Shown here piece by piece: positions 1 through 64,000 of a stretch of 64,000 bases of DNA; positions within the stretch are counted from its first letter, which is position 1, and each line of letters opens with the position of its first letter. The stretch covers positions 123,255 through 187,254 of the forward strand of contig JACCXH010000007.1 of the NCBI GenBank assembly GCA_013697245.1, given 5' to 3'. Source of the stretch: Bacteroidota bacterium. GTDB taxonomy: Bacteria; Bacteroidota; Bacteroidia; B-17B0; Aurantibacillaceae. The translations under genes and the position numbers were made by a program. The notes beneath the pieces are model-generated. The model made no database searches, was not told the origin of the DNA, and saw only the letters and a list, made by a program, of their open reading frames with translations.

Positions 1-2
1 TA

Positions 3-1709
3 ATAGGGAATGAGTTTCCAATAGAAAGCAGGCTATTACCGGTTAACCATTTTCTATTTAAATTAAATGTTCATGCCGGCGATACGACCACCTTATTTTT
101 AAAGGTTAAAGATTATTACCCACTTCAGTTCGATTTAAAAGTAGGTACTTTAGAATCGTTTGTTGGCCCTACTCATAACATTGATATATACAATGGTATT
201 TGTTATGGCATTATGATCATGATGCTGATCTACAATTTTTATTTATACATCACACAAAAAAGTAAAGTGTATTTGTATTATGTATTATATATCTTTTTTA
301 GTTTATTATTTTCAGCTTATCTGGCAGGTTATAGCTTACACTTTCCAAAACCAATTTTATTAGCGCTTAGGTTTGCGCCAATTATACCCCCGGCTTGTTT
401 CGGAATATTTGGAATGTTATTTACTATCAATTTTTTTAAAGAAGCCCTGGCTCCAAAATTTGTAAAATTTATTTATGTGTTCATGCTTATGGCCGTCTTA
501 AATATTATTTTAAGCGCCACAAAATATGTTCACTTATCAGAAAATATTATACAGCCGCTTGGATTACTTTTAGGCATACTAAGCATTACTTCGGCGGTAA
601 TTGCACTTAAAAAGAAACACACCAGCGCTATTTATTATCTAATCGGTTTTGGCGCTTATATGTTATCCCTGTTCTATCTTATTTTATCGGCTCAAGGCGT
701 TTTTCCGGTAAACGATTTTACCTGGCACGCTTTGGTTATAGGCTCTGCTATTGAAAGTATCCTGTTATCATTTGCACTTGGCGATAAATTAAAGATCTCT
801 CAGCATGAAAAAGAAAAAGCGCAACGGGATTCTTTACTCCAGGCAAAAGAAAATGCCCGCCTTATCAAAGAACAAAATATGTTGCTCGAACTAAAAGTAA
901 GCGAAAGAACAGCAGAACTGGCAGAAAAAAATAAAGACATAACCGATAGCATTAATTATGCAAGAAGAATACAGTATGGTATTTTACCAACAGATGAAGA
1001 TCTAAAAAAAGGTTTTAATAATTATTTTGTGTTATACGAGCCAAAAGATATTTTGAGTGGCGATTTTTATTGGACCATTAGTATGCTATCTGTTATTAGC
1101 GGAAATAATTTAAGTATCATTGCCGCAGCAGATTGTACCGGACATGGCGTTCCGGGCGCTTTTATGAGTATGTTGGGACACACATTGTTAAATCAAACCA
1201 TCACATTGCCAAGCATTAAATCGCCTGGCGATGTGCTTGATTTTTTAAATTTAGAATTACCAAAAAATTTAAAATCCTACGAACAGGATGTTACCATACG
1301 CGACGGAATGGATATTGCCCTTTGCGCTTTTGATATTAAAAATAAAAAATTATATTTCGCGGGGGCCAATAACCCTTGTTGGATCGTGCGCGATAATGCG
1401 ATCATCGAAATAAAAGGGGATAAGCAGCCAATAAGTGCGAGTAATGATATGGTAAAAAATAATTTTACCAATCATGAACTTGATCTGAAGGAAAATGATT
1501 GTATTTATTTATTTACCGATGGTTACGCCGATCAGTTTGGCGGACCAAAAGCAAAAAAATTCAAATACAAACAATTGCAGGAAAAATTAATCGCTGTTAA
1601 TTCATTACCATTAAGCGAACAAAAGCAAAAACTCTTAAATGCTTTTAAAGACTGGAAAGGTAATTTAGAGCAGGTAGACGATGTATTGATCATCGGGATA
1701 AAAGTGTAG
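3..1709 (+). CDS. 7TMR-DISM receptor with C-terminal SpoIIE/PP2C phosphatase domain (5' truncated)
   Basis: The reading frame is open from the window edge, so the ORF-track start at 213 is internal and the N-terminus is missing. The upstream codons look like the end of an extracellular DISMED2-type sensor domain. Several hydrophobic segments follow, starting with a YNGICYGIMIMMLIYNFYLY stretch typical of 7TMR-DISM proteins. After these comes a charged coiled coil, ITDSINYARRIQYGILP, and a SpoIIE-type Ser/Thr phosphatase domain with SGDFYW, AADCTGHGVPGAFMSM and LFTDGYADQFGG motifs that carry the metal-binding Asp residues. I infer that an outside signal is passed to an internal phosphatase, probably in a partner-switching pathway. 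The next gene, 21 bp downstream, carries the same output domain. Confidence 0.88.
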   Translation: MGNEFPIESRLLPVNHFLFKLNVHAGDTTTLFLKVKDYYPLQFDLKVGTLESFVGPTHNIDIYNGICYGIMIMMLIYNFYLYITQKSKVYLYYVLYIFFSLLFSAYLAGYSLHFPKPILLALRFAPIIPPACFGIFGMLFTINFFKEALAPKFVKFIYVFMLMAVLNIILSATKYVHLSENIIQPLGLLLGILSITSAVIALKKKHTSAIYYLIGFGAYMLSLFYLILSAQGVFPVNDFTWHALVIGSAIESILLSFALGDKLKISQHEKEKAQRDSLLQAKENARLIKEQNMLLELKVSERTAELAEKNKDITDSINYARRIQYGILPTDEDLKKGFNNYFVLYEPKDILSGDFYWTISMLSVISGNNLSIIAAADCTGHGVPGAFMSMLGHTLLNQTITLPSIKSPGDVLDFLNLELPKNLKSYEQDVTIRDGMDIALCAFDIKNKKLYFAGANNPCWIVRDNAIIEIKGDKQPISASNDMVKNNFTNHELDLKENDCIYLFTDGYADQFGGPKAKKFKYKQLQEKLIAVNSLPLSEQKQKLLNAFKDWKGNLEQVDDVLIIGIKV

Positions 1710-1730
1710 AATTAAATTTAGACCTTTTTA

Positions 1731-3860
1731 ATGCCAAAAAAAATAAAAATAGTTTTTCTAAAATGCCTGCTCGTTAGTTTAACGATCTTACAACCGCTTT
1801 TTTTTATTTCGCAAACACACGAAACAGATTCAATTGTAAATAGTTTAAAAACGGCAAAAGACGACACCTCTAAAGTAAATTCGCTTATTGTGCTTAGTAA
1901 AAAGCTTCATAATATTGGCGAGATCGACCCTTCGCTTCAATACGCCAACACTGCACGTAATTTGTCAATTAAACTAGGCTTTAAAAAAGGAGAAGCTAAA
2001 GCATACAATCGTATTGGTAATATTTGCATGAATCTTGGCGATATTCCTGCCGCATTAAAAAATCATTTAACCGCATTAAAATTAAGAAAAGAAATAAATG
2101 ACAAACCGGGCCTCTGCAATTCCTATAACGATATTGGTAATGCCTATTTTAGTGAAGGTGATTATTTACAGGCGCTTGAAAATTTTCTCGCCTCTTTAAA
2201 AATTAAAGAAGAGCTCGGTGATAAAACAGGTATGGCAAGTTCTTATAATAATATTGGCAATGTTTATTTTGATCTTGGCAATTATAAAGAAGCTTTAAAG
2301 AATCAATTGTCATCGTTACAGATCAGCAAAAAGTCGGGGAATGAAATGGGCATCGCTTCTTCCTATAATAATATTGGCTTGGTTTACTATGCTTTAAACA
2401 ATTACCCGGAAGCTTTAAAAAATCACCTGGCAGCTTTACATATTCGTGAAGAGATTGGAGATATTTTGGGTAAAGCTAAATCGCTGGGTAATATTGCTAT
2501 TGTATACGATAAAATGGGAAGCTATGAAGAAGCGCTTAAATATAGTTTTGAAGCCTTGCCTTTATACGAAAAAGTTGGCGATGAGCAAGGGATACAAAGT
2601 ATTTATTTAAATGTTGCTGTTGCTTATTACAATCTAAAAAAATATAAAGATTGCGAAGAATATGGCATTAAAGCGATGGATCTTGCTAATAAAATTGATG
2701 ATCTTAAAGGGGTAAAAGAAACCAGTCAGGCACTTAGTGCCCTTTATACTGTATTAGAAAAGCCCGAAAAAGCATTTTCGTACTATAAAATTTACATTAT
2801 TGCCAGGGATAGTCTGATCAATGAAGACAATGCAAAAAAAACCGTACGGCTTGAAATGAACTACATGTTCCAGAAAAAAGAAGTTGCAGATAGTTTGCGC
2901 GTTGTAGAAGAAAAAAAAATAGTAGCCATACAATTAAAACAGGAAAAACTGCAGCGTTATGTTTTATGCGGCGGCCTTGCCTTCGTTTTAATATTTGCTA
3001 TTTTCATGGTAAGCCGCTTTAGGATCTCGCAAAAACAAAAAAAGATAATTGAATTACAGAAAAAAGAAGTTGAACATCAAAAAGAATTGGTAGATGAAAA
3101 ACAGAAAGAAGTTATGGATTCTATTCATTATGCGCAAAGAATTCAAAAGGCATTATTAGCAAGCGATAATTTATTAAAACAAAATTTGCCCGAATGTTTT
3201 GTAATATATAAACCTAAAGATATTGTAAGCGGCGATTTTTATTGGGCAACAAAAAATCACGGTAAATTTTATATGGTTACTGCCGATAGCACAGGCCATG
3301 GCGTGCCCGGCGCTTTTATGAGCCTACTTAATATTAGTTTTTTGAATGAGGCCATTACAGAAAAAGGTTTACGCGGACCAAATGAAATTCTTGACCATAC
3401 CCGTTTGCGCTTAATTGACGCGCTTAAAGAAGATGGAAGTGAAGAGGGGGGAAAGGATGGAATGGATTGTGTGTTGATCGCTTACGATCTTTATAATCAA
3501 AAACTAGATTACGCTTCGGCAAACAGTTCGTTTTTTATCATTAGAGATGGGGCTTTGATGATTTTATCCGGCAACAAAATGCCGGTAGGCAAATCGCCAA
3601 AAGATTTAGAACCGTTTAATTTACAAAGTGTAGAACTGCAAAAAGGTGATATTGTTTATACCATGACGGATGGTTTGCCTGACCAGTTTGGTGGGCCAAA
3701 AGGTAAAAAATTTAAAAGTAAACAACTACAGGAATTAATCCTGTCTAATTGTGATTTGCCGTTAGCCGAGCAGAAAAAAGCCATTGAAAATGCCTTTAAT
3801 AATTGGAAGGGAAAACTGGAACAACTAGACGATGTTTGCTTGATTGGAGTAAAAATATGA
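1731..3860 (+). CDS. TPR-repeat protein with transmembrane helix and SpoIIE/PP2C phosphatase domain
   Basis: The protein has 709 residues. A signal-like hydrophobic N-terminus is followed by about seven or eight tetratricopeptide repeats (roughly residues 40-370; recurring SYNNIGNVYFDLGNYKEALK-like units). One transmembrane helix (about 413-433, YVLCGGLAFVLIFAIFMV) and a coiled coil lead into a SpoIIE-type phosphatase domain with SGDFYW, TADSTGHGVPGAFMSL and TMTDGLPDQFGG. This architecture is common in Bacteroidota: a periplasmic TPR sensor coupled to a cytoplasmic phosphatase. It probably shares a transcript with the preceding receptor phosphatase. The target is unknown; a SiaB-like kinase lies about 12 kb away. 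Confidence 0.9.
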   Translation: MPKKIKIVFLKCLLVSLTILQPLFFISQTHETDSIVNSLKTAKDDTSKVNSLIVLSKKLHNIGEIDPSLQYANTARNLSIKLGFKKGEAKAYNRIGNICMNLGDIPAALKNHLTALKLRKEINDKPGLCNSYNDIGNAYFSEGDYLQALENFLASLKIKEELGDKTGMASSYNNIGNVYFDLGNYKEALKNQLSSLQISKKSGNEMGIASSYNNIGLVYYALNNYPEALKNHLAALHIREEIGDILGKAKSLGNIAIVYDKMGSYEEALKYSFEALPLYEKVGDEQGIQSIYLNVAVAYYNLKKYKDCEEYGIKAMDLANKIDDLKGVKETSQALSALYTVLEKPEKAFSYYKIYIIARDSLINEDNAKKTVRLEMNYMFQKKEVADSLRVVEEKKIVAIQLKQEKLQRYVLCGGLAFVLIFAIFMVSRFRISQKQKKIIELQKKEVEHQKELVDEKQKEVMDSIHYAQRIQKALLASDNLLKQNLPECFVIYKPKDIVSGDFYWATKNHGKFYMVTADSTGHGVPGAFMSLLNISFLNEAITEKGLRGPNEILDHTRLRLIDALKEDGSEEGGKDGMDCVLIAYDLYNQKLDYASANSSFFIIRDGALMILSGNKMPVGKSPKDLEPFNLQSVELQKGDIVYTMTDGLPDQFGGPKGKKFKSKQLQELILSNCDLPLAEQKKAIENAFNNWKGKLEQLDDVCLIGVKI

Positions 3861-3985
3861 AAAGGCAAACAAAAATACCTGACAAAATACAATTGATGAT
3901 GGAACAGAAGATACAGACTTGGCTCATTAGCACAGATAAAATCGGTCAGCGTTTATCTGTTTTTTATAGCCTGTTAGAGCAATAA
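3857..3985 (+). CDS. possible small protein overlapping the phosphatase stop
   Basis: An ATG overlaps the TGA of the TPR phosphatase gene (ATGA) and opens a 42-codon frame that fills the gap to the convergent DUF393 gene. The product would begin MKRQTKIPDKIQLMMEQK and is basic and probably helical. I recognise no family. The coupling-style overlap is the only support; it could be chance in AT-rich DNA. Confidence 0.2.
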   Translation: MKRQTKIPDKIQLMMEQKIQTWLISTDKIGQRLSVFYSLLEQ

Positions 3986-3988
3986 TAA

Positions 3989-4408
3989 TTATACATCTAA
4001 AAAGCGCTCACGATCTTCTTTCGGAAGATTAGCACAATTATCAACACGTCCAAAAAATTTCATTCTGCGTTTTGCTATTAAGTCATAAACCCAATTACGT
4101 ATAAATGGGGGAACCACTACAAAAACAATCATTAACGGCCAAAGCCCTTTCATATAAGGCATTAACCTTAATGCGGCGCAAGATTTAATATAGGCAGAGT
4201 GATCGCGAATTAAAATTACGCTATCTGTTTTTTCTTCGATCTCAAAATATGCTTTTAATTCTTTGCCCACATTTGATCCTAACGGTGCAAAGTGCATGCT
4301 TTTATTTTTTTCGTGGCGTAAAAAATATTGAAGGCTTTTATTACAAAAACCGCATTCGCCATCAAAAAGTAAAATGGGTTGTTTTTTTAATATCTCGTTA
4401 ATTTCCAT
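3989..4408 (-). CDS. DCC family (DUF393) putative thiol-disulfide oxidoreductase
   Basis: The protein has 139 residues. Near its N-terminus it has the family signature ILLFDGECGFCNKSLQYFLR, with the DxxCxxC motif that names the DCC family, followed by a thioredoxin-like core (MHFAPLGS, DSVILI). A hydrophobic stretch around residues 85-105 is usual for the family. It is likely a small redox protein, but the substrates are not known. The start codon touches the stop of the upstream beta-propeller gene (overlap at 4408), so the two are probably translationally coupled. Length is normal for the family. Confidence 0.85.
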   Translation of the reverse strand: MEINEILKKQPILLFDGECGFCNKSLQYFLRHEKNKSMHFAPLGSNVGKELKAYFEIEEKTDSVILIRDHSAYIKSCAALRLMPYMKGLWPLMIVFVVVPPFIRNWVYDLIAKRRMKFFGRVDNCANLPKEDRERFLDV

Positions 4409-5868
4409 TAGGGTCGTGCAAAGATAAAATAAGGATCAACACTTAACTCATAATGTTTTGGTAAAACTGTGAACGAGGCCATATCAATAAAATTTACAAA
4501 ACCATTGCGGCCCTGGCATTGGCTGGTGTGGTGCGGGGCAGGTCCATTTGATGGAATATTGCGGGAAGTAACATATAAATAACCTTTGTTCTCATCTGTA
4601 GCAATACCATGCGGCTGGTACCCTACTTTTAAATTTGTAACAGCATAGCCAAAAGCATTGATCCTGGAGATCAAACCCATTGAACCAGGAAAAGTTGTAC
4701 TATCATAAGTACAACTTACAAAATAGCTAGAGAAGGTGGGTGAATAAATAATTTCCTGAGGATATTTGCCGGTTGTAATAGTATTGGTTACAAGCCCACT
4801 GGCAATATCAAACACCCTTACTTCATTTGATTTTTGACAGGTAATTAAAAGCTGGTTATTTGCCGATAAATATATATCATGCGGATCTAGAGATGAATTT
4901 AAATTGATTGGTCCGTTTTCTAATGAGAGTTGATTTGCTGATGAGAAAGCCGTATCAATTTCAACAATAAAATTACCGGTTTGTGCGCCAACATATATTT
5001 TATCATCTAAATTATTTAAAGCTATTGCATGCGGATAATATTGTCCACCTATAAAGTGAATGAGCTTCATATTATCAAGATCAACGGCCGCCACTTTGCC
5101 GCTTTGTGTCCACGATGCACAATAAGCACGTTTGCTATCTTTAGAGATCACAAAAGTATTCCAGTCCAATGCGTTGGTGGTACCGGTTCCTGCCGCAGCC
5201 GGGCAAAGTGGAATATCGCCAACATAACTATCATCACTGCAACGGTATTTTTGCATGATATTATTATTGATAAAAACAACGTACCAATATTTACCATCCG
5301 GCGAAACCCTTACCTGGTGAGGTATTTCAATAGTGCCCGGTTTATTGCCAACTTCAATAAAACGCATAGGCAATTGTGTTTCGGCATCAAAAACGGTTAC
5401 TACATCACAACCCTGGTTAGTGGCGTATAATTTTTTTCGTAAAGGGTTGTCGGCCCATTTTACATTTCCTTTCATATCCGGTGCGCCGGCATCGATCCAG
5501 TCTTCGATCTTTTTTACATCGTCGCGCGATAAGGTTTTTTTATTGATGGGCATGGTAGGTAAATTTTGCAAGCCCAGATCGGAATAGGTATTAATAAAAT
5601 AGCACATCGAAGAAAACTTGCTGCTATAGGGAATAACCGGTGAGCCGGTGTTACTACCAGAAAACATACTTTGCCAGCTTTCTAAATTATAGCCATTTGC
5701 TGCGGCTGCACTTGTACCATTATGGCAACCGGAAACAGAACAATTGGCGGAAATGATTTTTCCAATTTCGATTGGATAATCGCCATGGTTTACATTGCCC
5801 ACATCTTTTTTACAGGAAATTAGAAAAGGAAAAATTAAAACAAATAGATATTTAAAGTAGGCGGACAA
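4408..5868 (-). CDS. beta-propeller lipoprotein with N-terminal cytochrome c-like CX4CH motif
   Basis: The product has 486 residues. A lipoprotein signal ends in FPFLISC, so it should be lipid-anchored. Residues 40-140 resemble a planctomycete/Bacteroidota cytochrome c-like domain with ANCSVSGCHNG, a CX4CH motif rather than the standard CX2CH. The rest is a YVTN/YncE-like beta-propeller with repeats such as KYWYVVFINNN, KRAYCASWTQSG, DKIYVGAQTG, GYLYVTSRN. Whether haem is bound is unproven, because the spacing is non-canonical. It sits one base from the FG-GAP repeat gene upstream, so the pair is likely co-transcribed. The substrate is unknown. Confidence 0.8.
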   Translation of the reverse strand: MSAYFKYLFVLIFPFLISCKKDVGNVNHGDYPIEIGKIISANCSVSGCHNGTSAAAANGYNLESWQSMFSGSNTGSPVIPYSSKFSSMCYFINTYSDLGLQNLPTMPINKKTLSRDDVKKIEDWIDAGAPDMKGNVKWADNPLRKKLYATNQGCDVVTVFDAETQLPMRFIEVGNKPGTIEIPHQVRVSPDGKYWYVVFINNNIMQKYRCSDDSYVGDIPLCPAAAGTGTTNALDWNTFVISKDSKRAYCASWTQSGKVAAVDLDNMKLIHFIGGQYYPHAIALNNLDDKIYVGAQTGNFIVEIDTAFSSANQLSLENGPINLNSSLDPHDIYLSANNQLLITCQKSNEVRVFDIASGLVTNTITTGKYPQEIIYSPTFSSYFVSCTYDSTTFPGSMGLISRINAFGYAVTNLKVGYQPHGIATDENKGYLYVTSRNIPSNGPAPHHTSQCQGRNGFVNFIDMASFTVLPKHYELSVDPYFIFARP

Positions 5869-8112
5869 TTAATTAATAATAATTTTTTTGGTAACACTAA
5901 CGGTTTGCGACTTGGTGTAAATATTTATTTTAGCAAAATAAATGCCGCTGTTTATTTTATTCAATAAAAAAGCTTGAGAATTTTCGCTGATTATTTCGGT
6001 TTGTATCTCTTTCCCTAAAAGATCATATAATACCAATGCACCGTGTTCAAAATCAATTCCGTTAATTGTTAACTGTAAATGATCTGTCGCCGGATTTGGG
6101 AATAAATTCACCTGGTTGTGCAATTCTAAAGGAGTTAGTTCTTCAACGCCCACAAAGGGTGAAGCGGAAGAGAAAAAACTTAAACCGCCGGAACCATTTC
6201 CAACAAAAAGATCGCGTTTATTATCGTTATTTACATCTTCAAAACAAATAGTGGCCTGGCCGCCTTCGTTAAGATTATTAGTTGTGGCGCTAATTAAATT
6301 ACAACTTGTAGTTAGGATCGCGGATGGAACAGGTACGTCATAATAATATATCTGGCCATTTACATTTCCCAATAACAATTTGGTAGCGCTTCCTACTTTA
6401 TAAAAATAGGGTATTGCATAACCATCAATGCCATAATAATTAATATCGCCTTTTACATCAATGCTTCCAAAATAATTTGTAATTAGTGAGAAGGATGGTA
6501 CGGTGGCACTACCAATATTTTTATAATAAGCCACTCTGCCATTTTTTGTGCCGATCATCAGATCCAGTTTTCCGTCGCCATCAATATCAAATAATTGCGG
6601 CGCTGCGCCGGCAGATTGCGTGGTAATTGAAAATGAATTATTGTGAAATAAATAATTATTTACTCCACCAAGATTTTCTAACCAGTGTATTTTACCATTT
6701 GAGGTGCCAATACAAATATCTATGTCGCCATCAGTATCAATATCACCAACTGTTGGCGCAATATTTATTAAACCCTGAGTGCTAATACCTGCAAAATCTC
6801 TGGTAATTAAAGAGTAAACAGGTTGCGCTAAGGTAGTGCCAACATTCTTATATAAAGTTAACTCTGAGGTTAAAGCACCGTTATTGTAATAACCCCAGTT
6901 ACCAATTAAAAGATCTTTTTTTCCATCATTATTATAATCAAAAACAACCGGGTAAGAGTTTTGTCCAACCTCTATCATTTCTTCCTGCAACAAATTGTTT
7001 TTTACAAATTGAAAATTTACAGTATTTGTTAAGCTGGTGTTTTTATAATACCACATGCTTTTTGTATTTTCGCTGCTATACGTATTTGGCGAAGCTACCA
7101 GATCTTTTTTACCATCGCCATCACAATCTGCATAATAGGCACATGGAAAATTATCGATCTTTATTCTCTGCGTGTTATTTTTGTTTGGATAATTAGGATA
7201 CTGCATAGTTGTATCAGAAATAACGGCATTTGTTATGGAACCAGTATTAGATGCAAATTGAACTGTATTGCAAAAAATATCGCCCATCACAAGGTCCATA
7301 AGGCTATCCTTATTAGCATCAATACACATTAAACAAGAGCCCGCATGACGGTTTTTTTCTATTGGCGGAAAAAATTGTTCGCCGATCTTATTTATGGGGC
7401 ATTGATACAAATTTATCCCGCAGCTTTGCTCTGTTATTTTACCCCAGCAGGCATCGGCTTCTTTATAGATAAGGCTATCACAATTGCCATAAAGTTCTTT
7501 GCTCATGTTCTTATGGTATTCAATATAATAACCGCCCGCGCTAAAAGTTAGTATATCTATATCACCATCAAAATCAATATCTGCCAGCCCGGGTACGCCA
7601 ATACTGCTGGCATACAAAGGATATATTGCCGGCGGGCCGGCGGGGTTATAATCTGAATTAAGAATGGATTTTACCAAAACAAAATTTATGCCTGTAGTTG
7701 ATGTGCTTATATTTTTATACACCGAAACACCGCCATTAACCGAACAAAAAAGATCTTCTTTTCCATCGCAATTATAATCTAAACAAACAGCCCAACCGGA
7801 AGCAAAAGGAAAGTGATAGCTTAGCTCAGGATCAGACACATACTTGGCCTGCCCTACTGTGCCCACATTAATAAAACAACGGAAACGGCCTACGGAGTAT
7901 TGGGAAACCCTATCAAAAACAACCAGGTCTTTTTTACCGTCAAAATTCAGGTCTATATTTCCAATGTTGGCATGATTTATACCATTTGCCCAGGGCATTT
8001 TTAACAAGTAGCCATTTTCAATCACAGGTATTGTATCCCGCGCCACCAATAATTGGGCAATAGTTATTTTTGAAAGAAAGGCAAAAAGCAATATGAATAA
8101 TAACCGTAACAT
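5869..8112 (-). CDS. FG-GAP/VCBS repeat protein with type A T9SS C-terminal sorting domain
   Basis: This secreted protein has 747 residues and an N-terminal signal peptide (LLFILLFAFLSKITIA). It contains many calcium-binding-like FG-GAP/VCBS repeats of the form D.D.DGK.DL (NLDFNGKKDLVVFD, DIDFDGDIDILTFS, DCDGDGKKDLVAS, DIDGDGKLDLMIG), which should form a beta-propeller. The last about 75 residues (VNLFPNPATDHLQLTI ... SGIYFAKI) are a type A sorting domain that directs export by the type IX secretion system. It is probably co-expressed with the two downstream minus-strand genes. The ligand is unknown. Confidence 0.88.
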   Translation of the reverse strand: MLRLLFILLFAFLSKITIAQLLVARDTIPVIENGYLLKMPWANGINHANIGNIDLNFDGKKDLVVFDRVSQYSVGRFRCFINVGTVGQAKYVSDPELSYHFPFASGWAVCLDYNCDGKEDLFCSVNGGVSVYKNISTSTTGINFVLVKSILNSDYNPAGPPAIYPLYASSIGVPGLADIDFDGDIDILTFSAGGYYIEYHKNMSKELYGNCDSLIYKEADACWGKITEQSCGINLYQCPINKIGEQFFPPIEKNRHAGSCLMCIDANKDSLMDLVMGDIFCNTVQFASNTGSITNAVISDTTMQYPNYPNKNNTQRIKIDNFPCAYYADCDGDGKKDLVASPNTYSSENTKSMWYYKNTSLTNTVNFQFVKNNLLQEEMIEVGQNSYPVVFDYNNDGKKDLLIGNWGYYNNGALTSELTLYKNVGTTLAQPVYSLITRDFAGISTQGLINIAPTVGDIDTDGDIDICIGTSNGKIHWLENLGGVNNYLFHNNSFSITTQSAGAAPQLFDIDGDGKLDLMIGTKNGRVAYYKNIGSATVPSFSLITNYFGSIDVKGDINYYGIDGYAIPYFYKVGSATKLLLGNVNGQIYYYDVPVPSAILTTSCNLISATTNNLNEGGQATICFEDVNNDNKRDLFVGNGSGGLSFFSSASPFVGVEELTPLELHNQVNLFPNPATDHLQLTINGIDFEHGALVLYDLLGKEIQTEIISENSQAFLLNKINSGIYFAKINIYTKSQTVSVTKKIIIN

Positions 8113-8245
8113 CTATACAAAAATATGCAAAAAAAGGCCCGAAAACGAAAACGATTTTGCCAATTAAAAGGTAATTAGCCCCAGATATAAAAGGATAGTA
8201 GACTATGCTTTATTTTTTGTAATTTAACGCTTGTAATTATTTAAG

Positions 8246-10468
8246 TTGAAAAAGTTATTTTTCATATTTGCGTGCTTTTTATCCATCCAATCTTTCGCTT
8301 TTCATATTGTTGGTGGCGAAATGATCTATGATGACCTTGGCGGAGGAAATTACAGGATCACCTTAAAGGTTTACAGAGATTGTTTTAGTACCGGTTCTGA
8401 TTTTGATGGGCTGGGCGGGGCGGGGCCAGCGTATTTAACGGTATATGACGCTTCTAATACCGTATTTAATACTTATGAAATGGGCCTGCCAGTTGTAACA
8501 CATGTGCCCCCTGCCATAAATAGTCCCTGCATTATTACACCAAATACGATTTGTGTTGATCAGGGTGTTTACACCTATACTATTAACCTGCCACCATTGG
8601 CAGGAGGGTATTATCTTGTTTACCAAAGGTGCTGCCGTAACCAATCCATCTTAAATATTGTAAATCCCGCTTCGGTCGGTTCAACCTATTACACCCATAT
8701 CCCGGGTCCGGAACAGGTTGCTGTTAATAGCTCGCCGAGGTTTACCAACTTACCTCCTATTTTTGTGTGCAACGGTTTAAAATTCAACTTTAATCATTCG
8801 GCAACAGATCCTGACGGAGATCAGCTTGTATACTCGATCTGCGCGCCATATCAGGGCTTAGACGGCTGTTGTCCTTCCTTAAATACAAGCCCCCCCACCG
8901 GGGCTACCAACTCTTGTCCCTCACCACCATCTAATTGCCCATGGGTGGCACCACCCCCGCCCTATTTACCGGTAATATTTACCACACCTTACACCTCCTC
9001 TTATCCCATAGCCAGTAACCCCGCTTTTTCTATTAATCCAACAACCGGTGCTTTAAGCGGCACCCCTAATAAGAACGGCCAATGGGTGTTTGGTATATGT
9101 ATACAGGAGTTTAGGAATAATCAATTGATCGGTACACATTATAGAGATTTCCAGATCAATGTTGTCACCTGCAGCGTAACAGTTTTGAGTTTGATCAAAG
9201 ATCCGCCTTCAAAATGCCAGGGCAATAATATCCAATTTCAAAACCAAAGTGTTAATGCCAATACTTTTTTTTGGGACTTTGGGGTTACAAGCTTATCGAA
9301 TGATACATCAAATGTTACTAACCCATTTTATACCTATGCGGATACCGGAACTTACAATGTTACCCTAATTGCCAACCCAGGCAAACCATGTGCCGATACA
9401 TCACAAAGAACAATTTATGTATACCCGCCACTGGATATTGATTTTCCAAAAAGTTCTTATCAATGTCTAAAGGGAAATGCATTTAACTTTAGTGTAACGG
9501 GTGTCTACTTGCCGCAATCTACCTTTCAATGGAATTTTACTTCATCGGCAACCCCAAGTACTTCCTCATTAAGCAATCCAACAAACATTGTTTTTAGCAA
9601 CCCCGGAAAGTATACCGTAAAATTAAAAGCAAAACAATTTGCTTGCCGCGATTCTGCTGTAGATACCATTCGGGTAATTGGACGACCTACAGCAAAAATA
9701 AATAACCTACCTACCAGTTTATGCGATCCTGCCAGAGTTGCATTTAGTAATGGCAGCAGCAGCGAATTGCCTATAAAATATTATTGGCATTTTAGCAATG
9801 GAAATAATTCTACCGCTTATGAACCCGTGCAAGTTTTTACGCCACCGGGCGTGTTTGGAGTTACCTTAACTGTTGTAACTGATAGCATTTGCAAAGATAC
9901 GGCCATCGTTTCGGTCAGTAATGTTACTGTCAACCCATCGCCATTTGCCGGCTTTACTTTTTCGCCGCAGGTAACTACAATTTTTGATCCTGAAATAACA
10001 ATTACCAATGCTGCCTCCTCGGATGTTAGTCTTTGGTATTATACTTTTGGCGACGGAGGAAAAACAAATTTTCCGAGCGAACTGCATGTTTACAAGGCTT
10101 ACGGCAATTACCCTATAAAACAATACGTAACCAATACGTTTGGCTGCACCGATACACTCACACAAATTGTAAAGATATTACCGGAGTTTAGATTTTGGGT
10201 ACCAAACGCTTTTACGCCGGACGACAATACCTTGAACGACACTTTTTTGCCCATAGTAATTGGTGCAGAAAAATATGACTTTGAGATCTTTGACCGATGG
10301 GGCGAAAGAATATTTAAAACCGATAATACCATGCAAGGCTGGAATGGCACATTTAAAGGACAACCCTGCAAACAGGATATTTATGTTTGGCGCATCTCAT
10401 TTACAAATGTTGTTTCCGAAAAAGATGAGATACATTACGGTCATGTAACGCTCATCACAAACCTGTAA
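8246..10468 (+). CDS. PKD-domain protein with type B T9SS (gliding motility-associated) C-terminal domain
   Basis: The protein has 740 residues and starts at TTG (TTG AAA AAG), giving a normal signal peptide KKLFFIFACFLSIQSFAF. The N-terminal about 300 residues match the Cys-rich front part common in Bacteroidota PKD proteins (HIVGGEMIYDDLGGGNYRIT, RCCRNQSI). PKD-like Ig folds follow (FFWDFG, WNFTSS, YYWHFSNG, YYTFGDGG). The end (FWVPNAFTPDDNTLNDTFLP, FDRWGERIF, YVWRI) is a type B sorting domain. It is probably a large surface or adhesin-like protein. Its last 14 bases overlap the convergent membrane-protein gene. Confidence 0.9.
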   Translation: MKKLFFIFACFLSIQSFAFHIVGGEMIYDDLGGGNYRITLKVYRDCFSTGSDFDGLGGAGPAYLTVYDASNTVFNTYEMGLPVVTHVPPAINSPCIITPNTICVDQGVYTYTINLPPLAGGYYLVYQRCCRNQSILNIVNPASVGSTYYTHIPGPEQVAVNSSPRFTNLPPIFVCNGLKFNFNHSATDPDGDQLVYSICAPYQGLDGCCPSLNTSPPTGATNSCPSPPSNCPWVAPPPPYLPVIFTTPYTSSYPIASNPAFSINPTTGALSGTPNKNGQWVFGICIQEFRNNQLIGTHYRDFQINVVTCSVTVLSLIKDPPSKCQGNNIQFQNQSVNANTFFWDFGVTSLSNDTSNVTNPFYTYADTGTYNVTLIANPGKPCADTSQRTIYVYPPLDIDFPKSSYQCLKGNAFNFSVTGVYLPQSTFQWNFTSSATPSTSSLSNPTNIVFSNPGKYTVKLKAKQFACRDSAVDTIRVIGRPTAKINNLPTSLCDPARVAFSNGSSSELPIKYYWHFSNGNNSTAYEPVQVFTPPGVFGVTLTVVTDSICKDTAIVSVSNVTVNPSPFAGFTFSPQVTTIFDPEITITNAASSDVSLWYYTFGDGGKTNFPSELHVYKAYGNYPIKQYVTNTFGCTDTLTQIVKILPEFRFWVPNAFTPDDNTLNDTFLPIVIGAEKYDFEIFDRWGERIFKTDNTMQGWNGTFKGQPCKQDIYVWRISFTNVVSEKDEIHYGHVTLITNL

Positions 10469-11723
10469 AAGGTTTGGTCTTATTTGAAACCCATATCAAT
10501 AAAGGAATTAATAACAATACTCCATAAGTTAAGATCTTGTAGTGATCGTAATAGTTGTTATAGGCTCCTAGCAACAATTTTAAATTAACGCATAAAAAAA
10601 TTAGCGCCAACAATATATAAACGCTTAGTTTGGTGTGTTTTGGCGTTGCATTTATATACATCATAAGGTACAACAAAACAATCGCAAAGGCAGGCACCGC
10701 AAATAAAAAAGCATAATGTTGCTGGTGCGGAAAAATTAAAGGGATCAATAAAAGCAAATAACTTATTTCAGTAAATTGTTGCCAGACAGATCTTGCTTTT
10801 AGGAATGGTTTCCATTTTAAAAAATACAAAGTAAAAGATGCCAGTGCTAAACGAACTAATAAGAGAATGGTTCCTAAAGTTGAAATACTAACATCGGCAA
10901 TGTTTCTTTTTAAAGACAACGCATACACATCGGGCACTTCTTTTACCAACAAAGTTGATAATAAAGTAGATAAACCATGAAAGCTTCTTTCCTCCACATC
11001 TAATACATGTGCCTGATTGCTTGGATTGATCAATGCCAGCCATGTTTTTAATAAAGACATATTATAACCGTGCCCAATAAAAATGGAGGGTGCCAATAAA
11101 TACGCGAGGTAAAATAAAACTGTAAAAGCGCTGGCTTTAAAATAACCCCTGTAAATTAAATAAGGCAAAAAAACTATGGGTAATAATTTGATGTTTATGC
11201 CCAATGCCAATATGGCCGAACCGCTTAAAGGTTTATTATTTGTTATAAGGTAAAGGCCGTAAATACAACACCACAAAATAACAAGAGTTATTTGTGAAGC
11301 GTGCATGTTGTCTAAAAAAAGCCGAAAAGAAAAAAGAAAAACTAAAAAAAGAAAAAGTGTTTGCTGCTTTTCTTTTAGCGATGCTACCAATTTGCTTTTG
11401 GCAAGCATATTAAAGAGTTTAAAGTAAATAAGTGCATTTAATAAAAGCCAGGTAAATTTTAACCAGAAAAAAGGTAAGCCATAAAAGGGTTTTAAGATCA
11501 GGGCAAAAAGAACAGAGTAAAAATAATGATAACCGTCAACATATTTATTTTCGTAAAAATTCTCGCCTTTTATAAGATCGCCCGTGGCAGATAAAAAAAT
11601 ATAAAAATCGCCTTTATCTTTCGCTTCAATAAAACAAAAAACAATAGCAACCAGGAATAATACAAAAAGCCAAATTTTATTTTTAAAAACTGCCATTAAG
11701 GGGTAAAAGGTAAAAATAAACAT
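10455..11723 (-). CDS. GT87-like (DUF2029) polyprenyl-phosphate-dependent membrane glycosyltransferase
   Basis: The product has 422 residues with about ten hydrophobic segments. After the first membrane helix there is an acidic loop (CFIEAKDKGDFYIFL), and later GINIKLLPIVFLPYLIYRGY, which resembles the N.K..P....P conserved region of DUF2029/GT87 membrane mannosyltransferases. The overall layout supports a GT-C fold enzyme using a lipid-linked sugar. The acceptor is unknown. It stands alone: convergent with the PKD gene and divergent from the HTTM-like gene. A different polytopic membrane protein cannot be excluded. Confidence 0.65.
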   Translation of the reverse strand: MFIFTFYPLMAVFKNKIWLFVLFLVAIVFCFIEAKDKGDFYIFLSATGDLIKGENFYENKYVDGYHYFYSVLFALILKPFYGLPFFWLKFTWLLLNALIYFKLFNMLAKSKLVASLKEKQQTLFLFLVFLFSFRLFLDNMHASQITLVILWCCIYGLYLITNNKPLSGSAILALGINIKLLPIVFLPYLIYRGYFKASAFTVLFYLAYLLAPSIFIGHGYNMSLLKTWLALINPSNQAHVLDVEERSFHGLSTLLSTLLVKEVPDVYALSLKRNIADVSISTLGTILLLVRLALASFTLYFLKWKPFLKARSVWQQFTEISYLLLLIPLIFPHQQHYAFLFAVPAFAIVLLYLMMYINATPKHTKLSVYILLALIFLCVNLKLLLGAYNNYYDHYKILTYGVLLLIPLLIWVSNKTKPFTGL

Positions 11724-11753
11724 CTAAATTTAACTATTTAATATCAATACTAT

Positions 11754-12590
11754 TTGAAAAAGCTTGCCGCTTATTTTTTTACAGAATATAATCTAAGCAT
11801 CCAAACACTTAGGTTCAAACAGCTTTTATATCTATTTATTGTTCTTAAAGTAATATACTGGCTGGCCTATTATGATCTTTATTTTGGCGAACATGCTATT
11901 GCTTATGCCAGACCTTATTCATTGGGGGCTATAAAAGACCTTGCTTTTTTACTTTATAACCATGCTGAACCGAATTTTGGTTATGCGTTTATTTTTGGTA
12001 CGCTTCTTTTTTTAAGTCTTAGTTATTTTTTAAAAAAGATCCCTTTTATTTTCGAATTTACTGTTTGGTTGTTGGTCATTAATATCCACAACAAAATTTA
12101 TCCAACGCTTACCGGTGGCGACTTGCTTTTGAACCAGTTCTTATTTTTTAATTGTTTTCTTTCAAAAACATTTAATACTAATTTAAGCCTGCCAAACGAA
12201 GTTTTAAAATGCCTGCACAACTTTGCTGTTGTAGCTATTCTCATTCAAATTCAATTGGTATATCTAATTGCAGGTATTGCCAAATTAAACAGTAGCGATT
12301 GGTTGGCAGGTACTGCCATTAATGAATTAAGTAGGATAGAACATTTTAATTTATTTTCGGGCCCGCTTTTTAAAAATACAATTATAAACTGTTGTATCAA
12401 CTTTATTGTTTTGTTCTACCAATTATTGTTCCCGGTTTTGATTCGGATCCAAAAAATAAAAAAGCCATTACTAATTTTAGGCATAGCTATGCACTTATAT
12501 ATTTCTTTTGTAACAGGCCTGGTTAGCTTTGGGCTGATAATGATAATTGCCTATGTTTATTTTTGGCCAATTAAAAAACAAGCAATTTAA
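11754..12590 (+). CDS. HTTM-like polytopic membrane protein
   Basis: The product has 278 residues and a TTG start (TTG AAA AAG CTT GCC). It has six or so membrane helices and an HTTM (vitamin K-dependent carboxylase-like) layout: FGEHAIAYARPYSLG near the start, NIHNKIYPTLTGGDLLLNQF in the middle and QIQLVYLIAGIAKLNSSDWL, a region with the typical Q..YL..G..KL..S.W pattern. Function in bacteria is not established for most members. It ends just before the prfB promoter. I see no operon partner. Confidence 0.6.
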   Translation: MKKLAAYFFTEYNLSIQTLRFKQLLYLFIVLKVIYWLAYYDLYFGEHAIAYARPYSLGAIKDLAFLLYNHAEPNFGYAFIFGTLLFLSLSYFLKKIPFIFEFTVWLLVINIHNKIYPTLTGGDLLLNQFLFFNCFLSKTFNTNLSLPNEVLKCLHNFAVVAILIQIQLVYLIAGIAKLNSSDWLAGTAINELSRIEHFNLFSGPLFKNTIINCCINFIVLFYQLLFPVLIRIQKIKKPLLILGIAMHLYISFVTGLVSFGLIMIIAYVYFWPIKKQAI

Positions 12591-12599
12591 ATTTTTTAG

Positions 12600-12607
12600 T
12601 ATCTTTG
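12600..12607 (+). promoter_or_regulatory. Bacteroidota -7 promoter box before prfB
   Basis: TATCTTTG matches TAnnTTTG exactly. Only three bases separate it from the prfB ATG, so transcription would begin at or next to the start codon and give a leaderless or near-leaderless mRNA. No good -33 TTG is placed at the usual distance. Confidence 0.5.
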
Positions 12608-12610
12608 TGC

Positions 12611-13715
12611 ATGTTTACAAATGAGCAATTAAAAGACTTGAATGATCGCAGTGCCGCGTTGAGGGGGTTTCTTTGACTACGATCGCAAAAAACACGACCT
12701 CGAACTATTAGAGGAAAAAACTCTTGATCCAAATTTCTGGAACGATTCAAAACAAGCAGAAAAAATACTGAATGAAGTAAAACAAATTAAATCGTGGACT
12801 TCTTCCTATGATAAACTTCATCAACAGGTGGAAGACCTTAATACATTATATGAATTCTATAAAAGCGGAGATGCTTCTGAAGAAGAAACAGAAACAGAGT
12901 TTAAAAGCTCCTTAAAGAATTTAGAAGATATAGAATTCAAAAATATGCTTCGCGGGGAAGAAGATCACTTGGATTGTATTCTCCAGATAAATGCAGGTGC
13001 CGGCGGTACCGAAAGTTGTGATTGGGCAAGCATGTTATTTCGTATGTATTTAATGTGGGCTGAAAAACAAGGCTATAAAGTTAAAGAACTAGATTATAAT
13101 GCCGGAGATATGGCAGGTATAAAATCCGTATCCATTCAAATTGAAGGAGAGTTTGCTTATGGTTATTTAAAAGGAGAAAATGGCGTGCATCGTTTAGTGC
13201 GTATAAGTCCTTTTGATTCGAATGCAAAACGCCATACAAGTTTTGCCTCTGTTTATGTTTATCCGGTGGTAGATGACACGATTGAAATTGATATTAAACC
13301 TGCCGACATTGAAATTTCAACATCACGAAGCGGTGGTGCCGGCGGACAAAATGTAAATAAGGTAGAAAGTAAAGTGCAGTTAACGCATAAACCTAGCGGC
13401 ATTGTAGTTGTTTGCCAGGTAGAGCGTTCGCAATTGGGAAATCGCGAGCTGGCAATGAAAATGTTGCGTTCACAATTATACGAATTAGAATTACGTAAAC
13501 GCAACGAAGCAAAAAGTGCTGTTGAGGACGGGAAAATGAAAATAGAATGGGGCTCGCAAATTCGCAGTTATGTATTACACCCCTACAAAATGGTAAACGA
13601 TCACAGAACAGAATTTAAGCTTACAGATGCCGAAGGAGTTTTAAATGGCAACTTGGATGAATTAATAAAAGTTTATTTAATGGCGCTGGGAGGCAAACAA
13701 TACCAAAAAAATTAA
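12611..13715 (+). CDS. prfB: peptide chain release factor 2 (RF2), with +1 programmed frameshift
   Basis: The ORF track shows only the part from 12828. The true gene starts at ATG 12611, reads 21 codons to an in-frame TGA (12674-12676), and continues in the +1 frame ([23 protein letters not shown]). The product is about 367 residues, normal for RF2. The body contains the peptidyl-hydrolysis motif [14 protein letters not shown] and the usual [15 protein letters not shown] segment. It releases peptides at UGA and UAA. The frameshift is the known autoregulatory device: low RF2 slows reading of UGA and favours the shift. rsmA follows one base after the stop. Confidence 0.97.
12662..12677 (+). promoter_or_regulatory. 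prfB programmed +1 frameshift site
   Basis: AGGGGGTTTCTTTGAC carries the three known parts of the RF2 recoding site: an internal Shine-Dalgarno-like AGGGGG, the slippery CTT codon, and TGA followed by C (a poor termination context). Spacing is the same as in the E. coli site (AGGGGG, three bases, CTT TGA C). Slippage moves tRNA-Leu from CTT to TTT. Confidence 0.95.
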
Positions 13716-13716
13716 A

Positions 13717-14499
13717 ATGACACAACCCGTAAGAGCAAAAAAACATTTAGGCCAGCATTTTTTAAACGATGAAAATATCGCCAGAAATACCGTTAACGCA
13801 TTGTTGGAAAAAGACAGAACATCTTTTATTGTAGAAGTTGGTCCGGGAACAGGTGTGCTTACACAATTTCTGATCAACGATGTGGATAATTTTTTAGCCA
13901 TGGATGTGGATGCAGAATCGGTTGAGTATTTAAAAACAAAGTATCCTGAAAAAAAAGAGAAAATAGTTTTAGCCGATTTTTTAGAAACTGATCTTCAGAG
14001 ATTAGCCGGGCAAAAATTTAATGTTGTTGGTAATTTTCCTTACAATATCTCGAGTCAAATAATGTTTAAGGTGTTAGAAAATAAGAACAGTGTTGACTAT
14101 GTAGTTGGCATGTTCCAAAAAGAAGTGGCCATGCGCCTGGCAGAAAAACCGGGCTCAAAAGTATATGGCATCTTAAGCGTATTGTTACAAGCATTTTATG
14201 ACATTGAATATTTATTTACTGTACACGAAAATGTTTTTTCGCCACCACCAAAAGTAAAAAGTGCCGTTATACGTTTAACAAGAAATTCAGTACAAAAATT
14301 AGATTGTGATGAAGATCTTTTTAAGAAAGTAGTAAAAACAACGTTTAATCAACGTAGGAAAACCATCCGTAATTCGGTTCGCACTTTATTTAATAATAAT
14401 GAGTTGCGTCATCCTTTGTTGGATAAAAGGCCGGAACAGCTCTCTGTAGAGCAGTTTGTAGCGCTAACAAAATTTGTTCAGGAACAATCTGAGTTATAG
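13717..14499 (+). CDS. rsmA: 16S rRNA (adenine1518-N6/adenine1519-N6)-dimethyltransferase
   Basis: The protein has 260 residues, the usual KsgA/RsmA length. The N-terminus KKHLGQHFLND is the family signature. SAM-binding motif I is VEVGPGTGVLTQFL and the catalytic motif IV is GNFPYNIS (N-(F/Y)-P-Y). The C-terminal small helical domain ends with RRKTIRNSV. It dimethylates two adenines in helix 45 of 16S rRNA during 30S assembly. It follows prfB by one base, so the two translation genes form an operon. Its 3' end overlaps the convergent glycosyltransferase gene by 22 bp. Confidence 0.96.
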   Translation: MTQPVRAKKHLGQHFLNDENIARNTVNALLEKDRTSFIVEVGPGTGVLTQFLINDVDNFLAMDVDAESVEYLKTKYPEKKEKIVLADFLETDLQRLAGQKFNVVGNFPYNISSQIMFKVLENKNSVDYVVGMFQKEVAMRLAEKPGSKVYGILSVLLQAFYDIEYLFTVHENVFSPPPKVKSAVIRLTRNSVQKLDCDEDLFKKVVKTTFNQRRKTIRNSVRTLFNNNELRHPLLDKRPEQLSVEQFVALTKFVQEQSEL

Positions 14500-15644
14500 G
14501 ACTCGGCTAATTTTTTGCCGACAATTTCTTGTGAAGCATTTTGAGAAATAAAGGCTATCATTTTTTCAGGATCAAATTTTATTTTTCCGTCTAAGAATTC
14601 TTTCAAATTATTTTCCAGTTCAGTTTCATTGCCAACCGAAACCAATTTTCCCAGCTCGTTGGTTATCATGTTTGGAAGCTGGCCAACTTTGCTTGCAAAA
14701 ACAGGTAAGCCGGTGGCAAGGGCCTCTAATACCACAACAGGCATGCCTTCATAGTTGCTGAACAAAATAAGGGCCGCTGCTTTTTGCATATAAGCAGCTA
14801 CTTCTGTTTGCGTTTTTTCGCCAACAAATATAGTATTTGTTAAACCTATTTGTTTTGCTTTTTCTGTATAATAAGAAACTAATGTTTCACTGCCGCCAAC
14901 AACTATAAGGTCGAACTGGTAATTTTTATTTTGCAATTTTTGAATAACACTTAAAGTGCCACTGATATTCTTCTCTTTTTCTATCAACGATGAAACGTGC
15001 AGCAATAAAGGCTTTTGACTTTTTAAATTTTTATTTTCTTTAAAAATGTTTGTGTCTACTACGTTATATATTAATTCGTAATTTCCATTTAAGCCATGCG
15101 CCAACATGGCTTGTTTTTGTTTTTCGGAAACATAATAAATTTTAGAAGCAGAGGCTATTGCCTGTTGTGTGATTTTTTTTTGAACAGCACTATTATAATT
15201 ACCATCCTCCGGCAAATAGCCGCTCCAGTGTTCTAGAATGGTATATGGCACCTTAAAGTGATTTTTAAATATTGGAAGCGCAATAGCTGCAGGAAAAATC
15301 ACATTTAATTGAATTGCCTTAACCGAAACATTATTTTTTATTAGTTCCTGCAATAATAATTTATAGGCTTTCTTAAACCTCAAAAATTTAAATAAAGCAG
15401 AAACGATTGGGAGATCCGGAATCTTTTTATATTCCAACACCCACTCTTCAAAATTGCCTGCTTTATTTTTTGTAATGGTAAAATTATTTTTTGCTTCGGC
15501 CGATGAATAAGCATACACAACAATAACAGGTAAATGTTTGCTTAATGCAATAGCGTGATTCTTAATGAAAATACCGTGATTTTTGTTTTGCGGTGTTGGG
15601 TACCAGGAAGCTAAAAAAAGAATTACCGGTTTATTTTGCGACAT
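14478..15644 (-). CDS. GT4 family glycosyltransferase
   Basis: The product has 388 residues with a GT-B fold. The N-terminal half begins VILFLASWYPTPQNKNHGIFIK, a pattern common in capsule/LPS GT4 enzymes. The C-terminal half has the nucleotide-sugar part LLHVSSLIEKEKNISGTLSV and the E-x7-E-like motif LFSNYEGMPVVVLEALATGLPVFAS. It likely moves a sugar from a nucleotide donor to a lipid or polysaccharide acceptor; the sugars are unknown. It is the last gene of a minus-strand set with the SiaB-like and deoxynucleoside kinase genes (8-bp gap). Confidence 0.9.
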   Translation of the reverse strand: MSQNKPVILFLASWYPTPQNKNHGIFIKNHAIALSKHLPVIVVYAYSSAEAKNNFTITKNKAGNFEEWVLEYKKIPDLPIVSALFKFLRFKKAYKLLLQELIKNNVSVKAIQLNVIFPAAIALPIFKNHFKVPYTILEHWSGYLPEDGNYNSAVQKKITQQAIASASKIYYVSEKQKQAMLAHGLNGNYELIYNVVDTNIFKENKNLKSQKPLLLHVSSLIEKEKNISGTLSVIQKLQNKNYQFDLIVVGGSETLVSYYTEKAKQIGLTNTIFVGEKTQTEVAAYMQKAAALILFSNYEGMPVVVLEALATGLPVFASKVGQLPNMITNELGKLVSVGNETELENNLKEFLDGKIKFDPEKMIAFISQNASQEIVGKKLAESYNSDCS

Positions 15645-15652
15645 TTTTTCGC

Positions 15653-16228
15653 TTACTCAAGATTTATTTTTACCTCTAATAAAAATAAAGCGTATTTTTC
15701 GTTGATCACTTCAAAGGCCGGCGCGATCTTGTTTCCGCTTTTCATGGCAATAGTAATAAAACCTAAGCCTGCACCGCCTTTATCGCTTAGTTCGTTATTC
15801 TCAAGATGTTCTAAATAAAATGCTTTTAACGCAGCAGGATCATCAAATGAATTTATTTTTTCGATCTGACTTTTTACTTTATCAACAGAAACGTTATTGA
15901 TAAGGTTGGCAGAAATAATTGTAACTGCTTTATCAGAATGGCCTAATAAGAAAAAATTGTGTTGCGAGCCTTTATCGTCTTTATGTCCGTGGATCAATTG
16001 ATTTTGAAGGGACTCCACACAAATAAAGAAAACTTTTTTTATTACCTGCTTTGGGAAATTCTTGTCAAGGATCTTACTTTCAATTTCGGTCTCAAGCTTT
16101 GAAATGGTTTCGTTATTCAAAACGCCATCATAGGCTAATATCAATTGGCCAGACTGATTTACATTTTTCACCTGTTTTGCAAAATGCAGGTCAAAAAACT
16201 CTGATTCCTTATTTAAAGTTAAGCTCAC
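15653..16228 (-). CDS. SiaB-like (DUF6272) histidine-kinase-fold protein kinase
   Basis: The protein has 191 residues with features of the GHKL-fold SiaB family: a helix with VESLQNQLIHGHKDDKGSQHNFF, where the usual N-box is modified, and a glycine-rich DKGGAGLGFITIAMKSG loop for ATP. In Pseudomonas SiaB phosphorylates the anti-anti-sigma-like protein SiaC, and the PP2C phosphatase SiaA reverses this. A matching role with the SpoIIE phosphatases at the start of the window is only inference; no SiaC (DUF1987) gene is in view. It begins one base before the end of the deoxynucleoside kinase gene, so translation is likely coupled. Confidence 0.75.
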   Translation of the reverse strand: MSLTLNKESEFFDLHFAKQVKNVNQSGQLILAYDGVLNNETISKLETEIESKILDKNFPKQVIKKVFFICVESLQNQLIHGHKDDKGSQHNFFLLGHSDKAVTIISANLINNVSVDKVKSQIEKINSFDDPAALKAFYLEHLENNELSDKGGAGLGFITIAMKSGNKIAPAFEVINEKYALFLLEVKINLE

Positions 16229-16846
16229 CTATTTAAATAAACCGTTTAGTTCAGCATCTATCATTCTAATTACCTTACCAAAATCCTCTTTGCTCTCGCT
16301 GAAATTAATATCATCCACATCTACAACCAAGATCTTTCCTGACTCGTAAGATCCACTCCATGCTTCGTAACGCTCGTTCAGTCTTTTTAAATAATCCAAA
16401 CGAATGCTGTTCTCATAATCTCTTCCGCGCTTCTGTATCTGCTTTACAAGGGTAGGAACACTTGCTCTTAAGTAAATAATAAGATCCGGCGCTTTTATTA
16501 AACTTTCCATTAATTTAAATAATGAAAAATAATTGTCGTAATCGCGGGAAGTCATTAAACCCATCGCGTGCAAATTAGGGGCAAAAATATAAGCATCCTC
16601 GTAAATAGTCCTGTCCTGAACCACAGAGTGTTTTCCTTTTCTAATATCAAGGATTTGGTTAAACCTATTATTTAAAAAGTAAATCTGCAAATTGAATGAC
16701 CAACGCTGCATATCTTCATAAAAATCGTTCAAATAAGGATTGTCGTCTGCATCTTCATAATGTGCGTGCCATTTATAATGTTTCGCTAATAACGATGTTA
16801 ATGTAGTTTTCCCTGACCCTATATTCCCGGCAATTGCAATGTGCAT
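16229..16846 (-). CDS. deoxynucleoside kinase
   Basis: The protein has 205 residues. It has a P-loop at the N-terminus (AIAGNIGSGKTTL), an EDADDNPYLNDFYEDM segment typical of bacterial deoxyadenosine/deoxyguanosine kinases, a DRTIYEDAYIF motif (the DR[ST] base-recognition and catalytic region) and a lid region KRGRDYENSIRLDYLKRLNERYEAW. It salvages deoxynucleosides to monophosphates; which base is preferred cannot be read from sequence. It heads a three-gene minus-strand cluster. Confidence 0.92.
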   Translation of the reverse strand: MHIAIAGNIGSGKTTLTSLLAKHYKWHAHYEDADDNPYLNDFYEDMQRWSFNLQIYFLNNRFNQILDIRKGKHSVVQDRTIYEDAYIFAPNLHAMGLMTSRDYDNYFSLFKLMESLIKAPDLIIYLRASVPTLVKQIQKRGRDYENSIRLDYLKRLNERYEAWSGSYESGKILVVDVDDINFSESKEDFGKVIRMIDAELNGLFK

Positions 16847-16955
16847 ACTTAGTTCTTAAAATTTGGTAAAATAATAGACTAAATTAGATATTTAATCTAC
16901 AAAAACAAAAATTTAATTGATAAAATTTAATTTTTAGGTCAAAATAGCGCTTTTT

Positions 16956-17975
16956 TCAAGAATGCACATTTTTATCGGCTAAATAATCCTTGCAAACCTT
17001 CTCAATTACCTGATTTACAGGTAGTAGAGGCGATTGAAACACGCTTTTAATTTTCTCATTCGAGAACAATTGCTTATTTAGCGACGCATCTATTACCGGT
17101 TGGGTTATTTGCTGTTGTTTTTTTGAAAAAGTGCTAATAAAAGCATCTATTACTCGTGCAAAGCCAAGTATATTTTTCCCTGCATTGATGGTAGGTTTGG
17201 GCTTTTTTAATTGCGACTGAATTTTATCAAGGATCTCTTTAAAGGAATAATTGTTCTCAATTAAAATATAACGGTTAGCGAATAAGCGCTTATTTACCAA
17301 CTGCAGCATACAGGCCGCCACGTCTTCGGCAGCAATGTAACCGGCATTTCCGTTAGTATAAAATCTATTTCCTTTATAGCAAACATCAACTAATTTAGAG
17401 CTGCTTTGTTGCCAAAAACCAGAAGATAAAATTACACCGGGATTTACAATAACCGCGTTTAACCCTTCTTCTATGCCGCGCCAGACTTCGCGCTCGCCAT
17501 TGTATTTACTAATAGCGTAATCGCTTTCTTTACCGGAAGATTTCCAAAAAACATTTTCGCTCAATGGTACAATATAATCGGAATTGTTTATGGTAGCAAC
17601 GGAGCTAACGTGACAAAGGGCATCTATTTTTTTTTGCAGGCAGGCATTTACAACATTAGCGGCGCCAGTTTCGTTAATGAGAAATAATTTTTTTCGATCA
17701 CTGTTAATGAAAGATACAAAGCCCGAACAGTTATAAACGTTGGTGATTCCTTCTAATGCTTCTTCAATAGAATAAATATCTGTCACATCTATTTCTACCC
17801 ATTTAATTTTTTCGAAAAGCTGTTTTGAATTATCGCAATAATATGAAAAAAGTTTTTCTACGTTTTTAAGGTTACTGTTTTTTTGCCTTGAAGCAATAAC
17901 AGGCTGATCGTTTTGCAAAAGCTTCAAAACAACATGACTTCCTAAAATACCTGTAGCACCAATTACTAAATTCAA
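16956..17975 (-). CDS. extended SDR NAD-dependent epimerase/dehydratase family protein
   Basis: The protein has 339 residues. The N-terminal Rossmann motif is VIGATGILGSHVVLKLL (GxxGxxG), followed by a DV segment (WVEIDVTD) and a downstream YAISKYNGEREVW motif (YxxxK catalytic pair) with HVSSVATI as the Ser region. It resembles dihydroflavonol-reductase-like or 3-beta-HSD-like SDRs, but the substrate is not clear. It is last in a tight minus-strand operon with the PAP2-like gene and gpsA (13-bp gap), so a lipid link is possible but unproven. Confidence 0.85.
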   Translation of the reverse strand: MNLVIGATGILGSHVVLKLLQNDQPVIASRQKNSNLKNVEKLFSYYCDNSKQLFEKIKWVEIDVTDIYSIEEALEGITNVYNCSGFVSFINSDRKKLFLINETGAANVVNACLQKKIDALCHVSSVATINNSDYIVPLSENVFWKSSGKESDYAISKYNGEREVWRGIEEGLNAVIVNPGVILSSGFWQQSSSKLVDVCYKGNRFYTNGNAGYIAAEDVAACMLQLVNKRLFANRYILIENNYSFKEILDKIQSQLKKPKPTINAGKNILGFARVIDAFISTFSKKQQQITQPVIDASLNKQLFSNEKIKSVFQSPLLPVNQVIEKVCKDYLADKNVHS

Positions 17976-17988
17976 GTTCTATTTTATA

Positions 17989-18621
17989 TTATACAAAGGT
18001 TACTTTTTGTAAGCCAAAAAACAAGCCGCTTTGAACTATTAAACCTAAAAAAAAGCCTAAATATAACTGCGCAGGCTTATGTTCATCCAACAACAAGCGC
18101 GCAAAACCAACAAGTCCCGCCAAAATAATTGTGGTAATATAATACGGCGTCATATCAAATTTTATTAAATACGAAATAGAGATCAAAATACCCAAAACCC
18201 CTCCAAGGCCAACCATGTGCGCACTGATCTTATATTTTAAATTAATGAGTGTGGTTATTAAAATAGAAACAGCACCGCCAATAATAAAAAGCTTCACGCT
18301 GTTCCATATATTGATGTCCATTAGCAAATAAAATAAACCAAAATAAAATAAGGCTGTAATAAATAATGGAAAGGTTCTATCTTTTTGATTTGAAAGTGTA
18401 AGATTAGGTATACGCTTTAACTTTACTAAAATATAAATATTAAGCACCGGAAAAACAAAAGAGAACATAAAAACGATAATAGAAATGCGCCACTTGGTAT
18501 CAAAGGGAGTCAGATAATCGTAAACCGTATTATGCACACCAAAAAAAAGCAGTAAACACATGTACGTAGCCATTAATAATGGGTGCAAGATCACAGAGAT
18601 AATTAGAGCAAAGTTTTTCAA
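17989..18621 (-). CDS. PAP2-like polytopic membrane protein
   Basis: The protein has 210 residues and about six membrane helices. SAHMVGLGG and ARLLLDEHKPAQLYLGFFLG loosely match the second and third phosphatase motifs of the PAP2 family (SxH and RxxxxxH....G), but the first motif is not evident, so activity is uncertain. It lies 6 bp from gpsA and 13 bp from the SDR gene in one operon, which fits membrane lipid metabolism. Confidence 0.55.
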   Translation of the reverse strand: MKNFALIISVILHPLLMATYMCLLLFFGVHNTVYDYLTPFDTKWRISIIVFMFSFVFPVLNIYILVKLKRIPNLTLSNQKDRTFPLFITALFYFGLFYLLMDINIWNSVKLFIIGGAVSILITTLINLKYKISAHMVGLGGVLGILISISYLIKFDMTPYYITTIILAGLVGFARLLLDEHKPAQLYLGFFLGLIVQSGLFFGLQKVTFV

Positions 18622-18627
18622 AATGGC

Positions 18628-19623
18628 TTACGACAATAAATTAGATAATTCAATAATTTCCTTCTTTGCATCCTGGTTCTTATAAATAATATTGTATACC
18701 GCGTTAGTGATTGGCATATGAATATTATAATTCTTATTTATTTCGTAAACACATTTTACGGCGTAATACCCTTCGGCCACCATATTCATTTCTAACTGCG
18801 CACGTTTTACGCCATAGCCTTTTCCAAGCATAGTGCCAAACATACGGTTACGACTAAATTGCGAATACGCCGTTACCAAAAGATCTCCTAAATAAGCAGA
18901 AGCATTGATATCTCTATCTATAGGATGTACGGCATCTACAAAACGTTTTATTTCCTGGATAGCATTACTGATTAATACGGCTAAAAAATTATCGCCATAA
19001 CCTAAACCATGACAAATGCCACCCGCAACAGCTATTACATTTTTAAGCACAGCAGAATATTCGGTCCCATAAATATCGTCGCTTACAGATGACCGTAAAT
19101 ACCGGCAATTTAATAATTCGCTTAGCGTTGTAGCGTTGGCCGTATTTTGAGAGGCAATGGTAAGGTAACTTAGTTTTTCCATAGCCACTTCTTCTGCATG
19201 GCAGGGGCCGGTAATAACGCCAATGTTTTGCAGCGGAACATTATAAACAGAGTTTAAATATTCGCCAACAATTAAATTATGTTCAGGCACAATTCCTTTA
19301 ATAGCCGAGAAAATAATTTTGTCTTTCAGATCATTTTCTTTCAGGCCTGAAAATGAAGTGTGTAAAAACGCGGATGGAATGGCAAGAATAAGGTAATCTG
19401 AATTTTGAATACAAGCTGAAACAGAATCAAAAAAAGAAATTTTGCTGATGTCAAAATCTACCGAACTTAAGTATTTTGGATTGTTCTTAAACTCTTTAAA
19501 TAAAGCAATGTCTTCCGGCTTACGAATGAACCAATTTATTTTTGCGGTATTATTTAAAAGCAATTTTGCAAGCGCTGTTGCCCAACTTCCACTACCAATA
19601 ACTGCTATACGAGGCGAGGCCAT
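18628..19623 (-). CDS. gpsA: glycerol-3-phosphate dehydrogenase [NAD(P)+]
   Basis: The protein has 331 residues, full length. It has an N-terminal dinucleotide site AVIGSGSWATALAKLL, the segment VITGPCHAEEVA (family GPxxAxE) and the C-terminal YGTEYSAVLKNVIAVAGGI with the catalytic Lys. GDLLVTAYSQFSRNRMFG is also typical. It reduces dihydroxyacetone phosphate to sn-glycerol-3-phosphate for phospholipid synthesis. It lies in the middle of a minus-strand operon with the exonuclease upstream and the PAP2-like gene downstream. Confidence 0.95.
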   Translation of the reverse strand: MASPRIAVIGSGSWATALAKLLLNNTAKINWFIRKPEDIALFKEFKNNPKYLSSVDFDISKISFFDSVSACIQNSDYLILAIPSAFLHTSFSGLKENDLKDKIIFSAIKGIVPEHNLIVGEYLNSVYNVPLQNIGVITGPCHAEEVAMEKLSYLTIASQNTANATTLSELLNCRYLRSSVSDDIYGTEYSAVLKNVIAVAGGICHGLGYGDNFLAVLISNAIQEIKRFVDAVHPIDRDINASAYLGDLLVTAYSQFSRNRMFGTMLGKGYGVKRAQLEMNMVAEGYYAVKCVYEINKNYNIHMPITNAVYNIIYKNQDAKKEIIELSNLLS

Positions 19624-19644
19624 ATATAAATTTTTGGTATGAAT

Positions 19645-20337
19645 TTACACAAAAATAATGTCATCGTCACTTAAATTTCCCGAGCCGGCAAAGCGGTTAT
19701 ACACGCGGGCTAAAGTGATCACATCTTTTTTACAATAGTTGGCTATTTTATCAAGGTTATTTTCTTCGTAAAAGGTTTTGGCAACCATACTGCCATCCAT
19801 TTCATCTTTTGGCGATGGAATTCCTAAGACATGCGCTAACAGGTTAAGCGAGCTAAAATTTTTAACGTCACCAAATTTCCAAAGGTCCATGGTATCAATA
19901 TGTTTTACTTCCCAGGGCCTTAAACCTTGTATCTGTAAGATTTTTGGGAGTGGTAAATTATTTATCAAAAAACGCCGGCATAAAAAGGGGAAATCAAATT
20001 CTTTACCATTATGCGCACATAATAAATGGCTGTAAGTATTAAAATGCGTCTTTAAAAGTTCTGCAAACTGGTTCAAGATCTCCACTTCGTTATCCGACGT
20101 AATTGTTTTTACCCTAAATTTTTTTTGATTATAAAATCCCAGGCCAATGCAAACTACCTTCGCAAATTCAGCATATATACCTGCTTTATTATATTGCTGT
20201 TCGGGCGTAAAATCTTTGTTGTATTGCCACTTTTTATTCCATAACTCTTTGGTATTTTCGTCCAGCTCGCTGTATTTATAAATTACAGGAACGGTTTCAA
20301 TATCTATAAATAATATTTTTTCTATTTCTGTTGCCAT
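19645..20337 (-). CDS. predicted 3'-5' exonuclease, DNA polymerase B-like exo2 family (DEDDy)
   Basis: The protein has 230 residues with the three exonuclease motifs in order: Exo I LFIDIETVPV, Exo II CAHNGKEFDFPFLCRR, and Exo III YCKKDVITLARVY (YxxxD, the DEDDy type). It matches the stand-alone polB-exo2 family common in Bacteroidota. It is likely a DNA 3'-5' exonuclease; its role in repair or processing is not known. It is separated by 2 bp from the lipoprotein gene upstream and 21 bp from gpsA. Confidence 0.88.
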   Translation of the reverse strand: MATEIEKILFIDIETVPVIYKYSELDENTKELWNKKWQYNKDFTPEQQYNKAGIYAEFAKVVCIGLGFYNQKKFRVKTITSDNEVEILNQFAELLKTHFNTYSHLLCAHNGKEFDFPFLCRRFLINNLPLPKILQIQGLRPWEVKHIDTMDLWKFGDVKNFSSLNLLAHVLGIPSPKDEMDGSMVAKTFYEENNLDKIANYCKKDVITLARVYNRFAGSGNLSDDDIIFV

Positions 20338-20339
20338 TT

Positions 20340-20744
20340 TTATTGGGTTTGATCGTTATAGTCTTCAGGTGTGATTAAAAATGAATAGATAAATTTATCT
20401 TCTCTATCCTTATAATAGTATTCAAAACTCGACTTAATGCGTTTTAGTTCGTCTAACCCTGCATTTGTTTTAATGGTGTTGATAATTCCGGGCCTTAAGG
20501 CCAAATTAAACTTGGCGGTGTCTACTTTCGAAGCAAATAAATTTATAAGGGTGTATCTATAAACGATGGTATTGCCATTCTTAATTTCAATTCCGTCCAT
20601 TCTAGTTTCCCTGTCTATCATCATCGGGCATTTGCTGTTATATTGAGATACCACTTTAAGCGCCTTGCTATCTACAACTTCGGGACTGGTGCATTGGCTA
20701 AAGGCAAGAACCAAAAAAGTAACTATGCTATTTATTTTTTTCAA
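20340..20744 (-). CDS. small putative lipoprotein of unknown function
   Basis: The ORF track starts at 20840, but that start would run translation through the strong hairpin at 20780-20810 and into the M1 peptidase tail. I place the start at TTG 20744 (TTG AAA AAA ATA), which gives a signal sequence KKINSIVTFLVLAFSQC and a likely lipobox Cys, then about 115 residues. TTG AAA AA starts occur at several other genes here. I recognise no domain. The mature part has CPMMIDRETRMDGIEIKNGNT, a pattern seen in small Bacteroidota hypotheticals. It is first gene of the operon with the exonuclease and gpsA. Confidence 0.6.
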   Translation of the reverse strand: MKKINSIVTFLVLAFSQCTSPEVVDSKALKVVSQYNSKCPMMIDRETRMDGIEIKNGNTIVYRYTLINLFASKVDTAKFNLALRPGIINTIKTNAGLDELKRIKSSFEYYYKDREDKFIYSFLITPEDYNDQTQ

Positions 20745-20779
20745 GAGTTTAAAAATATTAAATAATGTTGTATAAACAA

Positions 20780-20810
20780 AAAAGCCCTGCAAATTATTTG
20801 CAGGGCTTTT
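20780..20810 (-). terminator. intrinsic terminator of the M1 aminopeptidase gene
   Basis: A 14-bp perfect stem (AAAAGCCCTGCAAA paired with TTTGCAGGGCTTTT) has a three-base loop. On the minus strand it is followed by a run of T. It lies 17 bp past the peptidase stop and before the chosen start of the lipoprotein gene. Confidence 0.85.
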
Positions 20811-20826
20811 AATTATTATCAGATCG

Positions 20827-23508
20827 CTATTTAATTTCATTATACTTTTTTTGAATGATCTCTTTTGTTTCGGTAGTTGTTTTTAGTTCTTTTTCGATGG
20901 CGGTAACATCTTTATTTTCTTTTTTAGCGGCGTCTAGTTGTGTTTTTTGTGTTTTTTCTTTTGCTTCCCAAACACTTAAAATATCTCTTATACCTTTTGA
21001 CGCGCTGAACTTGGTGAACCGACTAGCCCCTTTGCCAATTGTATTAAGGTCTTCCGCTGCATTAATTGCAGAAGATGAGGTGGAACAGCGCTTGGCCGTT
21101 TTAGCATACAAACTAATAAAACCCATTACTTCAAATCCGTTAAACTGTCTTAAGTTTTTACGGAAAAAAAGTAATTGATCATCGCTGCCATTAGCGGCAT
21201 ATAATTCTGCAATAGGGTACAGAACATCTTTACCACCTTCGTCCTCAAATAATTTTGCTTTTTCCATCGCTAATTTCGGGTTGTTTTTTGATAGTGCTTC
21301 TATTGCTTCGCCGCAAATAGCATACGACAATTCGTTTAGCGCTTTTGAATTTAGAGCTGCAATATCGGCGTCTGCTGCAAACTTTTTGTTTAATAACCGT
21401 AATGCGTTTGCCCTTGTTCTGGTTTTTTTATCATTAGCATAAACAGATAAAAGGGTTGTTTTAACTTCAGCTAATTTATCAGCCGGTGCATCTATCAGTT
21501 TATTGCTTGCGTAATTTCTTAAAACATGAAACTTATCGTTTTCGGCAGCCCATTTAAACATGTCATAAACATCTGCCTCCGCTAATCTTTCATCCAATTG
21601 CTTTAAAGCTTCATATCTATCAACATACAATGGCGCATTTTTATATTGAAAAATGTATTCTTCTTTGGTTTTAATATATTCAAGGTCGCATAGTAATTGT
21701 CTTTCAGCGTCAAAGTTTACTAACTGTGGCGTGCCGCTTACTTTAATATTAAAGGTTTGTTTTGCGTCCGTCACAATAATTTTTGTACGCTCTGCTTTTC
21801 CATTAACATAAGTATCGATTTCAATAGGCAACTTATACAATGGATACTTTTTAAAATTTTGTGTTTGCTCTACGGTTAATTCTAAATTATTTGTAATAGC
21901 ATCATATTTTTTTGTAAAAATTAATTTCGGACGCCCCCTGTTTAAAAACCATTGGTTAAAAAACCAGTTCATGTCTTGCCCGGTTACCTCTTCAAAAGAT
22001 AAACGCAGGTTGTGAATTTCGCCGGTCTTAAATTTATTTGTTTCTAAATAATTCTTTAAAGAAGCAAAAAATGCATCATCCCCCACTACCTTGCGTAACA
22101 TGTGCAATACCTGGCCACCTTTGTTATAGCTAAAGCCATCAAACATATCTTCGCGCTCATTATAATTAAAACGAATAAGGTTTACTTCTTTATCAGAACC
22201 CATATAACCTTCTCGGCTATTGTAGTGATGATAATCTGCGGCATCTCGTCCAAACTTATGTTCTTCCCATAAATACTCTCCGTAAGTTGCAAAACTTTCG
22301 TTTAAAGGTAAATTGCTCCAGCTTTCGCAGGTCACAAGATCGCCAAACCATTGATGAAATAATTCGTGCGCAATAATATCTTCTCCTTTTTTACCGTCCA
22401 CCATTTCGCGGGTTGTTTGGTAAACCGCAAAATCGCCGTGTAAGGTTGCGCTTGTATTTTCCATTGCACCGCTTACATAATCGCGTACTGCAATTTGCGC
22501 GTATTTTGGCCATGCATAGGGTACGCCTAACCTGGTAGAATAAAACTCTATCATTTCTTTGGTGTCGCCAAAAATACCTTTTGCATGCGCTTCGTATTCT
22601 TTTTCTACATAATAACTTACTTCCTTACCATTCCAGGGTTCATCGGTTACTTTTTTAAATTCTCCAACTGCCATCATCGCTAAATATGGCGCGTGTGGCT
22701 CATCTAATTTCCAATGATCGGTGCGCGTGCCATCTGCGTTCTTTTTTGAGTCAACCAACAAGCCGTTAGATAGCGTGGTAAATTTTTCATGAACGGTCAT
22801 ATATATCTCCTGGGTCATTTTTTCATTCGGGCTATCAATCGTTGGAAACCAAGCGGAGTTAGATTGTGTTTCGCCCTGCGTCCATATCTGCGGCATTTTG
22901 AAGGCATTCTCGCCGGTTGGATTAATAAAGTATAAACCTTTATCACTGCTAATGGCAGAGCTTCCACCAACCTTTAATTCGTTTGGTTTTGCAACGTATT
23001 CAATAGTTACATAATAATTTTCTTTGTTTGTGAAAACTCTTCCTAAATTAATTTTTAAAGAATCGTTCTCGTATTTGTAGCCGGAGGCTTTTAGAGGCGT
23101 TAATGTTTCAACGGCGGTCTCGGTTGTTTTGTTGCTTTCTTTTTTCTTTACCGTATTAAACGCCACTTCCGATACCACAATACTTTTAATATCCATGCCT
23201 CGTGCATTTAAATAAAGCATGTTGGTTGGATAAAAATGAGGTTTTAACCGGATCTCTGCTTTCCCATTCATTCGTGATTGATCCCAATTAAAATTCACTT
23301 CTAATTTAGTGTGGATGATATCATTGATGCGCGGATTGGATGCCTGGTAAACTTCTTTTTTTGGTGTTTCATTTGCAACAACACTCACGGTGTCTAATTG
23401 AAAAGCCGGCTCATTATCAACAACTACTGTAGTTGCCTTTTTTGTATGATGACATGCTGAAATAAAAAAAGAAACAGCAAGTGTACCCGTTAAAATTTTT
23501 TTGATCAT
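20827..23508 (-). CDS. M1 family metallopeptidase (aminopeptidase N-like), lipoprotein
   Basis: The protein has 893 residues. A lipoprotein signal ends in FFISAC. The substrate-binding loop is GAMENTSAT and the zinc site is HELFHQWFGDLVTCESWSNL followed by NESFA, giving HExxH-x18-E. The typical tyrosine region lies downstream (NKGGQVLHMLRKVVGDDAFF). The C-terminal third is an armadillo/HEAT-like helical region with a Lys/Glu-rich tail. It should remove N-terminal residues from peptides at the cell surface or periplasm. It stands alone with a strong terminator after it. Confidence 0.93.
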   Translation of the reverse strand: MIKKILTGTLAVSFFISACHHTKKATTVVVDNEPAFQLDTVSVVANETPKKEVYQASNPRINDIIHTKLEVNFNWDQSRMNGKAEIRLKPHFYPTNMLYLNARGMDIKSIVVSEVAFNTVKKKESNKTTETAVETLTPLKASGYKYENDSLKINLGRVFTNKENYYVTIEYVAKPNELKVGGSSAISSDKGLYFINPTGENAFKMPQIWTQGETQSNSAWFPTIDSPNEKMTQEIYMTVHEKFTTLSNGLLVDSKKNADGTRTDHWKLDEPHAPYLAMMAVGEFKKVTDEPWNGKEVSYYVEKEYEAHAKGIFGDTKEMIEFYSTRLGVPYAWPKYAQIAVRDYVSGAMENTSATLHGDFAVYQTTREMVDGKKGEDIIAHELFHQWFGDLVTCESWSNLPLNESFATYGEYLWEEHKFGRDAADYHHYNSREGYMGSDKEVNLIRFNYNEREDMFDGFSYNKGGQVLHMLRKVVGDDAFFASLKNYLETNKFKTGEIHNLRLSFEEVTGQDMNWFFNQWFLNRGRPKLIFTKKYDAITNNLELTVEQTQNFKKYPLYKLPIEIDTYVNGKAERTKIIVTDAKQTFNIKVSGTPQLVNFDAERQLLCDLEYIKTKEEYIFQYKNAPLYVDRYEALKQLDERLAEADVYDMFKWAAENDKFHVLRNYASNKLIDAPADKLAEVKTTLLSVYANDKKTRTRANALRLLNKKFAADADIAALNSKALNELSYAICGEAIEALSKNNPKLAMEKAKLFEDEGGKDVLYPIAELYAANGSDDQLLFFRKNLRQFNGFEVMGFISLYAKTAKRCSTSSSAINAAEDLNTIGKGASRFTKFSASKGIRDILSVWEAKEKTQKTQLDAAKKENKDVTAIEKELKTTTETKEIIQKKYNEIK

Positions 23509-23617
23509 TTTTGACTAATTAAGGTTGTAAAAATGTAATTAATTTATTGAATACCAAAATATTAAATCCATTTTGTTGCTAATGGAAAAATTTGAGGATA
23601 AACGCTGAAATTTATGG

Positions 23618-25654
23618 TTAAGAAAATAGCCTGTAAGCGCTAAAGGCCGATAAATAGGCAAGAGTTGACATAAATACGAACTGAACCAAAACCCATTTCC
23701 AGCTTTTGGTTTCGCGTTTTACAACGGCAATGGTACTCATACATTGCAAAGCAAAGGCATAAAACACCAATAACGACCAGCATACGGCAGGCGTATATTT
23801 TAAATGACCCAGATCATCTTTCTCTACCAATAATTTTTGTTTTATCCCAACTTCTTTTTCGGTAGCGTTAGCCTGGTATATGGTTGCCATGGTGCCAACA
23901 AAAACTTCGCGCGCAGCAAAAGATGTAATAAGCGCAATGCCAATTTTCCAATCGTAACCCAAAGGTTTTATAGTAGGTTCAATAAATTGTCCGAACTGTC
24001 CGATAAAAGAATTCTCTAATTTTTTGGTCTCTATTTTTTTTAACTCGATAGAATTTTCAGTTGTTGGGTCATTCTCTAAAGCAATTTGTGTTGTTTCTAA
24101 TGCTTTAAATTCGTTACTCATACCATGCGTGCTTAAAAACCAAAGTATTATCGAAATGGCAAGAATTATTTTACCTGCTTCTTTAATAAATACTTTTACT
24201 TTCGAAAACACCATTAGCCCTATATTTTTTGCCTGCGGCCAGCGATAGACCGGCAACTCCATCACGTAAAAAGAGTTTTCTTTTGTTTTTAATATTTTTT
24301 TTAAAACATACGCTGTTAAAAGTGTTACGGTAAAACCCATTAAATAAAGCAAGAACAATACGGCTCCTTTTGAATTGAAGATCCCTAAAAATTTACTGTC
24401 AGGAAACATCACAGATATTAATAAAGTGTAAACCGGTAAACGAGCCGAACAACTAATTAATGGTAAAATAAAAATAGTTATTAAGCGCTCTTTGGTATTG
24501 CTAATGGTTCGCGTGCCCATAATAGCAGGCACTGCGCAGGCAGTACCACTAATTAATGGAATAACTGATTTACCATTTAAACCAAAACGCCGCATAATTT
24601 TATCCATTATAAAACTGGCGCGAGCCATGTAACCGCTATCTTCTAAAAAACCAATGAACATAAATAAAAATGCAATTTGAGGAATGAACATCACAACACC
24701 ACTTATCCCGGCAATTAATCCATTAACAATAAGATCGTTGAGTTGCCCCGCTGGTAATTGGGTATGAACATAATCACCTAAATTTAAAAAGGCCGTCTCT
24801 ATCCAATTCATGGGTGTTTCGGAGATAAAGAAAATGAATTGGAACACTAAAAACAATACCATTAATAAAACTAAATAACCATAAATCTTGTGGGTAGTAA
24901 TGGCATCAATTTTTGAACTTATTTTTTTTGAAGATAACTGTTCGGGGCTTTGTATACTTTTTGCAACAATATAATTAATGGTATTGAACCGATAGATCTT
25001 ATCGGCATTTTCTAATTTTGTAGTACCGGTACTTTTTTTATCACTAAGTGTTGCGGTAATGTACTCCCTATAATTTTTATAATCTTTTATGTACGCAGCA
25101 TTCAAGTCATAAAAAAAACTTTCGCTTGTTTTTGCATTTACGATGGCTTCTTTTAAAACTGAAAAACCTTTTTGCCTTCTTGAGTCTAATGGAATTACTT
25201 CTGCTCCAAGCGTCTCCTGCAATTCGGTAATGTTTATTTTTATCTCCTGGTTGTTGGCCTCATCTATCATGTTTAAAGCAATAACCGTTTTAAACTTAAG
25301 ATCGATGAGCTGTGTGGCCAATAATAAATTGCGTTTAATGTTGGAAGCGTCAATTACAATAACTATAACATCAACGTTCTCTTTTTCATCCAACAAAGTT
25401 TTGCAAGCAATTTCTTCATCATTCGATTTTGGAAAAAGGCTATAAACCCCGGGCAGATCAAGAATAGAAAGTGTGATCTTGTTTTCGTTATGTAAAAATG
25501 TGGATTTGCCTTCCTGCCTATCAACCGTTACGCCGGCATAATTACCGGTTTTTTGCGAAAGACCCGTTAAACCATTAAAAACACTGGTTTTACCGGAATT
25601 TGGGTTTCCCAGCAAAGCAACTTTTAAATAATTATTTTGCTTATTGTCCGACAA
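23618..25654 (-). CDS. feoB: ferrous iron transport protein B
   Basis: The protein has 678 residues. The N-terminal G domain has G1 LLGNPNSGKTSVFNGLTG, G3 DLPGVYSL and G4 NMID, then a helical spacer and the membrane part with two Gate regions (FMFIGFLEDSGYMARASFIM, CAVPAIMGTRTI, ISCSARLPVYTLLI) and the FeoB C-terminus (YVMELPVYRWP, FAAREVFVGTM). It imports Fe2+ using its GTPase-linked channel. It is directly downstream of feoA (4-bp gap), so feoAB form an operon. I do not see a feoC-type gene. Confidence 0.97.
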   Translation of the reverse strand: MSDNKQNNYLKVALLGNPNSGKTSVFNGLTGLSQKTGNYAGVTVDRQEGKSTFLHNENKITLSILDLPGVYSLFPKSNDEEIACKTLLDEKENVDVIVIVIDASNIKRNLLLATQLIDLKFKTVIALNMIDEANNQEIKINITELQETLGAEVIPLDSRRQKGFSVLKEAIVNAKTSESFFYDLNAAYIKDYKNYREYITATLSDKKSTGTTKLENADKIYRFNTINYIVAKSIQSPEQLSSKKISSKIDAITTHKIYGYLVLLMVLFLVFQFIFFISETPMNWIETAFLNLGDYVHTQLPAGQLNDLIVNGLIAGISGVVMFIPQIAFLFMFIGFLEDSGYMARASFIMDKIMRRFGLNGKSVIPLISGTACAVPAIMGTRTISNTKERLITIFILPLISCSARLPVYTLLISVMFPDSKFLGIFNSKGAVLFLLYLMGFTVTLLTAYVLKKILKTKENSFYVMELPVYRWPQAKNIGLMVFSKVKVFIKEAGKIILAISIILWFLSTHGMSNEFKALETTQIALENDPTTENSIELKKIETKKLENSFIGQFGQFIEPTIKPLGYDWKIGIALITSFAAREVFVGTMATIYQANATEKEVGIKQKLLVEKDDLGHLKYTPAVCWSLLVFYAFALQCMSTIAVVKRETKSWKWVLVQFVFMSTLAYLSAFSAYRLFS

Positions 25655-25658
25655 AAAT

Positions 25659-25886
25659 TTATGCCACCAATTCTATAATGATCGAAGCGGCTTCATCTTT
25701 TCTAAGGCTTAGCTCATAACCGGCAATGTTAATAGCCATAGGGCAACCAAGGGGGGCTGTTTTTGATAAACTAACCGTTTCGCCCGGCAAACAACCCATC
25801 TCAATTAATTTTGAACTAAGCGCTTCGTTTACAAACGACTTAATTACAGCGGTTTGACCTAATTTAAGATGATCTAAAGATTTCAT
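25659..25886 (-). CDS. feoA: ferrous iron transport protein A
   Basis: The protein has 75 residues and the SH3-like FeoA fold: LKLGQTAVIKSFVNE, LIEMGCLPGETVSLSKTAPLG, PMAINIAGYELSLRKDEA. It acts with FeoB in Fe2+ uptake in the cytoplasm, probably by binding the transporter. It heads the feoAB operon; the 118-bp divergent region before the hydrolase start should hold its promoter. I see no clear Fur box by eye. Confidence 0.93.
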   Translation of the reverse strand: MKSLDHLKLGQTAVIKSFVNEALSSKLIEMGCLPGETVSLSKTAPLGCPMAINIAGYELSLRKDEAASIIIELVA

Positions 25887-25984
25887 AAATGAAGCATAAA
25901 ATTACCGTTTTTTGCGCGCACCGCCTATACCCTAAAAATGGTAGATAAAGCCAATTTATGCTTTTTTAATGCTTATTTTGCGAG

Positions 25985-25992
25985 TAAATTTG
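25985..25992 (+). promoter_or_regulatory. -7 promoter box for the alpha/beta hydrolase gene
   Basis: TAAATTTG fits TAnnTTTG and lies 12 bp before ATG 26005 but inside the longer ORF-track version of the gene. This argues for the shorter start. No strong -33 element was seen. Confidence 0.4.
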
Positions 25993-26004
25993 TGTTTAAG
26001 CCCT

Positions 26005-26799
26005 ATGCTAAAAAGCACCAAATATAAAAATGAAAAAGTAACTTTTTTTGACAAAGGAAAAGGTAAAGTAATTGTTTTGTTACATGGTTTTTTAGGCTCG
26101 CATAAGATCTGGGAGCAAACCATTCATGATCTTTCAAGGTCTTACCGCGTAATTGCGATCGACCTGCCGGGCCACGGAGGCACAGATTGCGTAGGTTACG
26201 CCCATAGTATGGACCTTATGGCAAAGTGTGTGAAATCGGTTCTGGATTCTTTACGCTTAAAAAAATATGTTATTATTGGTCACAGCATGGGCGGCTATGT
26301 GGCTCTTGCTTTTGCAGATCTGTATCCCGATTATTTAAACGGTTTATGTTTGTATCACAGCACAGCGTATGCCGACAGTAAAGAAAAGAAAAAAGACAGG
26401 TTGCGCGCGGTTGCCGCTGTTAAAGCTAACCGGGCAATTTATACTAAAACAACCATCAAAAATTTATTTGCTACTAAAAATTTAAACTATTTAAAAGACG
26501 AGATTGCCTTTGCAACTGCTATTGCAAAAGATACCGGTAAAAAAGGCATGATAGCTGCATTGCTTGGTATGAAAGACAGGCCAAGGCGCGACATTATTTT
26601 AAGTCTGGTAAAATATCCCATTATGATGGTGATAGGTGAGCAGGATAATATTTTACCTTATGAACAATTGCTGGAACAATCTGAACTTATAAAAAATAAA
26701 AGTGTTTTGTATTTAGAACACGATGGACACATGGGATTTTTAGAATCGCCCAGAGAAAGCAATAAAGCTTTACGAAAATTTTTAGCGAAGTGTTTTTAA
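26005..26799 (+). CDS. alpha/beta fold hydrolase
   Basis: The ORF track starts at 25969, but the extra 12 residues are atypical and overlap a likely -7 box; I use ATG 26005 (MLKSTKYKNEKV). The protein has about 264 residues. It has the oxyanion-hole motif LLHGFLGSHKIW, the nucleophile elbow IGHSMGGYVA (Ser), an acid in IGEQDNILP and the catalytic His in EHDGHMGFLESP. It belongs to the broad esterase/hydrolase group; the substrate cannot be told. It is divergent from feoA and convergent with the MORN gene. Confidence 0.88.
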   Translation: MLKSTKYKNEKVTFFDKGKGKVIVLLHGFLGSHKIWEQTIHDLSRSYRVIAIDLPGHGGTDCVGYAHSMDLMAKCVKSVLDSLRLKKYVIIGHSMGGYVALAFADLYPDYLNGLCLYHSTAYADSKEKKKDRLRAVAAVKANRAIYTKTTIKNLFATKNLNYLKDEIAFATAIAKDTGKKGMIAALLGMKDRPRRDIILSLVKYPIMMVIGEQDNILPYEQLLEQSELIKNKSVLYLEHDGHMGFLESPRESNKALRKFLAKCF

Positions 26800-26800
26800 T

Positions 26801-27973
26801 TTAATACTCTTTATTCTGTATGAATTTGCCCTCGCGTGAATATACTTTTACCTTGCCCTTTGGTTTACCATCCACAAAAGTTCCTTCGTTATATTTATTG
26901 CCATTATCAAAGTAACTGGTGTATTTGCCTTGCTTAACACCGTTGGCATACATTTGTTCTTTTCTTTTTTTACCGTTTGGATAATACTCTACATACAATC
27001 CATCATATTCTCCTTTGGCATATTTTGTCTCTAATGATAAAATGCCGTTTTCGTACCAGCGTTTTTCAGATAATAATGTATCCTGATCATAAAATTCAAT
27101 AGCCTTTTTAGCGCCATTATCATAATAATATTCATAACTGCCTTGTTTTTTTTGATCAAGATAATTACCGCGTGATAGTAAGAGTTTTTTTGAACCGTAA
27201 AAGCTCTTTACACTTTTTATCTGGCCATTAACCAACCAGCTCTCTTCGGTTATATTTCCATCTTCATCAAATGATTTAGATCCATTTAATTTATTATTTT
27301 CCCAAACCTCAAGTTTTTCGGGTTTGCCATTTATGTAAAAATTACTGTAAGTTATTTTTCCTTTTCCCTCACGCCTTTGCGATTGAACAGCTCCGGATTT
27401 ATATTTAACGGTATAATTGCCAACAAGACTATCATTTACAAAATAAAAATCCTCATGCTCAGCGCCATTCGCGTACCAGGTTAAGAACTTACCATTACGG
27501 TGACCATTTTTAAGTTCGCCTGAAATATATAATTTATAGGTAACAGGATGATAGACCTTTAAATTACCGTTACCATTCGTTAATTTGCTGTCATTCCGCG
27601 CTGTTCCGTCCGGCAAGTAGGATTCAACCAGGCCGGTTAACACACCGTCATGATAAGCAAAAGAATGGCTTGGTTTACCGTTATTATAATAAAATTTTGA
27701 GATGCTGTCGCGCACATCATTTTTATACCAGGAGTCCGAATATTTTTTTCCATTCAGAAAAAAAGTCCGCACTAAAAAAAGACTATCGTTGCCTAATTTT
27801 TTTCTTTCTAAAAACTCGAAACGCTCTTTTGAGATAGGAAATTCATCATGCTGTTCTTTTAATGAATCTCTTTTGTTCCCTTCTTTTATTGTTTCTTCAA
27901 CAAATCTTTGCGTAATGTCTGTACAAGCGCTAAGAAGAAAAGAGATCGCAATTATTGTACGACAGGCAAACAT
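26801..27973 (-). CDS. MORN-2 repeat lipoprotein (YwqK-type)
   Basis: The product has 390 residues. A signal ends with FLLSAC, a lipobox. The body is a chain of MORN-2 repeats (e.g. YYNNGKPSHSFAY, WYANGAEHEDFY, YYDNGAKKAIEFY, WYENGILSLETKY, YYPNGKKRKEQMY, YFDNGNKYNEGTF), about a dozen in all. Such proteins are often annotated as YwqK-family antitoxins, but there is no toxin nearby and a surface or envelope role is just as likely. Its start overlaps the rlmB stop by one base (TAATG), so the two are coupled. Confidence 0.85.
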   Translation of the reverse strand: MFACRTIIAISFLLSACTDITQRFVEETIKEGNKRDSLKEQHDEFPISKERFEFLERKKLGNDSLFLVRTFFLNGKKYSDSWYKNDVRDSISKFYYNNGKPSHSFAYHDGVLTGLVESYLPDGTARNDSKLTNGNGNLKVYHPVTYKLYISGELKNGHRNGKFLTWYANGAEHEDFYFVNDSLVGNYTVKYKSGAVQSQRREGKGKITYSNFYINGKPEKLEVWENNKLNGSKSFDEDGNITEESWLVNGQIKSVKSFYGSKKLLLSRGNYLDQKKQGSYEYYYDNGAKKAIEFYDQDTLLSEKRWYENGILSLETKYAKGEYDGLYVEYYPNGKKRKEQMYANGVKQGKYTSYFDNGNKYNEGTFVDGKPKGKVKVYSREGKFIQNKEY

Positions 27974-28707
27974 TACAAACGTTGCTTAACAGCTTCAAAC
28001 AATACAATACCCGAAGCTACAGAAACATTTAACGAAGCAATTTTACCAACCATTGGTATTTTTACCTGCACATCGCTGCGCTTTAAATATTCATTACTAA
28101 TGCCGTTTTCTTCGCTGCCCATAATAATGGCAGTTGGTTTTGTAAAATCAGCATCATAAATTAAATTCTCTGTTTTTTCGTGGCAGGAAACTATTTGCAA
28201 GCCACTTTCTTTTAAATATTCGATGGTGGTCTTTAAATTATCTTCGCGGCAAACCTTTAGTCTGTGCAAAGCACCGGCACTGGTCTTTATGGCATCGCCA
28301 TTAATTTGCGCGGCGCCGCGGCTTGGTATGATCATAAAATCAACACCCGCACATTCTGCTCCACGCGCAATAGCGCCAAAGTTGCGTACATCTGTTACAC
28401 GATCTAAAATTAAAACCAACGGAATTTTTCCTTTTTCAAACACCTCAGCCAACATTTCTTCGGCATTGTAATAATTAATTTCGGTTAAATAAGCTACAAC
28501 GCCCTGGTGGTTCTTTTCGGTAATACGCTTTAGTTTTTCCGGTGGCACTATCTGAATAGGCACTGCCTGGCCCTTTAACGCATTGCGCAATTGATGATAC
28601 AACTCATTTGATAAGCCTTTTTGTAAAAATATTTTTTCAATGTCTTTACCGGCCTCCAGCGCCTCAATAACTGCGCGGGTACCAAAAATTAAATTGTCTT
28701 CTTCCAT
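27973..28707 (-). CDS. rlmB: 23S rRNA (guanosine2251-2'-O)-methyltransferase (SpoU family)
   Basis: The product has about 244 residues. The ORF track begins three codons earlier (MPPM); I prefer the second Met (MEEDNLIFGTRAVIEALE), which matches the family start. The N-terminal substrate-binding domain is followed by a SPOUT knot domain with motif 1 DRVTDVRNFGAIARGAECAG, motif 2 IIMGSEENGIS and motif 3 KIPMVGKIASLNVSVASGI. It methylates the ribose of G2251 in the 23S P-loop. The lipoprotein gene follows with a one-base overlap. Confidence 0.93.
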   Translation of the reverse strand: MEEDNLIFGTRAVIEALEAGKDIEKIFLQKGLSNELYHQLRNALKGQAVPIQIVPPEKLKRITEKNHQGVVAYLTEINYYNAEEMLAEVFEKGKIPLVLILDRVTDVRNFGAIARGAECAGVDFMIIPSRGAAQINGDAIKTSAGALHRLKVCREDNLKTTIEYLKESGLQIVSCHEKTENLIYDADFTKPTAIIMGSEENGISNEYLKRSDVQVKIPMVGKIASLNVSVASGIVLFEAVKQRL

Positions 28708-28800
28708 GGGTGGCAAAGTACTTAAAATTTAATGCATTTAGCAAGTTAAAACAGCATTAAACCTTTACGCATTAGTTTTTGGTAAGTCGCCCTATACTCG

Positions 28801-28808
28801 TATCTTTG
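28801..28808 (+). promoter_or_regulatory. Bacteroidota promoter (-7 box) for the NifU-domain/metF unit
   Basis: TATCTTTG matches TAnnTTTG exactly. A TTG (28779-28781) lies 19 bp upstream, within the usual -33/-7 spacing. The ATG is 15 bp downstream. This is the best complete promoter I see in the window. Confidence 0.7.
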
Positions 28809-28823
28809 TGTTAAATTTAAAGG

Positions 28824-29060
28824 ATGGACGCATTATTGCATAAAAAAGTGGAAGACGCATTAGATTCTATTCGCCCCTATTTAGAGGCAGATGGTGGAAA
28901 TGTAGAGGTTATTGATATTACAGAAGGCAACATTCTTAAATTAGAATTAAAAGGCGCTTGCAAAACGTGTAATATGAGTCAAATGACCATGAAAGCAGGT
29001 ATTGAAGAAACCATTAAACGCGCTGTTCCCGAAATAAAAGAAATTATCTCTGTTAATTAA
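28824..29060 (+). CDS. NifU-like C-terminal domain protein (Fe-S scaffold/carrier)
   Basis: The product has 78 residues and consists of a single NifU C-terminal (Nfu) domain: ALDSIRPYLEADGGNVEVIDI followed by LKGACKTCNMSQMTMKAGIE with the CxxC pair that binds a [4Fe-4S] cluster, and the final PEIKEI. Stand-alone Nfu domains deliver clusters to apo-proteins. It is 3 bp from metF and probably shares its promoter, though MTHFR itself has no cluster. Confidence 0.92.
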   Translation: MDALLHKKVEDALDSIRPYLEADGGNVEVIDITEGNILKLELKGACKTCNMSQMTMKAGIEETIKRAVPEIKEIISVN

Positions 29061-29063
29061 TAT

Positions 29064-30017
29064 ATGAAATTAATACAAAAGCTTTCTCAAAGTAAGAAGC
29101 CACTATTTTCTATCGAGATCCTACCACCTTTAAAAGGAAAAAGCATTCAAAGCATTTATGATGGCATTGATCCTTTAATGGAGTTTAAACCGGCATTTGT
29201 TGATGTTACTTATCACCGCGAGGAATATATCTATAAAAAACGCGATGGTGGTTATCTGGAAAAAGTAAGCATTCGTAAACGCCCCGGAACCGTTGGTATT
29301 TGTGCGGCTATTATGAACAAGTATAATGTGGAAGCTGTACCGCACATTATTTGCGGCGGTTTTACCAAAGAAGAAACAGAGAACGCTTTAATTGATCTTC
29401 AATTTTTAGGTATTGATAATGTATTAGCATTGCGTGGCGATAGCATTAAAACAGAGCCTGCTTTTGTGCCTGAGCCTGGCGGACATCCATACGCCATCGA
29501 TCTTGTAAAACAAATTACAGAAATGAACCGTGCGCAATACCTGGATGAGGAAATGAAAGATGCTGCGCCAACTAATTTTTGTATTGGCATTGCAGGTTAT
29601 CCTGAAAAACATTTTGAAGCGCCGAACATGATCAGTGACCTAAAATATTTAAAAGCAAAAGTAGATGCAGGTGCAGAGTACGTGGTGACACAAATGTTCT
29701 TCGATAACTCTAAATATTTTGCTTTTGTAAAATTGTGCCGCGAAAATGGAATTACAGTTCCAATTATTCCGGGTTTAAAAATACTAAGCACTAAAAAACA
29801 AATTACCACGCTTCCTAAAATTTTTCATATTGATATTCCTCAACCTTTTTACGAAGAGCTTGAAAAATGTAAAGACGACAAAGAAGTGAAAGAAGCAGGC
29901 ATTAAATGGTGCATCCAACAAAGCAAAGAGTTGGTAAAAGCCAATGTGCCTTGTTTACATTTTTATACCATGGGAACTTCTGAAGCTACCAAGCGCGTAG
30001 CAAAAGAAGTGTTCTAA
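29064..30017 (+). CDS. metF: 5,10-methylenetetrahydrofolate reductase
   Basis: The product has 317 residues, close to the bacterial MTHFR length. It has the conserved start FSIEILPPLKGKSIQSIY, FVDVTYH, LALRGDSI, FCIGIAGYPEKH and VVTQMFFDN, which together form the FAD-binding TIM barrel. It makes 5-methyl-THF for methionine synthesis. It follows the Nfu gene by 3 bp. The 82-bp gap before truB holds a short imperfect palindrome (ATCCTCCGGAGAAGG) of a kind seen in Bacteroidota intergenic regions. Confidence 0.95.
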   Translation: MKLIQKLSQSKKPLFSIEILPPLKGKSIQSIYDGIDPLMEFKPAFVDVTYHREEYIYKKRDGGYLEKVSIRKRPGTVGICAAIMNKYNVEAVPHIICGGFTKEETENALIDLQFLGIDNVLALRGDSIKTEPAFVPEPGGHPYAIDLVKQITEMNRAQYLDEEMKDAAPTNFCIGIAGYPEKHFEAPNMISDLKYLKAKVDAGAEYVVTQMFFDNSKYFAFVKLCRENGITVPIIPGLKILSTKKQITTLPKIFHIDIPQPFYEELEKCKDDKEVKEAGIKWCIQQSKELVKANVPCLHFYTMGTSEATKRVAKEVF

Positions 30018-30099
30018 ACCTTATCTCTCGCCGTATCCTCCGGAGAAGGCGCCAAATAATTGAAAAAGCTCCAAAGAAGGGGAAAACTAAAATCGGAAA

Positions 30100-30804
30100 A
30101 TGGATTACAATTTTTATACCGGCGAAGTTCTACTCATTGATAAACCTTATACCTGGAGCAGTTTTCAGGCAGTAAATAAATTAAAGCACGCTATAAAAAA
30201 TCATCCTTCGTTACTTGTTGACGGCGTAAAAGTAAAACCAAAAATTGGTCACGCCGGCACACTTGATCCTTTAGCAACCGGTTTACTTATTGTTTGCACC
30301 GGGAAAAAAACAAAAACCATTAACGACTTAATGGGAATGGAAAAAGAGTACACTGGTACTTTTTTATTAGGAGCAACAACACCTTGCTTTGATCTTGAAA
30401 AAGAAGTTGACAAAACTTTCCCGACCGAACATATTACGTTAGAAGCCATACAACAAGCTGCAAAAGATTTTACAGGCATACAACAACAGGTGCCGCCAAT
30501 TTTTAGTGCCGTGATGATAAGCGGAAAACGCGCTTATGAAATGGCAAGAGCCGGTGAGGAAGTTGAAATGAAATCGCGTGAAATTGAAATAAAAGAATTT
30601 GAAATAACAAACGTCAATATGCCAAGCGTTAGTTTTAGAATTGTTTGCAGTAAAGGAACGTATATTCGTAGCCTAGCACGTGATTTTGGTTTAGCCTTAA
30701 ATAGCGGTGCGCACCTTACAGCACTCTGTCGCACACGTATTGGCGATTTTAAATTGGGGGATGCAGTTACTCCGCAAGAGTTTGCGGAGAAATTAAATCC
30801 ATAG
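30100..30804 (+). CDS. truB: tRNA pseudouridine(55) synthase
   Basis: The product has 234 residues. It has the motif I region LIDKPYTWSSFQAVNKL, the catalytic motif GHAGTLDPLATGLLIVCTGKKT with the active-site Asp (GTLDP), and CSKGTYIRSLARDFG. It converts U55 in the T-loop of tRNAs to pseudouridine. The C-terminus is short, as usual in Bacteroidota, with no clear PUA domain. The non-coding repeat element begins about 80 bp after its stop. Confidence 0.95.
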   Translation: MDYNFYTGEVLLIDKPYTWSSFQAVNKLKHAIKNHPSLLVDGVKVKPKIGHAGTLDPLATGLLIVCTGKKTKTINDLMGMEKEYTGTFLLGATTPCFDLEKEVDKTFPTEHITLEAIQQAAKDFTGIQQQVPPIFSAVMISGKRAYEMARAGEEVEMKSREIEIKEFEITNVNMPSVSFRIVCSKGTYIRSLARDFGLALNSGAHLTALCRTRIGDFKLGDAVTPQEFAEKLNP

Positions 30805-30948
30805 TTATTTATTTTTTTGTTAATTTTCCGTAGAGAAAATATGCTGTATATGTTTTACTTAAATTATTTGATTGCAGCACAATTTCTTTTGTCACTTTTG
30901 GCGCGCAAAAGTAACCAAAACGCATTTGATCTTTTGAAAGGAGATTTT

Positions 30949-30991
30949 TCTATTCGCAACTTAGAGGCAGCGAATAGAAAACCGCTGCCTC
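30949..30991 (+). other. pair of overlapping, mutually exclusive 9-bp hairpins
   Basis: TCTATTCGC (30949-30957) pairs perfectly with GCGAATAGA (30970-30978). GAGGCAGCG (30964-30972) pairs perfectly with CGCTGCCTC (30983-30991). The two stems share the GCG at 30970-30972, so they cannot both form fully. On RNA this looks like a switch or a folding pathway. Confidence 0.6.
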
Positions 30992-31247
30992 GCCAAGCAC
31001 TTTTCTGGATGCTTAATCAACAAATTGCCTAGCTTGGCTCGCATCTATCTCTGCAAAAGATCAAGATGGAAAACTCAAACACCTAAACGCAAAGCTATAT
31101 CAGGATATTTGTCCGCGTAAGCAAACAAAGAATTGGCCTCAAAGAAATTCTGTAAAATTTGTGTTTTGATTTTTCAACCCCAGGCAAATTTTAATACATA
31201 AATAGGATTTTGGAATTAGGCGTTATTGCTGTATTAAATTATCTTGA

Positions 31248-31304
31248 GCCCACGCTGTTTGAGCCACCCGCAAAGGATTTCGAGATAGTGGCGAGTTTGT
31301 GGGC
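31248..31304. other. two-step stem with internal loop in the repeat element
   Basis: GCCCAC (31248-31253) pairs with GTGGGC (31299-31304), and inside it GCCAC (31263-31267) pairs with GTGGC (31288-31292). The strands between the two helices are GCTGTTTGA and GAGTTT, which would form an internal loop. This is the most structured part of the element's right half. Confidence 0.55.
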
Positions 31305-31328
31305 GACACAAGAAAAATCTGAAACTAC

Positions 31329-31363
31329 AAATCAAGGAATTTCTTTGTGAGCCTTGATTTTTT
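31329..31363 (+). terminator. terminator-like hairpin at the right end of the repeat element
   Basis: AAATCAAGG (31329-31337) pairs perfectly with CCTTGATTT (31352-31360) and is followed at once by more T residues. It could end a plus-strand transcript of the element, or of truB. The stem is AT-rich, so strength is doubtful. Confidence 0.4.
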
Positions 31364-31479
31364 GGTTACTTTTTGATCAAGCAAAAAGTGACGGCAAGAA
31401 TTAATTATAAAATTTATTTTTTGGTTGTTTCATGGTTGAGAAGAGGCGAACCATGCTTGGTGAAGAAGATCTTGGAGAT

Positions 31480-32142
31480 TTAAATATTAAGGAAATGCAA
31501 GAACTCGTTTAAACGATCTTTCATACCGGTTTCATAATCGCTGTGAGAATAAGTAGCTTTTATAGTATAATTGTAACGGTTAAATGTTTGAATGATGCTT
31601 GAAAGATCTTCGCGGTTTACTTTTAACGTCACTTCCAGTTTCATACTATCCGGTTGCGATGAAACGTGCAGACTTAAAATTTTCGCATCGTTGCCTTCAA
31701 TAATATTTCCAATTTGAGTAACCGAATAATCGTTTTGATTTAATTCAAGTACAATTACACCTCCCGGATTTTGAACCGAGATCATGGTACTTAAATTTTG
31801 CACAATACCTTTTAAGGTGATGCAGCCTTTGTATTTTTCGTTCTCATCTAACACCGGGATTAATGTCAGGTTTAAGCTGGTCATTAATTTTACTAATTCG
31901 TATGTGTGTTGGTGAATGTGAATTGCAGGACGCATTAAATGTAATTTGCTCGCGTCAATTTGTTCTTCGGGATGGTTGTAATCTAACAGATCGGTCTCTG
32001 AAACAAGACCAACTAACTCACGATCTTTTACCACCGGTAAATGAGAAACTTTGAACTGTTCCATCCAATCCAAAGCCAACTCAACCGTGTCGGTGGTTTT
32101 AAGTGGTGGAATTTCGTCTGTTATAAGATCAACAACTAACAT
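31480..32142 (-). CDS. CBS-domain pair protein with ACT-like C-terminus (AcuB-like)
   Basis: The protein has 220 residues. Two CBS domains occupy about residues 1-120 (VELALDWMEQFKVSHLPVVKDRELVGLVSETDLL; TYELVKLMTSLNLTLIPVLDENEKYKGCITLKGI), which together bind an adenine nucleotide. The C-terminal 80 residues (GVIVLELNQNDYSVTQIGNI) look like an ACT-type regulatory domain. The layout resembles AcuB-type proteins. It is probably a soluble sensor whose partner is not encoded next to it. It stands alone between the repeat element and pdxJ. Confidence 0.85.
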   Translation of the reverse strand: MLVVDLITDEIPPLKTTDTVELALDWMEQFKVSHLPVVKDRELVGLVSETDLLDYNHPEEQIDASKLHLMRPAIHIHQHTYELVKLMTSLNLTLIPVLDENEKYKGCITLKGIVQNLSTMISVQNPGGVIVLELNQNDYSVTQIGNIIEGNDAKILSLHVSSQPDSMKLEVTLKVNREDLSSIIQTFNRYNYTIKATYSHSDYETGMKDRLNEFLHFLNI

Positions 32143-32222
32143 ATTTCTTTTTCAAATTTATGTAAATTAATTAGCTTTACTGAGCTTTTAGCAAAAAGTA
32201 ACAAAAGATTAAATACCTCAAA

Positions 32223-32939
32223 ATGACTAAATTAAGCGTAAACATTAATAAAATAGCCACTTTGCGCAATGCCAGGGGTGGTAATATGCCCAGCGTTTTA
32301 AAGGCAGCGCAGGATATTGAACGCTTTGGTGCGCAGGGCATTACAGTGCATCCAAGGCCTGACGAGCGTCATATTACTTATAAAGATGTGCGTGACCTGA
32401 AACCGGTTTTAAGCACAGAATTTAATATTGAAGGCAATCCTAAAGAACAAAAATTTGTTGATCTTGTTTTAGAAATTAAACCTCATCAAGTAACATTAGT
32501 GCCGGATGTGCAGGGGCAATTGACCAGCGATCATGGTTGGGATACAAGAAAGAATAAAGATTATTTAATAGAGATGATAACGCTATTTAAAAAAAATAAT
32601 ATTCGTACTTCTATTTTTGTGGATGCAAATTTAGAAATGGTAAAAGGTGCCAAAGAAACCGGTGCCGACAGAATAGAATTATATACCGAAGAATACGCAC
32701 GTTTGTTTTTTACAGAAAAAGAAAAAGTAATTCAACCTTTTATTGCAGCAGCCGCATTAGCCGGTGAGCTTGGCTTAGGAGTAAACGCAGGGCACGACCT
32801 GAGTTTGGATAATTTAAAATTCTTTAAACAACATGTTCCAAATTTATTGGAAGTGTCTATTGGCCATGCTTTAATTAGCGATGCGCTATATTTTGGTTTG
32901 GAGAACACCGTGCAATTATATTTACGCCAACTGAAATGA
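32223..32939 (+). CDS. pdxJ: pyridoxine 5'-phosphate synthase
   Basis: The protein has 238 residues, full length. It begins [21 protein letters not shown] with the substrate-binding Asn and Arg, then [41 protein letters not shown] and [12 protein letters not shown], ending [13 protein letters not shown]. It condenses 1-deoxyxylulose 5-phosphate with 3-amino-2-oxopropyl phosphate in the DXP-dependent vitamin B6 route. The next gene overlaps its stop (ATGA). Confidence 0.96.
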
Positions 32940-33703
32940 AATTAGCCTACAGGGAATTTGGACAAGGGCAACCTTTAATTATTTTACATGGCTTATTTGG
33001 CCAAAGTGATAATTGGAACACACTCGCAAAACAATTTGCAATAAACGGTTTTCATGTTTTTACTTTAGATCTTCGTAACCATGGTCTTTCGCCGCACAGC
33101 GATGTTTGGAGTTATGACGTGATGGCCGATGACCTGAAAGAATTTATTGATGTACAACAATTAAAAGACCCCATTTTAGTAGGCCATAGCATGGGTGGAA
33201 AAGTGGTGATGTTTTTTGAATTAAAATACGCCGGTATTTCAGCAAAAATAATTATTGCTGATATTTCGCCGCGGGCTTATGAACCGCATCATGATGCAGT
33301 TTTAGCTGCGCTGAACGCTGTAGATTTTTCAAAAATAAAAACACGTAAAGAAGCAGAAGCGATTTTAAACACCTACTTAGATGATTTTGGCACTAAACAA
33401 TTTTTATTAAAGAATATTTATTGGCGCGATACAGAAAACAACAAAATGGACTGGCGTTTTAATTTAAAGACCATTGCACAAAATTATAATAACATTGGCG
33501 TTGCTTTGCCTGCCGGCTCAAGCGATGTTCCAGCTTTAGTTGTTCGTGGTGAGAGGTCCAATTATATTGCAGAAAGCGATCTGATTGATTTTAAAGAATA
33601 TTTCCCAAATTATAAATTAGAAACCATTCTAGATGCCGGGCATTGGATACATGCAGAAAAACCGAAAGAATTTTTTGATGTTGTGCTGGAGTTTATAAGA
33701 TAA
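32936..33703 (+). CDS. alpha/beta fold hydrolase (YbfF-like)
   Basis: The protein has 255 residues. It has the oxyanion motif [23 protein letters not shown], the nucleophile elbow [11 protein letters not shown] and the catalytic His in [12 protein letters not shown]. This pattern is that of YbfF-type acyl thioesterases/esterases. The start overlaps the pdxJ stop by four bases, so translation is coupled, an arrangement I have no functional explanation for. The substrate is unknown. Confidence 0.9.
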
Positions 33704-33722
33704 AAGCAAAAAATATAATGCC

Positions 33723-34228
33723 TTAATGCTTTTTTGTAGTGATCGTTTTTTCGGATAATACAAAATCCTTTTTATCAGGCTTCTTAAAAAGTTGTTTCCA
33801 CTTAAATGTAAAAATGCTTTTAAGGATCATGATTATTGATGAAAAAGAATAAGGTTTTGGCACATATAAATTGGCACCGGTGTGATAAGCTTCATTAATG
33901 TCCTGTTCGCTTGTTGAAGTGGTATACATCACAGTTGGAATATCTTTAAGATCTTCATCGGCTTTAATTTCTTTAAGACATTCTTTGCCGTTCTTACCCG
34001 GCATATTAATATCCAAAAAATAATATCAGGATTAGGAATTTCGGGATCATGAAGATTGTCCATCAGATCTTGCCCATTACTTTCTGTAGTTAATTCAGTT
34101 GGTACATCTGTGTGTTCTAGAGCTTCTTTAAATAAGTGCTGATCATCTTTATCATCATCAGCAAGCAAGATCTTTATGGGATCTTTTTTATCCTTTTCAA
34201 CATGCTCTTGATCTTCTTTGTCTTTCAT
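33723..34228 (-). pseudogene. response regulator receiver-domain protein, split by a frameshift
   Basis: Two overlapping minus-strand ORFs (33929-34228 and 33723-34016) make one CheY-like receiver when joined: acidic patch ILLADDDKDDQ, phosphoacceptor segment PDIIF then LDINMPGKNGKE, TTSTSEQ, and the Lys in YVPKPYSF. The break is in the run AAAAAA at 34015-34020 (plus strand); adding one base restores PDIIFLDINMP. With no DNA-binding output domain, the intact protein would be a single-domain regulator with a Lys-rich tail. It could be a sequencing error or a recent inactivation. Confidence 0.85.
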
Positions 34229-34339
34229 CTAGAAAACAAAGATACGGATAAAACAAAAAAAACAGATTAATACCTCAACAATTTAACAAAAACCGCATTT
34301 TTAATGATTTTTATTCTTTCTTAAATGCTAAAATAGGGT

Positions 34340-34969
34340 TTATAGTAGATTTAGGCCTTTTAAAAAATCGCCTATCTCTTCATTTTTAGGAAGTAAAAAA
34401 GCGCTAATACCGCATTCTCCGGCACCACGAACGTGTTGGATAGAGTCATCGATAAAAACAGTTTCTTCAGGTTTTAGATCGTTCGCTTTTAAAACAAATT
34501 CAAAGATCTCTTTATTGGGCTTACGCATTCCCACGCGACATGAGTAATACACCTCGTCAAAATAATCCTTAAAATTTTTTACGCCGTGCTTAAGGTAAAG
34601 ATCGTGTTCAAAAGCAGAAACATGTGGCTCATTGGTATTGCTTAATAAAAAGGTGTTGTAGTTTTGTTTCATCGTTACCAAAATATCCAGCCTTTTTTCA
34701 GGAACATCCAGCAGCATGGCATTCCAGGCCTCAAACAATTTATGATCCGGTCCTTCGTAACGAATTTGTTGGCGCAACTCATAAAAAAACTCTTCATCAG
34801 AAATAAGGCCTTTATCAAGATTGTCAAACAGGCTGCTTTGCTCTGCTTGCGTGTAGATGGCTTCAAAAGGCATGTAGCTGAGTTTATTAAATTCGGAAAT
34901 AGTTTTATTTACATCCAAATTAATGATCACGCCGCCCAGATCGAATATGATATTTTTTATATGTTGCAC
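34340..34969 (-). CDS. HAD family hydrolase (HAD-IA, phosphatase-like)
   Basis: The protein has 209 residues. HAD motif I is IIFDLGGVIINLD (the second Asp is replaced by Gly, as in the YihX/HAD-IA3-like group), motif II TFLLSNTNEPH, motif III VGMRKPNKEIFEF and motif IV VFIDDSIQHV. The cap is a small helical domain after motif I. It is likely a small-molecule phosphatase with an unknown substrate. It stands alone; 235 bp of AT-rich sequence without visible genes separate it from the tRNA. Confidence 0.88.
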   Translation of the reverse strand: MQHIKNIIFDLGGVIINLDVNKTISEFNKLSYMPFEAIYTQAEQSSLFDNLDKGLISDEEFFYELRQQIRYEGPDHKLFEAWNAMLLDVPEKRLDILVTMKQNYNTFLLSNTNEPHVSAFEHDLYLKHGVKNFKDYFDEVYYSCRVGMRKPNKEIFEFVLKANDLKPEETVFIDDSIQHVRGAGECGISAFLLPKNEEIGDFLKGLNLL

Positions 34970-35204
34970 TTTTTAAATTTAGTAAAAAAGATTATTCCAC
35001 GCATTTTTGCGGAGATTAATTCATTTATTCTTCGCATAAAAATTAAAACATAGAGAGAATCTCCTCTGAAAGCGCCTACCGACTAGGAATTATCGCAAAT
35101 AAGGCAGAGAAAAAAAACTAGGCCTAAAAACACCCAGTTTTACTATATTATTTTGCAAATATGGGGCTTTTGGCTATTTTTGCAATCCCTTCTTAAGGGA
35201 ATTT

Positions 35205-35281
35205 GGTCCTATAGCTCATTCGGTTAGAGCAACTGACTCATAATCAGTAGGTGCTTGGTTCGATTCCAAGTGGGACCACCA
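35205..35281 (+). tRNA. tRNA with CAU anticodon (Met elongator or Ile2)
   Basis: A full cloverleaf of 77 bases: acceptor GGTCCTA pairs with TGGGACC, D-arm TAGCTCATTCGGTTAGAGCA, anticodon stem ACTGA/TCAGT with loop CTCATAA, T-arm TTGGTTCGATTCCAA, discriminator A, encoded CCA. The CAU anticodon reads AUG as Met, or AUA if C34 becomes lysidine (tRNA-Ile2); sequence alone does not settle this. It lacks initiator features such as a mismatched 1:72 pair. The recombinase gene on the other strand ends inside this tRNA. Confidence 0.93.
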
Positions 35282-36842
35282 AGTGGGGGATGTCAAAAAT
35301 TAATTTTGACTCCCCCATTTTTATTTTTGCTACATCCCGCATCAGTTGGGCGATATAGAGGAACACAGAATTTATTTTTGTGGTTCGACTTTGATCAGTT
35401 TTCTTATTATATGTAAATCCTTCAGGAAAGATAAGGTTTTGAAAAATTTGTTTATCCTTATATGGCAGCAAATGCCACACTGTCGGGAGTTTGCCGCAAA
35501 AGTCCATTGCTTTTTTTACCCATTCTTCAAGGTTCGACACTCGTTTATTGCTTTTGAGCATATTGCGCTCCAACTCCACGATTTCTAACTTAAATTTTGG
35601 AATGTATTTGTTGTAAAGATCAAGGTTTATTTCCTCTAAAATTAGGCGCTCTTCTAAACGCTCCATCTTCTTATTTATTTCGATAATTTGGCGCTGTAAA
35701 GCTTCTTTGTCGCCTTCTTTTTCCTTATGACCCTTATTGTAGCCAACGACAACTTGCTTCGTTACAAGCGATCTTACGCTTGGGTTTTCCGCCAAGGTTA
35801 AAAAGTATAACCCCGATTCAAAAACATCATGAAGGTCTTTTGCTCTTTTATTATTACAGCAACCTTTAGTGTTGCATTTATAATAAGGTAGATTTTTACT
35901 TTTTACAATATACCCACGCATGGGAACTCCACAATGGCCGCATTTTAAAAACCGCTTTAACGGGATTGGCTCATTTTCTTCATGGCACGAATAACCTTGT
36001 GCATTTTCGCTCAATAAATCATTCACTTTTAGAAATACTTCTTTCGGTATCATTATCTCATGTTTACCTTCAATCAATTTTCCACCCAAAGAATTGTGCG
36101 CCATCAAGCCGCAATAAAATGGATTTCTAAAATACCCGGATAACCTCTTTTCATCAAGGATTAATCCTTTTTCAGCAAGACGTTCAGAAATTTCCGTGTG
36201 CGTAATGCGTTCATTCAGCTTCCAATAAAATGCTTTTTGTAATAGTTTCCCTTTTTCATTTATAACAATTTGTCTTTTTCCATTTACTTTTATTTCATCA
36301 TAGCCATAAGGTGCTTTATGACACCATTCTCCACGGTTCAAGGCTTCCTTTACTCCTGCCATACATTTTTCACGTCTGAGTTGATTGTCATATTGCGAAA
36401 ATATAATCTGGATATTTTGCTGAAAGTCACCACTTGACGTTGAAGCATCTCCCGGCTGAGTTACCGCAACCAAATAAATCCCTTCTTGTCTGAGTTGATC
36501 TTTAATGTAAATTGCATTAGCTCCTGAGCGTGAGAATCTATCTACACTATAAACAATAATGTAAGTAATCTTTTCTCTGCACTTCTTTACAAAGGAGAGC
36601 ATCTTGTTGAATTCTTTACGCTCATCAGTCTTTGCACTTTCATAAGTACCTCCGAACTGTCCCATAATGGAATAGTTACTTTTGGTCGCATATTCCTCGC
36701 AAGCCTTTCGCTGAGTTTCTAAACTGTATCCCTGCTCTTGTTCCTTACTGGATACCCGTGTATAAATAACACAATTGTTAGTGCGCTTTAAAGCTGTTGT
36801 ATTGCCTTTGGCAAACTGGTCAAATAATAAAGAATTTTTCAT
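35244..36842 (-). CDS. large serine recombinase (site-specific integrase of the island)
   Basis: The protein has 532 residues. The catalytic resolvase domain begins CVIYTRVSSKEQEQGYSLET with the nucleophile Ser in RVSS and has SVDRFSRSGANAIYI. A Recombinase domain follows (APYGYDEIKVNGK, GYFRNPFYCGLM), then a zinc ribbon (CGHCGVPMRGY ... YKCNTKGCC) and a long coiled coil (LQRQIIEINKKMERLEERLI). The last about 15 codons (PHLVVPLGIEPSTY) are read from the antisense of the tRNA 3' end, so the gene overlaps the tRNA by 38 bp. This is what integration at the tRNA end would leave. It starts within the preceding small gene (4-bp overlap). Confidence 0.92.
   Translation of the reverse strand: MKNSLLFDQFAKGNTTALKRTNNCVIYTRVSSKEQEQGYSLETQRKACEEYATKSNYSIMGQFGGTYESAKTDERKEFNKMLSFVKKCREKITYIIVYSVDRFSRSGANAIYIKDQLRQEGIYLVAVTQPGDASTSSGDFQQNIQIIFSQYDNQLRREKCMAGVKEALNRGEWCHKAPYGYDEIKVNGKRQIVINEKGKLLQKAFYWKLNERITHTEISERLAEKGLILDEKRLSGYFRNPFYCGLMAHNSLGGKLIEGKHEIMIPKEVFLKVNDLLSENAQGYSCHEENEPIPLKRFLKCGHCGVPMRGYIVKSKNLPYYKCNTKGCCNNKRAKDLHDVFESGLYFLTLAENPSVRSLVTKQVVVGYNKGHKEKEGDKEALQRQIIEINKKMERLEERLILEEINLDLYNKYIPKFKLEIVELERNMLKSNKRVSNLEEWVKKAMDFCGKLPTVWHLLPYKDKQIFQNLIFPEGFTYNKKTDQSRTTKINSVFLYIAQLMRDVAKIKMGESKLIFDIPHLVVPLGIEPSTY
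35284..35322 (+). terminator. intrinsic terminator after the tRNA
   Basis: TGGGGG-a-tGTCAAAA pairs with TTTTGAC-t-CCCCCA (35284-35317), followed by TTTTT. It would end the tRNA transcript, yet it lies within the coding part of the recombinase gene on the other strand. Confidence 0.75.
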
Positions 36843-37120
36843 GCCGCTTTTTTAATATGTTCTTTTTCGTATAAATCAATGATTTTTGTGTCACTATTAT
36901 TCTCTTCTTTAATTTGTTTATCTATCAAAGTATTTAACAGCATTGCAAATGTTTTAATAAATTGAGCTACCTCTTCTGCCTGTTCTTCAGTTAAATATTC
37001 CATTCCTTTCGTCGTCTTAACTTCTTGGGCAGTTATATCCTTTGTTCTTTCCCAATCTACTGATTCAACTATTCCAAATTCTTTAAATTCTATAATTTTT
37101 GTTTCATCTTTTTCCATCAT
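36839..37120 (-). CDS. small acidic protein of unknown function upstream of the recombinase
   Basis: The protein has 93 residues, starts at ATG ATG GAA and overlaps the recombinase start by four bases (ATGA). It contains TKDITAQEVKTTKGMEYLTEEQAEEVAQFI and is probably all helical, with no signal or membrane segment. I recognise no family. Position and coupling suggest a helper of the recombinase, such as a directionality factor, but sequence alone does not show that. A 146-bp gap separates it from the zinc-finger gene. Confidence 0.55.
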   Translation of the reverse strand: MMEKDETKIIEFKEFGIVESVDWERTKDITAQEVKTTKGMEYLTEEQAEEVAQFIKTFAMLLNTLIDKQIKEENNSDTKIIDLYEKEHIKKAA

Positions 37121-37266
37121 TCATTTTCTTTCTTTTAAAATTTATTCTTTTTATGAAAGGCAACATTTCAGATGGTCTAAAATCTAAAATAGTCAATTTT
37201 CCTAACATAAACAAGTTTTTTTATTCACTCCTCATGTGCCGCCAACATTGGCGAATCCTTTACTTT

Positions 37267-38052
37267 TCATTCCCTCTTTTCACTTTCAAACAGTAATTCA
37301 TTAAATTGTTTTTTGGGGATAAATTGGGATAATTCAAAACGAACTGCCATCAATTCTATCTTATCCTCTTGTGTCAATCTGAATTTAATTTTTTCAATCT
37401 TATGCGCCTTTATACAAACTTTTTTTAATTTCTCTTTTAAATTTATCATAATACTTATGTATGGAAATTCTTCCGGTAAAAGAGTGTAATAAGATGATCG
37501 AGTTACAGTTGTAAAAGCATTGCATACTTCCATAAGGTCAGCAACAGAAGTATATTTCATCTCAGAAAATAACAACAGGCATTCGACAAGACATCGTAAT
37601 CGTAAACCAATCCAATAAGTGGGTATGTCTTGTTCATTGGTAATGCAATTATTTAAGATTGTTGTATTGCTACCATAGTTTATAATTTCCGTTATTCTCT
37701 CAAGAAATTGACTGTAAACATAATCGTACTTTTGTTCAACTTGTTTTTCCTCAACAATTTTATCTGAAGAAAAGCCGTCAATTGACGGTTTTTTATTTCC
37801 GAGAGATCCGTCAACAGAAGAATCTTTTATCCCTGATCCGTCAATTGTTGTTTCATAAATCGCGCTCTTATCATCATTATTATTATCCCTTGTCTCTATA
37901 TGTGTATTTACTAATGGAAATGATGTTGTCATTTGGTTCAGCTTCATCTTTCGATCCATATAGGCCATTTGCCTGCATGAGCGTGAACAATAAACCGAAT
38001 CAATTCGCTTAGCAGCAAAAGTTTCTTTGCAATATTGACATACCTTTTCCAT
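37267..38052 (-). CDS. zinc-finger-containing protein of unknown function (island block)
   Basis: The protein has 261 residues. The N-terminus has a Cys4 zinc-finger-like module: CQYCKETFAAKRIDSVYCSRSC (CxxC ... CxxxC). Next comes a low-complexity linker with three DG repeats (TTIDGSG, SSVDGSL, PSIDGFS) and then a helical domain of about 150 residues (RLRCLVECLLLFSEMKYTSVADLMEVC). I recognise no known function; a DNA- or RNA-binding accessory factor of the island is a reasonable guess. Its DNA carries a perfect CCGTCAATTGACGG palindrome (37775-37788). It abuts the 87-residue gene upstream. Confidence 0.55.
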   Translation of the reverse strand: MEKVCQYCKETFAAKRIDSVYCSRSCRQMAYMDRKMKLNQMTTSFPLVNTHIETRDNNNDDKSAIYETTIDGSGIKDSSVDGSLGNKKPSIDGFSSDKIVEEKQVEQKYDYVYSQFLERITEIINYGSNTTILNNCITNEQDIPTYWIGLRLRCLVECLLLFSEMKYTSVADLMEVCNAFTTVTRSSYYTLLPEEFPYISIMINLKEKLKKVCIKAHKIEKIKFRLTQEDKIELMAVRFELSQFIPKKQFNELLFESEKRE

Positions 38053-38315
38053 TAGTGTTCTCTCCAGTTTAGTTGTTCATTTTCTGACCAGCGGTATTCT
38101 TTGTATTCATCCAACAAATTCTTAATGTTATCCAAAGCTCTTTGATGTCTTAATGAATCCTTTTGGTGAAAGAGAGTGATTACTATCGTGCTTCGGTTTT
38201 CAACAACCTGAATAACTTCATGTTTGAAGCCTTCTTTAATTATGATGTTTAAAACATCCATTATAATATCTACCGCTACTTGAATGGTTTCTTCTGTAAA
38301 ATTTTTGTTTTTCAT
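38052..38315 (-). CDS. unknown 87-residue protein (island block)
   Basis: The product has 87 residues: a helical N-terminus (EETIQVAVDIIMDVLNIIIKEG), a short strand region (QVVENRSTIVITLF) and a basic helix (QRALDNIKNLLDEYKEYRWSE). No family is recognised. It overlaps the zinc-finger gene by one base and lies 10 bp after the 118-residue gene, so the block is likely one transcript. Confidence 0.5.
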   Translation of the reverse strand: MKNKNFTEETIQVAVDIIMDVLNIIIKEGFKHEVIQVVENRSTIVITLFHQKDSLRHQRALDNIKNLLDEYKEYRWSENEQLNWREH

Positions 38316-38325
38316 GCGTTTTATT

Positions 38326-38682
38326 TTAAAGTTTTACCTGTGCATAGTTGGAATACTTTGGCGTTGGTGCGGCTTTCCGTTTAACCTGAAAAAGTTCCCG
38401 ATCAATTGAATCTTCATCATCACTGTGATCTACTTGTTGTTTTGATTTACGGTTACGCGTTACCAAACTAATTTCTAATTCCTCTATTCGCGCCCCCTGT
38501 TGTTTGATCATTTCAAGTTGCATTTCCATTTTTTCCTGCATGGGTTTTATGAAAAGCATATACTCAGCTCCCATTGTACCCAATCCGGTTAACAAGTGCA
38601 TTACCCATTCAGGGATATTCATTCCTGTGGAATTTGGTGTAGCTTGTTTTTTTTCTTGATTATTTTCTTTCGTTTCTTCCAT
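38326..38682 (-). CDS. unknown 118-residue protein with hydrophobic segment and coiled coil (island block)
   Basis: The product has 118 residues. After a polar start there is an amphipathic or weakly hydrophobic stretch (NIPEWVMHLLTGLGTMGAEYMLFI), then a coiled coil (MQEKMEMQLEMIKQQGARIEELE) and a basic tail (RKSKQQVD ... VKRKAAPTPKY). It may sit at a membrane or bind a partner, but I cannot name a function. It lies 6 bp from the next upstream gene. Confidence 0.45.
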   Translation of the reverse strand: MEETKENNQEKKQATPNSTGMNIPEWVMHLLTGLGTMGAEYMLFIKPMQEKMEMQLEMIKQQGARIEELEISLVTRNRKSKQQVDHSDDEDSIDRELFQVKRKAAPTPKYSNYAQVKL

Positions 38683-38688
38683 TGTTTA

Positions 38689-39036
38689 TTAATTAATTAT
38701 TTCGGTTTGCTTTGATTTTTTTATTTTGTCTCGTCTTTTCTTAAATTCAAGTTGCTTTTCTTTGAACTCCTTGAATGACTTTTCTTGTTCTTTCTTTGCC
38801 TGTTCCATAAGTGGTGCAGTGATTGTATTAAATTCGTTTATGAAAATTTCCATTTCTCTTATATAGCTATGAATGCCTTCAATAATCTTTTTGTTTTCTT
38901 CATTATAGCTTAGTTGCATAAGTAACTGATTGTTTTGATCGATGCCGAGGTAGGTATGATGAATGTTGTTTTCCCTGATCTCCTTTAATACTCCAGTTGT
39001 TGAACCTGTGATGATGCTGATGATTGTTGTTTCCAT
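38689..39036 (-). CDS. unknown 115-residue coiled-coil protein (island block)
   Basis: The product has 115 residues: TTIISIITGSTTGVLKEIREN at the start, then SYIREMEIFINEFNTITAPL and a long charged helix (QAKKEQEKSFKEFKEKQLEFKKRRDK). No family recognised. It is the first gene of the 36.8-39.0 kb run. Behind it, a 322-bp gap holds hairpins and short repeats. Confidence 0.45.
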   Translation of the reverse strand: METTIISIITGSTTGVLKEIRENNIHHTYLGIDQNNQLLMQLSYNEENKKIIEGIHSYIREMEIFINEFNTITAPLMEQAKKEQEKSFKEFKEKQLEFKKRRDKIKKSKQTEIIN

Positions 39037-39358
39037 GTTTTCTTTTTTTTGATTTTTAATTGTTGTTTGACGCTTTGTCGTTTTTGTTTCTTGGTTTAAT
39101 AGCGTAAAGGTGGGGCTGTTTTTAGGCTTAGGGGCAGCCTATGGGTATTCCCAAAATTTCTTAGGATGCATAGAAAAATCAAAAAAAGCCTGATTTACAG
39201 GCTATTAATTTTTAAAAGAAATATTTAGAATTTGCAGAATCCAATATTGAAACGACAATTCTCGGATTAGGATGGATTTAATTAATGACGGCTAAAAGAA
39301 ATTGCTGACGGCTTTTTTAAATTTTCACATCAGACTTGACGGATAAAACCAGGAAAGT
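39037..39358. other. 322-bp intergenic region with hairpins and TGACGG repeats
   Basis: No ORF. It contains TAGGCT/AGCCTA (39123-39141), a terminator hairpin (39187-39203, annotated separately), and three copies of TGACGG at 39286, 39306 and 39337, each followed by AT-rich DNA. The same core appears as a perfect palindrome inside the zinc-finger gene. It should also hold the promoter for the minus-strand block. A role as binding or transfer region is possible but unproven. Confidence 0.45.
39187..39203 (-). terminator. terminator hairpin for the 282-residue gene
   Basis: AGCCTG-ATTTA-CAGGCT is flanked on the left by AAAAAA, which is a T run on the minus strand. It lies about 155 bp after the stop of the 39359-40207 gene. 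Confidence 0.5.
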
Positions 39359-40207
39359 TTACAGGTATTTTTTCTTTTTGTCTAGTGTAAGCTCTTTTAT
39401 TGTCGTTTCCAAATCTTTATTGATTAGTTCAACTGCCTTTTGGATGTCTAATTTCTCGAAATAGGGCTTGATGTATTTTAAATCCTTGACCAACTGCTCA
39501 TCTTTGTTATAATTCGGAATGAGTTTGTATTTTTTATAGATACTGGAAGTTTGCAGCGAGGTGTATTTCTTTCCTAAAAGTAAATGTGCGAACAAGGTAA
39601 CCTCACTTACAGAATTACTTGAACGATGTTCAATGCCGAAACCGGATTTAAGTAAATAATAAACAGCCAGCAGTTGTCTTGCCTCGGTCATTTCTTTGTC
39701 ATCGGTTTCATCAGAAGGCTTTTCTTTCGCCTTAGTTTCAAATTGTGGTTCTCTTTCCAAATATAAAAAATGCAGCTCTCCATGAAGCAAGTTATTCATT
39801 GCCTGTGTAAGCTGTTTTATATCCAATTCAGTAAGATCGTTTTCCTGATCTTCTAAGTTATTGAATTCTTCAGTTGTATAATATTCTTTTTGACTAAGGA
39901 TAATGCTAAAATTAAAAAGGTAGTGAAATTGTTTGCTTGCTAACGGCTTAAACGCCTTGCCATACTTTTTTAATAGTTCATTTTCACGTTCTGCATAATT
40001 TGAATAGATGGATTCATCTTTTGTTTTAAAATACTTCAGGATTTCCTGAAACATTAGTATCAAATGTTCTGCAATTTCAATTTTTTGCTCTTCTTCGTAA
40101 TGTGAAAGCACTTCTTGAACTTCATTGCCTATCACTTGAGATAAATAAATTCCTTTTGCAAGTTTACGCTTGGCAGGTTCCGGTTTATTATTTTCTTTTT
40201 TTGGCAT
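39359..40207 (-). CDS. unknown 282-residue protein (island block)
   Basis: The product has 282 residues, rich in Lys and Glu, and looks all-alpha. It has no signal or membrane helix and I see no catalytic motif. Features: AKRKLAKGIYLSQVIGNEVQ at the start, a central DLTELDIKQLTQAMNNLLHG and TSSIYKKYKLIPNYNKDEQL near the end. The length and location suggest a regulator or accessory protein of the element. It is divergent from the metal genes. Confidence 0.5.
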   Translation of the reverse strand: MPKKENNKPEPAKRKLAKGIYLSQVIGNEVQEVLSHYEEEQKIEIAEHLILMFQEILKYFKTKDESIYSNYAERENELLKKYGKAFKPLASKQFHYLFNFSIILSQKEYYTTEEFNNLEDQENDLTELDIKQLTQAMNNLLHGELHFLYLEREPQFETKAKEKPSDETDDKEMTEARQLLAVYYLLKSGFGIEHRSSNSVSEVTLFAHLLLGKKYTSLQTSSIYKKYKLIPNYNKDEQLVKDLKYIKPYFEKLDIQKAVELINKDLETTIKELTLDKKKKYL

Positions 40208-40347
40208 TAGAGTCGCTGATTTATTTTGATAACCTCACCAGTAGTTTATGCTTTAAATATAGTAATAATGATTAATGTAAAATCTAGCCCTTTTGTAATA
40301 ATTAACAGATTGATGTTTAATTAATTACATAATTAGTTAAAGAATCG

Positions 40348-40355
40348 TACATTTG
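40348..40355 (+). promoter_or_regulatory. -7 promoter box before the metal-resistance genes
   Basis: TACATTTG fits TAnnTTTG. It ends five bases before the TTG start of the HYC_CC_PP-like gene, giving a very short or absent leader. No clear -33 TTG at the normal distance, so an activator may be needed. Confidence 0.5.
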
Positions 40356-40360
40356 TGTAA

Positions 40361-40759
40361 TTGAAAAAGCTTGTAGCCATATTCCTTTTGCTTCAATTCT
40401 TAACGAATAACGCTTTCGCCGAAGAGCTAATTAAATTACCTAAACTATTCACGCATTTTTATCATCATTCCAACGAACATCATGATAGTGATGACTTTGT
40501 TGATTTTTTAGTTGATCATTATTCAGATAACCATAAAGAAAATAAACATGATGAGGACGATAATGATTGCGATCTCCCCTTTAAGCATTGTGAGGGTTGT
40601 TGTTTAACCTCACATATCCCTCTTATTGCATTTATTCCATCCTTTAATGGGAGCGAATTTGTTTTTTCTGTTATTTCAAAGGAAAAGTACTCAAACGAGA
40701 ACGAAAAAATAAAGAGTATGTGTTCTCCTCCTATCTGGCAACCGCCAAAACTTGCTTAA
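40361..40759 (+). CDS. small secreted His/Asp-rich protein, HYC_CC_PP-like
   Basis: The product has 132 residues and a TTG start (TTG AAA AAG CTT GTA). The signal peptide is KKLVAIFLLLQFLTNNAFA. The mature part has a His/Asp/Glu-rich stretch (YHHSNEHHDSDDF, NHKENKHDEDDNDCD), the Cys motif KHCEGCC and the end PPIWQPPKLA, the features for which the HYC_CC_PP family is named. It probably binds metal in the periplasm. It lies just ahead of the RND efflux genes, where members of this family are often found. Confidence 0.7.
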   Translation: MKKLVAIFLLLQFLTNNAFAEELIKLPKLFTHFYHHSNEHHDSDDFVDFLVDHYSDNHKENKHDEDDNDCDLPFKHCEGCCLTSHIPLIAFIPSFNGSEFVFSVISKEKYSNENEKIKSMCSPPIWQPPKLA

Positions 40760-40872
40760 TCTTTTCTGTACTTAATTAAATCACGGGCAAATTCTGTTCG
40801 TGCGTTTCGTTTCATTTATTTACCGCTTCATTGTTGCCGTTTGGTAATTGTAAAGCATTAAGCAAAATTATT

Positions 40873-43800
40873 ATGTTAGATAAAGTCATACACTTTTCTA
40901 TAAAAAACAAAATCATTATCGGGTTACTAACCTTGGTGTTGATTATTTGGGGCAGTTACTCAGTAACACAATTACCAATTGATGCGGTACCCGACATCAC
41001 AAACAATCAGGTGCAAATAATAACGGTTTCACCCTCGTTAGCCGCCGAAGAAATCGAAAGGCTTGTAACCTTTCCTGTCGAACAAACAATGGCAACAATT
41101 CCGGACATTGAGGAGGTTCGGTCTTTTTCTCGTTTTGGTCTCTCTGTTGTTACTATTGTTTTTAAGGATAAAGTTGATGTATATTGGGCAAGGCAACAAG
41201 TTAGCGAACGTTTAAACCAAGCTAAAACAGTTATTCCGGTTGGTTCCGGTATTCCCGAATTAGCCCCACTTACAACAGGTTTGAGCGAAATTTACCAATA
41301 CGTTATTCATACCAAAAAAGGCTACGAAAAAAAATACAACGCAATGGATCTTCGTACAATTCAAGATTGGATTGTTCGTCGTCAGTTGTTAGGTACAGAA
41401 GGTGTTGCCGATGTTAGCAGTTTTGGCGGTTATTTAAAGCAGTACGAAATTTCACTTAATCCCGATAAGCTTCGTAGTATGAACATAAGTATTAACGATG
41501 TTTTTACTGCACTACAAAAAAATAATCAAAATACTGGCGGTGCTTACATTGATAAAAAACCGAGTGCATACTTTATTAGAAGCGAAGGTTTAGTTGGGAG
41601 TAAAGAAGACATTGAAAAAATTGTTGTGAAACTAAATCCAAACGGCATTCCCGTTTTAATTCGCAACGTAGCAACTGTAAATTATGGTAACGCTACGCGG
41701 TATGGCGCAATGACACGTAATGGCGAAGGCGAAGTTGTAGGTGCAATTGTAATGATGTTAAAAGGCGCAAACTCTTCAAAAGTAATTGGCAATGTAAAAG
41801 AGCGAATGAAACAAATTGAAAAATCCTTGCCCGAAGGCGTTGTGGTTGAACCTTTCTTGGACCGTTCTAAATTAGTAAACAACGCAATAAGTACCGTTAC
41901 AAAAAACTTAGCCGAAGGCGCGCTAATTGTAATTTTTGTTTTGGTTCTTTTACTTGGTAACCTAAGAGCAGGTTTAGTTGTTGCTTCTGTAATTCCGTTG
42001 GCAATGCTATTTGCAATTTCACTAATGAATTTTTTCGGAGTATCGGGCAATTTAATGAGTTTAGGCGCAATTGATTTTGGTTTGATAGTAGATGGTGCAG
42101 TAATTATTGTAGAGGCAACATTGCATCACATTACCAATCGCAAAAAGATTAACGGTACAAGCGGTCAGTTATTATCGCAAGATGAAATGGATAACGAAGT
42201 TTATGTTTCCGCATCCAAAATAAGAAACTCGGCGGCCTTTGGCGAAATCATTATCCTAATTGTGTATTTACCAATACTTGCTTTAGTTGGTGTTGAAGGC
42301 AAAATGTTTAGCCCAATGGCACAAACTGTAGCCTTTGCCATATTAGGTGCATTTCTTTTATCAATTACATACGTGCCAATGATGTCGGCTTTATTCCTTA
42401 GTAAAAAAGCAGTTCATACAAAAAACATTTCCGACCGCATCATGTCATTCTTTCAAAAAATATACGATCCTTTAATTTTGTTCTCACTAAAACGAAAAGC
42501 GCTTGTATTAAGTACCGCCGTTGTTCTTTTCATAATTAGCCTTGGTGTATTTATGAATATGGGCGGCGAATTTATTCCAACATTAGATGAAGGTGATTTT
42601 GCAGTTGAAACAAGAGTTTTAACGGGCAGTTCTATTTCTGAAACTATTGAAGCCTCTTTGCGCGCATCAAAAATTCTTAAAGCAAGTTTTCCCGAAGTAA
42701 ATCAAGTAGTAGCTAAAATTGGTTCGGGCGAAATTCCAACCGATCCTATGCCTGTTGAAGCTTGTGATTTAATGATAATCTTAAAAGATAAATCAGAGTG
42801 GACAAGCGCATCTTCACGCGACGAACTTGCCGAAAAAATGTCAAAAGCTTTAGAAGATATTCCTGGCGTTACATTTAGTTTTCAGCAACCAATTCAAATG
42901 CGCTTTAACGAATTAATGACGGGCGCAAAACAAGATGTGGTAATAAAGGTGTATGGCGAAGATTTAGATGTACTAACCCGTTATGCAAACCAAATCGGCA
43001 AACTTGCAACAAGTGTTGATGGTGCGCAGGATATTTATATTGAGCAAGCCACAGGGCAATCGCAAATAGTTGTAAAATTTAATCGCGACAAAATTGCTCA
43101 ATTCGGCTTAACAATCGAAGATGTAAACCGCGTAATAAAAATGGGCTTTGCAGGCGAAAGTGCAGGCATGGTTTACGAAGGTGAAAAACGATTTGATATG
43201 GTAGTCCGTTTAGAAAAAGATAATCGCAAAAGTATTGAAGATATAAATAATCTTTTCATTACAACCCCAACGGGCAATCAGGTTCCCGTTTCGCAGTTAG
43301 CCGATGTTGAATTTAAAATTAGTCCAAACCAAATTCAACGCGACGATGCCAAACGAAGAATTACAATTGGTTTTAATGTTCGTGGAAAAGATATAGAGAG
43401 CGTTGTAAAAGAAATGCAATCAAAGATTGACAATAATGTTAAGTTCGAGGCAGGTTACTTCCCCACTTATGGTGGCACTTTTAAAAATCTATTGGAAGCA
43501 AAAAAACGTTTATCAATTGCGGTTCCTGCTGCATTGTTTTTGATTTTTATTCTTTTGTTCTTCACCTTCCGTTCATTTAAACAAAGTCTTTTAATTTTTA
43601 CTGCTATTCCACTTTCAGCCATCGGCGGTGTGTTTGCTTTGTGGTTACGCGATATGCCATTCAGTATTTCAGCAGGCGTTGGCTTTATTGCTTTGTTTGG
43701 TGTAGCAGTTTTAAATGGTATTGTTTTAATTGCCGAATTTAATCACCTTAAAAAAGAAGGCTTAACCGATCTTAAAGAAATTATTTTAAAAGGTACGGCT

Positions 43801-45246
43801 GTTAGATTGCGCCCTGTAATTATGACAGCCCTTGTAGCTTCTTTGGGTTTCCTACCAATGGCTCTATCACACGGTTCCGGCGCCGAAGTTCAAAAACCCT
43901 TAGCTACAGTTGTAATCGGTGGTTTAATAACAGCAACCTTACTTACACTTTTAATATTGCCAATACTGTTCATCTATTCCGAAAAAATTAAATCAACCAA
44001 AATGAAAACAAACATCGTTTCTCTTCTGTTGCCGTTTATGTTTTTTGTTCCAACCATAAACAAAGCGCAAATTAATGGTTTAACATTGCAACAAGCAATA
44101 GCCGAAGCATTAAAAAACAATGCAGGCATTAAAGCAGGTCAGTTTGAAATAGATTATAGTCGAACATTAAAACGAACAGCTACCGACATTGGTAAAACAA
44201 ATGTTGCGTTAATCTACGGGCAGTATAACTCCATTAAAACCGATAATAATATTTCAATTACCCAAAGCATTCCTTTTCCTACTTTGTTTTCAAGTCAAGC
44301 TAAACTTGGGACAGCATTAATTAAAGGAAGCGAACTTAAATTGCAGGTTTCCCAAAACGAATTAACCAGTCAGGTAAAATCGGTTTATAATTACCTTAAG
44401 TTTTTACAAGCCGAAAATAAATTACTTGTAAGTAAGGATAGTATTTACAGCCGGTTTTTAAAAGCCTCTGAACTCCGCTTAAAAACAGGCGAAAGTAATT
44501 TGCTCGAAAAAACAACTGCCGAAACACAGTTAATGGAAGTTCGCAATCTTCTTTCTCAAAATCAATACAACACTCAAATGTATCAAGCGCACTTAAAGGC
44601 TTTACTCAATTCAAAATCTCAAGTTCAAATTAATGAACAAGAAATAAAAAAACTTGAATTGACCGTTCAAACCGATAGTAGTTCTGTCAATCAAAATCCA
44701 ATGCTCTCATATTTTAAACAACAAGTTGAGATAAGTAATAGGCAGAAGAAAGTAGAAACGGCAAAAGTGCTCCCCGATTTTACGATTGGTTATTTCAATC
44801 AAAGTTTAATTGGTAATCAAAACATAAATGGTGCCGACCAATATTTTGATGGCTCAAAACGTTTTACCGGCATACAAGTTGGTATTTCTATTCCCATATG
44901 GTTTGTACCTCAAACGGCTCGTGCAAAAGCGGCAGGTATAAATCAACAAGTAACTCAAAGCAATTTTGAACAGGAGCAAGCAAACCTTCAAGGTCAATAT
45001 GGTCAAGCGGTGCAAGAGTATTTAAAAAATAAAAACACTTTAGAGTATTACGAAAGTAGCGCTCTGCCAAGTGCCGATTTAATTATTAAACAAGCCGACA
45101 AAGGTTTTAAAAGCGGTGAGATCGGTTATGTTGAATATTTACAAGCGTTAAAAAATGCGCTCACAATTAAATCGGGTTACTTGCAAACATTAAATCAATA
45201 TAATCAAAGCATTATTGTGTTAGAATTTTTATCAGGTAAAAAATAA
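40873..45246 (+). CDS. CusA/CzcA-type heavy-metal RND pump fused to a TolC-like outer-membrane factor
   Basis: The ORF track starts at 40831; I use ATG 40873 (MLDKVIHFSIKNKII), the usual CzcA start. Residues 1 to about 1040 are a full HME-RND pump: DAVPDITNNQVQI, RSFSRFGLSVVTIVF, DFGLIVDGAVIIVE (TM4 acidic motif), GGEFIPTLDEGDFAVE, and GVAVLNGIVLIAEFN. A second signal-like helix then begins a TolC/OEP part (NGLTLQQAIAEALKNNAGIK ... LPDFTIGYFNQSL ... IGYVEYLQALKNALTIKSGY) to residue 1457. The fusion joins inner-membrane pump and outer-membrane channel in one chain. The metal is not certain: Zn/Co/Cd or Cu/Ag. Confidence 0.93.
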   Translation: MLDKVIHFSIKNKIIIGLLTLVLIIWGSYSVTQLPIDAVPDITNNQVQIITVSPSLAAEEIERLVTFPVEQTMATIPDIEEVRSFSRFGLSVVTIVFKDKVDVYWARQQVSERLNQAKTVIPVGSGIPELAPLTTGLSEIYQYVIHTKKGYEKKYNAMDLRTIQDWIVRRQLLGTEGVADVSSFGGYLKQYEISLNPDKLRSMNISINDVFTALQKNNQNTGGAYIDKKPSAYFIRSEGLVGSKEDIEKIVVKLNPNGIPVLIRNVATVNYGNATRYGAMTRNGEGEVVGAIVMMLKGANSSKVIGNVKERMKQIEKSLPEGVVVEPFLDRSKLVNNAISTVTKNLAEGALIVIFVLVLLLGNLRAGLVVASVIPLAMLFAISLMNFFGVSGNLMSLGAIDFGLIVDGAVIIVEATLHHITNRKKINGTSGQLLSQDEMDNEVYVSASKIRNSAAFGEIIILIVYLPILALVGVEGKMFSPMAQTVAFAILGAFLLSITYVPMMSALFLSKKAVHTKNISDRIMSFFQKIYDPLILFSLKRKALVLSTAVVLFIISLGVFMNMGGEFIPTLDEGDFAVETRVLTGSSISETIEASLRASKILKASFPEVNQVVAKIGSGEIPTDPMPVEACDLMIILKDKSEWTSASSRDELAEKMSKALEDIPGVTFSFQQPIQMRFNELMTGAKQDVVIKVYGEDLDVLTRYANQIGKLATSVDGAQDIYIEQATGQSQIVVKFNRDKIAQFGLTIEDVNRVIKMGFAGESAGMVYEGEKRFDMVVRLEKDNRKSIEDINNLFITTPTGNQVPVSQLADVEFKISPNQIQRDDAKRRITIGFNVRGKDIESVVKEMQSKIDNNVKFEAGYFPTYGGTFKNLLEAKKRLSIAVPAALFLIFILLFFTFRSFKQSLLIFTAIPLSAIGGVFALWLRDMPFSISAGVGFIALFGVAVLNGIVLIAEFNHLKKEGLTDLKEIILKGTAVRLRPVIMTALVASLGFLPMALSHGSGAEVQKPLATVVIGGLITATLLTLLILPILFIYSEKIKSTKMKTNIVSLLLPFMFFVPTINKAQINGLTLQQAIAEALKNNAGIKAGQFEIDYSRTLKRTATDIGKTNVALIYGQYNSIKTDNNISITQSIPFPTLFSSQAKLGTALIKGSELKLQVSQNELTSQVKSVYNYLKFLQAENKLLVSKDSIYSRFLKASELRLKTGESNLLEKTTAETQLMEVRNLLSQNQYNTQMYQAHLKALLNSKSQVQINEQEIKKLELTVQTDSSSVNQNPMLSYFKQQVEISNRQKKVETAKVLPDFTIGYFNQSLIGNQNINGADQYFDGSKRFTGIQVGISIPIWFVPQTARAKAAGINQQVTQSNFEQEQANLQGQYGQAVQEYLKNKNTLEYYESSALPSADLIIKQADKGFKSGEIGYVEYLQALKNALTIKSGYLQTLNQYNQSIIVLEFLSGKK

Positions 45247-45264
45247 TATTTAAAATAAAGGATT

Positions 45265-46434
45265 ATGAAAACAAATAAAATAATAAAACAAATTAGCATG
45301 TTACTAATAATTGCTGTTTTACTTTCTTCTTGCGGAAACAAAAAGGAAGAAACAAAAGAGGAAATTCCTCACGAAACAAAATTTAATATCGTTGAGTTAA
45401 ACCAACATCAATTTAAAATTGCAGCAGTCACATTGGGCAAAATTGAAATGAAAGCACTTAGCGGTGCCATTAAAGTAAATGGTATGTTAGATGTTCCGCC
45501 ACAAAATTTGGTTAGTATTTCTGCACCAATGGGTGGCGTATTAAAAAGCACTGAGTTATTGCAGGGTATTAAAGTTACCAAAGGTCAGGTAATTGCGGTA
45601 ATGCAAAACGCTGAGTACATTCAGTTACAACAAGACTATATTGATTTTAAAAGTCAGTTAGAGTATTTGGAAGCCGAATACAACCGTCAGCAAGAATTAG
45701 CAAAAGAAAATGTAAATTCTCAAAAAACTCTTTTGCAATCAAAAACCCAGTATCAAAGTATGATGGCAAAAGTTGGTGGTTTAAAATCAAAACTCGCTAT
45801 GCTTGGTATTAATGCAAATCAAATTGAAACAGGCAATTTTCAAAATACAATTACGCTTACTGCTCCCATTAGCGGTTATGTAACACAAGTAAATGTAAAC
45901 ATTGGTTCTTTTGTAAACGCTACCGACATAATGTTTAAAATAGTTGATACAGAACATTTGCATGCCGAGTTAATTGTATTTGAAAAAGATGTTCCTAAAT
46001 TAAAGATCGGACAAAAAGTACGTTTTACATTGGCGAATGAAAACGAAGAGCGCATCGCAACAGTTTATTTAATTGGCAGGGAAATTCGTGAAGACCGTAC
46101 AGTTTTAATCCATTGCCATTTAGATAAGGAAGATACCGAACTATTACCCGGTATGTATTTAAAAGCCTATGTTGAAGCAGGCACACAAACTGTAACTGCC
46201 CTACCCGAAAAAAGCATAGTTAGTTTTGAAGGTAAAAATTATATCTTTATTAGTGAAGGCTTGCATAAAGCAGATGCAAATTATGCTTTTAAAATGATTG
46301 AAGTTAAAAAAGGTATTGAAGAATTGGGCTATATCGAAATAATTTTACCTGAAGATATAACTCCCGAAACACTAATTGTAACTAACGGTGCTTACGATAT
46401 ACTTGCCAAATTAAAAAACAGTGAAGAGGAATAA
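45265..46434 (+). CDS. RND efflux periplasmic adaptor (CzcB/CusB family), lipoprotein
   Basis: The product has 389 residues. A lipoprotein signal ends with AVLLSSC. It has lipoyl/barrel-sandwich halves (SISAPMGGVLKSTELLQGIKV and LTAPISGYVTQVNVNIGSFV) around a helical hairpin (LEAEYNRQQELAKENV), then a beta-barrel domain and a membrane-proximal domain (PEKSIVSFEGKNYIFI). It links the CzcA part to the TolC part. It lies 18 bp after the pump gene, in the same operon. Confidence 0.92.
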   Translation: MKTNKIIKQISMLLIIAVLLSSCGNKKEETKEEIPHETKFNIVELNQHQFKIAAVTLGKIEMKALSGAIKVNGMLDVPPQNLVSISAPMGGVLKSTELLQGIKVTKGQVIAVMQNAEYIQLQQDYIDFKSQLEYLEAEYNRQQELAKENVNSQKTLLQSKTQYQSMMAKVGGLKSKLAMLGINANQIETGNFQNTITLTAPISGYVTQVNVNIGSFVNATDIMFKIVDTEHLHAELIVFEKDVPKLKIGQKVRFTLANENEERIATVYLIGREIREDRTVLIHCHLDKEDTELLPGMYLKAYVEAGTQTVTALPEKSIVSFEGKNYIFISEGLHKADANYAFKMIEVKKGIEELGYIEIILPEDITPETLIVTNGAYDILAKLKNSEEE

Positions 46435-46453
46435 TAAATTTAATCTAAACAAA

Positions 46454-47359
46454 ATGATACACAATCACGATCATCATCATTCTCATGCAGCACCCACGAA
46501 TAATACAACCGCTTTTGTAGTTGGAATAATTCTAAACTCAGCTTTTGTTTTTATAGAAGCTATTGCCGGGTTATATACACACTCCATGTCCTTGCTTGCA
46601 GATGCAGGACATAATTTGAGTGATGTTGCAGGATTGGCACTTGCTTTATTTGCGACTAAACTTGTATCTAAAAAAACGAGCAATCAATTTTCTTTTGGAT
46701 ATCGTCAATCAACAGTACTTGCAGCTTTTTTGAACGCTTGTATTTTACTTGTGTCATTAGGGGCAGTCGCTTATGAAGCCATTATGAGAATAACTGAGCC
46801 GCATCCGATTGAAGGAGGAATCGTAGCAGTTGTAGCAGGAATAGGAATTATTGTTAATTCAGTGACTGCACTGATGTTTATGAAGGACAGCGAAAGAGAT
46901 ATAAATACAAAAGGAGCGTATTTACATATGGCTTCGGATGCTTTAATTTCTTTAGGAGTTGTTATAGCAGGAATGGTAATTATTTATACTAAATGGTATT
47001 GGCTTGATTCTGTTGTGAGTTTAGTTCTGGTCGCTGTTGTTATTTTCGGAACATGGAGTCTTATGAAAGAGTCTTTAAGATTAACATTAAACGGTGTTCC
47101 TAAAGACATTGATATAAACGAAGTAAAAAAATATTTTTTAGGATTAAATGGAGTTACTGATGTTCACGATTTACATATATGGGCAATCAGCACAACCGAA
47201 ACTGCATTAACGGTTCATTTAATTATTCCTGAATTATCAGAAAATGATTTAATTTACGAAAGTATTAAAGAAGAATTGCATCATAAATTCAATATTTCAC
47301 ATTCTACAATACAGATTGAACGCAATAAGGGACAATTTCATTGCGAACAGAAGTGTTAA
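46454..47359 (+). CDS. cation diffusion facilitator (CzcD-like)
   Basis: The ORF track starts at 46421, inside the CzcB gene; ATG 46454 (MIHNHDHHHSHAAP) is better. The product has 301 residues: a His-rich N-terminus, six helices with HSMSLLADAGHNLSDVAGL and HMASDALISLGVVIAG giving the two HxxxD zinc sites, and a cytoplasmic C-terminal domain (VHDLHIWAISTTETALTVHL). It exports Zn2+, Co2+ or Cd2+ from the cytoplasm. It is probably in the operon with the RND genes. Confidence 0.93.
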   Translation: MIHNHDHHHSHAAPTNNTTAFVVGIILNSAFVFIEAIAGLYTHSMSLLADAGHNLSDVAGLALALFATKLVSKKTSNQFSFGYRQSTVLAAFLNACILLVSLGAVAYEAIMRITEPHPIEGGIVAVVAGIGIIVNSVTALMFMKDSERDINTKGAYLHMASDALISLGVVIAGMVIIYTKWYWLDSVVSLVLVAVVIFGTWSLMKESLRLTLNGVPKDIDINEVKKYFLGLNGVTDVHDLHIWAISTTETALTVHLIIPELSENDLIYESIKEELHHKFNISHSTIQIERNKGQFHCEQKC

Positions 47360-47452
47360 TTTTCTCCCTAAATTCTAATTAATAGCATCTACAATCGCTA
47401 ACAAAAAAATAAATTTGGTTGCTCAAAACATTAATCGTTACTTTGCGATAGA

Positions 47453-47818
47453 ATGACTACCAGTAGTAAAGTAATTATAGGCAAAAAGGAAGAAGACTTA
47501 GCTCGTTTCTGTGCTTCTTTAGCAAATACCACACGCATAGCTATATTGCAAACTTTAGCTTGCCGTAATAACTGCGAAGGCAATATTTACGAAGTGGCAG
47601 GCTTAAGTAAGTTTACCGTAGGTATGAATTTAAAGTATCTAAAAAGGTACGGCCTTATTAAAGGATCGCTTTCATCAAAAAACATTTCTTATTGCATAGA
47701 TTTTGAAAAGCTCGATGAGTTTAAAAATGCTTTTGATGAGTTTTACAATAAGGTAACGGTAAATAAACAAATAATAAACTCCGAAAATGTACCTTGCACA
47801 TCGGTTAAAATTATTTAA
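47453..47818 (+). CDS. ArsR-family (winged-helix) transcriptional regulator
   Basis: The product has 121 residues: [53 protein letters not shown] is an ArsR-type helix-turn-helix with a wing. Cys residues occur near the recognition part (CRNNCEG) and near the end (CTS), possibly binding arsenite or metal. A close paralogue follows 2 bp after the stop; two adjacent ArsR genes suggest separate sensing or a duplication. Confidence 0.85.
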
Positions 47819-47820
47819 AA

Positions 47821-48150
47821 ATGGGAACAACAAAAACAGAAGAATTTACAATTAAGCAAAACAAAATTGCAAAATACACTAAGGCATTGGCTCACCCTGC
47901 TCGTATTGCAATATTAGAACTGCTTATTAAAAAAGAAGCTTGCATTTGTGGCGATATAGTTGATGAGCTTCCACTCTCACAAAGCACCGTATCGCAACAT
48001 TTAAAAGAACTAAAAGATGCTGGTCTTATTAAAGGAGATATTGACGGTGTAAAAGTGTGCTATTGCGTTGATGAAAAAGAATGGGAAACCGCTAAAACAT
48101 ACTTAACTACTTTCTTTACCACGTTCACCAATAAAAAGAAGTGCTGTTAA
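47821..48150 (+). CDS. ArsR-family metal/arsenite-responsive repressor
   Basis: The protein has 109 residues with the classic ArsR fold: [59 protein letters not shown] holds the usual ELCVCD-like metal-sensing Cys pair at the right place in helix alpha-3; the end KKCC adds two more Cys. It likely represses the arsenic genes that follow until arsenite or another thiophile binds. Confidence 0.92.
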
Positions 48151-48210
48151 AAAAATTTACCTTTTATTATCGCCAATTAACGATTAAACAAACATTAAAA
48201 CTAAATAACC

Positions 48211-48687
48211 ATGAAACTATCAGAAATCAAAAATCATCTTAGCACAGCTACGGGCGTAAACTTTCAACTTCCTAATGGTACATTCGTACCCGAACACTTT
48301 CATGTTACCGAAGTTGGTATCATTCAAAAAAACTTTATTGATTGTGGCGGTACAGTTCGCAACGAAAAAGTAGCAAACTTTCAATTGTGGAACGCTAACG
48401 ACACCGACCATCGTTTAAAACCACAAAAACTAATCAACATCATTCTTCTATCCGAAAAAGTATTGGGTATGGAAGATCTTGAAGTTGAAGTTGAATATCA
48501 ATCCGACACCATTGGTAAATACGGTATTGATTATAACGGAAAGGATTTTGTATTACTTTCAAAACAAACCGATTGTTTGGCAAAAGAAAATTGCGGAGTT
48601 CCCAGCGATAAGAAAAAAGTCTCTTTGTCAGACTTAACAACCGAAAAAGAAGCTTGTTGTACCCCCGGAAACGGAAAATGCTGTTAA
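48211..48687 (+). CDS. DUF6428-type protein of arsenic operons
   Basis: The protein has 158 residues: MKLSEIKNHLSTATGVNFQL and FVPEHFHVTEVGIIQKNFIDCGG match a family regularly found between arsR and arsC in Bacteroidota. The C-terminus is Cys-rich (KEACCTPGNGKCC), so thiol binding of arsenite is plausible, but no activity is known to me. It overlaps the longest version of the arsC ORF but not the start I chose. Confidence 0.8.
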   Translation: MKLSEIKNHLSTATGVNFQLPNGTFVPEHFHVTEVGIIQKNFIDCGGTVRNEKVANFQLWNANDTDHRLKPQKLINIILLSEKVLGMEDLEVEVEYQSDTIGKYGIDYNGKDFVLLSKQTDCLAKENCGVPSDKKKVSLSDLTTEKEACCTPGNGKCC

Positions 48688-48698
48688 ACAAATTTAGT

Positions 48699-49313
48699 AT
48701 GTATTCATCTATTAAATCCTATTGCGATAGTCTTATTGCCGATTTCAATTCAATTCCGCACCGCCGAAAAGAATTATTAGAAAAAATAGCGCAATATATT
48801 TCCTATAAGCAAAAAGAAAACAAACCCATTAATTTGGTTTATATCTGCACGCACAATTCGCGACGCAGTCATTTCGGGCAAGTGTGGGCAAAAGTGGCGA
48901 GTGATTATTTTAAAATAAAAAATGTAAACACTTTTTCGGGAGGCACTGAAGCAACTGCATTTAACATCAACGCAATTAATTCTTTAAAAAGGGTTGGCTT
49001 TGAAATCAAACCCATTAACGTTGAGAAAAACTCAACTTATCACATTCTCTTTGACGACAACGAGAAACCCATTGTGTGTTATTCAAAAGTTTACGACGAC
49101 CCGAAAAATCCGCAGAAAGAGTTTACAGCAATAATGACTTGTAGCGATGCCGAAGAAAATTGCCCTTTTATTCCTGCGGTTGAATTACGCATCGGTACAA
49201 CTTACGACGACCCAAAGGCTTTTGATAACACCCCTTTACAAGATGCAAAGTACGATGAGCGTTGCAAGCAAATTGCTTTAGAAACATTTTACGTTTTTTC
49301 AAAAGTAAAATAG
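48699..49313 (+). CDS. arsC: arsenate reductase / low-molecular-weight tyrosine phosphatase-like protein
   Basis: The ORF track starts at 48654 inside the previous gene; I chose ATG 48699 (MYSSIKSYCDSLIADF), with 48678 as an alternative. The product has about 204 residues. The P-loop CTHNSRRS (CX5R) follows a beta-strand (NLVYICTHNS), as in thioredoxin-linked LMW-PTP-like arsenate reductases; further Cys residues (MTCSDAEENCP) may pass on the disulfide. It reduces As(V) to As(III). No arsenite pump gene follows in this window. Confidence 0.9.
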   Translation: MYSSIKSYCDSLIADFNSIPHRRKELLEKIAQYISYKQKENKPINLVYICTHNSRRSHFGQVWAKVASDYFKIKNVNTFSGGTEATAFNINAINSLKRVGFEIKPINVEKNSTYHILFDDNEKPIVCYSKVYDDPKNPQKEFTAIMTCSDAEENCPFIPAVELRIGTTYDDPKAFDNTPLQDAKYDERCKQIALETFYVFSKVK

Positions 49314-49314
49314 T

Positions 49315-49389
49315 ATGCAGCAATACAAACAACTTTTATTTAGTATATTGCTTTTAGCAAGTCAATTCTCCAACAAGTATTGTAAATAA
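49315..49389 (+). pseudogene. start of a lost gene after arsC (signal-peptide-like fragment)
   Basis: ATG 49315 begins MQQYKQLLFSILLLASQF, which looks like the start of a secreted or membrane protein, and stops after 24 codons. It runs straight into the Crp/Fnr-like tail. I read this as a deletion junction. The parent family is not recognisable. Confidence 0.4.
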
Positions 49390-49462
49390 GCTAGTTGAGG
49401 AGGGAAAAATCATCTATGAGGGGCGTAAAAAGGTTATTATTCCTGATATCAATAAATTGTAA
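49361..49462 (+). pseudogene. C-terminal remnant of a Crp/Fnr-type regulator
   Basis: A 33-codon frame without a start reads NSPTSIVNKLVEEGKIIYEG then RKKVIIPDINKL and stops. The pattern (recognition helix, L..EG.I.., wing with R....I.D...L) is that of the DNA-binding domain end of Crp/Fnr proteins. The N-terminal cyclic-nucleotide-like domain is absent and an in-frame TAG lies just upstream. A palindrome that would suit such a regulator starts 8 bp after it. Confidence 0.6.
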
Positions 49463-49470
49463 GACTTAAT

Positions 49471-49486
49471 TGTCGTTTAACTGACA
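49471..49486 (+). promoter_or_regulatory. palindromic operator A, upstream of the YHS-DM13-DoxX genes
   Basis: TGTCGTTTAACTGACA is a palindrome with arms extended by AAT/ATT outside. The -7-like box TATTTTTA starts at 49508, exactly 37 bases from the operator start, as in the other two copies (56055 and 58501). The spacing suits a class II activator site. Confidence 0.6.
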
Positions 49487-49527
49487 ATTCACACCCCATT
49501 TGTTCTCTATTTTTATTAAAAAAAGGA

Positions 49528-49992
49528 ATGAGAACAGTACTTCTTTGTTTAATATTAATCGCAAGCCTATTTTCAAATGCACAGACCAGCGAATCAGACA
49601 AGAGAAAGAAACAATTCAACTTATCAAGCGCAAGTATAGCCGTTGAAGGTTATGACGTTTTAAGCTACTACACAGCAAGTCCAAAAAAAGGTAGCAAGAG
49701 CTTTTCCACCACTCACAATGGCATAACCTATTACTTTACATCACAAGCTAACCTAGATTTATTTAAAAAATCGCCTCAAAAATTTGAGCCAGGCTATGGT
49801 GGATGGTGCGCTTATGCGATGGGAAACACAGGCGAAAAAGTTGAAGTTGATCTTGAAACTTATAAAATAGTTGATGGTAAACTATATCTTTTTTATAATG
49901 CTTATTTCAACAATACCCTACCGAAATGGAACAAAGACGAAAGTAATTTGAAACTCAAAGCCGATAAAAACTGGATAACAATATACAAATGA
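49528..49992 (+). CDS. secreted YHS-domain protein
   Basis: The product has 154 residues. The signal peptide is RTVLLCLILIASLFSNAQ. A YHS-like domain follows (IAVEGYDVLSYYTASPKKGS, HNGITYYFTSQANLDLFKKSPQKFEPGYGGWCAYAMG). Such periplasmic YHS proteins are thought to bind metal or haem; here the function is not known. It lies behind operator A. The next gene overlaps its stop (ATGA). Confidence 0.88.
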   Translation: MRTVLLCLILIASLFSNAQTSESDKRKKQFNLSSASIAVEGYDVLSYYTASPKKGSKSFSTTHNGITYYFTSQANLDLFKKSPQKFEPGYGGWCAYAMGNTGEKVEVDLETYKIVDGKLYLFYNAYFNNTLPKWNKDESNLKLKADKNWITIYK

Positions 49993-50399
49993 AAAAAATA
50001 AGTTTACTAATACTTTTTCTTGCCATAATTTCTTGTAAAAAGAAAGACGACAAAGCTAAACCCTTAAATGAACCGTTTGATGTATCTCAGGCTACGCTTT
50101 TAAAGCGAGGAAATTTTAGTTCAAATGCTCATACAGTTTCCGGGTGTGTAAGTTTGTACCAGAGCGGAAATTCAAAGGTGGTTTATCTCGAAAATTTTAA
50201 CGCTGATAAAGGCCCGGATCTCAAAGTTTATCTTTCCACTTCAACTGGAAATACAGATATTAAAGACTTAGGGGCTTTAAAAGCTAATTCAGGAAATTTT
50301 TACTATTCGCTTGATACTACAAATTCAAATAAATATACTTATATTTTAATATGGTGCAGAGAATATTCTGTATTGTTTGGTAATTCACAACTTAATTAA
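49989..50399 (+). CDS. DM13-domain lipoprotein
   Basis: The product has 136 residues. The lipoprotein signal is KISLLILFLAIISC. The mature part fits DM13: LLKRGNFSSNAHTVSGCVSLYQSG, VVYLENFNADKGPDLKVYLS and a final YILIWCREYSVLFGNSQL with a Cys. DM13 domains have been proposed to act in electron transfer, with a conserved Cys pair. It is coupled to the YHS gene by a four-base overlap and followed by a DoxX-like gene. Confidence 0.88.
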   Translation: MKKISLLILFLAIISCKKKDDKAKPLNEPFDVSQATLLKRGNFSSNAHTVSGCVSLYQSGNSKVVYLENFNADKGPDLKVYLSTSTGNTDIKDLGALKANSGNFYYSLDTTNSNKYTYILIWCREYSVLFGNSQLN

Positions 50400-50400
50400 T

Positions 50401-50811
50401 ATGGAAAATTCTAAAACGGAAAAAATTATTTCTTGGATTACAGCAATACTTTCTGCAATTATTATGCTTCAAACACTATATTTTAAATTTAGTGCTGCAC
50501 CTGAAAGTGTTTTTATATTTTCAACACTTCATATGGAGCCTTGGGGACGAATAGGTAGCGGCATTGGAGAATTGATTGCTTCTATTCTTATTCTTATTCC
50601 TGCCACCCGATGGATTGGAGCTATATTGGGATTAGCAATAATATCAGGAGCTATTATTGCGCACTTAACAAAGCTTGGACTTGAAGTCCAGGGTGATGGA
50701 GGATATTTATTCATATTGGCATTAGTTGTTTTTATATCCTGCGGAATATGTTTATATCTTGAAAAAAATAAATTAAAATCCATGTATGTTCGCTTCTTTC
50801 CTGCGGGTTAA
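50401..50811 (+). CDS. DoxX-like small membrane protein
   Basis: The ORF track begins at 50377 inside the previous gene; I use ATG 50401 (MENSKTEKIISW), which follows the DM13 stop by one base. The product has 136 residues and four helices (IISWITAILSAIIMLQTLYF; IGSGIGELIASILILIPATRW; ILGLAIISGAIIAHL; LFILALVVFISCGICLYL), the DoxX-like arrangement. It probably belongs to a three-gene unit with YHS and DM13. Function unknown; quinone or redox links are usual guesses for DoxX. Confidence 0.75.
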   Translation: MENSKTEKIISWITAILSAIIMLQTLYFKFSAAPESVFIFSTLHMEPWGRIGSGIGELIASILILIPATRWIGAILGLAIISGAIIAHLTKLGLEVQGDGGYLFILALVVFISCGICLYLEKNKLKSMYVRFFPAG

Positions 50812-50993
50812 AAACACAATTAAATTTTTCCGCACTCCATTTTCATTATTTTTAATGCCTTTATTTCTATTGTTAATAAGTTAATCACCAGAATTAAATT
50901 TACATTTTAACCTTAAATTATTCCTTAAATCTCCAAAACTTTTGCAAAAACTAATATCTTTAACGCACAGACAATCATTTTAAATTATTGATT

Positions 50994-51656
50994 ATGGAAG
51001 CTAAATTTATATCTTACAGAAAGGAATCTTACTCCGAAATAGAAACTATTATACGTAGCATTGAACATTTAGATTATATGAATAAGAGGAGAACTGTTAG
51101 AGATTTCTCCTCTAAGCCAATTCCTAAACAGATAATAGAAAATATAATTATGGCTGCATCAACGGCTCCTTCGGGTGCGCATAAGCAACCTTGGACTTTC
51201 TGTGTAGTCACAAATCCCGAATTGAAATCAAAAATAAAGGCCGCGGCTGAAGAGGAAGAATATGAAAGTTATAATGGACGAATGCCAAAAGATTGGCTTG
51301 AAGATTTAAGTTATTTAGGCACCGATTGGCATAAACCTTTTTTGGAAAACGCTCCTGCTTTAATTATTGTTTTCAAAAAGTCTTACGATTTAATCAACGG
51401 GCAAAAAAGAAACAATTACTATGTTACAGAATCGGTGGGTTTGGCTTGTGGATTTTTATTAGAAGCAATACATTACTGTGGTTTAGTAGCCCTTACACAT
51501 ACTCCAAGTCCAATGAATTTTCTAATTAAATTACTTGAACGACCTGAAAACGAAAAGCCATTTTTATTAATACCTATTGGTTATCCGGCAGAAAACACAA
51601 TGGTCCCGGATTTAAAACGAAAAGTGGAAAATGAAGTGATCAAATTTTTTAAATAA
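50994..51656 (+). CDS. nitroreductase-family flavoprotein (iodotyrosine deiodinase-like subgroup)
   Basis: The product has 220 residues. The ORF track starts at TTG 50988; ATG 50994 is more likely. It contains the FMN-binding segment NKRRTVRDFSSKPIP, MAASTAPSGAHKQPWTFCVV, which resembles the APSGAHxQPW stretch of iodotyrosine deiodinase-like enzymes, and later GLACGFLLEAIHYCGLVAL. It is predicted to reduce organic or halogenated substrates with NAD(P)H. It has a TATCTTTA box about 30 bp upstream but no palindrome. Confidence 0.85.
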   Translation: MEAKFISYRKESYSEIETIIRSIEHLDYMNKRRTVRDFSSKPIPKQIIENIIMAASTAPSGAHKQPWTFCVVTNPELKSKIKAAAEEEEYESYNGRMPKDWLEDLSYLGTDWHKPFLENAPALIIVFKKSYDLINGQKRNNYYVTESVGLACGFLLEAIHYCGLVALTHTPSPMNFLIKLLERPENEKPFLLIPIGYPAENTMVPDLKRKVENEVIKFFK

Positions 51657-51680
51657 ATAATCAATTCTAAACAAAATATA

Positions 51681-52199
51681 ATGATCACAATCGGACAAGA
51701 ATTGCTACAAGAGTTAATATTAGAGGCGGCAGTTACAAGACGCTTTTTAGAGAGGATTCCCTTTGATAAATTGGATTATAAACCTACAGAAAAATCAGAA
51801 ACGTTAGGACGACTTGCAGTTCATGTAGCAGAAATTATTGCCTGGTGGAGTTCGGTTGCGGAAACTGATAGGTTGGATTTTATAGACTATAAACCAAAAG
51901 AAGTTATTTGTACCGAAGAGCTATTAGAATATTTTGATGAATTATTATTAGCAGCGAAAATATCATTATCAAAAGTTGAAGACAAGGAGTTTGAAAGAGA
52001 ATGGTCGATGGCGCATGGCGAAGATGTTTTATTTACTCTTCCTAAAAAACAAGTAGTAAGATTATTTTGTATGAACCATCTAGTGCACCATCGTGCTCAA
52101 CTTGGCGTTTATTTTCGGCTTTTAGATATTAAGGTTCCTTCTACTTATGGGCCATCAATTGATGATGAAAATGTTATTTTGATTAATCGATTCACTTAA
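51681..52199 (+). CDS. DinB-family protein
   Basis: The product has 172 residues and a four-helix DinB-like bundle: RRFLERIPFDKLDYKPTEKSETLGRLAVHVAEI, with the metal His in LAVHVAEI and the second site in MNHLVHHRAQLGVYFRLLDI (HxxxH-like). Such proteins bind Ni or Zn; many work in thiol transfer or detoxification. It follows the nitroreductase gene by 24 bp, so the two may be co-transcribed. Confidence 0.85.
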   Translation: MITIGQELLQELILEAAVTRRFLERIPFDKLDYKPTEKSETLGRLAVHVAEIIAWWSSVAETDRLDFIDYKPKEVICTEELLEYFDELLLAAKISLSKVEDKEFEREWSMAHGEDVLFTLPKKQVVRLFCMNHLVHHRAQLGVYFRLLDIKVPSTYGPSIDDENVILINRFT

Positions 52200-52276
52200 A
52201 TACTTGACTCTTGTAATAGATAACCAGTAAAATTAATTTTTAATATACCCTAAAATATAAACTAAAAACAAAAAAT

Positions 52277-52648
52277 ATGACGCAAAAAACAAGAAACATC
52301 ATCGGCTGGGTATTAACAGGAATGTTAGGTTTAGCATTTATTGGAAGCGGCTTAATGAAAGTAATGGGAAGTGAAGAAGCTATGAAAGGCGCAGCAACTT
52401 TTGGCATTTCTGAAATTGCTATAAAATTATTAGGAGTTGTGGAAATTTTAGCATTTGTACTTTTCATTATTCCACGTACAGGAATTGTTGGGACTTTACT
52501 TATGGTTGCATACATGGGAGGTGCTATTGCCACACATCTTCAACACCAAATGCCAATTTTTGCACCAATAATTATTGAGTGTTTAATTTGGATAACTGCA
52601 GCAATACGCTTTCAGGAATTAACAAAAATGTTGATGAGTAGAAAATAA
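52277..52648 (+). CDS. DoxX family membrane protein
   Basis: The product has 123 residues with four helices: IIGWVLTGMLGLAFIGSGLMKVMG (the typical DoxX start with GLxK), LLGVVEILAFVLFIIPRTG, VGTLLMVAYMGGAIATHLQ and IFAPIIIECLIWITAAIRF. It is a typical small DoxX protein of unknown role. It lies 20 bp ahead of the thioredoxin-like gene and may share its transcript. Confidence 0.88.
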   Translation: MTQKTRNIIGWVLTGMLGLAFIGSGLMKVMGSEEAMKGAATFGISEIAIKLLGVVEILAFVLFIIPRTGIVGTLLMVAYMGGAIATHLQHQMPIFAPIIIECLIWITAAIRFQELTKMLMSRK

Positions 52649-52668
52649 TAAATTATCGAATTGAAAGT

Positions 52669-53244
52669 ATGGAAAAAGAAAATTATCAACTACACTTTGA
52701 AAAAGGGATTAGCTATCAAAACTATTTCTTAAATATGGAAAGTGAGTTAAACTCAGGAGTTGAAACCAAGTATACTAAGTATATCCATTTAAATATTCAG
52801 CGTTCAAAACGACTTGATAAAACTTTCCATCTTGATCGGCTTCCAATTGTTTTAAAATCAGAAATAAAATGGTTGGTAATTACTGAACATTGGTGTGGGG
52901 ACTCTTCACAGATATTACCTGTTATCAATAAGATTGTATTAGCCTCAGCTGGAAAAATTGATTTGAGAATTGTTTATCGAGATGAAAATATCGATTTAAT
53001 GTCTGCTCACCTCACCGATGGTTCTAAGTCCATCCCGAAATTAATTCAGCTTAACAAAGATTTTAAATTGATTAACGATTGGGGCCCTAGGCCTGAAGAA
53101 GCTCAAAAACTAGTGAAAGAACTCAAGAGCAATGTGGAAACTGCAAAAACTTATAGTGATCTTGTGCAGAAATGGTATAATGATGATAAACAAAAGGCAA
53201 TTGTAAATGAATTATTGAGATTATTAGTTGAAATTCCAATATAA
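52669..53244 (+). CDS. thioredoxin-like fold protein with WCGDS motif
   Basis: The product has 191 residues: WLVITEHWCGDSSQILPVINKIV resembles the active-site strand and helix of thioredoxin-like proteins of the WCGD type, where the second Cys is replaced by Ser, so a dithiol mechanism is unlikely. Then follow DLRIVYRDENIDLMSAHLTDG, the cis-Pro region SIPKLIQLNKD and WGPRPEEAQKLVKE. It may act as a monothiol redox protein. It is downstream of the DoxX gene. Confidence 0.85.
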   Translation: MEKENYQLHFEKGISYQNYFLNMESELNSGVETKYTKYIHLNIQRSKRLDKTFHLDRLPIVLKSEIKWLVITEHWCGDSSQILPVINKIVLASAGKIDLRIVYRDENIDLMSAHLTDGSKSIPKLIQLNKDFKLINDWGPRPEEAQKLVKELKSNVETAKTYSDLVQKWYNDDKQKAIVNELLRLLVEIPI

Positions 53245-53302
53245 CCCGAAAGTTTTATTGCTTAACTATTAGCGATTATACACCTGTACCATTTTTTAAA
53301 CT

Positions 53303-54055
53303 TTACTTGCTGATTTTAGCCTGAGTCGCCCCAACAATTTTAAAAGAGTTATTCTGTTGAATATATGCTATAATTTCATTATCCGGCATTATTAACCCTT
53401 TTAAGAATACTTCGCCTTTTTCGTCCGCTTCGACAGTAAAGAACTGTTTTACAACATTCTCACTTATTAAAGTTAATCCAGCATTTTCTCCTTTCCTAAT
53501 AATCGTTGTTTCTTTAAGCGATATTAATGCGAAGTGAATTTCGCAGTTCTTAAAGTTTCCAATCAATTCATATGATACCTTTAATTCCTTTTTATCGTTA
53601 AACATAGCATTAAGATTCTTAAAAGAAACATCCGACTTAACAGTAATGGACTTTTGTATAGCATTATTTAAACGGTCTTCATTAGACCCTACAAATTCAC
53701 TTTGGCCATTAACAATTATTTGGGGGGTATAACTAGAGCGCAAATTTAATTTGCGAACATATTTACTCTGCCTTTCAGAAAATTGTTTATTACTGAAAGG
53801 ATCTTTCCATCCTAAATAGTCCCAATAATCAACATGGAATGAAAGCGCAAATATTTTGTTTTTGCTTTTATCAACTTTTGCAAGAGTTTTGGAAAGTAAC
53901 TTATCGGCCGGGGGACAACTTGAACAGCCTTGTGAAGAGAATAATTCTATAACTGCCACTGGGCTGTACTGTTCCTGCTTTTTGAAGCTAAAACTTTCGA
54001 AAGATAGTATCAGTACGAAAACAAGAAAAATGAATAGGAGTAATTTAAGTTTCAT
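53303..54055 (-). CDS. DUF1223 family protein (thioredoxin-like)
   Basis: The product has 250 residues. After a signal peptide (LKLLLFIFLVFVLILSFESF) it has the family segment AVIELFSSQGCSSCPPADKLL with CxxC, and HVDYWDYLGWKDPFSNKQFSERQ and RSSYTPQIIVNGQSEFVGS. DUF1223 proteins have a thioredoxin-like fold; their partner is unknown. It is convergent with the thioredoxin-like gene. The 138 bp between it and the next minus-strand gene shows nothing notable. Confidence 0.9.
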   Translation of the reverse strand: MKLKLLLFIFLVFVLILSFESFSFKKQEQYSPVAVIELFSSQGCSSCPPADKLLSKTLAKVDKSKNKIFALSFHVDYWDYLGWKDPFSNKQFSERQSKYVRKLNLRSSYTPQIIVNGQSEFVGSNEDRLNNAIQKSITVKSDVSFKNLNAMFNDKKELKVSYELIGNFKNCEIHFALISLKETTIIRKGENAGLTLISENVVKQFFTVEADEKGEVFLKGLIMPDNEIIAYIQQNNSFKIVGATQAKISK

Positions 54056-54193
54056 AATATTAGTTTAAAAAAAAGTATTTGAAGATATCATTGAATTAAG
54101 TTATAAATAACAAACACTTTGGAAGTATTCCTCAGTCAAGAAAGATTGGTTATGAAGAGCCAAAAACTTGGGAAGCCCTTGTCTGTATAAAAA

Positions 54194-54880
54194 CTATTCT
54201 GTTTTAATAATTTGCTTTAGTATATGTTTTCTGCTATTTTCTATAATAAAATAATAGACCCCCTCATTTAATTCGGAGATATCTATCCTGTTATTTTGTT
54301 CGGATAATGAAAGATTAAGAATTTTCCGTCCCAGCGCATCAATGACATAAGCGTAAGTACCTTCCTGTTCTCCTGATTTAAAATTGACATTTAACACATC
54401 TCTTGCGGGAATTGGATAAATTGATATACCATTACTTAAAGAAATCTCATCTATACCAACCGAAGATGAATTTATATTCCAAGTAATTGTATCGCCATTG
54501 CTATAATATCCGTCTTGATAAACATAAGCTTTTACAATCCCTGACCCAGCAATTGTTCCGGGATCGACATTAAGTCCAAGAAATCCCTGCCCACCGACCG
54601 GAATTGTATCCATTGTTGACATGGATGGAATACTGCCATAACAAGCCCCAAAATCGCACATTGAAACAGTCCAACCTAAAGGAAGGTTAACCAAAACCAT
54701 TTCCCACTTTAAAACGATTTTTGAACTACCAGTATTAACCTGATAAACATCGGTGAGAGTTGTTTGACTATAAGGCGCAGTAATACTAACGGTCTTAGAA
54801 GGACTAATTGAATAGGAAATCTGCGCTTGCGTAACAGAGGCTGTAGCAAATAACAAACTTAATTTAATATATAATCTCAT
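54194..54880 (-). CDS. secreted protein with type A T9SS sorting domain
   Basis: The product has 228 residues; ATG 54880 is preferred over the GTG three bases earlier. The signal peptide is RLYIKLSLLFATASVTQAQ. The middle (about 25-140) is a beta-rich domain (VLKWEMVLVNLPLGWTVSMC) without a family I know. The last about 75 residues (GISIYPIPARDVLNVNF ... LNEGVYYFII) are a type A sorting domain. Cys pairs CDFGAC might form a disulfide. It follows the Omp28-like gene by about 30 bp; the two may form an operon. Confidence 0.8.
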   Translation of the reverse strand: MRLYIKLSLLFATASVTQAQISYSISPSKTVSITAPYSQTTLTDVYQVNTGSSKIVLKWEMVLVNLPLGWTVSMCDFGACYGSIPSMSTMDTIPVGGQGFLGLNVDPGTIAGSGIVKAYVYQDGYYSNGDTITWNINSSSVGIDEISLSNGISIYPIPARDVLNVNFKSGEQEGTYAYVIDALGRKILNLSLSEQNNRIDISELNEGVYYFIIENSRKHILKQIIKTE

Positions 54881-54911
54881 CACTAAAAATTTATTAAATA
54901 CACTTATTTTC

Positions 54912-55919
54912 TCAGTTAATAAACAGCTTTCCTGTTTTCACAAAACCATTAATTGATTTTATTCCATATAAATAAATTCCTGGATAAAAACTTGAAACAT
55001 CTAAATTTTCTGAATTGGTTTCAACAAATTTATTTATCAATACCCTACCTGAAACATCATAAAGTATAAAATTTAGACTTTCTGCATTTTTGTTTTGACT
55101 GATTTTTATTTCGTTTTCCGAAAAGTAAATATTTATATTTGAATTATTAGCGAACTCATTTTTTATTCCTGTAACAAGATTATTAATTGTAGCTGATATA
55201 TTTTCAGATTGAATAACCGCTTTAGTTGTTGCGTTCTGTAAAATAGCAATGGTAAATATTCTAGAAAAATTCCAAGCAACATTTGCGGGCGAAGACTTTA
55301 TATAAACAACCGAATCCCCAACAATAGCAGGTAAAGTAACAGATACCCCGGAAGTTCCGGTTAATGATTTACGAAACACATCATAATGTACCGGCTCGCC
55401 ATTTGAGCCTGTGTAATTAATTGTATCCTCAGCTAAAGCTACAAACAAATTTAAATTACTTAAGGTGTGAGTTGCTTGAGTTTTAATTACAATTCTTGAA
55501 CGAATAGAATCATTGCCAAACTTGTACTGATATATCTTAATACTTGCGGGAGAGGTTTGACTTAAATAAGGAGTAAAAATAGAAGCAGAACTATAATTTG
55601 CTCCGCTTGAAATCACCACTCCTTGAATTACTAAACGAGGAGTACTACCATAAACGCCATAATAGTTTGTACGCCCGTCGTTCTCAACCGGGTTATGCAT
55701 ACTTAAAACACAAGCAGCATATGGTGAACTTGGGTGAACAGCCAAATGAATTACTCCTGTTTGACTATTTAAATTACTATAGAAGCCGGGGTTTTTTGAC
55801 GCACAAACACTACATTTTGTATTTGTAAAATGCTCTACCACCACTTTCTTTGGAACCTGGGCGTTAACAAATTGTATTGAAAGGACAACAACCAGCAATT
55901 GAGTATACAGTTTTTTCAT
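54912..55919 (-). CDS. Omp28-related outer-membrane/surface protein with type A T9SS sorting domain
   Basis: The product has 335 residues. A signal peptide ends in VLSIQFVNA. The Omp28 domain starts with VPKKVVVEHFTNTKCSVCASKNPGFYS, a thioredoxin-fold beginning with CxxC, as in P. gingivalis Omp28-like proteins. HLAVHPSSPYAACVLS and DYVFRKSLTG-like segments follow, and the end (NINIYFSENEIKISQ ... FYPGIYLYGI) is a sorting domain. A minus-strand -7 box (56027-56034) and operator B lie upstream, shared with the divergent peroxiredoxin gene. Confidence 0.88.
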   Translation of the reverse strand: MKKLYTQLLVVVLSIQFVNAQVPKKVVVEHFTNTKCSVCASKNPGFYSNLNSQTGVIHLAVHPSSPYAACVLSMHNPVENDGRTNYYGVYGSTPRLVIQGVVISSGANYSSASIFTPYLSQTSPASIKIYQYKFGNDSIRSRIVIKTQATHTLSNLNLFVALAEDTINYTGSNGEPVHYDVFRKSLTGTSGVSVTLPAIVGDSVVYIKSSPANVAWNFSRIFTIAILQNATTKAVIQSENISATINNLVTGIKNEFANNSNINIYFSENEIKISQNKNAESLNFILYDVSGRVLINKFVETNSENLDVSSFYPGIYLYGIKSINGFVKTGKLFIN

Positions 55920-56026
55920 AATTGATATATTTAAGGGTTAATATAGATTTATGTAATAATAGGCAATTCCAAACATTACATACATTAATTTCCACTTGTT
56001 CATTTTTTAATGGATTAAAATTATAT

Positions 56027-56034
56027 CAAATTTA
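56027..56034 (-). promoter_or_regulatory. minus-strand -7 box toward the Omp28-like gene
   Basis: CAAATTTA reads TAAATTTG on the minus strand, matching TAnnTTTG. It starts 36 bases from the far end of operator B, nearly the same distance as the plus-strand box on the other side. This would leave a leader of about 105 bases. Confidence 0.4.
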
Positions 56035-56054
56035 CAAAGACCAATTTCTTTAAT

Positions 56055-56070
56055 TGTCGTTTACCCGACC
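56055..56070. promoter_or_regulatory. palindromic operator B between the Omp28-like and peroxiredoxin genes
   Basis: TGTCGTTTACCCGACC aligns base for base with operators A and C over its conserved positions (TGTCGTT, A at 9, GAC at 13-15). The plus-strand -7 box (56092) lies exactly 37 bases from its start; a minus-strand box lies 36 bases from its other end. One activator could serve both directions. Confidence 0.6.
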
Positions 56071-56091
56071 TTTTAGGTGTTTTTTCAGTAC

Positions 56092-56099
56092 TATATTTG
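56092..56099 (+). promoter_or_regulatory. -7 promoter box for the peroxiredoxin gene
   Basis: TATATTTG fits TAnnTTTG and lies 15 bp before ATG 56115. The longer ORF-track start (56097) would lie inside this box, which supports the shorter start. No -33 TTG is seen; operator B occupies that zone further upstream. Confidence 0.55.
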
Positions 56100-56114
56100 T
56101 TAAAATACTTAAAT

Positions 56115-56699
56115 ATGAAAAAAACAATTCTTTATATCTTGTTACTTGTAACAATACTATCATTTACTACTTCAACAACCCCCGAAGGGTTAAACTTAAA
56201 TGAGATGGCTCCAAATTTTACTTCAACAGATCAAAATGGCAAAACTATAATACTTAAAGAACTACTTAAAAAAGGTTCGGTTGTTATGGTATTTTATCGT
56301 GGTGAATGGTGTCCTTATTGCAATAAGCAGTTAATGCTATTACAAGATTCATTGGCATTAATAACAAAAAAAGGTGCAAGTTTAATAGCTGTTTCACCTG
56401 AAAAGGCAGAAAACATTGCAAAAACAATTCAAAAAACAAGAGCCACCTATTCTGTATTATCGGATGATAGTTTAAAAATTATGTCTGCCTACAAAGTAGC
56501 TTTTGCTTTAGACGAAAAAACAACAGAAAAATATAAAGGTTACGGAATTAATTTGATGGAAACGAATGGAAGCAATGGAAATAATCTTCCAGTGCCTGCT
56601 GTTTATATTATAAATAAAGAAGGAAAAATAATATATCGTTATTTTGATGTTAATTATAAAAACCGTGTTAGCGTAAGTGAAATTTTAAAACATTTATAA
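56115..56699 (+). CDS. secreted peroxiredoxin-like (AhpC/TSA, Bcp-type) protein
   Basis: The product has 194 residues; I use ATG 56115 (MKKTILYILLLVTILSF), because the upstream Met lies in the promoter. After the signal peptide there is LNEMAPNFTSTDQNGK, VVMVFYRGEWCPYCNKQLMLLQ (thioredoxin-fold strand with CxxC instead of the single peroxidatic Cys), LIAVSPEKAENIA and VPAVYIINKEGKIIYRY. It may reduce peroxides or act as a thiol oxidoreductase in the periplasm. It heads a unit with the Omp85 and HExxH genes, behind operator B. Confidence 0.88.
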   Translation: MKKTILYILLLVTILSFTTSTTPEGLNLNEMAPNFTSTDQNGKTIILKELLKKGSVVMVFYRGEWCPYCNKQLMLLQDSLALITKKGASLIAVSPEKAENIAKTIQKTRATYSVLSDDSLKIMSAYKVAFALDEKTTEKYKGYGINLMETNGSNGNNLPVPAVYIINKEGKIIYRYFDVNYKNRVSVSEILKHL

Positions 56700-56705
56700 A
56701 ACAAA

Positions 56706-57818
56706 ATGAACGGACGGGCAGAAAGATCTTTGTTAGTTTTAAAATTCATACAATTTTTCATAGTTTTTTTTTCTTTTAGTAAAGTTTTTTCTTCCCCGGC
56801 TGATTCGTTAAAAAAACCAAAGATTGGAGCATTACCGTCTGCTTTCTATTCGCCCGAAACTCGTTTAGGTTTTGGTGGTTTTATTTACGCATACTTTAAT
56901 ACTACTAAATCAAGCCCGATTAATAAAAAATCAAATGTACAAAGCTATTTATCTTATACTATTAATAAACAGTTTTCTTTTGAAAATGATTATCAAATTT
57001 GGTTTAAAAACAACAAGTTCTATCTAACCGGTGGAGCGGATTACAGTCGCTTTCCTGAATTCTTTTATGGCGTATCAAATAATTCAAAAGAAAGTGACAA
57101 ACTAATGATTTCATTTGATATCGTTAAATTAAGAAGCAAAAATTTAGTGCAGTTGGAAAAAAATCTTTATGGTGGTTTTTATTATCAATATGAGAAGTTG
57201 TACAATCTTGATGTGAAATTAAAAGATCCGATGGCCTCTATGTGTGAGCTTATCCCTGGTGGTGCAGGATATACGACATCAGGTATCGGGCCAATTTTAA
57301 TTTACGATAAAAGGGATAATCCTTTAAATCCGGCTAATGGGGCTTACGTTGAAACATCGTTACAGTATTTTGATAAACCGATAGGAAGCCCTTATAAATT
57401 TACTTCATTTATTTTTGATGCTCGCAAGTATAATACTTTTTTAAAAAAACTAATTTGGAATGGTAATGCATATTTCTTTATCAACAAGGGAGAAGTACCT
57501 TATAGGATGTTAGCAACAATTGGTGGAGCAAGATTTTTAAGAGGCTATTACAGAGGCCGCTTTAGAGACAACAATATGATTGTATTACAACAAGAATTTA
57601 GGATGCCTGTTTACAAATGGTTTGGCATTGCTGTTTTTGGAGGCGTTGGATCGGTTGCGAAAGAGATAAAAGATTTTTCAAAAAATCAAATTCACTATGA
57701 TTATGGTGTTGGTTTAAGAATAAATATAAATAAAAAAGAAAATACAAATTTACGACTCGATTATGGCGTTACAAAAGATTCTCAAGGTATATACCTCATA
57801 TTTGCAGAAGCATTTTAG
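56706..57818 (+). CDS. Omp85/BamA-superfamily outer-membrane barrel (D15 surface antigen type)
   Basis: The product has 370 residues. The signal region is LVLKFIQFFIVFFSFSKVFS. The C-terminal barrel matches the D15 family: TTSGIGPILIYDKRDNPLNPANGAYVETSL, the conserved ARFLRGYYRGRFRDNNMIVLQQE (VRGF/Y-like), and LRLDYGVTKDSQGIYLIFAEAF with a final aromatic. No POTRA domains are seen, so it is a POTRA-less member, possibly a transporter or lipid-related pore rather than an assembly factor. It lies 6 bp after the peroxiredoxin gene. Confidence 0.88.
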   Translation: MNGRAERSLLVLKFIQFFIVFFSFSKVFSSPADSLKKPKIGALPSAFYSPETRLGFGGFIYAYFNTTKSSPINKKSNVQSYLSYTINKQFSFENDYQIWFKNNKFYLTGGADYSRFPEFFYGVSNNSKESDKLMISFDIVKLRSKNLVQLEKNLYGGFYYQYEKLYNLDVKLKDPMASMCELIPGGAGYTTSGIGPILIYDKRDNPLNPANGAYVETSLQYFDKPIGSPYKFTSFIFDARKYNTFLKKLIWNGNAYFFINKGEVPYRMLATIGGARFLRGYYRGRFRDNNMIVLQQEFRMPVYKWFGIAVFGGVGSVAKEIKDFSKNQIHYDYGVGLRININKKENTNLRLDYGVTKDSQGIYLIFAEAF

Positions 57819-58488
57819 GTGTTTTCTTTGGGGGCTTTCTATCTTAATTGTTGGAAATACCTATTCTCAAACAATAGTAAAAGAATTTAAAATGGATTCA
57901 GCTAAGGTCTACCTTTTTAATTGTGCAGTAACAAAAAATAAAACAATACCATTGCAATACGATACGATAGTAAAGATAGCTTTACTTTATTTTCCCGAAC
58001 TAGATAATATTAAAGTTAGAATTCGGGTAAAAAAACAAGCATCTCCCTTAACTGCACGACCAAGTATATCTGCCTTTTTTCGTAAAGCATCTAAACGAAA
58101 ATACATAATAACTATAAGTAATAAAACGGATTCCAAGTTTTCTGCAATTCTGCTAAGTAACTTATCATTTAACGCTCAGATAGGAGTTATCGGTCACGAA
58201 TTAAGTCATATAAATGATTACAATAAACGATATGGTACGTATTTTTTAAAACTATTGTTTATGCATTTAAGTAAAAATAAAATAGATCAATTTGAGTATA
58301 ATACCGATTTGCGCTGCATCGAACATGGATTAGGGTATCAATTACTATCATGGAGTAAAGAAGTGCGTTTAAAACTCAATTTAATTCAATGGAAAGGCAT
58401 TAAACATTTAAACGAACAGGGAAGAGAAAGATATATGAATCCTGAGAGCATTATGAAGGCTATAGATCAAAATCAGATTTATAAATAA
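57802..58488 (+). CDS. secreted protein with HExxH zinc-protease-like motif
   Basis: The ORF track starts at 57763, 56 bp inside the Omp85 gene; a TTG at 57802 gives a good signal peptide (QKHFRCFLWGLSILIVGNTYS). The mature part has about 205 residues, with IGVIGHELSHINDYNKRYG, an HExxH zinc motif, and downstream FEYNTDLRCIEHGLGYQLL, where Glu/Asp could complete the site. I recognise no named peptidase family. A KAS-type basic stretch (RKASKRKYIITIS) precedes the motif. It overlaps and probably follows the Omp85 gene in the same transcript. Confidence 0.65.
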   Translation: MQKHFRCFLWGLSILIVGNTYSQTIVKEFKMDSAKVYLFNCAVTKNKTIPLQYDTIVKIALLYFPELDNIKVRIRVKKQASPLTARPSISAFFRKASKRKYIITISNKTDSKFSAILLSNLSFNAQIGVIGHELSHINDYNKRYGTYFLKLLFMHLSKNKIDQFEYNTDLRCIEHGLGYQLLSWSKEVRLKLNLIQWKGIKHLNEQGRERYMNPESIMKAIDQNQIYK

Positions 58489-58500
58489 TTAGCATAATAA

Positions 58501-58516
58501 TGTCGTTAAGGCGACA
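58501..58516 (+). promoter_or_regulatory. palindromic operator C, upstream of the barrel-YceI-NRDE genes
   Basis: TGTCGTTAAGGCGACA is a perfect 5+5 palindrome (TGTCG/CGACA) around six bases. The -7 box TATCTTTG starts at 58538, 37 bases from its start, the same spacing as operators A and B. It lies 13 bp after the previous gene. Confidence 0.65.
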
Positions 58517-58537
58517 AATAAATAGCTCACATTAAAA

Positions 58538-58545
58538 TATCTTTG
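58538..58545 (+). promoter_or_regulatory. -7 promoter box for the outer-membrane barrel/YceI unit
   Basis: TATCTTTG is an exact TAnnTTTG box, 19 bp before ATG 58565. The usual -33 TTG is absent, fitting an activator-dependent promoter under operator C. Confidence 0.6.
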
Positions 58546-58564
58546 TATAAACAGCAAACTAGCT

Positions 58565-59305
58565 ATGAGAAAATCGTCTTTATTGACAATCCTAATTTCA
58601 ATGATTATTAACTTGGGATTTGCACAAGAATCCACTGAAGTAAAAAATGGATATAAATACAATAATAATTTTGATTTAGCCCTGGCGTCAAATGGCAATC
58701 AATCTTTGGGGGCCTTATCATGGGTTCATTTTCATTCTATTACTAAGAAAAAAAAATTCAAGATTGGTTATGGCATTCGTTTTAACTCGCAGGTAGGTAA
58801 AAATCTATATTATGTTACAGCTCCAGCAAGTTTAACCTCTAAGCGAAATGATCCAGGGGTACTATTTTCAAAAATATACTATGAAAATATTGATACTTTT
58901 TATGTTTCTAAAGCACAAAGTAATTCTTTAAACATCAGCATCAACTTACAATATACCATAAAAGAAAAATTTGATATTGGATTTAATATTGACGCAGTTG
59001 GATTTTCTTTTGGAGGAAAAACAACCGGTAAATATATTGCATACCAATCTCCCGATAACGGAACAACACAAACAGCAGCACCTACATCACTCAATCTTTT
59101 ACTTGTAAGTGATAATGATATTGGTGCTTTAAACTCCGAACTTTATTTCAGGTATTGGTTTAAACCAAAGTGGGCAATAAAAGCAGGAGCATCCTTTGCA
59201 TTTACAGAATATACAACAGAAAAAAAATTGCGATTAGAAAATGATCGTTGGAGAAATAAATCACTAATGGGAATGATAGGAATTACTTTTTCACCTTTTA
59301 GATAA
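58565..59305 (+). CDS. outer-membrane beta-barrel-like secreted protein of unknown family
   Basis: The product has 246 residues. A signal peptide ends with INLGFAQ. The mature part has alternating strands (KKKKFKIGYGIRFNSQVG; SLNISINLQYTIKEKFDIGFNI; SELYFRYWFKPKWAIKAGASFAFTEY), ending LMGMIGITFSPFR with a final aromatic near the C-terminus, as in outer-membrane barrels. No family recognised. It is first behind operator C, and YceI follows 17 bp later. Confidence 0.7.
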   Translation: MRKSSLLTILISMIINLGFAQESTEVKNGYKYNNNFDLALASNGNQSLGALSWVHFHSITKKKKFKIGYGIRFNSQVGKNLYYVTAPASLTSKRNDPGVLFSKIYYENIDTFYVSKAQSNSLNISINLQYTIKEKFDIGFNIDAVGFSFGGKTTGKYIAYQSPDNGTTQTAAPTSLNLLLVSDNDIGALNSELYFRYWFKPKWAIKAGASFAFTEYTTEKKLRLENDRWRNKSLMGMIGITFSPFR

Positions 59306-59322
59306 AATTAAGATTCACATTT

Positions 59323-59877
59323 ATGAATAAATTAGTTAGCATCCTAGCAGTAACAATTCTCTTTACCCTAACAGGATCTAAGTACAGTGCCCAAAATACA
59401 GAGTGGACAATTGAGTCATCTTCAGTCTCGTTTAAAATAAAAAATGCAGGCTTTACTATTGATGGAAAATTTGGTGTTTTAACCGGAACAATCATTTTCG
59501 ATGCGGTTAAGAGTTATAGTAATTCTATTGATGTTTTTATAGACTCCAAATCAATAAATACTGGAAACGGCACCAGAGATGGTCATTTAAAAAAGAAGGA
59601 ATATTTTGATGTTGATGCTTATCCAAAAATTAATATCAAAGGCTCTTGCTTCGCAAAAGAGAAAGATGGAACCTTTAAAGGTTATTTTAAACTTACTTTA
59701 AAGGGTAAAAGCAAAGACGTTGTTGTGCCATTCAGTTTTACCGAAAAAGATGGTAAAGGAATATTTAAAGGAGCTTTTACAATTAATAGATTGGATTATG
59801 GTGTTGGAGAGAACAGCATGGTTTTATCTGATAATGCAACTATTACAATAGAAGTTAATGTAATAAAAAAACAATAA
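59323..59877 (+). CDS. YceI family periplasmic protein
   Basis: The product has 184 residues. The signal peptide is KLVSILAVTILFTLTGSKYSA. The YceI fold follows: WTIESSSVSFKIKNAGFTIDGKFG, SRDGHLKKKEYFDVDAYPKI-like TRDGHLKKKEYFDVDAYPKI and GKSKDVVVPFSF, KLTLKGK and FTINRLDYGVGENSMVLSDN. YceI proteins hold a hydrophobic isoprenoid-like ligand in a lipocalin-type barrel. It is part of the 58.5-62.1 kb unit; gaps are 1 to 17 bp. Confidence 0.92.
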   Translation: MNKLVSILAVTILFTLTGSKYSAQNTEWTIESSSVSFKIKNAGFTIDGKFGVLTGTIIFDAVKSYSNSIDVFIDSKSINTGNGTRDGHLKKKEYFDVDAYPKINIKGSCFAKEKDGTFKGYFKLTLKGKSKDVVVPFSFTEKDGKGIFKGAFTINRLDYGVGENSMVLSDNATITIEVNVIKKQ

Positions 59878-59878
59878 A

Positions 59879-60382
59879 ATGCTAAAGGAAATTTCTAAGA
59901 AACAATTGACTGAGCTTAAAAAAATTCTTGATCAGGTTAAGGATTCAGACTACTCTAAAACTATAGATGTTCTTGAAAACGGAACATTGGGGAGGCACGT
60001 GAGACATATCTTAGAGTTTTATGAATGTCTTTTTATTTCAAATGAAGGCGATACTATTTGTTATGATGATAGAAAAAGGAATTTGCTATTGGAGGGAAAT
60101 GTAAGATTTGCTTGTGATTATATTGATGAAATTTCTGATCAAATTGATAAAATAGAAATAAATAAGCGACTACTTCTAAAATCAAAATATGAAGGTTCGG
60201 AGGTTATTATGGAGACATCATTGTTTCGTGAAATAACATATAATATCGAGCATACAGTTCATCATTTAGCTATTATTCGTATAGCTATTTCTTCTGAACT
60301 AAAATATATTGATCTATCCCAAACATTTGGTTTTGCCGATTCTACAGTTCAATTTTTAAAATCTCAAACGGTAAGCGTTTAA
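59879..60382 (+). CDS. DinB-superfamily-like protein
   Basis: The product has 167 residues and looks like a four-helix bundle: NGTLGRHVRHILEFYECLF near residue 40 and ITYNIEHTVHHLAIIRIAIS near the end carry the His residues expected for the metal site (H ... HxxxH-like). Begins one base after the YceI stop, so it is in the same transcript. The next gene, a TANGO2/NRDE protein, starts 5 bp later. The reaction is unknown. Confidence 0.75.
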   Translation: MLKEISKKQLTELKKILDQVKDSDYSKTIDVLENGTLGRHVRHILEFYECLFISNEGDTICYDDRKRNLLLEGNVRFACDYIDEISDQIDKIEINKRLLLKSKYEGSEVIMETSLFREITYNIEHTVHHLAIIRIAISSELKYIDLSQTFGFADSTVQFLKSQTVSV

Positions 60383-60387
60383 CTTAG

Positions 60388-61113
60388 ATGTGCACGGTTA
60401 CTTATCTTCCGCAAAATGGTAATTGCTTTATATTAACATCAAACAGAGATGAAGATGTACTAAGGCAGGTTGCATTGCCGATTAACAAGTACAAGATAAA
60501 CCATCTTGATGTCTATTATCCCAAAGACCCAAAAGCGGGAGGCACCTGGATTGCTAGCGGGTCAAATGGATTTACGGTTTGCTTATTTAACGGAGCGTTT
60601 AAGGTCCACAAACCAACGTACAACTATCGAAAAAGCAGAGGTTTAGTTCTTCTTGATTTTTTTAATTACAAAAATCAATACGATTTTATAACTCAATATG
60701 ATTTTAGTAATATCGAACCGTTTTCGTTAGTATTTGTTAAACATCAAGATAACAAATTAGGCTTGTGCGAATTAAAATGGGATGGAGAAAAAACGCATCA
60801 TCTCAATCACGACTCTTCCTTACCGCACATTTGGTCGTCAGTTACACTATATTCTGATCAAGTTATTAAACAGCGAGAGGATTGGTTTAACGAGTGGGTT
60901 AAGAAAAACGAAGTTTTCACAAAAGATAATATTTTAATGTTTCATCATTTTGGAGGGTCTGGTGACAAAGAGAATGATTTAGTGATGAATCGCTCTCACA
61001 AAAAAACAGTAAGTATTTGTTGCATAAATAAAAGAAATGAAAAAGAAACTGAAATTACCTACGAAGATGTAGTAAATAAGAAAGTATATACAAATAAAAT
61101 CCTCTCTTACTAA
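60388..61113 (+). CDS. TANGO2/NRDE-family protein
   Basis: The product has 241 residues. The N-terminus CTVTYLPQNGNCFILTSNRDED holds the catalytic-type N-terminal Cys after Met and the NRDE motif that names the family. Further typical parts are DPKAGGTWIASGSNGFTVCLFNG and LVFVKHQDNKLGLCELKWDG. The fold is that of Ntn hydrolases. In animals TANGO2 affects lipid and haem handling; in bacteria the role is unclear. It sits between the DinB-like and ATP-grasp genes (3-5 bp gaps). Confidence 0.9.
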   Translation: MCTVTYLPQNGNCFILTSNRDEDVLRQVALPINKYKINHLDVYYPKDPKAGGTWIASGSNGFTVCLFNGAFKVHKPTYNYRKSRGLVLLDFFNYKNQYDFITQYDFSNIEPFSLVFVKHQDNKLGLCELKWDGEKTHHLNHDSSLPHIWSSVTLYSDQVIKQREDWFNEWVKKNEVFTKDNILMFHHFGGSGDKENDLVMNRSHKKTVSICCINKRNEKETEITYEDVVNKKVYTNKILSY

Positions 61114-61116
61114 TTT

Positions 61117-62145
61117 ATGCGAATACCATTATTTCTCTACAAGATATTTAAGTATGAATATTGGCCTTGGTGGATGTTTTATCTTCCTGTATTACCTTAT
61201 TGGGTTTACTTATCTTTAAAAAACAGATCCTTTGCCTACTTTAGTGTTGCAAATCCGGGAATTGATTTAGGTGGTTTTTTTGGTGAAAGTAAGTCAGAGA
61301 TACTATCATTGATTGATAAGGAATATTTACCCAAGAGCATTTCAGTGCGTGAAAATTCCGATGCCACATTCGTTAAAAAAGAATTGTTACATGAAGGGAT
61401 TAATTACCCAATTATTGCAAAACCTGATATTGGAGAGAGAGGAAACGACGTATCCAAAGTTAACAGTGAAAAAGAGCTTATACATTATCACTCAAAATCA
61501 CATTTCAATTATATTATTCAAGAGTTTATTGAATATGATTTAGAATTTGGTGTGCTATATAGTCGACTGCCCAATTCTGAACGAGGAGAAGTAAGTTCCG
61601 TTACTTTAAAAGAATTTTTAACAGTTACTGGTGATGGGAAATCAAGCATTATTGAACTGATGCAAAAAAGCACAAGAGCGAGATTTCAAATAGAAAGATT
61701 AAAAAAAGAAATGGGCAATGCCATTCAACGAATTCCTTCAAATAATGAAAAAGTATTATTAGAACCAATTGGTAACCATTGCAGAGGCACACGCTTTATT
61801 AATTTTAATCACATCATAAATGACGATCTAAATAGGGTTTTTGATGAAATAAGTTTACCAATAAAAGGTTTTTATTACGGTCGATTTGATTTAAAAGCAA
61901 AAACGATTGGTGACTTTCAAAAGGGAAATTTTATTAAAATAATGGAGCTTAATGGTGCGAGTTCTGAACCTGGGCATATTTATGACAATTCTTATACCTT
62001 ATTGAAAGCGTACAAAGATTTGCTTTATCATTGGAAACGACTTGCGGAAATTTCAGCAATAAATATGAGAGCAGGGTTAAAGCCTGTCTCCTTCATTTTG
62101 ATAGTTAAAATATATTGGAAGTTTGTTGTTTTGAAAAACAAATAA
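61117..62145 (+). CDS. ATP-grasp family protein (D-Ala-D-Ala ligase-like C-terminus)
   Basis: The product has 342 residues. A hydrophobic, membrane-proximal N-terminus (YWPWWMFYLPVLPYWVYLSL) precedes ATP-grasp motifs: INYPIIAKPDIGERGNDVSKV (nucleotide-binding Lys), YIIQEFIEYDLEFGVLYSRL, and FYYGRFDLKAKT then FIKIMELNGASSEPGHIY (metal-binding Asp, Glu and Asn). It should form an amide or ester link using ATP; the substrate is unknown. It ends the transcript that begins behind operator C. Confidence 0.88.
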   Translation: MRIPLFLYKIFKYEYWPWWMFYLPVLPYWVYLSLKNRSFAYFSVANPGIDLGGFFGESKSEILSLIDKEYLPKSISVRENSDATFVKKELLHEGINYPIIAKPDIGERGNDVSKVNSEKELIHYHSKSHFNYIIQEFIEYDLEFGVLYSRLPNSERGEVSSVTLKEFLTVTGDGKSSIIELMQKSTRARFQIERLKKEMGNAIQRIPSNNEKVLLEPIGNHCRGTRFINFNHIINDDLNRVFDEISLPIKGFYYGRFDLKAKTIGDFQKGNFIKIMELNGASSEPGHIYDNSYTLLKAYKDLLYHWKRLAEISAINMRAGLKPVSFILIVKIYWKFVVLKNK

Positions 62146-62788
62146 AGCAGACATATTAATAATTGGAATACACCAAGTTAATTGTTTGTGTATTTTTCTT
62201 CTCTTTCTTGCTAAAGCAAATCCCTTCGGTTGTATTACTGTTGTAACCACCTTAACCCAGATTGCGAATTTACTGTACATTTTAGCGTAATTGACTGTAC
62301 TTGAACTTAAATTCTAGAGCTTAAAATTTGACAATTTCTTTAAGGATTTCGTTCGAATCCAGCAATATATCGCCCGCTTTTCTCCAGATTTCTATGTTCG
62401 GTTGATTTTCATTAATTGCTATTTAAATGAATAGCCATTTTTATTTTTTTATCGCTGTAATTATTTACTATTTATCGTGATAATAAAAATGTTGTTATGG
62501 ATACTCAAATCAGAAAAGTAATTGCCGCTTTACCTAGTTGCGAAGAGTGTGTCTTGATAAAAATAAAATGTATTTACACATCTAGCGGAAAAATAAATAT
62601 TACACTTGTAAAAGAAGTGGATCCTTAAAAAGGACTTAAAATAAAATCTAATTGTTTTGTGATTTTTAATATTGAGCTTTTAAAATAGCTCAAGGATTTT
62701 TGTCATTATAATTATTATGAAGGCATTTTTAGAAACAAAAAAACTTGCACTCGACATGAATTTATTTACCAATTCAATATCTAATTAG
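62146..62788. other. 643-bp region without an intact gene
   Basis: Stop codons are frequent on both strands. It holds one gene fragment (62321-62422, minus). From 62430 to 62788 I see only AT-rich DNA with no ORF of note. The track ORF at 62077-62280 overlaps the ATP-grasp gene and lacks support. Confidence 0.5.
62321..62422 (-). pseudogene. fragment of an unknown gene
   Basis: A start-less minus-strand frame reads INENQPNIEIWRKAGDILLD then SNEILKEIVKF and stops. The amino acid usage looks like real coding sequence, unlike its surroundings. It has an in-frame stop directly upstream. The family is unknown. Confidence 0.3.
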
Positions 62789-63157
62789 TTAAACAAGATT
62801 ATCCTTATTACCTATTATAACAATATACCATAATATTGCCGCCCATAAGTAAAGCATCAAACCATAAACAAAGTAAATTATAATTTTTGATGAAGTTACT
62901 TTTGCCAAAAAATGGACAGCCAATCCCGCAAAAATAAATCCAAACGACCAAAATATGCCCACGCTTATAGTAGCAGGCCATACCCAATCGCCACGCCACG
63001 AATTAATTGACGGATAATTTTTAAATAGAAAACAAACAGGGTAATATAATGCAAAACCTAAAATGCCCATACTCAGTAAACCTAAAACTGCTACTATAAC
63101 ACAGACTATAACTGAATACCGTGTATTTGCCGAAAGTGATTGCCAAAAATCTATCAT
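62789..63157 (-). CDS. small membrane protein of unknown function
   Basis: The product has 122 residues with three or four helices: YSVIVCVIVAVLGLLSMGILGFALY, YPVCFLF, ATISVGIFWSFGFIFAGLAVHFL and YFVYGLMLYLWAAILWYIVII. The start is ATG (MIDFWQSLSANTRY). No family is recognised. It lies alone between two decayed stretches. Confidence 0.55.
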   Translation of the reverse strand: MIDFWQSLSANTRYSVIVCVIVAVLGLLSMGILGFALYYPVCFLFKNYPSINSWRGDWVWPATISVGIFWSFGFIFAGLAVHFLAKVTSSKIIIYFVYGLMLYLWAAILWYIVIIGNKDNLV

Positions 63158-63303
63158 GTCTCTTTTAGAATAGTAGGATAATTATTTAGCAAGTTACATT
63201 TAAATTAGAGACTATGTCACCAAATAATTTCTTTAAATTCAGGCGACTTGTAAAAAATTTTATGCTTTTATAATTCCTAAAATAATTCTAAAAAATTATT
63301 ATT

Positions 63304-63542
63304 ATGCGAAAGCTAGATTTTAACAAGTACATCAATGAAATTAATAAACGAATGGGCGAAACTATTGAAACTAAAAGATCTTCCGAACTGAAAAAAATAA
63401 TAATCATTTAGAAAAATTATATCAAGGAGAATACAAAAATTCCCAATTTAAAATCAGGCGGATGGTTTACACTAGAAACTCTATTGTGCCAATTATTACC
63501 GGTATTATTTCAATCAAAGATGGTAAGATATATGCCAATTAA
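63304..63542 (+). pseudogene. small ORF broken by a frameshift in an A run
   Basis: ATG 63304 begins MRKLDFNKYINEINKRMGET and meets a stop soon after the run AAAAAAA at 63391-63397. The next frame continues NNNHLEKLYQGEYKNSQFKI and RRMVYTRNSIVPIITGIIS to a TAA at 63542. Adding one A joins the two into an open frame of about 80 codons. The family is unknown. Sequencing error or decay. Confidence 0.45.
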
Positions 63543-63552
63543 AATACGACTA

Positions 63553-63852
63553 ATGAACTTTATCCTAAGTAATTTTTTGTTTTGGTTAAGTATTATTGCA
63601 ATTGTATGTATTAGTTTTTATCATTTTTAGTCTGTCTTACATAACTAAAATTTCACACTTTAGCTTAGTCCCAATTATTTTAACCTGTTTAGGTTGTTTG
63701 TGTTTGGATATTTAATTTTGCTTATTCCTTTTAAACTTGAAGTTGCAAAGGCAAATGAGTTTTTTAAGAAAATTAGGCAAAGTATAAATAATGCATATAT
63801 AGACGCCTCAGTTTACTTAAAAAAGAATAGAAAGACTAATACGAAATTTTAA
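63553..63852 (+). other. possible decayed membrane-protein gene
   Basis: Pieces in different frames read like one small membrane protein: MNFILSNFLFWLSIIAIVCI (63553-63630), then SLVPIILTCLGCLCL, then FGYLILLIPFKLEVAKANEF and FKKIRQSINNAYIDASVYLK, ending at 63852. At least two frame changes would be needed to join them. No family recognised. Confidence 0.25.
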
Positions 63853-63883
63853 AGAAAAAACGAAAGCATAGTATCTATTGGAT

Positions 63884-63977
63884 ATTCTCATCTAATATAG
63901 GCCACCCATTCTCATTTATATTAGGCCAGTCATTCTCATCCAAAATAGGCCAGTCGTTCTCATTTTAATTAGGCCAC
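63884..63977. repeat. four tandem copies of a 24-bp repeat
   Basis: ATTCTCAT recurs at 63884, 63908 and 63932, with GTTCTCAT at 63956, so the period is exactly 24 bp. Each unit ends in TAGGCCA followed by C or G. The pattern stops about 25 bp before the window end. It resembles multiple end-repeats bound by a transposase (as in some IS21-type elements), or iterons; the neighbouring gene lies outside the window. Confidence 0.75.
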
Positions 63978-64000
63978 TTTTTTGGGTTGTTTTGTAAAGC

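Follow-up and report, generated by a model that had tools for sequence, protein, structure and literature searches.

A modular folded intergenic repeat family of Bacteroidota and its copy between truB and a CBS-domain gene

The window analysed here, a 64,000-nucleotide stretch of DNA from a Bacteroidota bacterium, carries a non-coding folded repeat of ~520 bp at positions 30884-31400. Related copies are dispersed, their sites are variably occupied, a single site holds arms A+B in one genome and A+C in another, the structure covaries, and the element has no gene of its own. An earlier note, made from the letters of the window, had offered a miniature mobile element, a structured RNA or both; these were the right options, and on balance the data favor a DNA repeat that is dispersed and whose single-strand fold is selected. 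The reading favored here, which we consider probable, is that of a non-autonomous modular palindromic repeat (BIME/REPIN/MITE-like), spread in trans by a putative enzyme, with selection acting on its folded single strand. This Bacteroidota-wide family, like whatever machinery spreads it, is apparently undescribed: neither by sequence nor by topic was a description found in the literature, although one may exist among subscription papers, which lay mostly outside the scope of the search.

Architecture of the window copy

The element is flanked by truB (30100-30804, + strand) and a CBS-domain gene (31480-32142, - strand), and therefore lies in a convergent gap. Its limits, as the earlier note had drawn them, coincide with the ends of copies elsewhere in the same genome and in congeners. 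Read on the + strand, the two-armed element consists of a reversed arm A, a joint, arm B, and the right terminal hairpin. The claim of inverted-copy ends, each with its own hairpin, holds: a perfect 14-bp inverted repeat, AAAAGTAACCAAAA, stands at 30907-30920 and 31360-31373, and each copy takes part in a separate hairpin. The left terminal hairpin (30887-30919, - strand) has arms at 30887-30900 and 30906-30919 around the loop GCGCG. Adjoining it at 30921-30923 is CGC (GCG on the - strand), which, as read from the sequence, is complementary to the loop. The right terminal hairpin (31365-31392, + strand), GTTACTTTTTG-ATCAAG-CAAAAAGTGAC, is the part common to the whole phylum, and its loop is complementary to CTTGAT at 31353-31358 (+ strand), a feature assigned from covarying variants. 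The left-end CGC is the counterpart of this right-end relation in other letters.

Arm A (30887 to ~31095, - strand) comprises the left hairpin and a body, and its assignment is based on 26 A copies aligned in two subtypes. The body is closed by an 11-bp helix (30926-30936/31054-31064), the long-range inverted repeat of the earlier note, and contains a hairpin at 30946-30957/30970-30981. Arms A and B are linked by the joint motif CGCGTAAGCAAACA (31114-31127, + strand), with which half-elements begin at other places. The arm B body (31135-31347, + strand), assigned from covariation among 23 copies, begins at GGCC; it has an outer helix at 31145-31151/31336-31342 and inner hairpins at 31187-31198/31230-31240 and 31248-31254/31298-31304. 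Inner hairpins of the kind noted before were confirmed at 30946-30957/30970-30981, 31190-31204/31224-31238, and 31248-31254/31298-31304. Together with the joint and the right hairpin, arm B spans ~31114-31392.

As RNA the element folds with a z-score of -4.0, and as DNA its two strands reach -3.7 and -5.4; none of 100 shuffles folded as well. The longest ORF within it encodes 71 amino acids, and neither this ORF nor one of 46 amino acids has a Pfam match, in keeping with the earlier view that no convincing ORF is present.

Copies, modules, and distribution

A whole-genome search found related sequences at ~20 intergenic places in the 4.4-Mb genome itself, and congeners contain many more. Matches at E <1e-4 were obtained in 33 of 60 relatives; full-length copies with 82-84% identity are present in two relatives. 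Fifteen element clusters were collected from 800 kb of two congeners plus the 64-kb window. The copies combine shared modules. Module C stands in for B in other copies, giving the combinations A+B, A+C, C+B, and A alone, with C and B head to head in L033 and L034, and every arm has a hairpin at its outer end. Single arms also occur, and L041 is little beyond the two ends. Many intergenic copies assembled from shared modules in this way are what defines a mosaic intergenic palindromic repeat of the BIME type.

At least 117 contig stretches in the genome collection carry a strict terminal-hairpin pattern, which required the upstream match. The matches listed are nearly all from Bacteroidota and span the range between Bacteroidales and Cytophagales; Chlorobiota, Melioribacteraceae, Fusobacteria, and other MAGs supply a few. 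Despite this breadth, the distribution is patchy, since the strict pattern was found in 8 of 297 sampled Bacteroidota genomes (reversed control, 0). The supposition that such sequences are frequent in the phylum thus stands for breadth and fails for density; in the window's own genome the 13-mer AAAGTAACCAAAA taken alone is not enriched (5 matches, against 6 for the reversed control). Five plasmid records match, all from Bacteroidota and all through the right terminal hairpin only, and phage records gave no match. When an empty site was sought among the Parabacteroides plasmid records, only the same three records came up.

Several local variants were observed in passing. In one Parabacteroides distasonis strain, a G+C-rich version of the element occupies three loci (L318 2324-2600, L319, and L320) between smalltalk/amidase genes and an HU-family gene. 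Single-arm units form tandem arrays in L082 (1-1100) and L085 (1700-2200), with periods of ~380 and ~200 bp. A second palindrome, GCTCAATGCTTTGCATTGCC, is nested in terminal hairpins or arms at L036 6843-7119, L033 6312-6548, and G019:C2 73110-73190. At L253 4856-5986, a hydrolase-like ORF continues into a C arm, which gives it an N-terminal extension that is probably spurious.

Covarying structure and the loop-flank match

Aligning the copies, as the earlier note had advised, uncovered strong covariation. In arm B, 18 of 37 pairs show compensatory changes among 23 arms, with 102 double-changed cells versus 36 (sd 4) after shuffling and no more than 12 in slid controls. For arm C (17 arms) the corresponding figures are 23 of 51 pairs and 74 double-changed cells, versus 22 (sd 4) shuffled and at most 21 slid. 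Covarying pairs therefore exceed the relatedness controls, as is expected of a structured RNA.

The terminal hairpins add a relation of another kind. The 6-nt loop (ATCAAG) of the right hairpin and the upstream CTTGAT are complementary to each other, and variants of the loop usually come with a matching upstream change, as in GTCAAG/CTTGAC and TTCAAG/CTTGAA. In Parabacteroides distasonis the loop is GGTCAAG and the upstream sequence CTTGACC. Exceptions are one mismatched hairpin in L063 and one in G019 that pairs through G-T. Because the strict pattern demanded the upstream match, the phylum-wide set is no proof of pairing by itself; the proof comes from the variant loops. A match of this kind requires a single strand or a cruciform to have any effect.

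Site turnover and mobility

The gap between truB and the CBS-domain gene is occupied differently from genome to genome. It holds A+B in the window, A+C in G019, arm A alone in G006, another palindrome in G021, and in G012 and G007 Flavo-1 (RF01705), scoring above the Rfam cut-off. These Flavo-1 copies, in two congeners, lie at L223 1234-1321 and L224 1263-1343. In five more distant congeners, only ~10-50 bp separate the two stop codons. Orthologous sites that lack the element, which the earlier note had suggested looking for, therefore exist. At two further sites, one congener has the element and the other has unrelated palindromes. Unrelated palindromes of the CTTTGTGGTTAAG type and of the CAGATTTCGCGG..GTGAAATCTGTGG type were recorded at G006:C14 62280-62400, G019:C2 69080-69170, and L222 2170-2260. 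They lie either in the truB-CBS gap or directly after stop codons, at orthologous sites that carry the element in a congener.

Within one genome, copies at different places are up to ~97% identical, and their homology stops at or shortly past the terminal hairpin; single-armed copies disperse as well. Variable occupancy together with near-identical dispersed copies demonstrates dispersal and turnover; the mechanism is inferred. Against the favored reading, no clean target-site duplication was seen at three sites, nor a truly precise empty site, the element-free sites of close relatives hold other palindromes, and no mobilizing enzyme was found. Orthologous A arms resemble one another no more closely than paralogous A arms do, so that these data fit an exchange of modules and separate insertions equally well.

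Structured RNA or DNA repeat

The most serious alternative, which we regard as possible though clearly the lesser prospect, is a multi-copy structured non-coding RNA, either a stand-alone sRNA or a 3'-UTR element, in which the hairpin and its upstream match would form an RNA pseudoknot. The strong covariation speaks for it, as do the asymmetric (one-sided) internal loops and the apical motif CTGTTTGAGCGAAGCGAGTT, both conserved phylum-wide; an RNA would likewise be consistent with the T-G wobble of the terminal stem. The share of G-U pairs was counted in outward orientation over ~3,100 cells, at pairs predicted on both strands, a requirement that discards some G-U pairs and so makes the test a weak one. 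G-U and A-C mismatches number 75:48 overall, compared with 11:0 in a control of only 8 tRNAs, counted over their acceptor and T stems. By arm, the excess in C (33:11) favors RNA, whereas B is symmetric (29:30) and the overall share is low. Even so, the family looks unlike an ordinary RNA family.

Orientation and promoter content also argue against an RNA. In tandem gaps there is no preferred orientation relative to neighboring genes (33:24 and 17:16, the former set including two-armed copies, which blur orientation), and no promoter-like excess is found. Copies in convergent, tandem, and divergent gaps number 38/57/15 versus 132/516/196 for all gaps, an enrichment of convergent and depletion of divergent gaps (p ~4e-6). 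The absence of orientation bias, the low and weakly strand-biased G-U share, and the turnover at the same site together lean to a DNA repeat.

Flavo-1 is the known family nearest in kind to the window element, and as an Rfam sRNA entry it could be taken to favor RNA. Both are multi-copy, structured, and non-coding in Bacteroidota, with a nested stem and asymmetric internal loops, and in G007 and G012 it is Flavo-1 that fills the truB-CBS gap. However, it has another sequence and structure and lacks the terminal loop-flank hairpin, and its covariance model gave no match to the window element at the gathering score. The element has no Rfam match at all, which answers the earlier question of a known RNA family. 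Furthermore, Flavo-1 itself is reported without consistent transcription: in Flavobacterium psychrophilum its matches are sense or antisense to transcribed regions without distinction, and many fall outside them (PMC9723704), a pattern that fits a DNA repeat.

Search for a mobilizing partner

With its terminal inverted repeats, many dispersed copies, and lack of a gene, the element has the general features of a MITE. A classical MITE, that is, an internally deleted IS remnant moved by the DDE transposase of that IS through the terminal inverted repeats, nevertheless seems improbable. Near 80 phylum-wide loci no transposase recurs, and no other gene family does so convincingly (one cluster, at only 3 of the 80); no target duplication was seen at the three sites compared; the terminal repeats fold into hairpins whose loops pair with the flank; the bodies covary; and single-armed copies disperse. 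As candidates for an autonomous longer copy, the element clusters of G006 and G026 were inspected and rejected, having only ordinary genes or short ORFs. Non-coding multi-copy elements of the MITE type are reportedly present in Porphyromonas gingivalis (PMC4596501), a likeness of description. The Cardinium MITE is another such element in Bacteroidota, but it is derived from IS982 and strain-specific (PMC9769881).

The enrichment between convergent genes, and a GCC followed by TTGATTTTTT that resembles a terminator tail, could suggest a bidirectional terminator for convergent genes. We give this little credence: the terminator scan of the element was negative, contrary to the terminator-like stem claimed earlier, and no G+C-rich stem stands directly before a T run; behind several copies (L033, L035, and G019:C2 near 73220) stands an ordinary terminator-like hairpin, separate from the element; and in tandem gaps many copies are oriented against the gene upstream.

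Least credible of all is a REPIN, a REP doublet mobilized by a RAYT (Y1 HUH) transposase, for although two inverted hairpin ends enclose a variable body and Y1 genes are present in the window's own genome, the complete, element-rich genome G006 has none, no copy stands at 32 Y1 loci of the genus, and Y1 genes adjoin other short palindromes. Thus the combination of a RAYT gene in the genome with flanking copies was not found. The four Y1 (RAYT-like) genes of the genome, at L044-L047, each stand beside their own short palindromes, unrelated to the element. As a comparison, REPIN/RAYT systems share with the family the inverted hairpin ends around a variable body, the intergenic location, persistence, and probable movement in trans, while the family differs in its 500-bp length and large structured bodies, in the missing RAYT of G006, and in the absence of copies from RAYT loci. 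BIME and ERIC repeats of enterobacteria are mosaic, palindromic, and intergenic, with nested inserts, and resemble the family in all of these features; their sequence is unrelated, and the family is set apart by its phylum-wide terminal hairpin and covarying loop-flank match.

A proposed mode of propagation and its significance

A full copy of the family consists of two outward-facing arms. Each is a nested stem body that ends in a terminal hairpin, and the loop of this hairpin can pair with the bases directly upstream in a pseudoknot-like lock. Under the favored reading of a modular palindromic repeat spread in trans, the folded single strand would most likely be DNA exposed in replication or repair. 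A trans-acting enzyme may recognize the terminal hairpins and copy or move the element, and recombination between copies would swap the bodies. Most persisting copies would stand near gene 3' ends, insertions into promoters presumably being lost.

More speculatively, and on balance doubtfully, such phylum-wide elements might propagate as folded single strands, be recognized through the loop-flank-paired terminal hairpin, and be mobilized by a class of enzyme not yet tied to repeats; Flavo-1 and these elements may belong to one larger group whose members compete for the same sites at gene ends. The shared site suggests that Flavo-1, too, may be a dispersed DNA repeat and not an sRNA. For annotation, the element matters in that it can create or lengthen spurious ORFs. 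Ultimately, the family represents a specific fold conserved in intergenic DNA across a major phylum, where some agent would move or maintain it.
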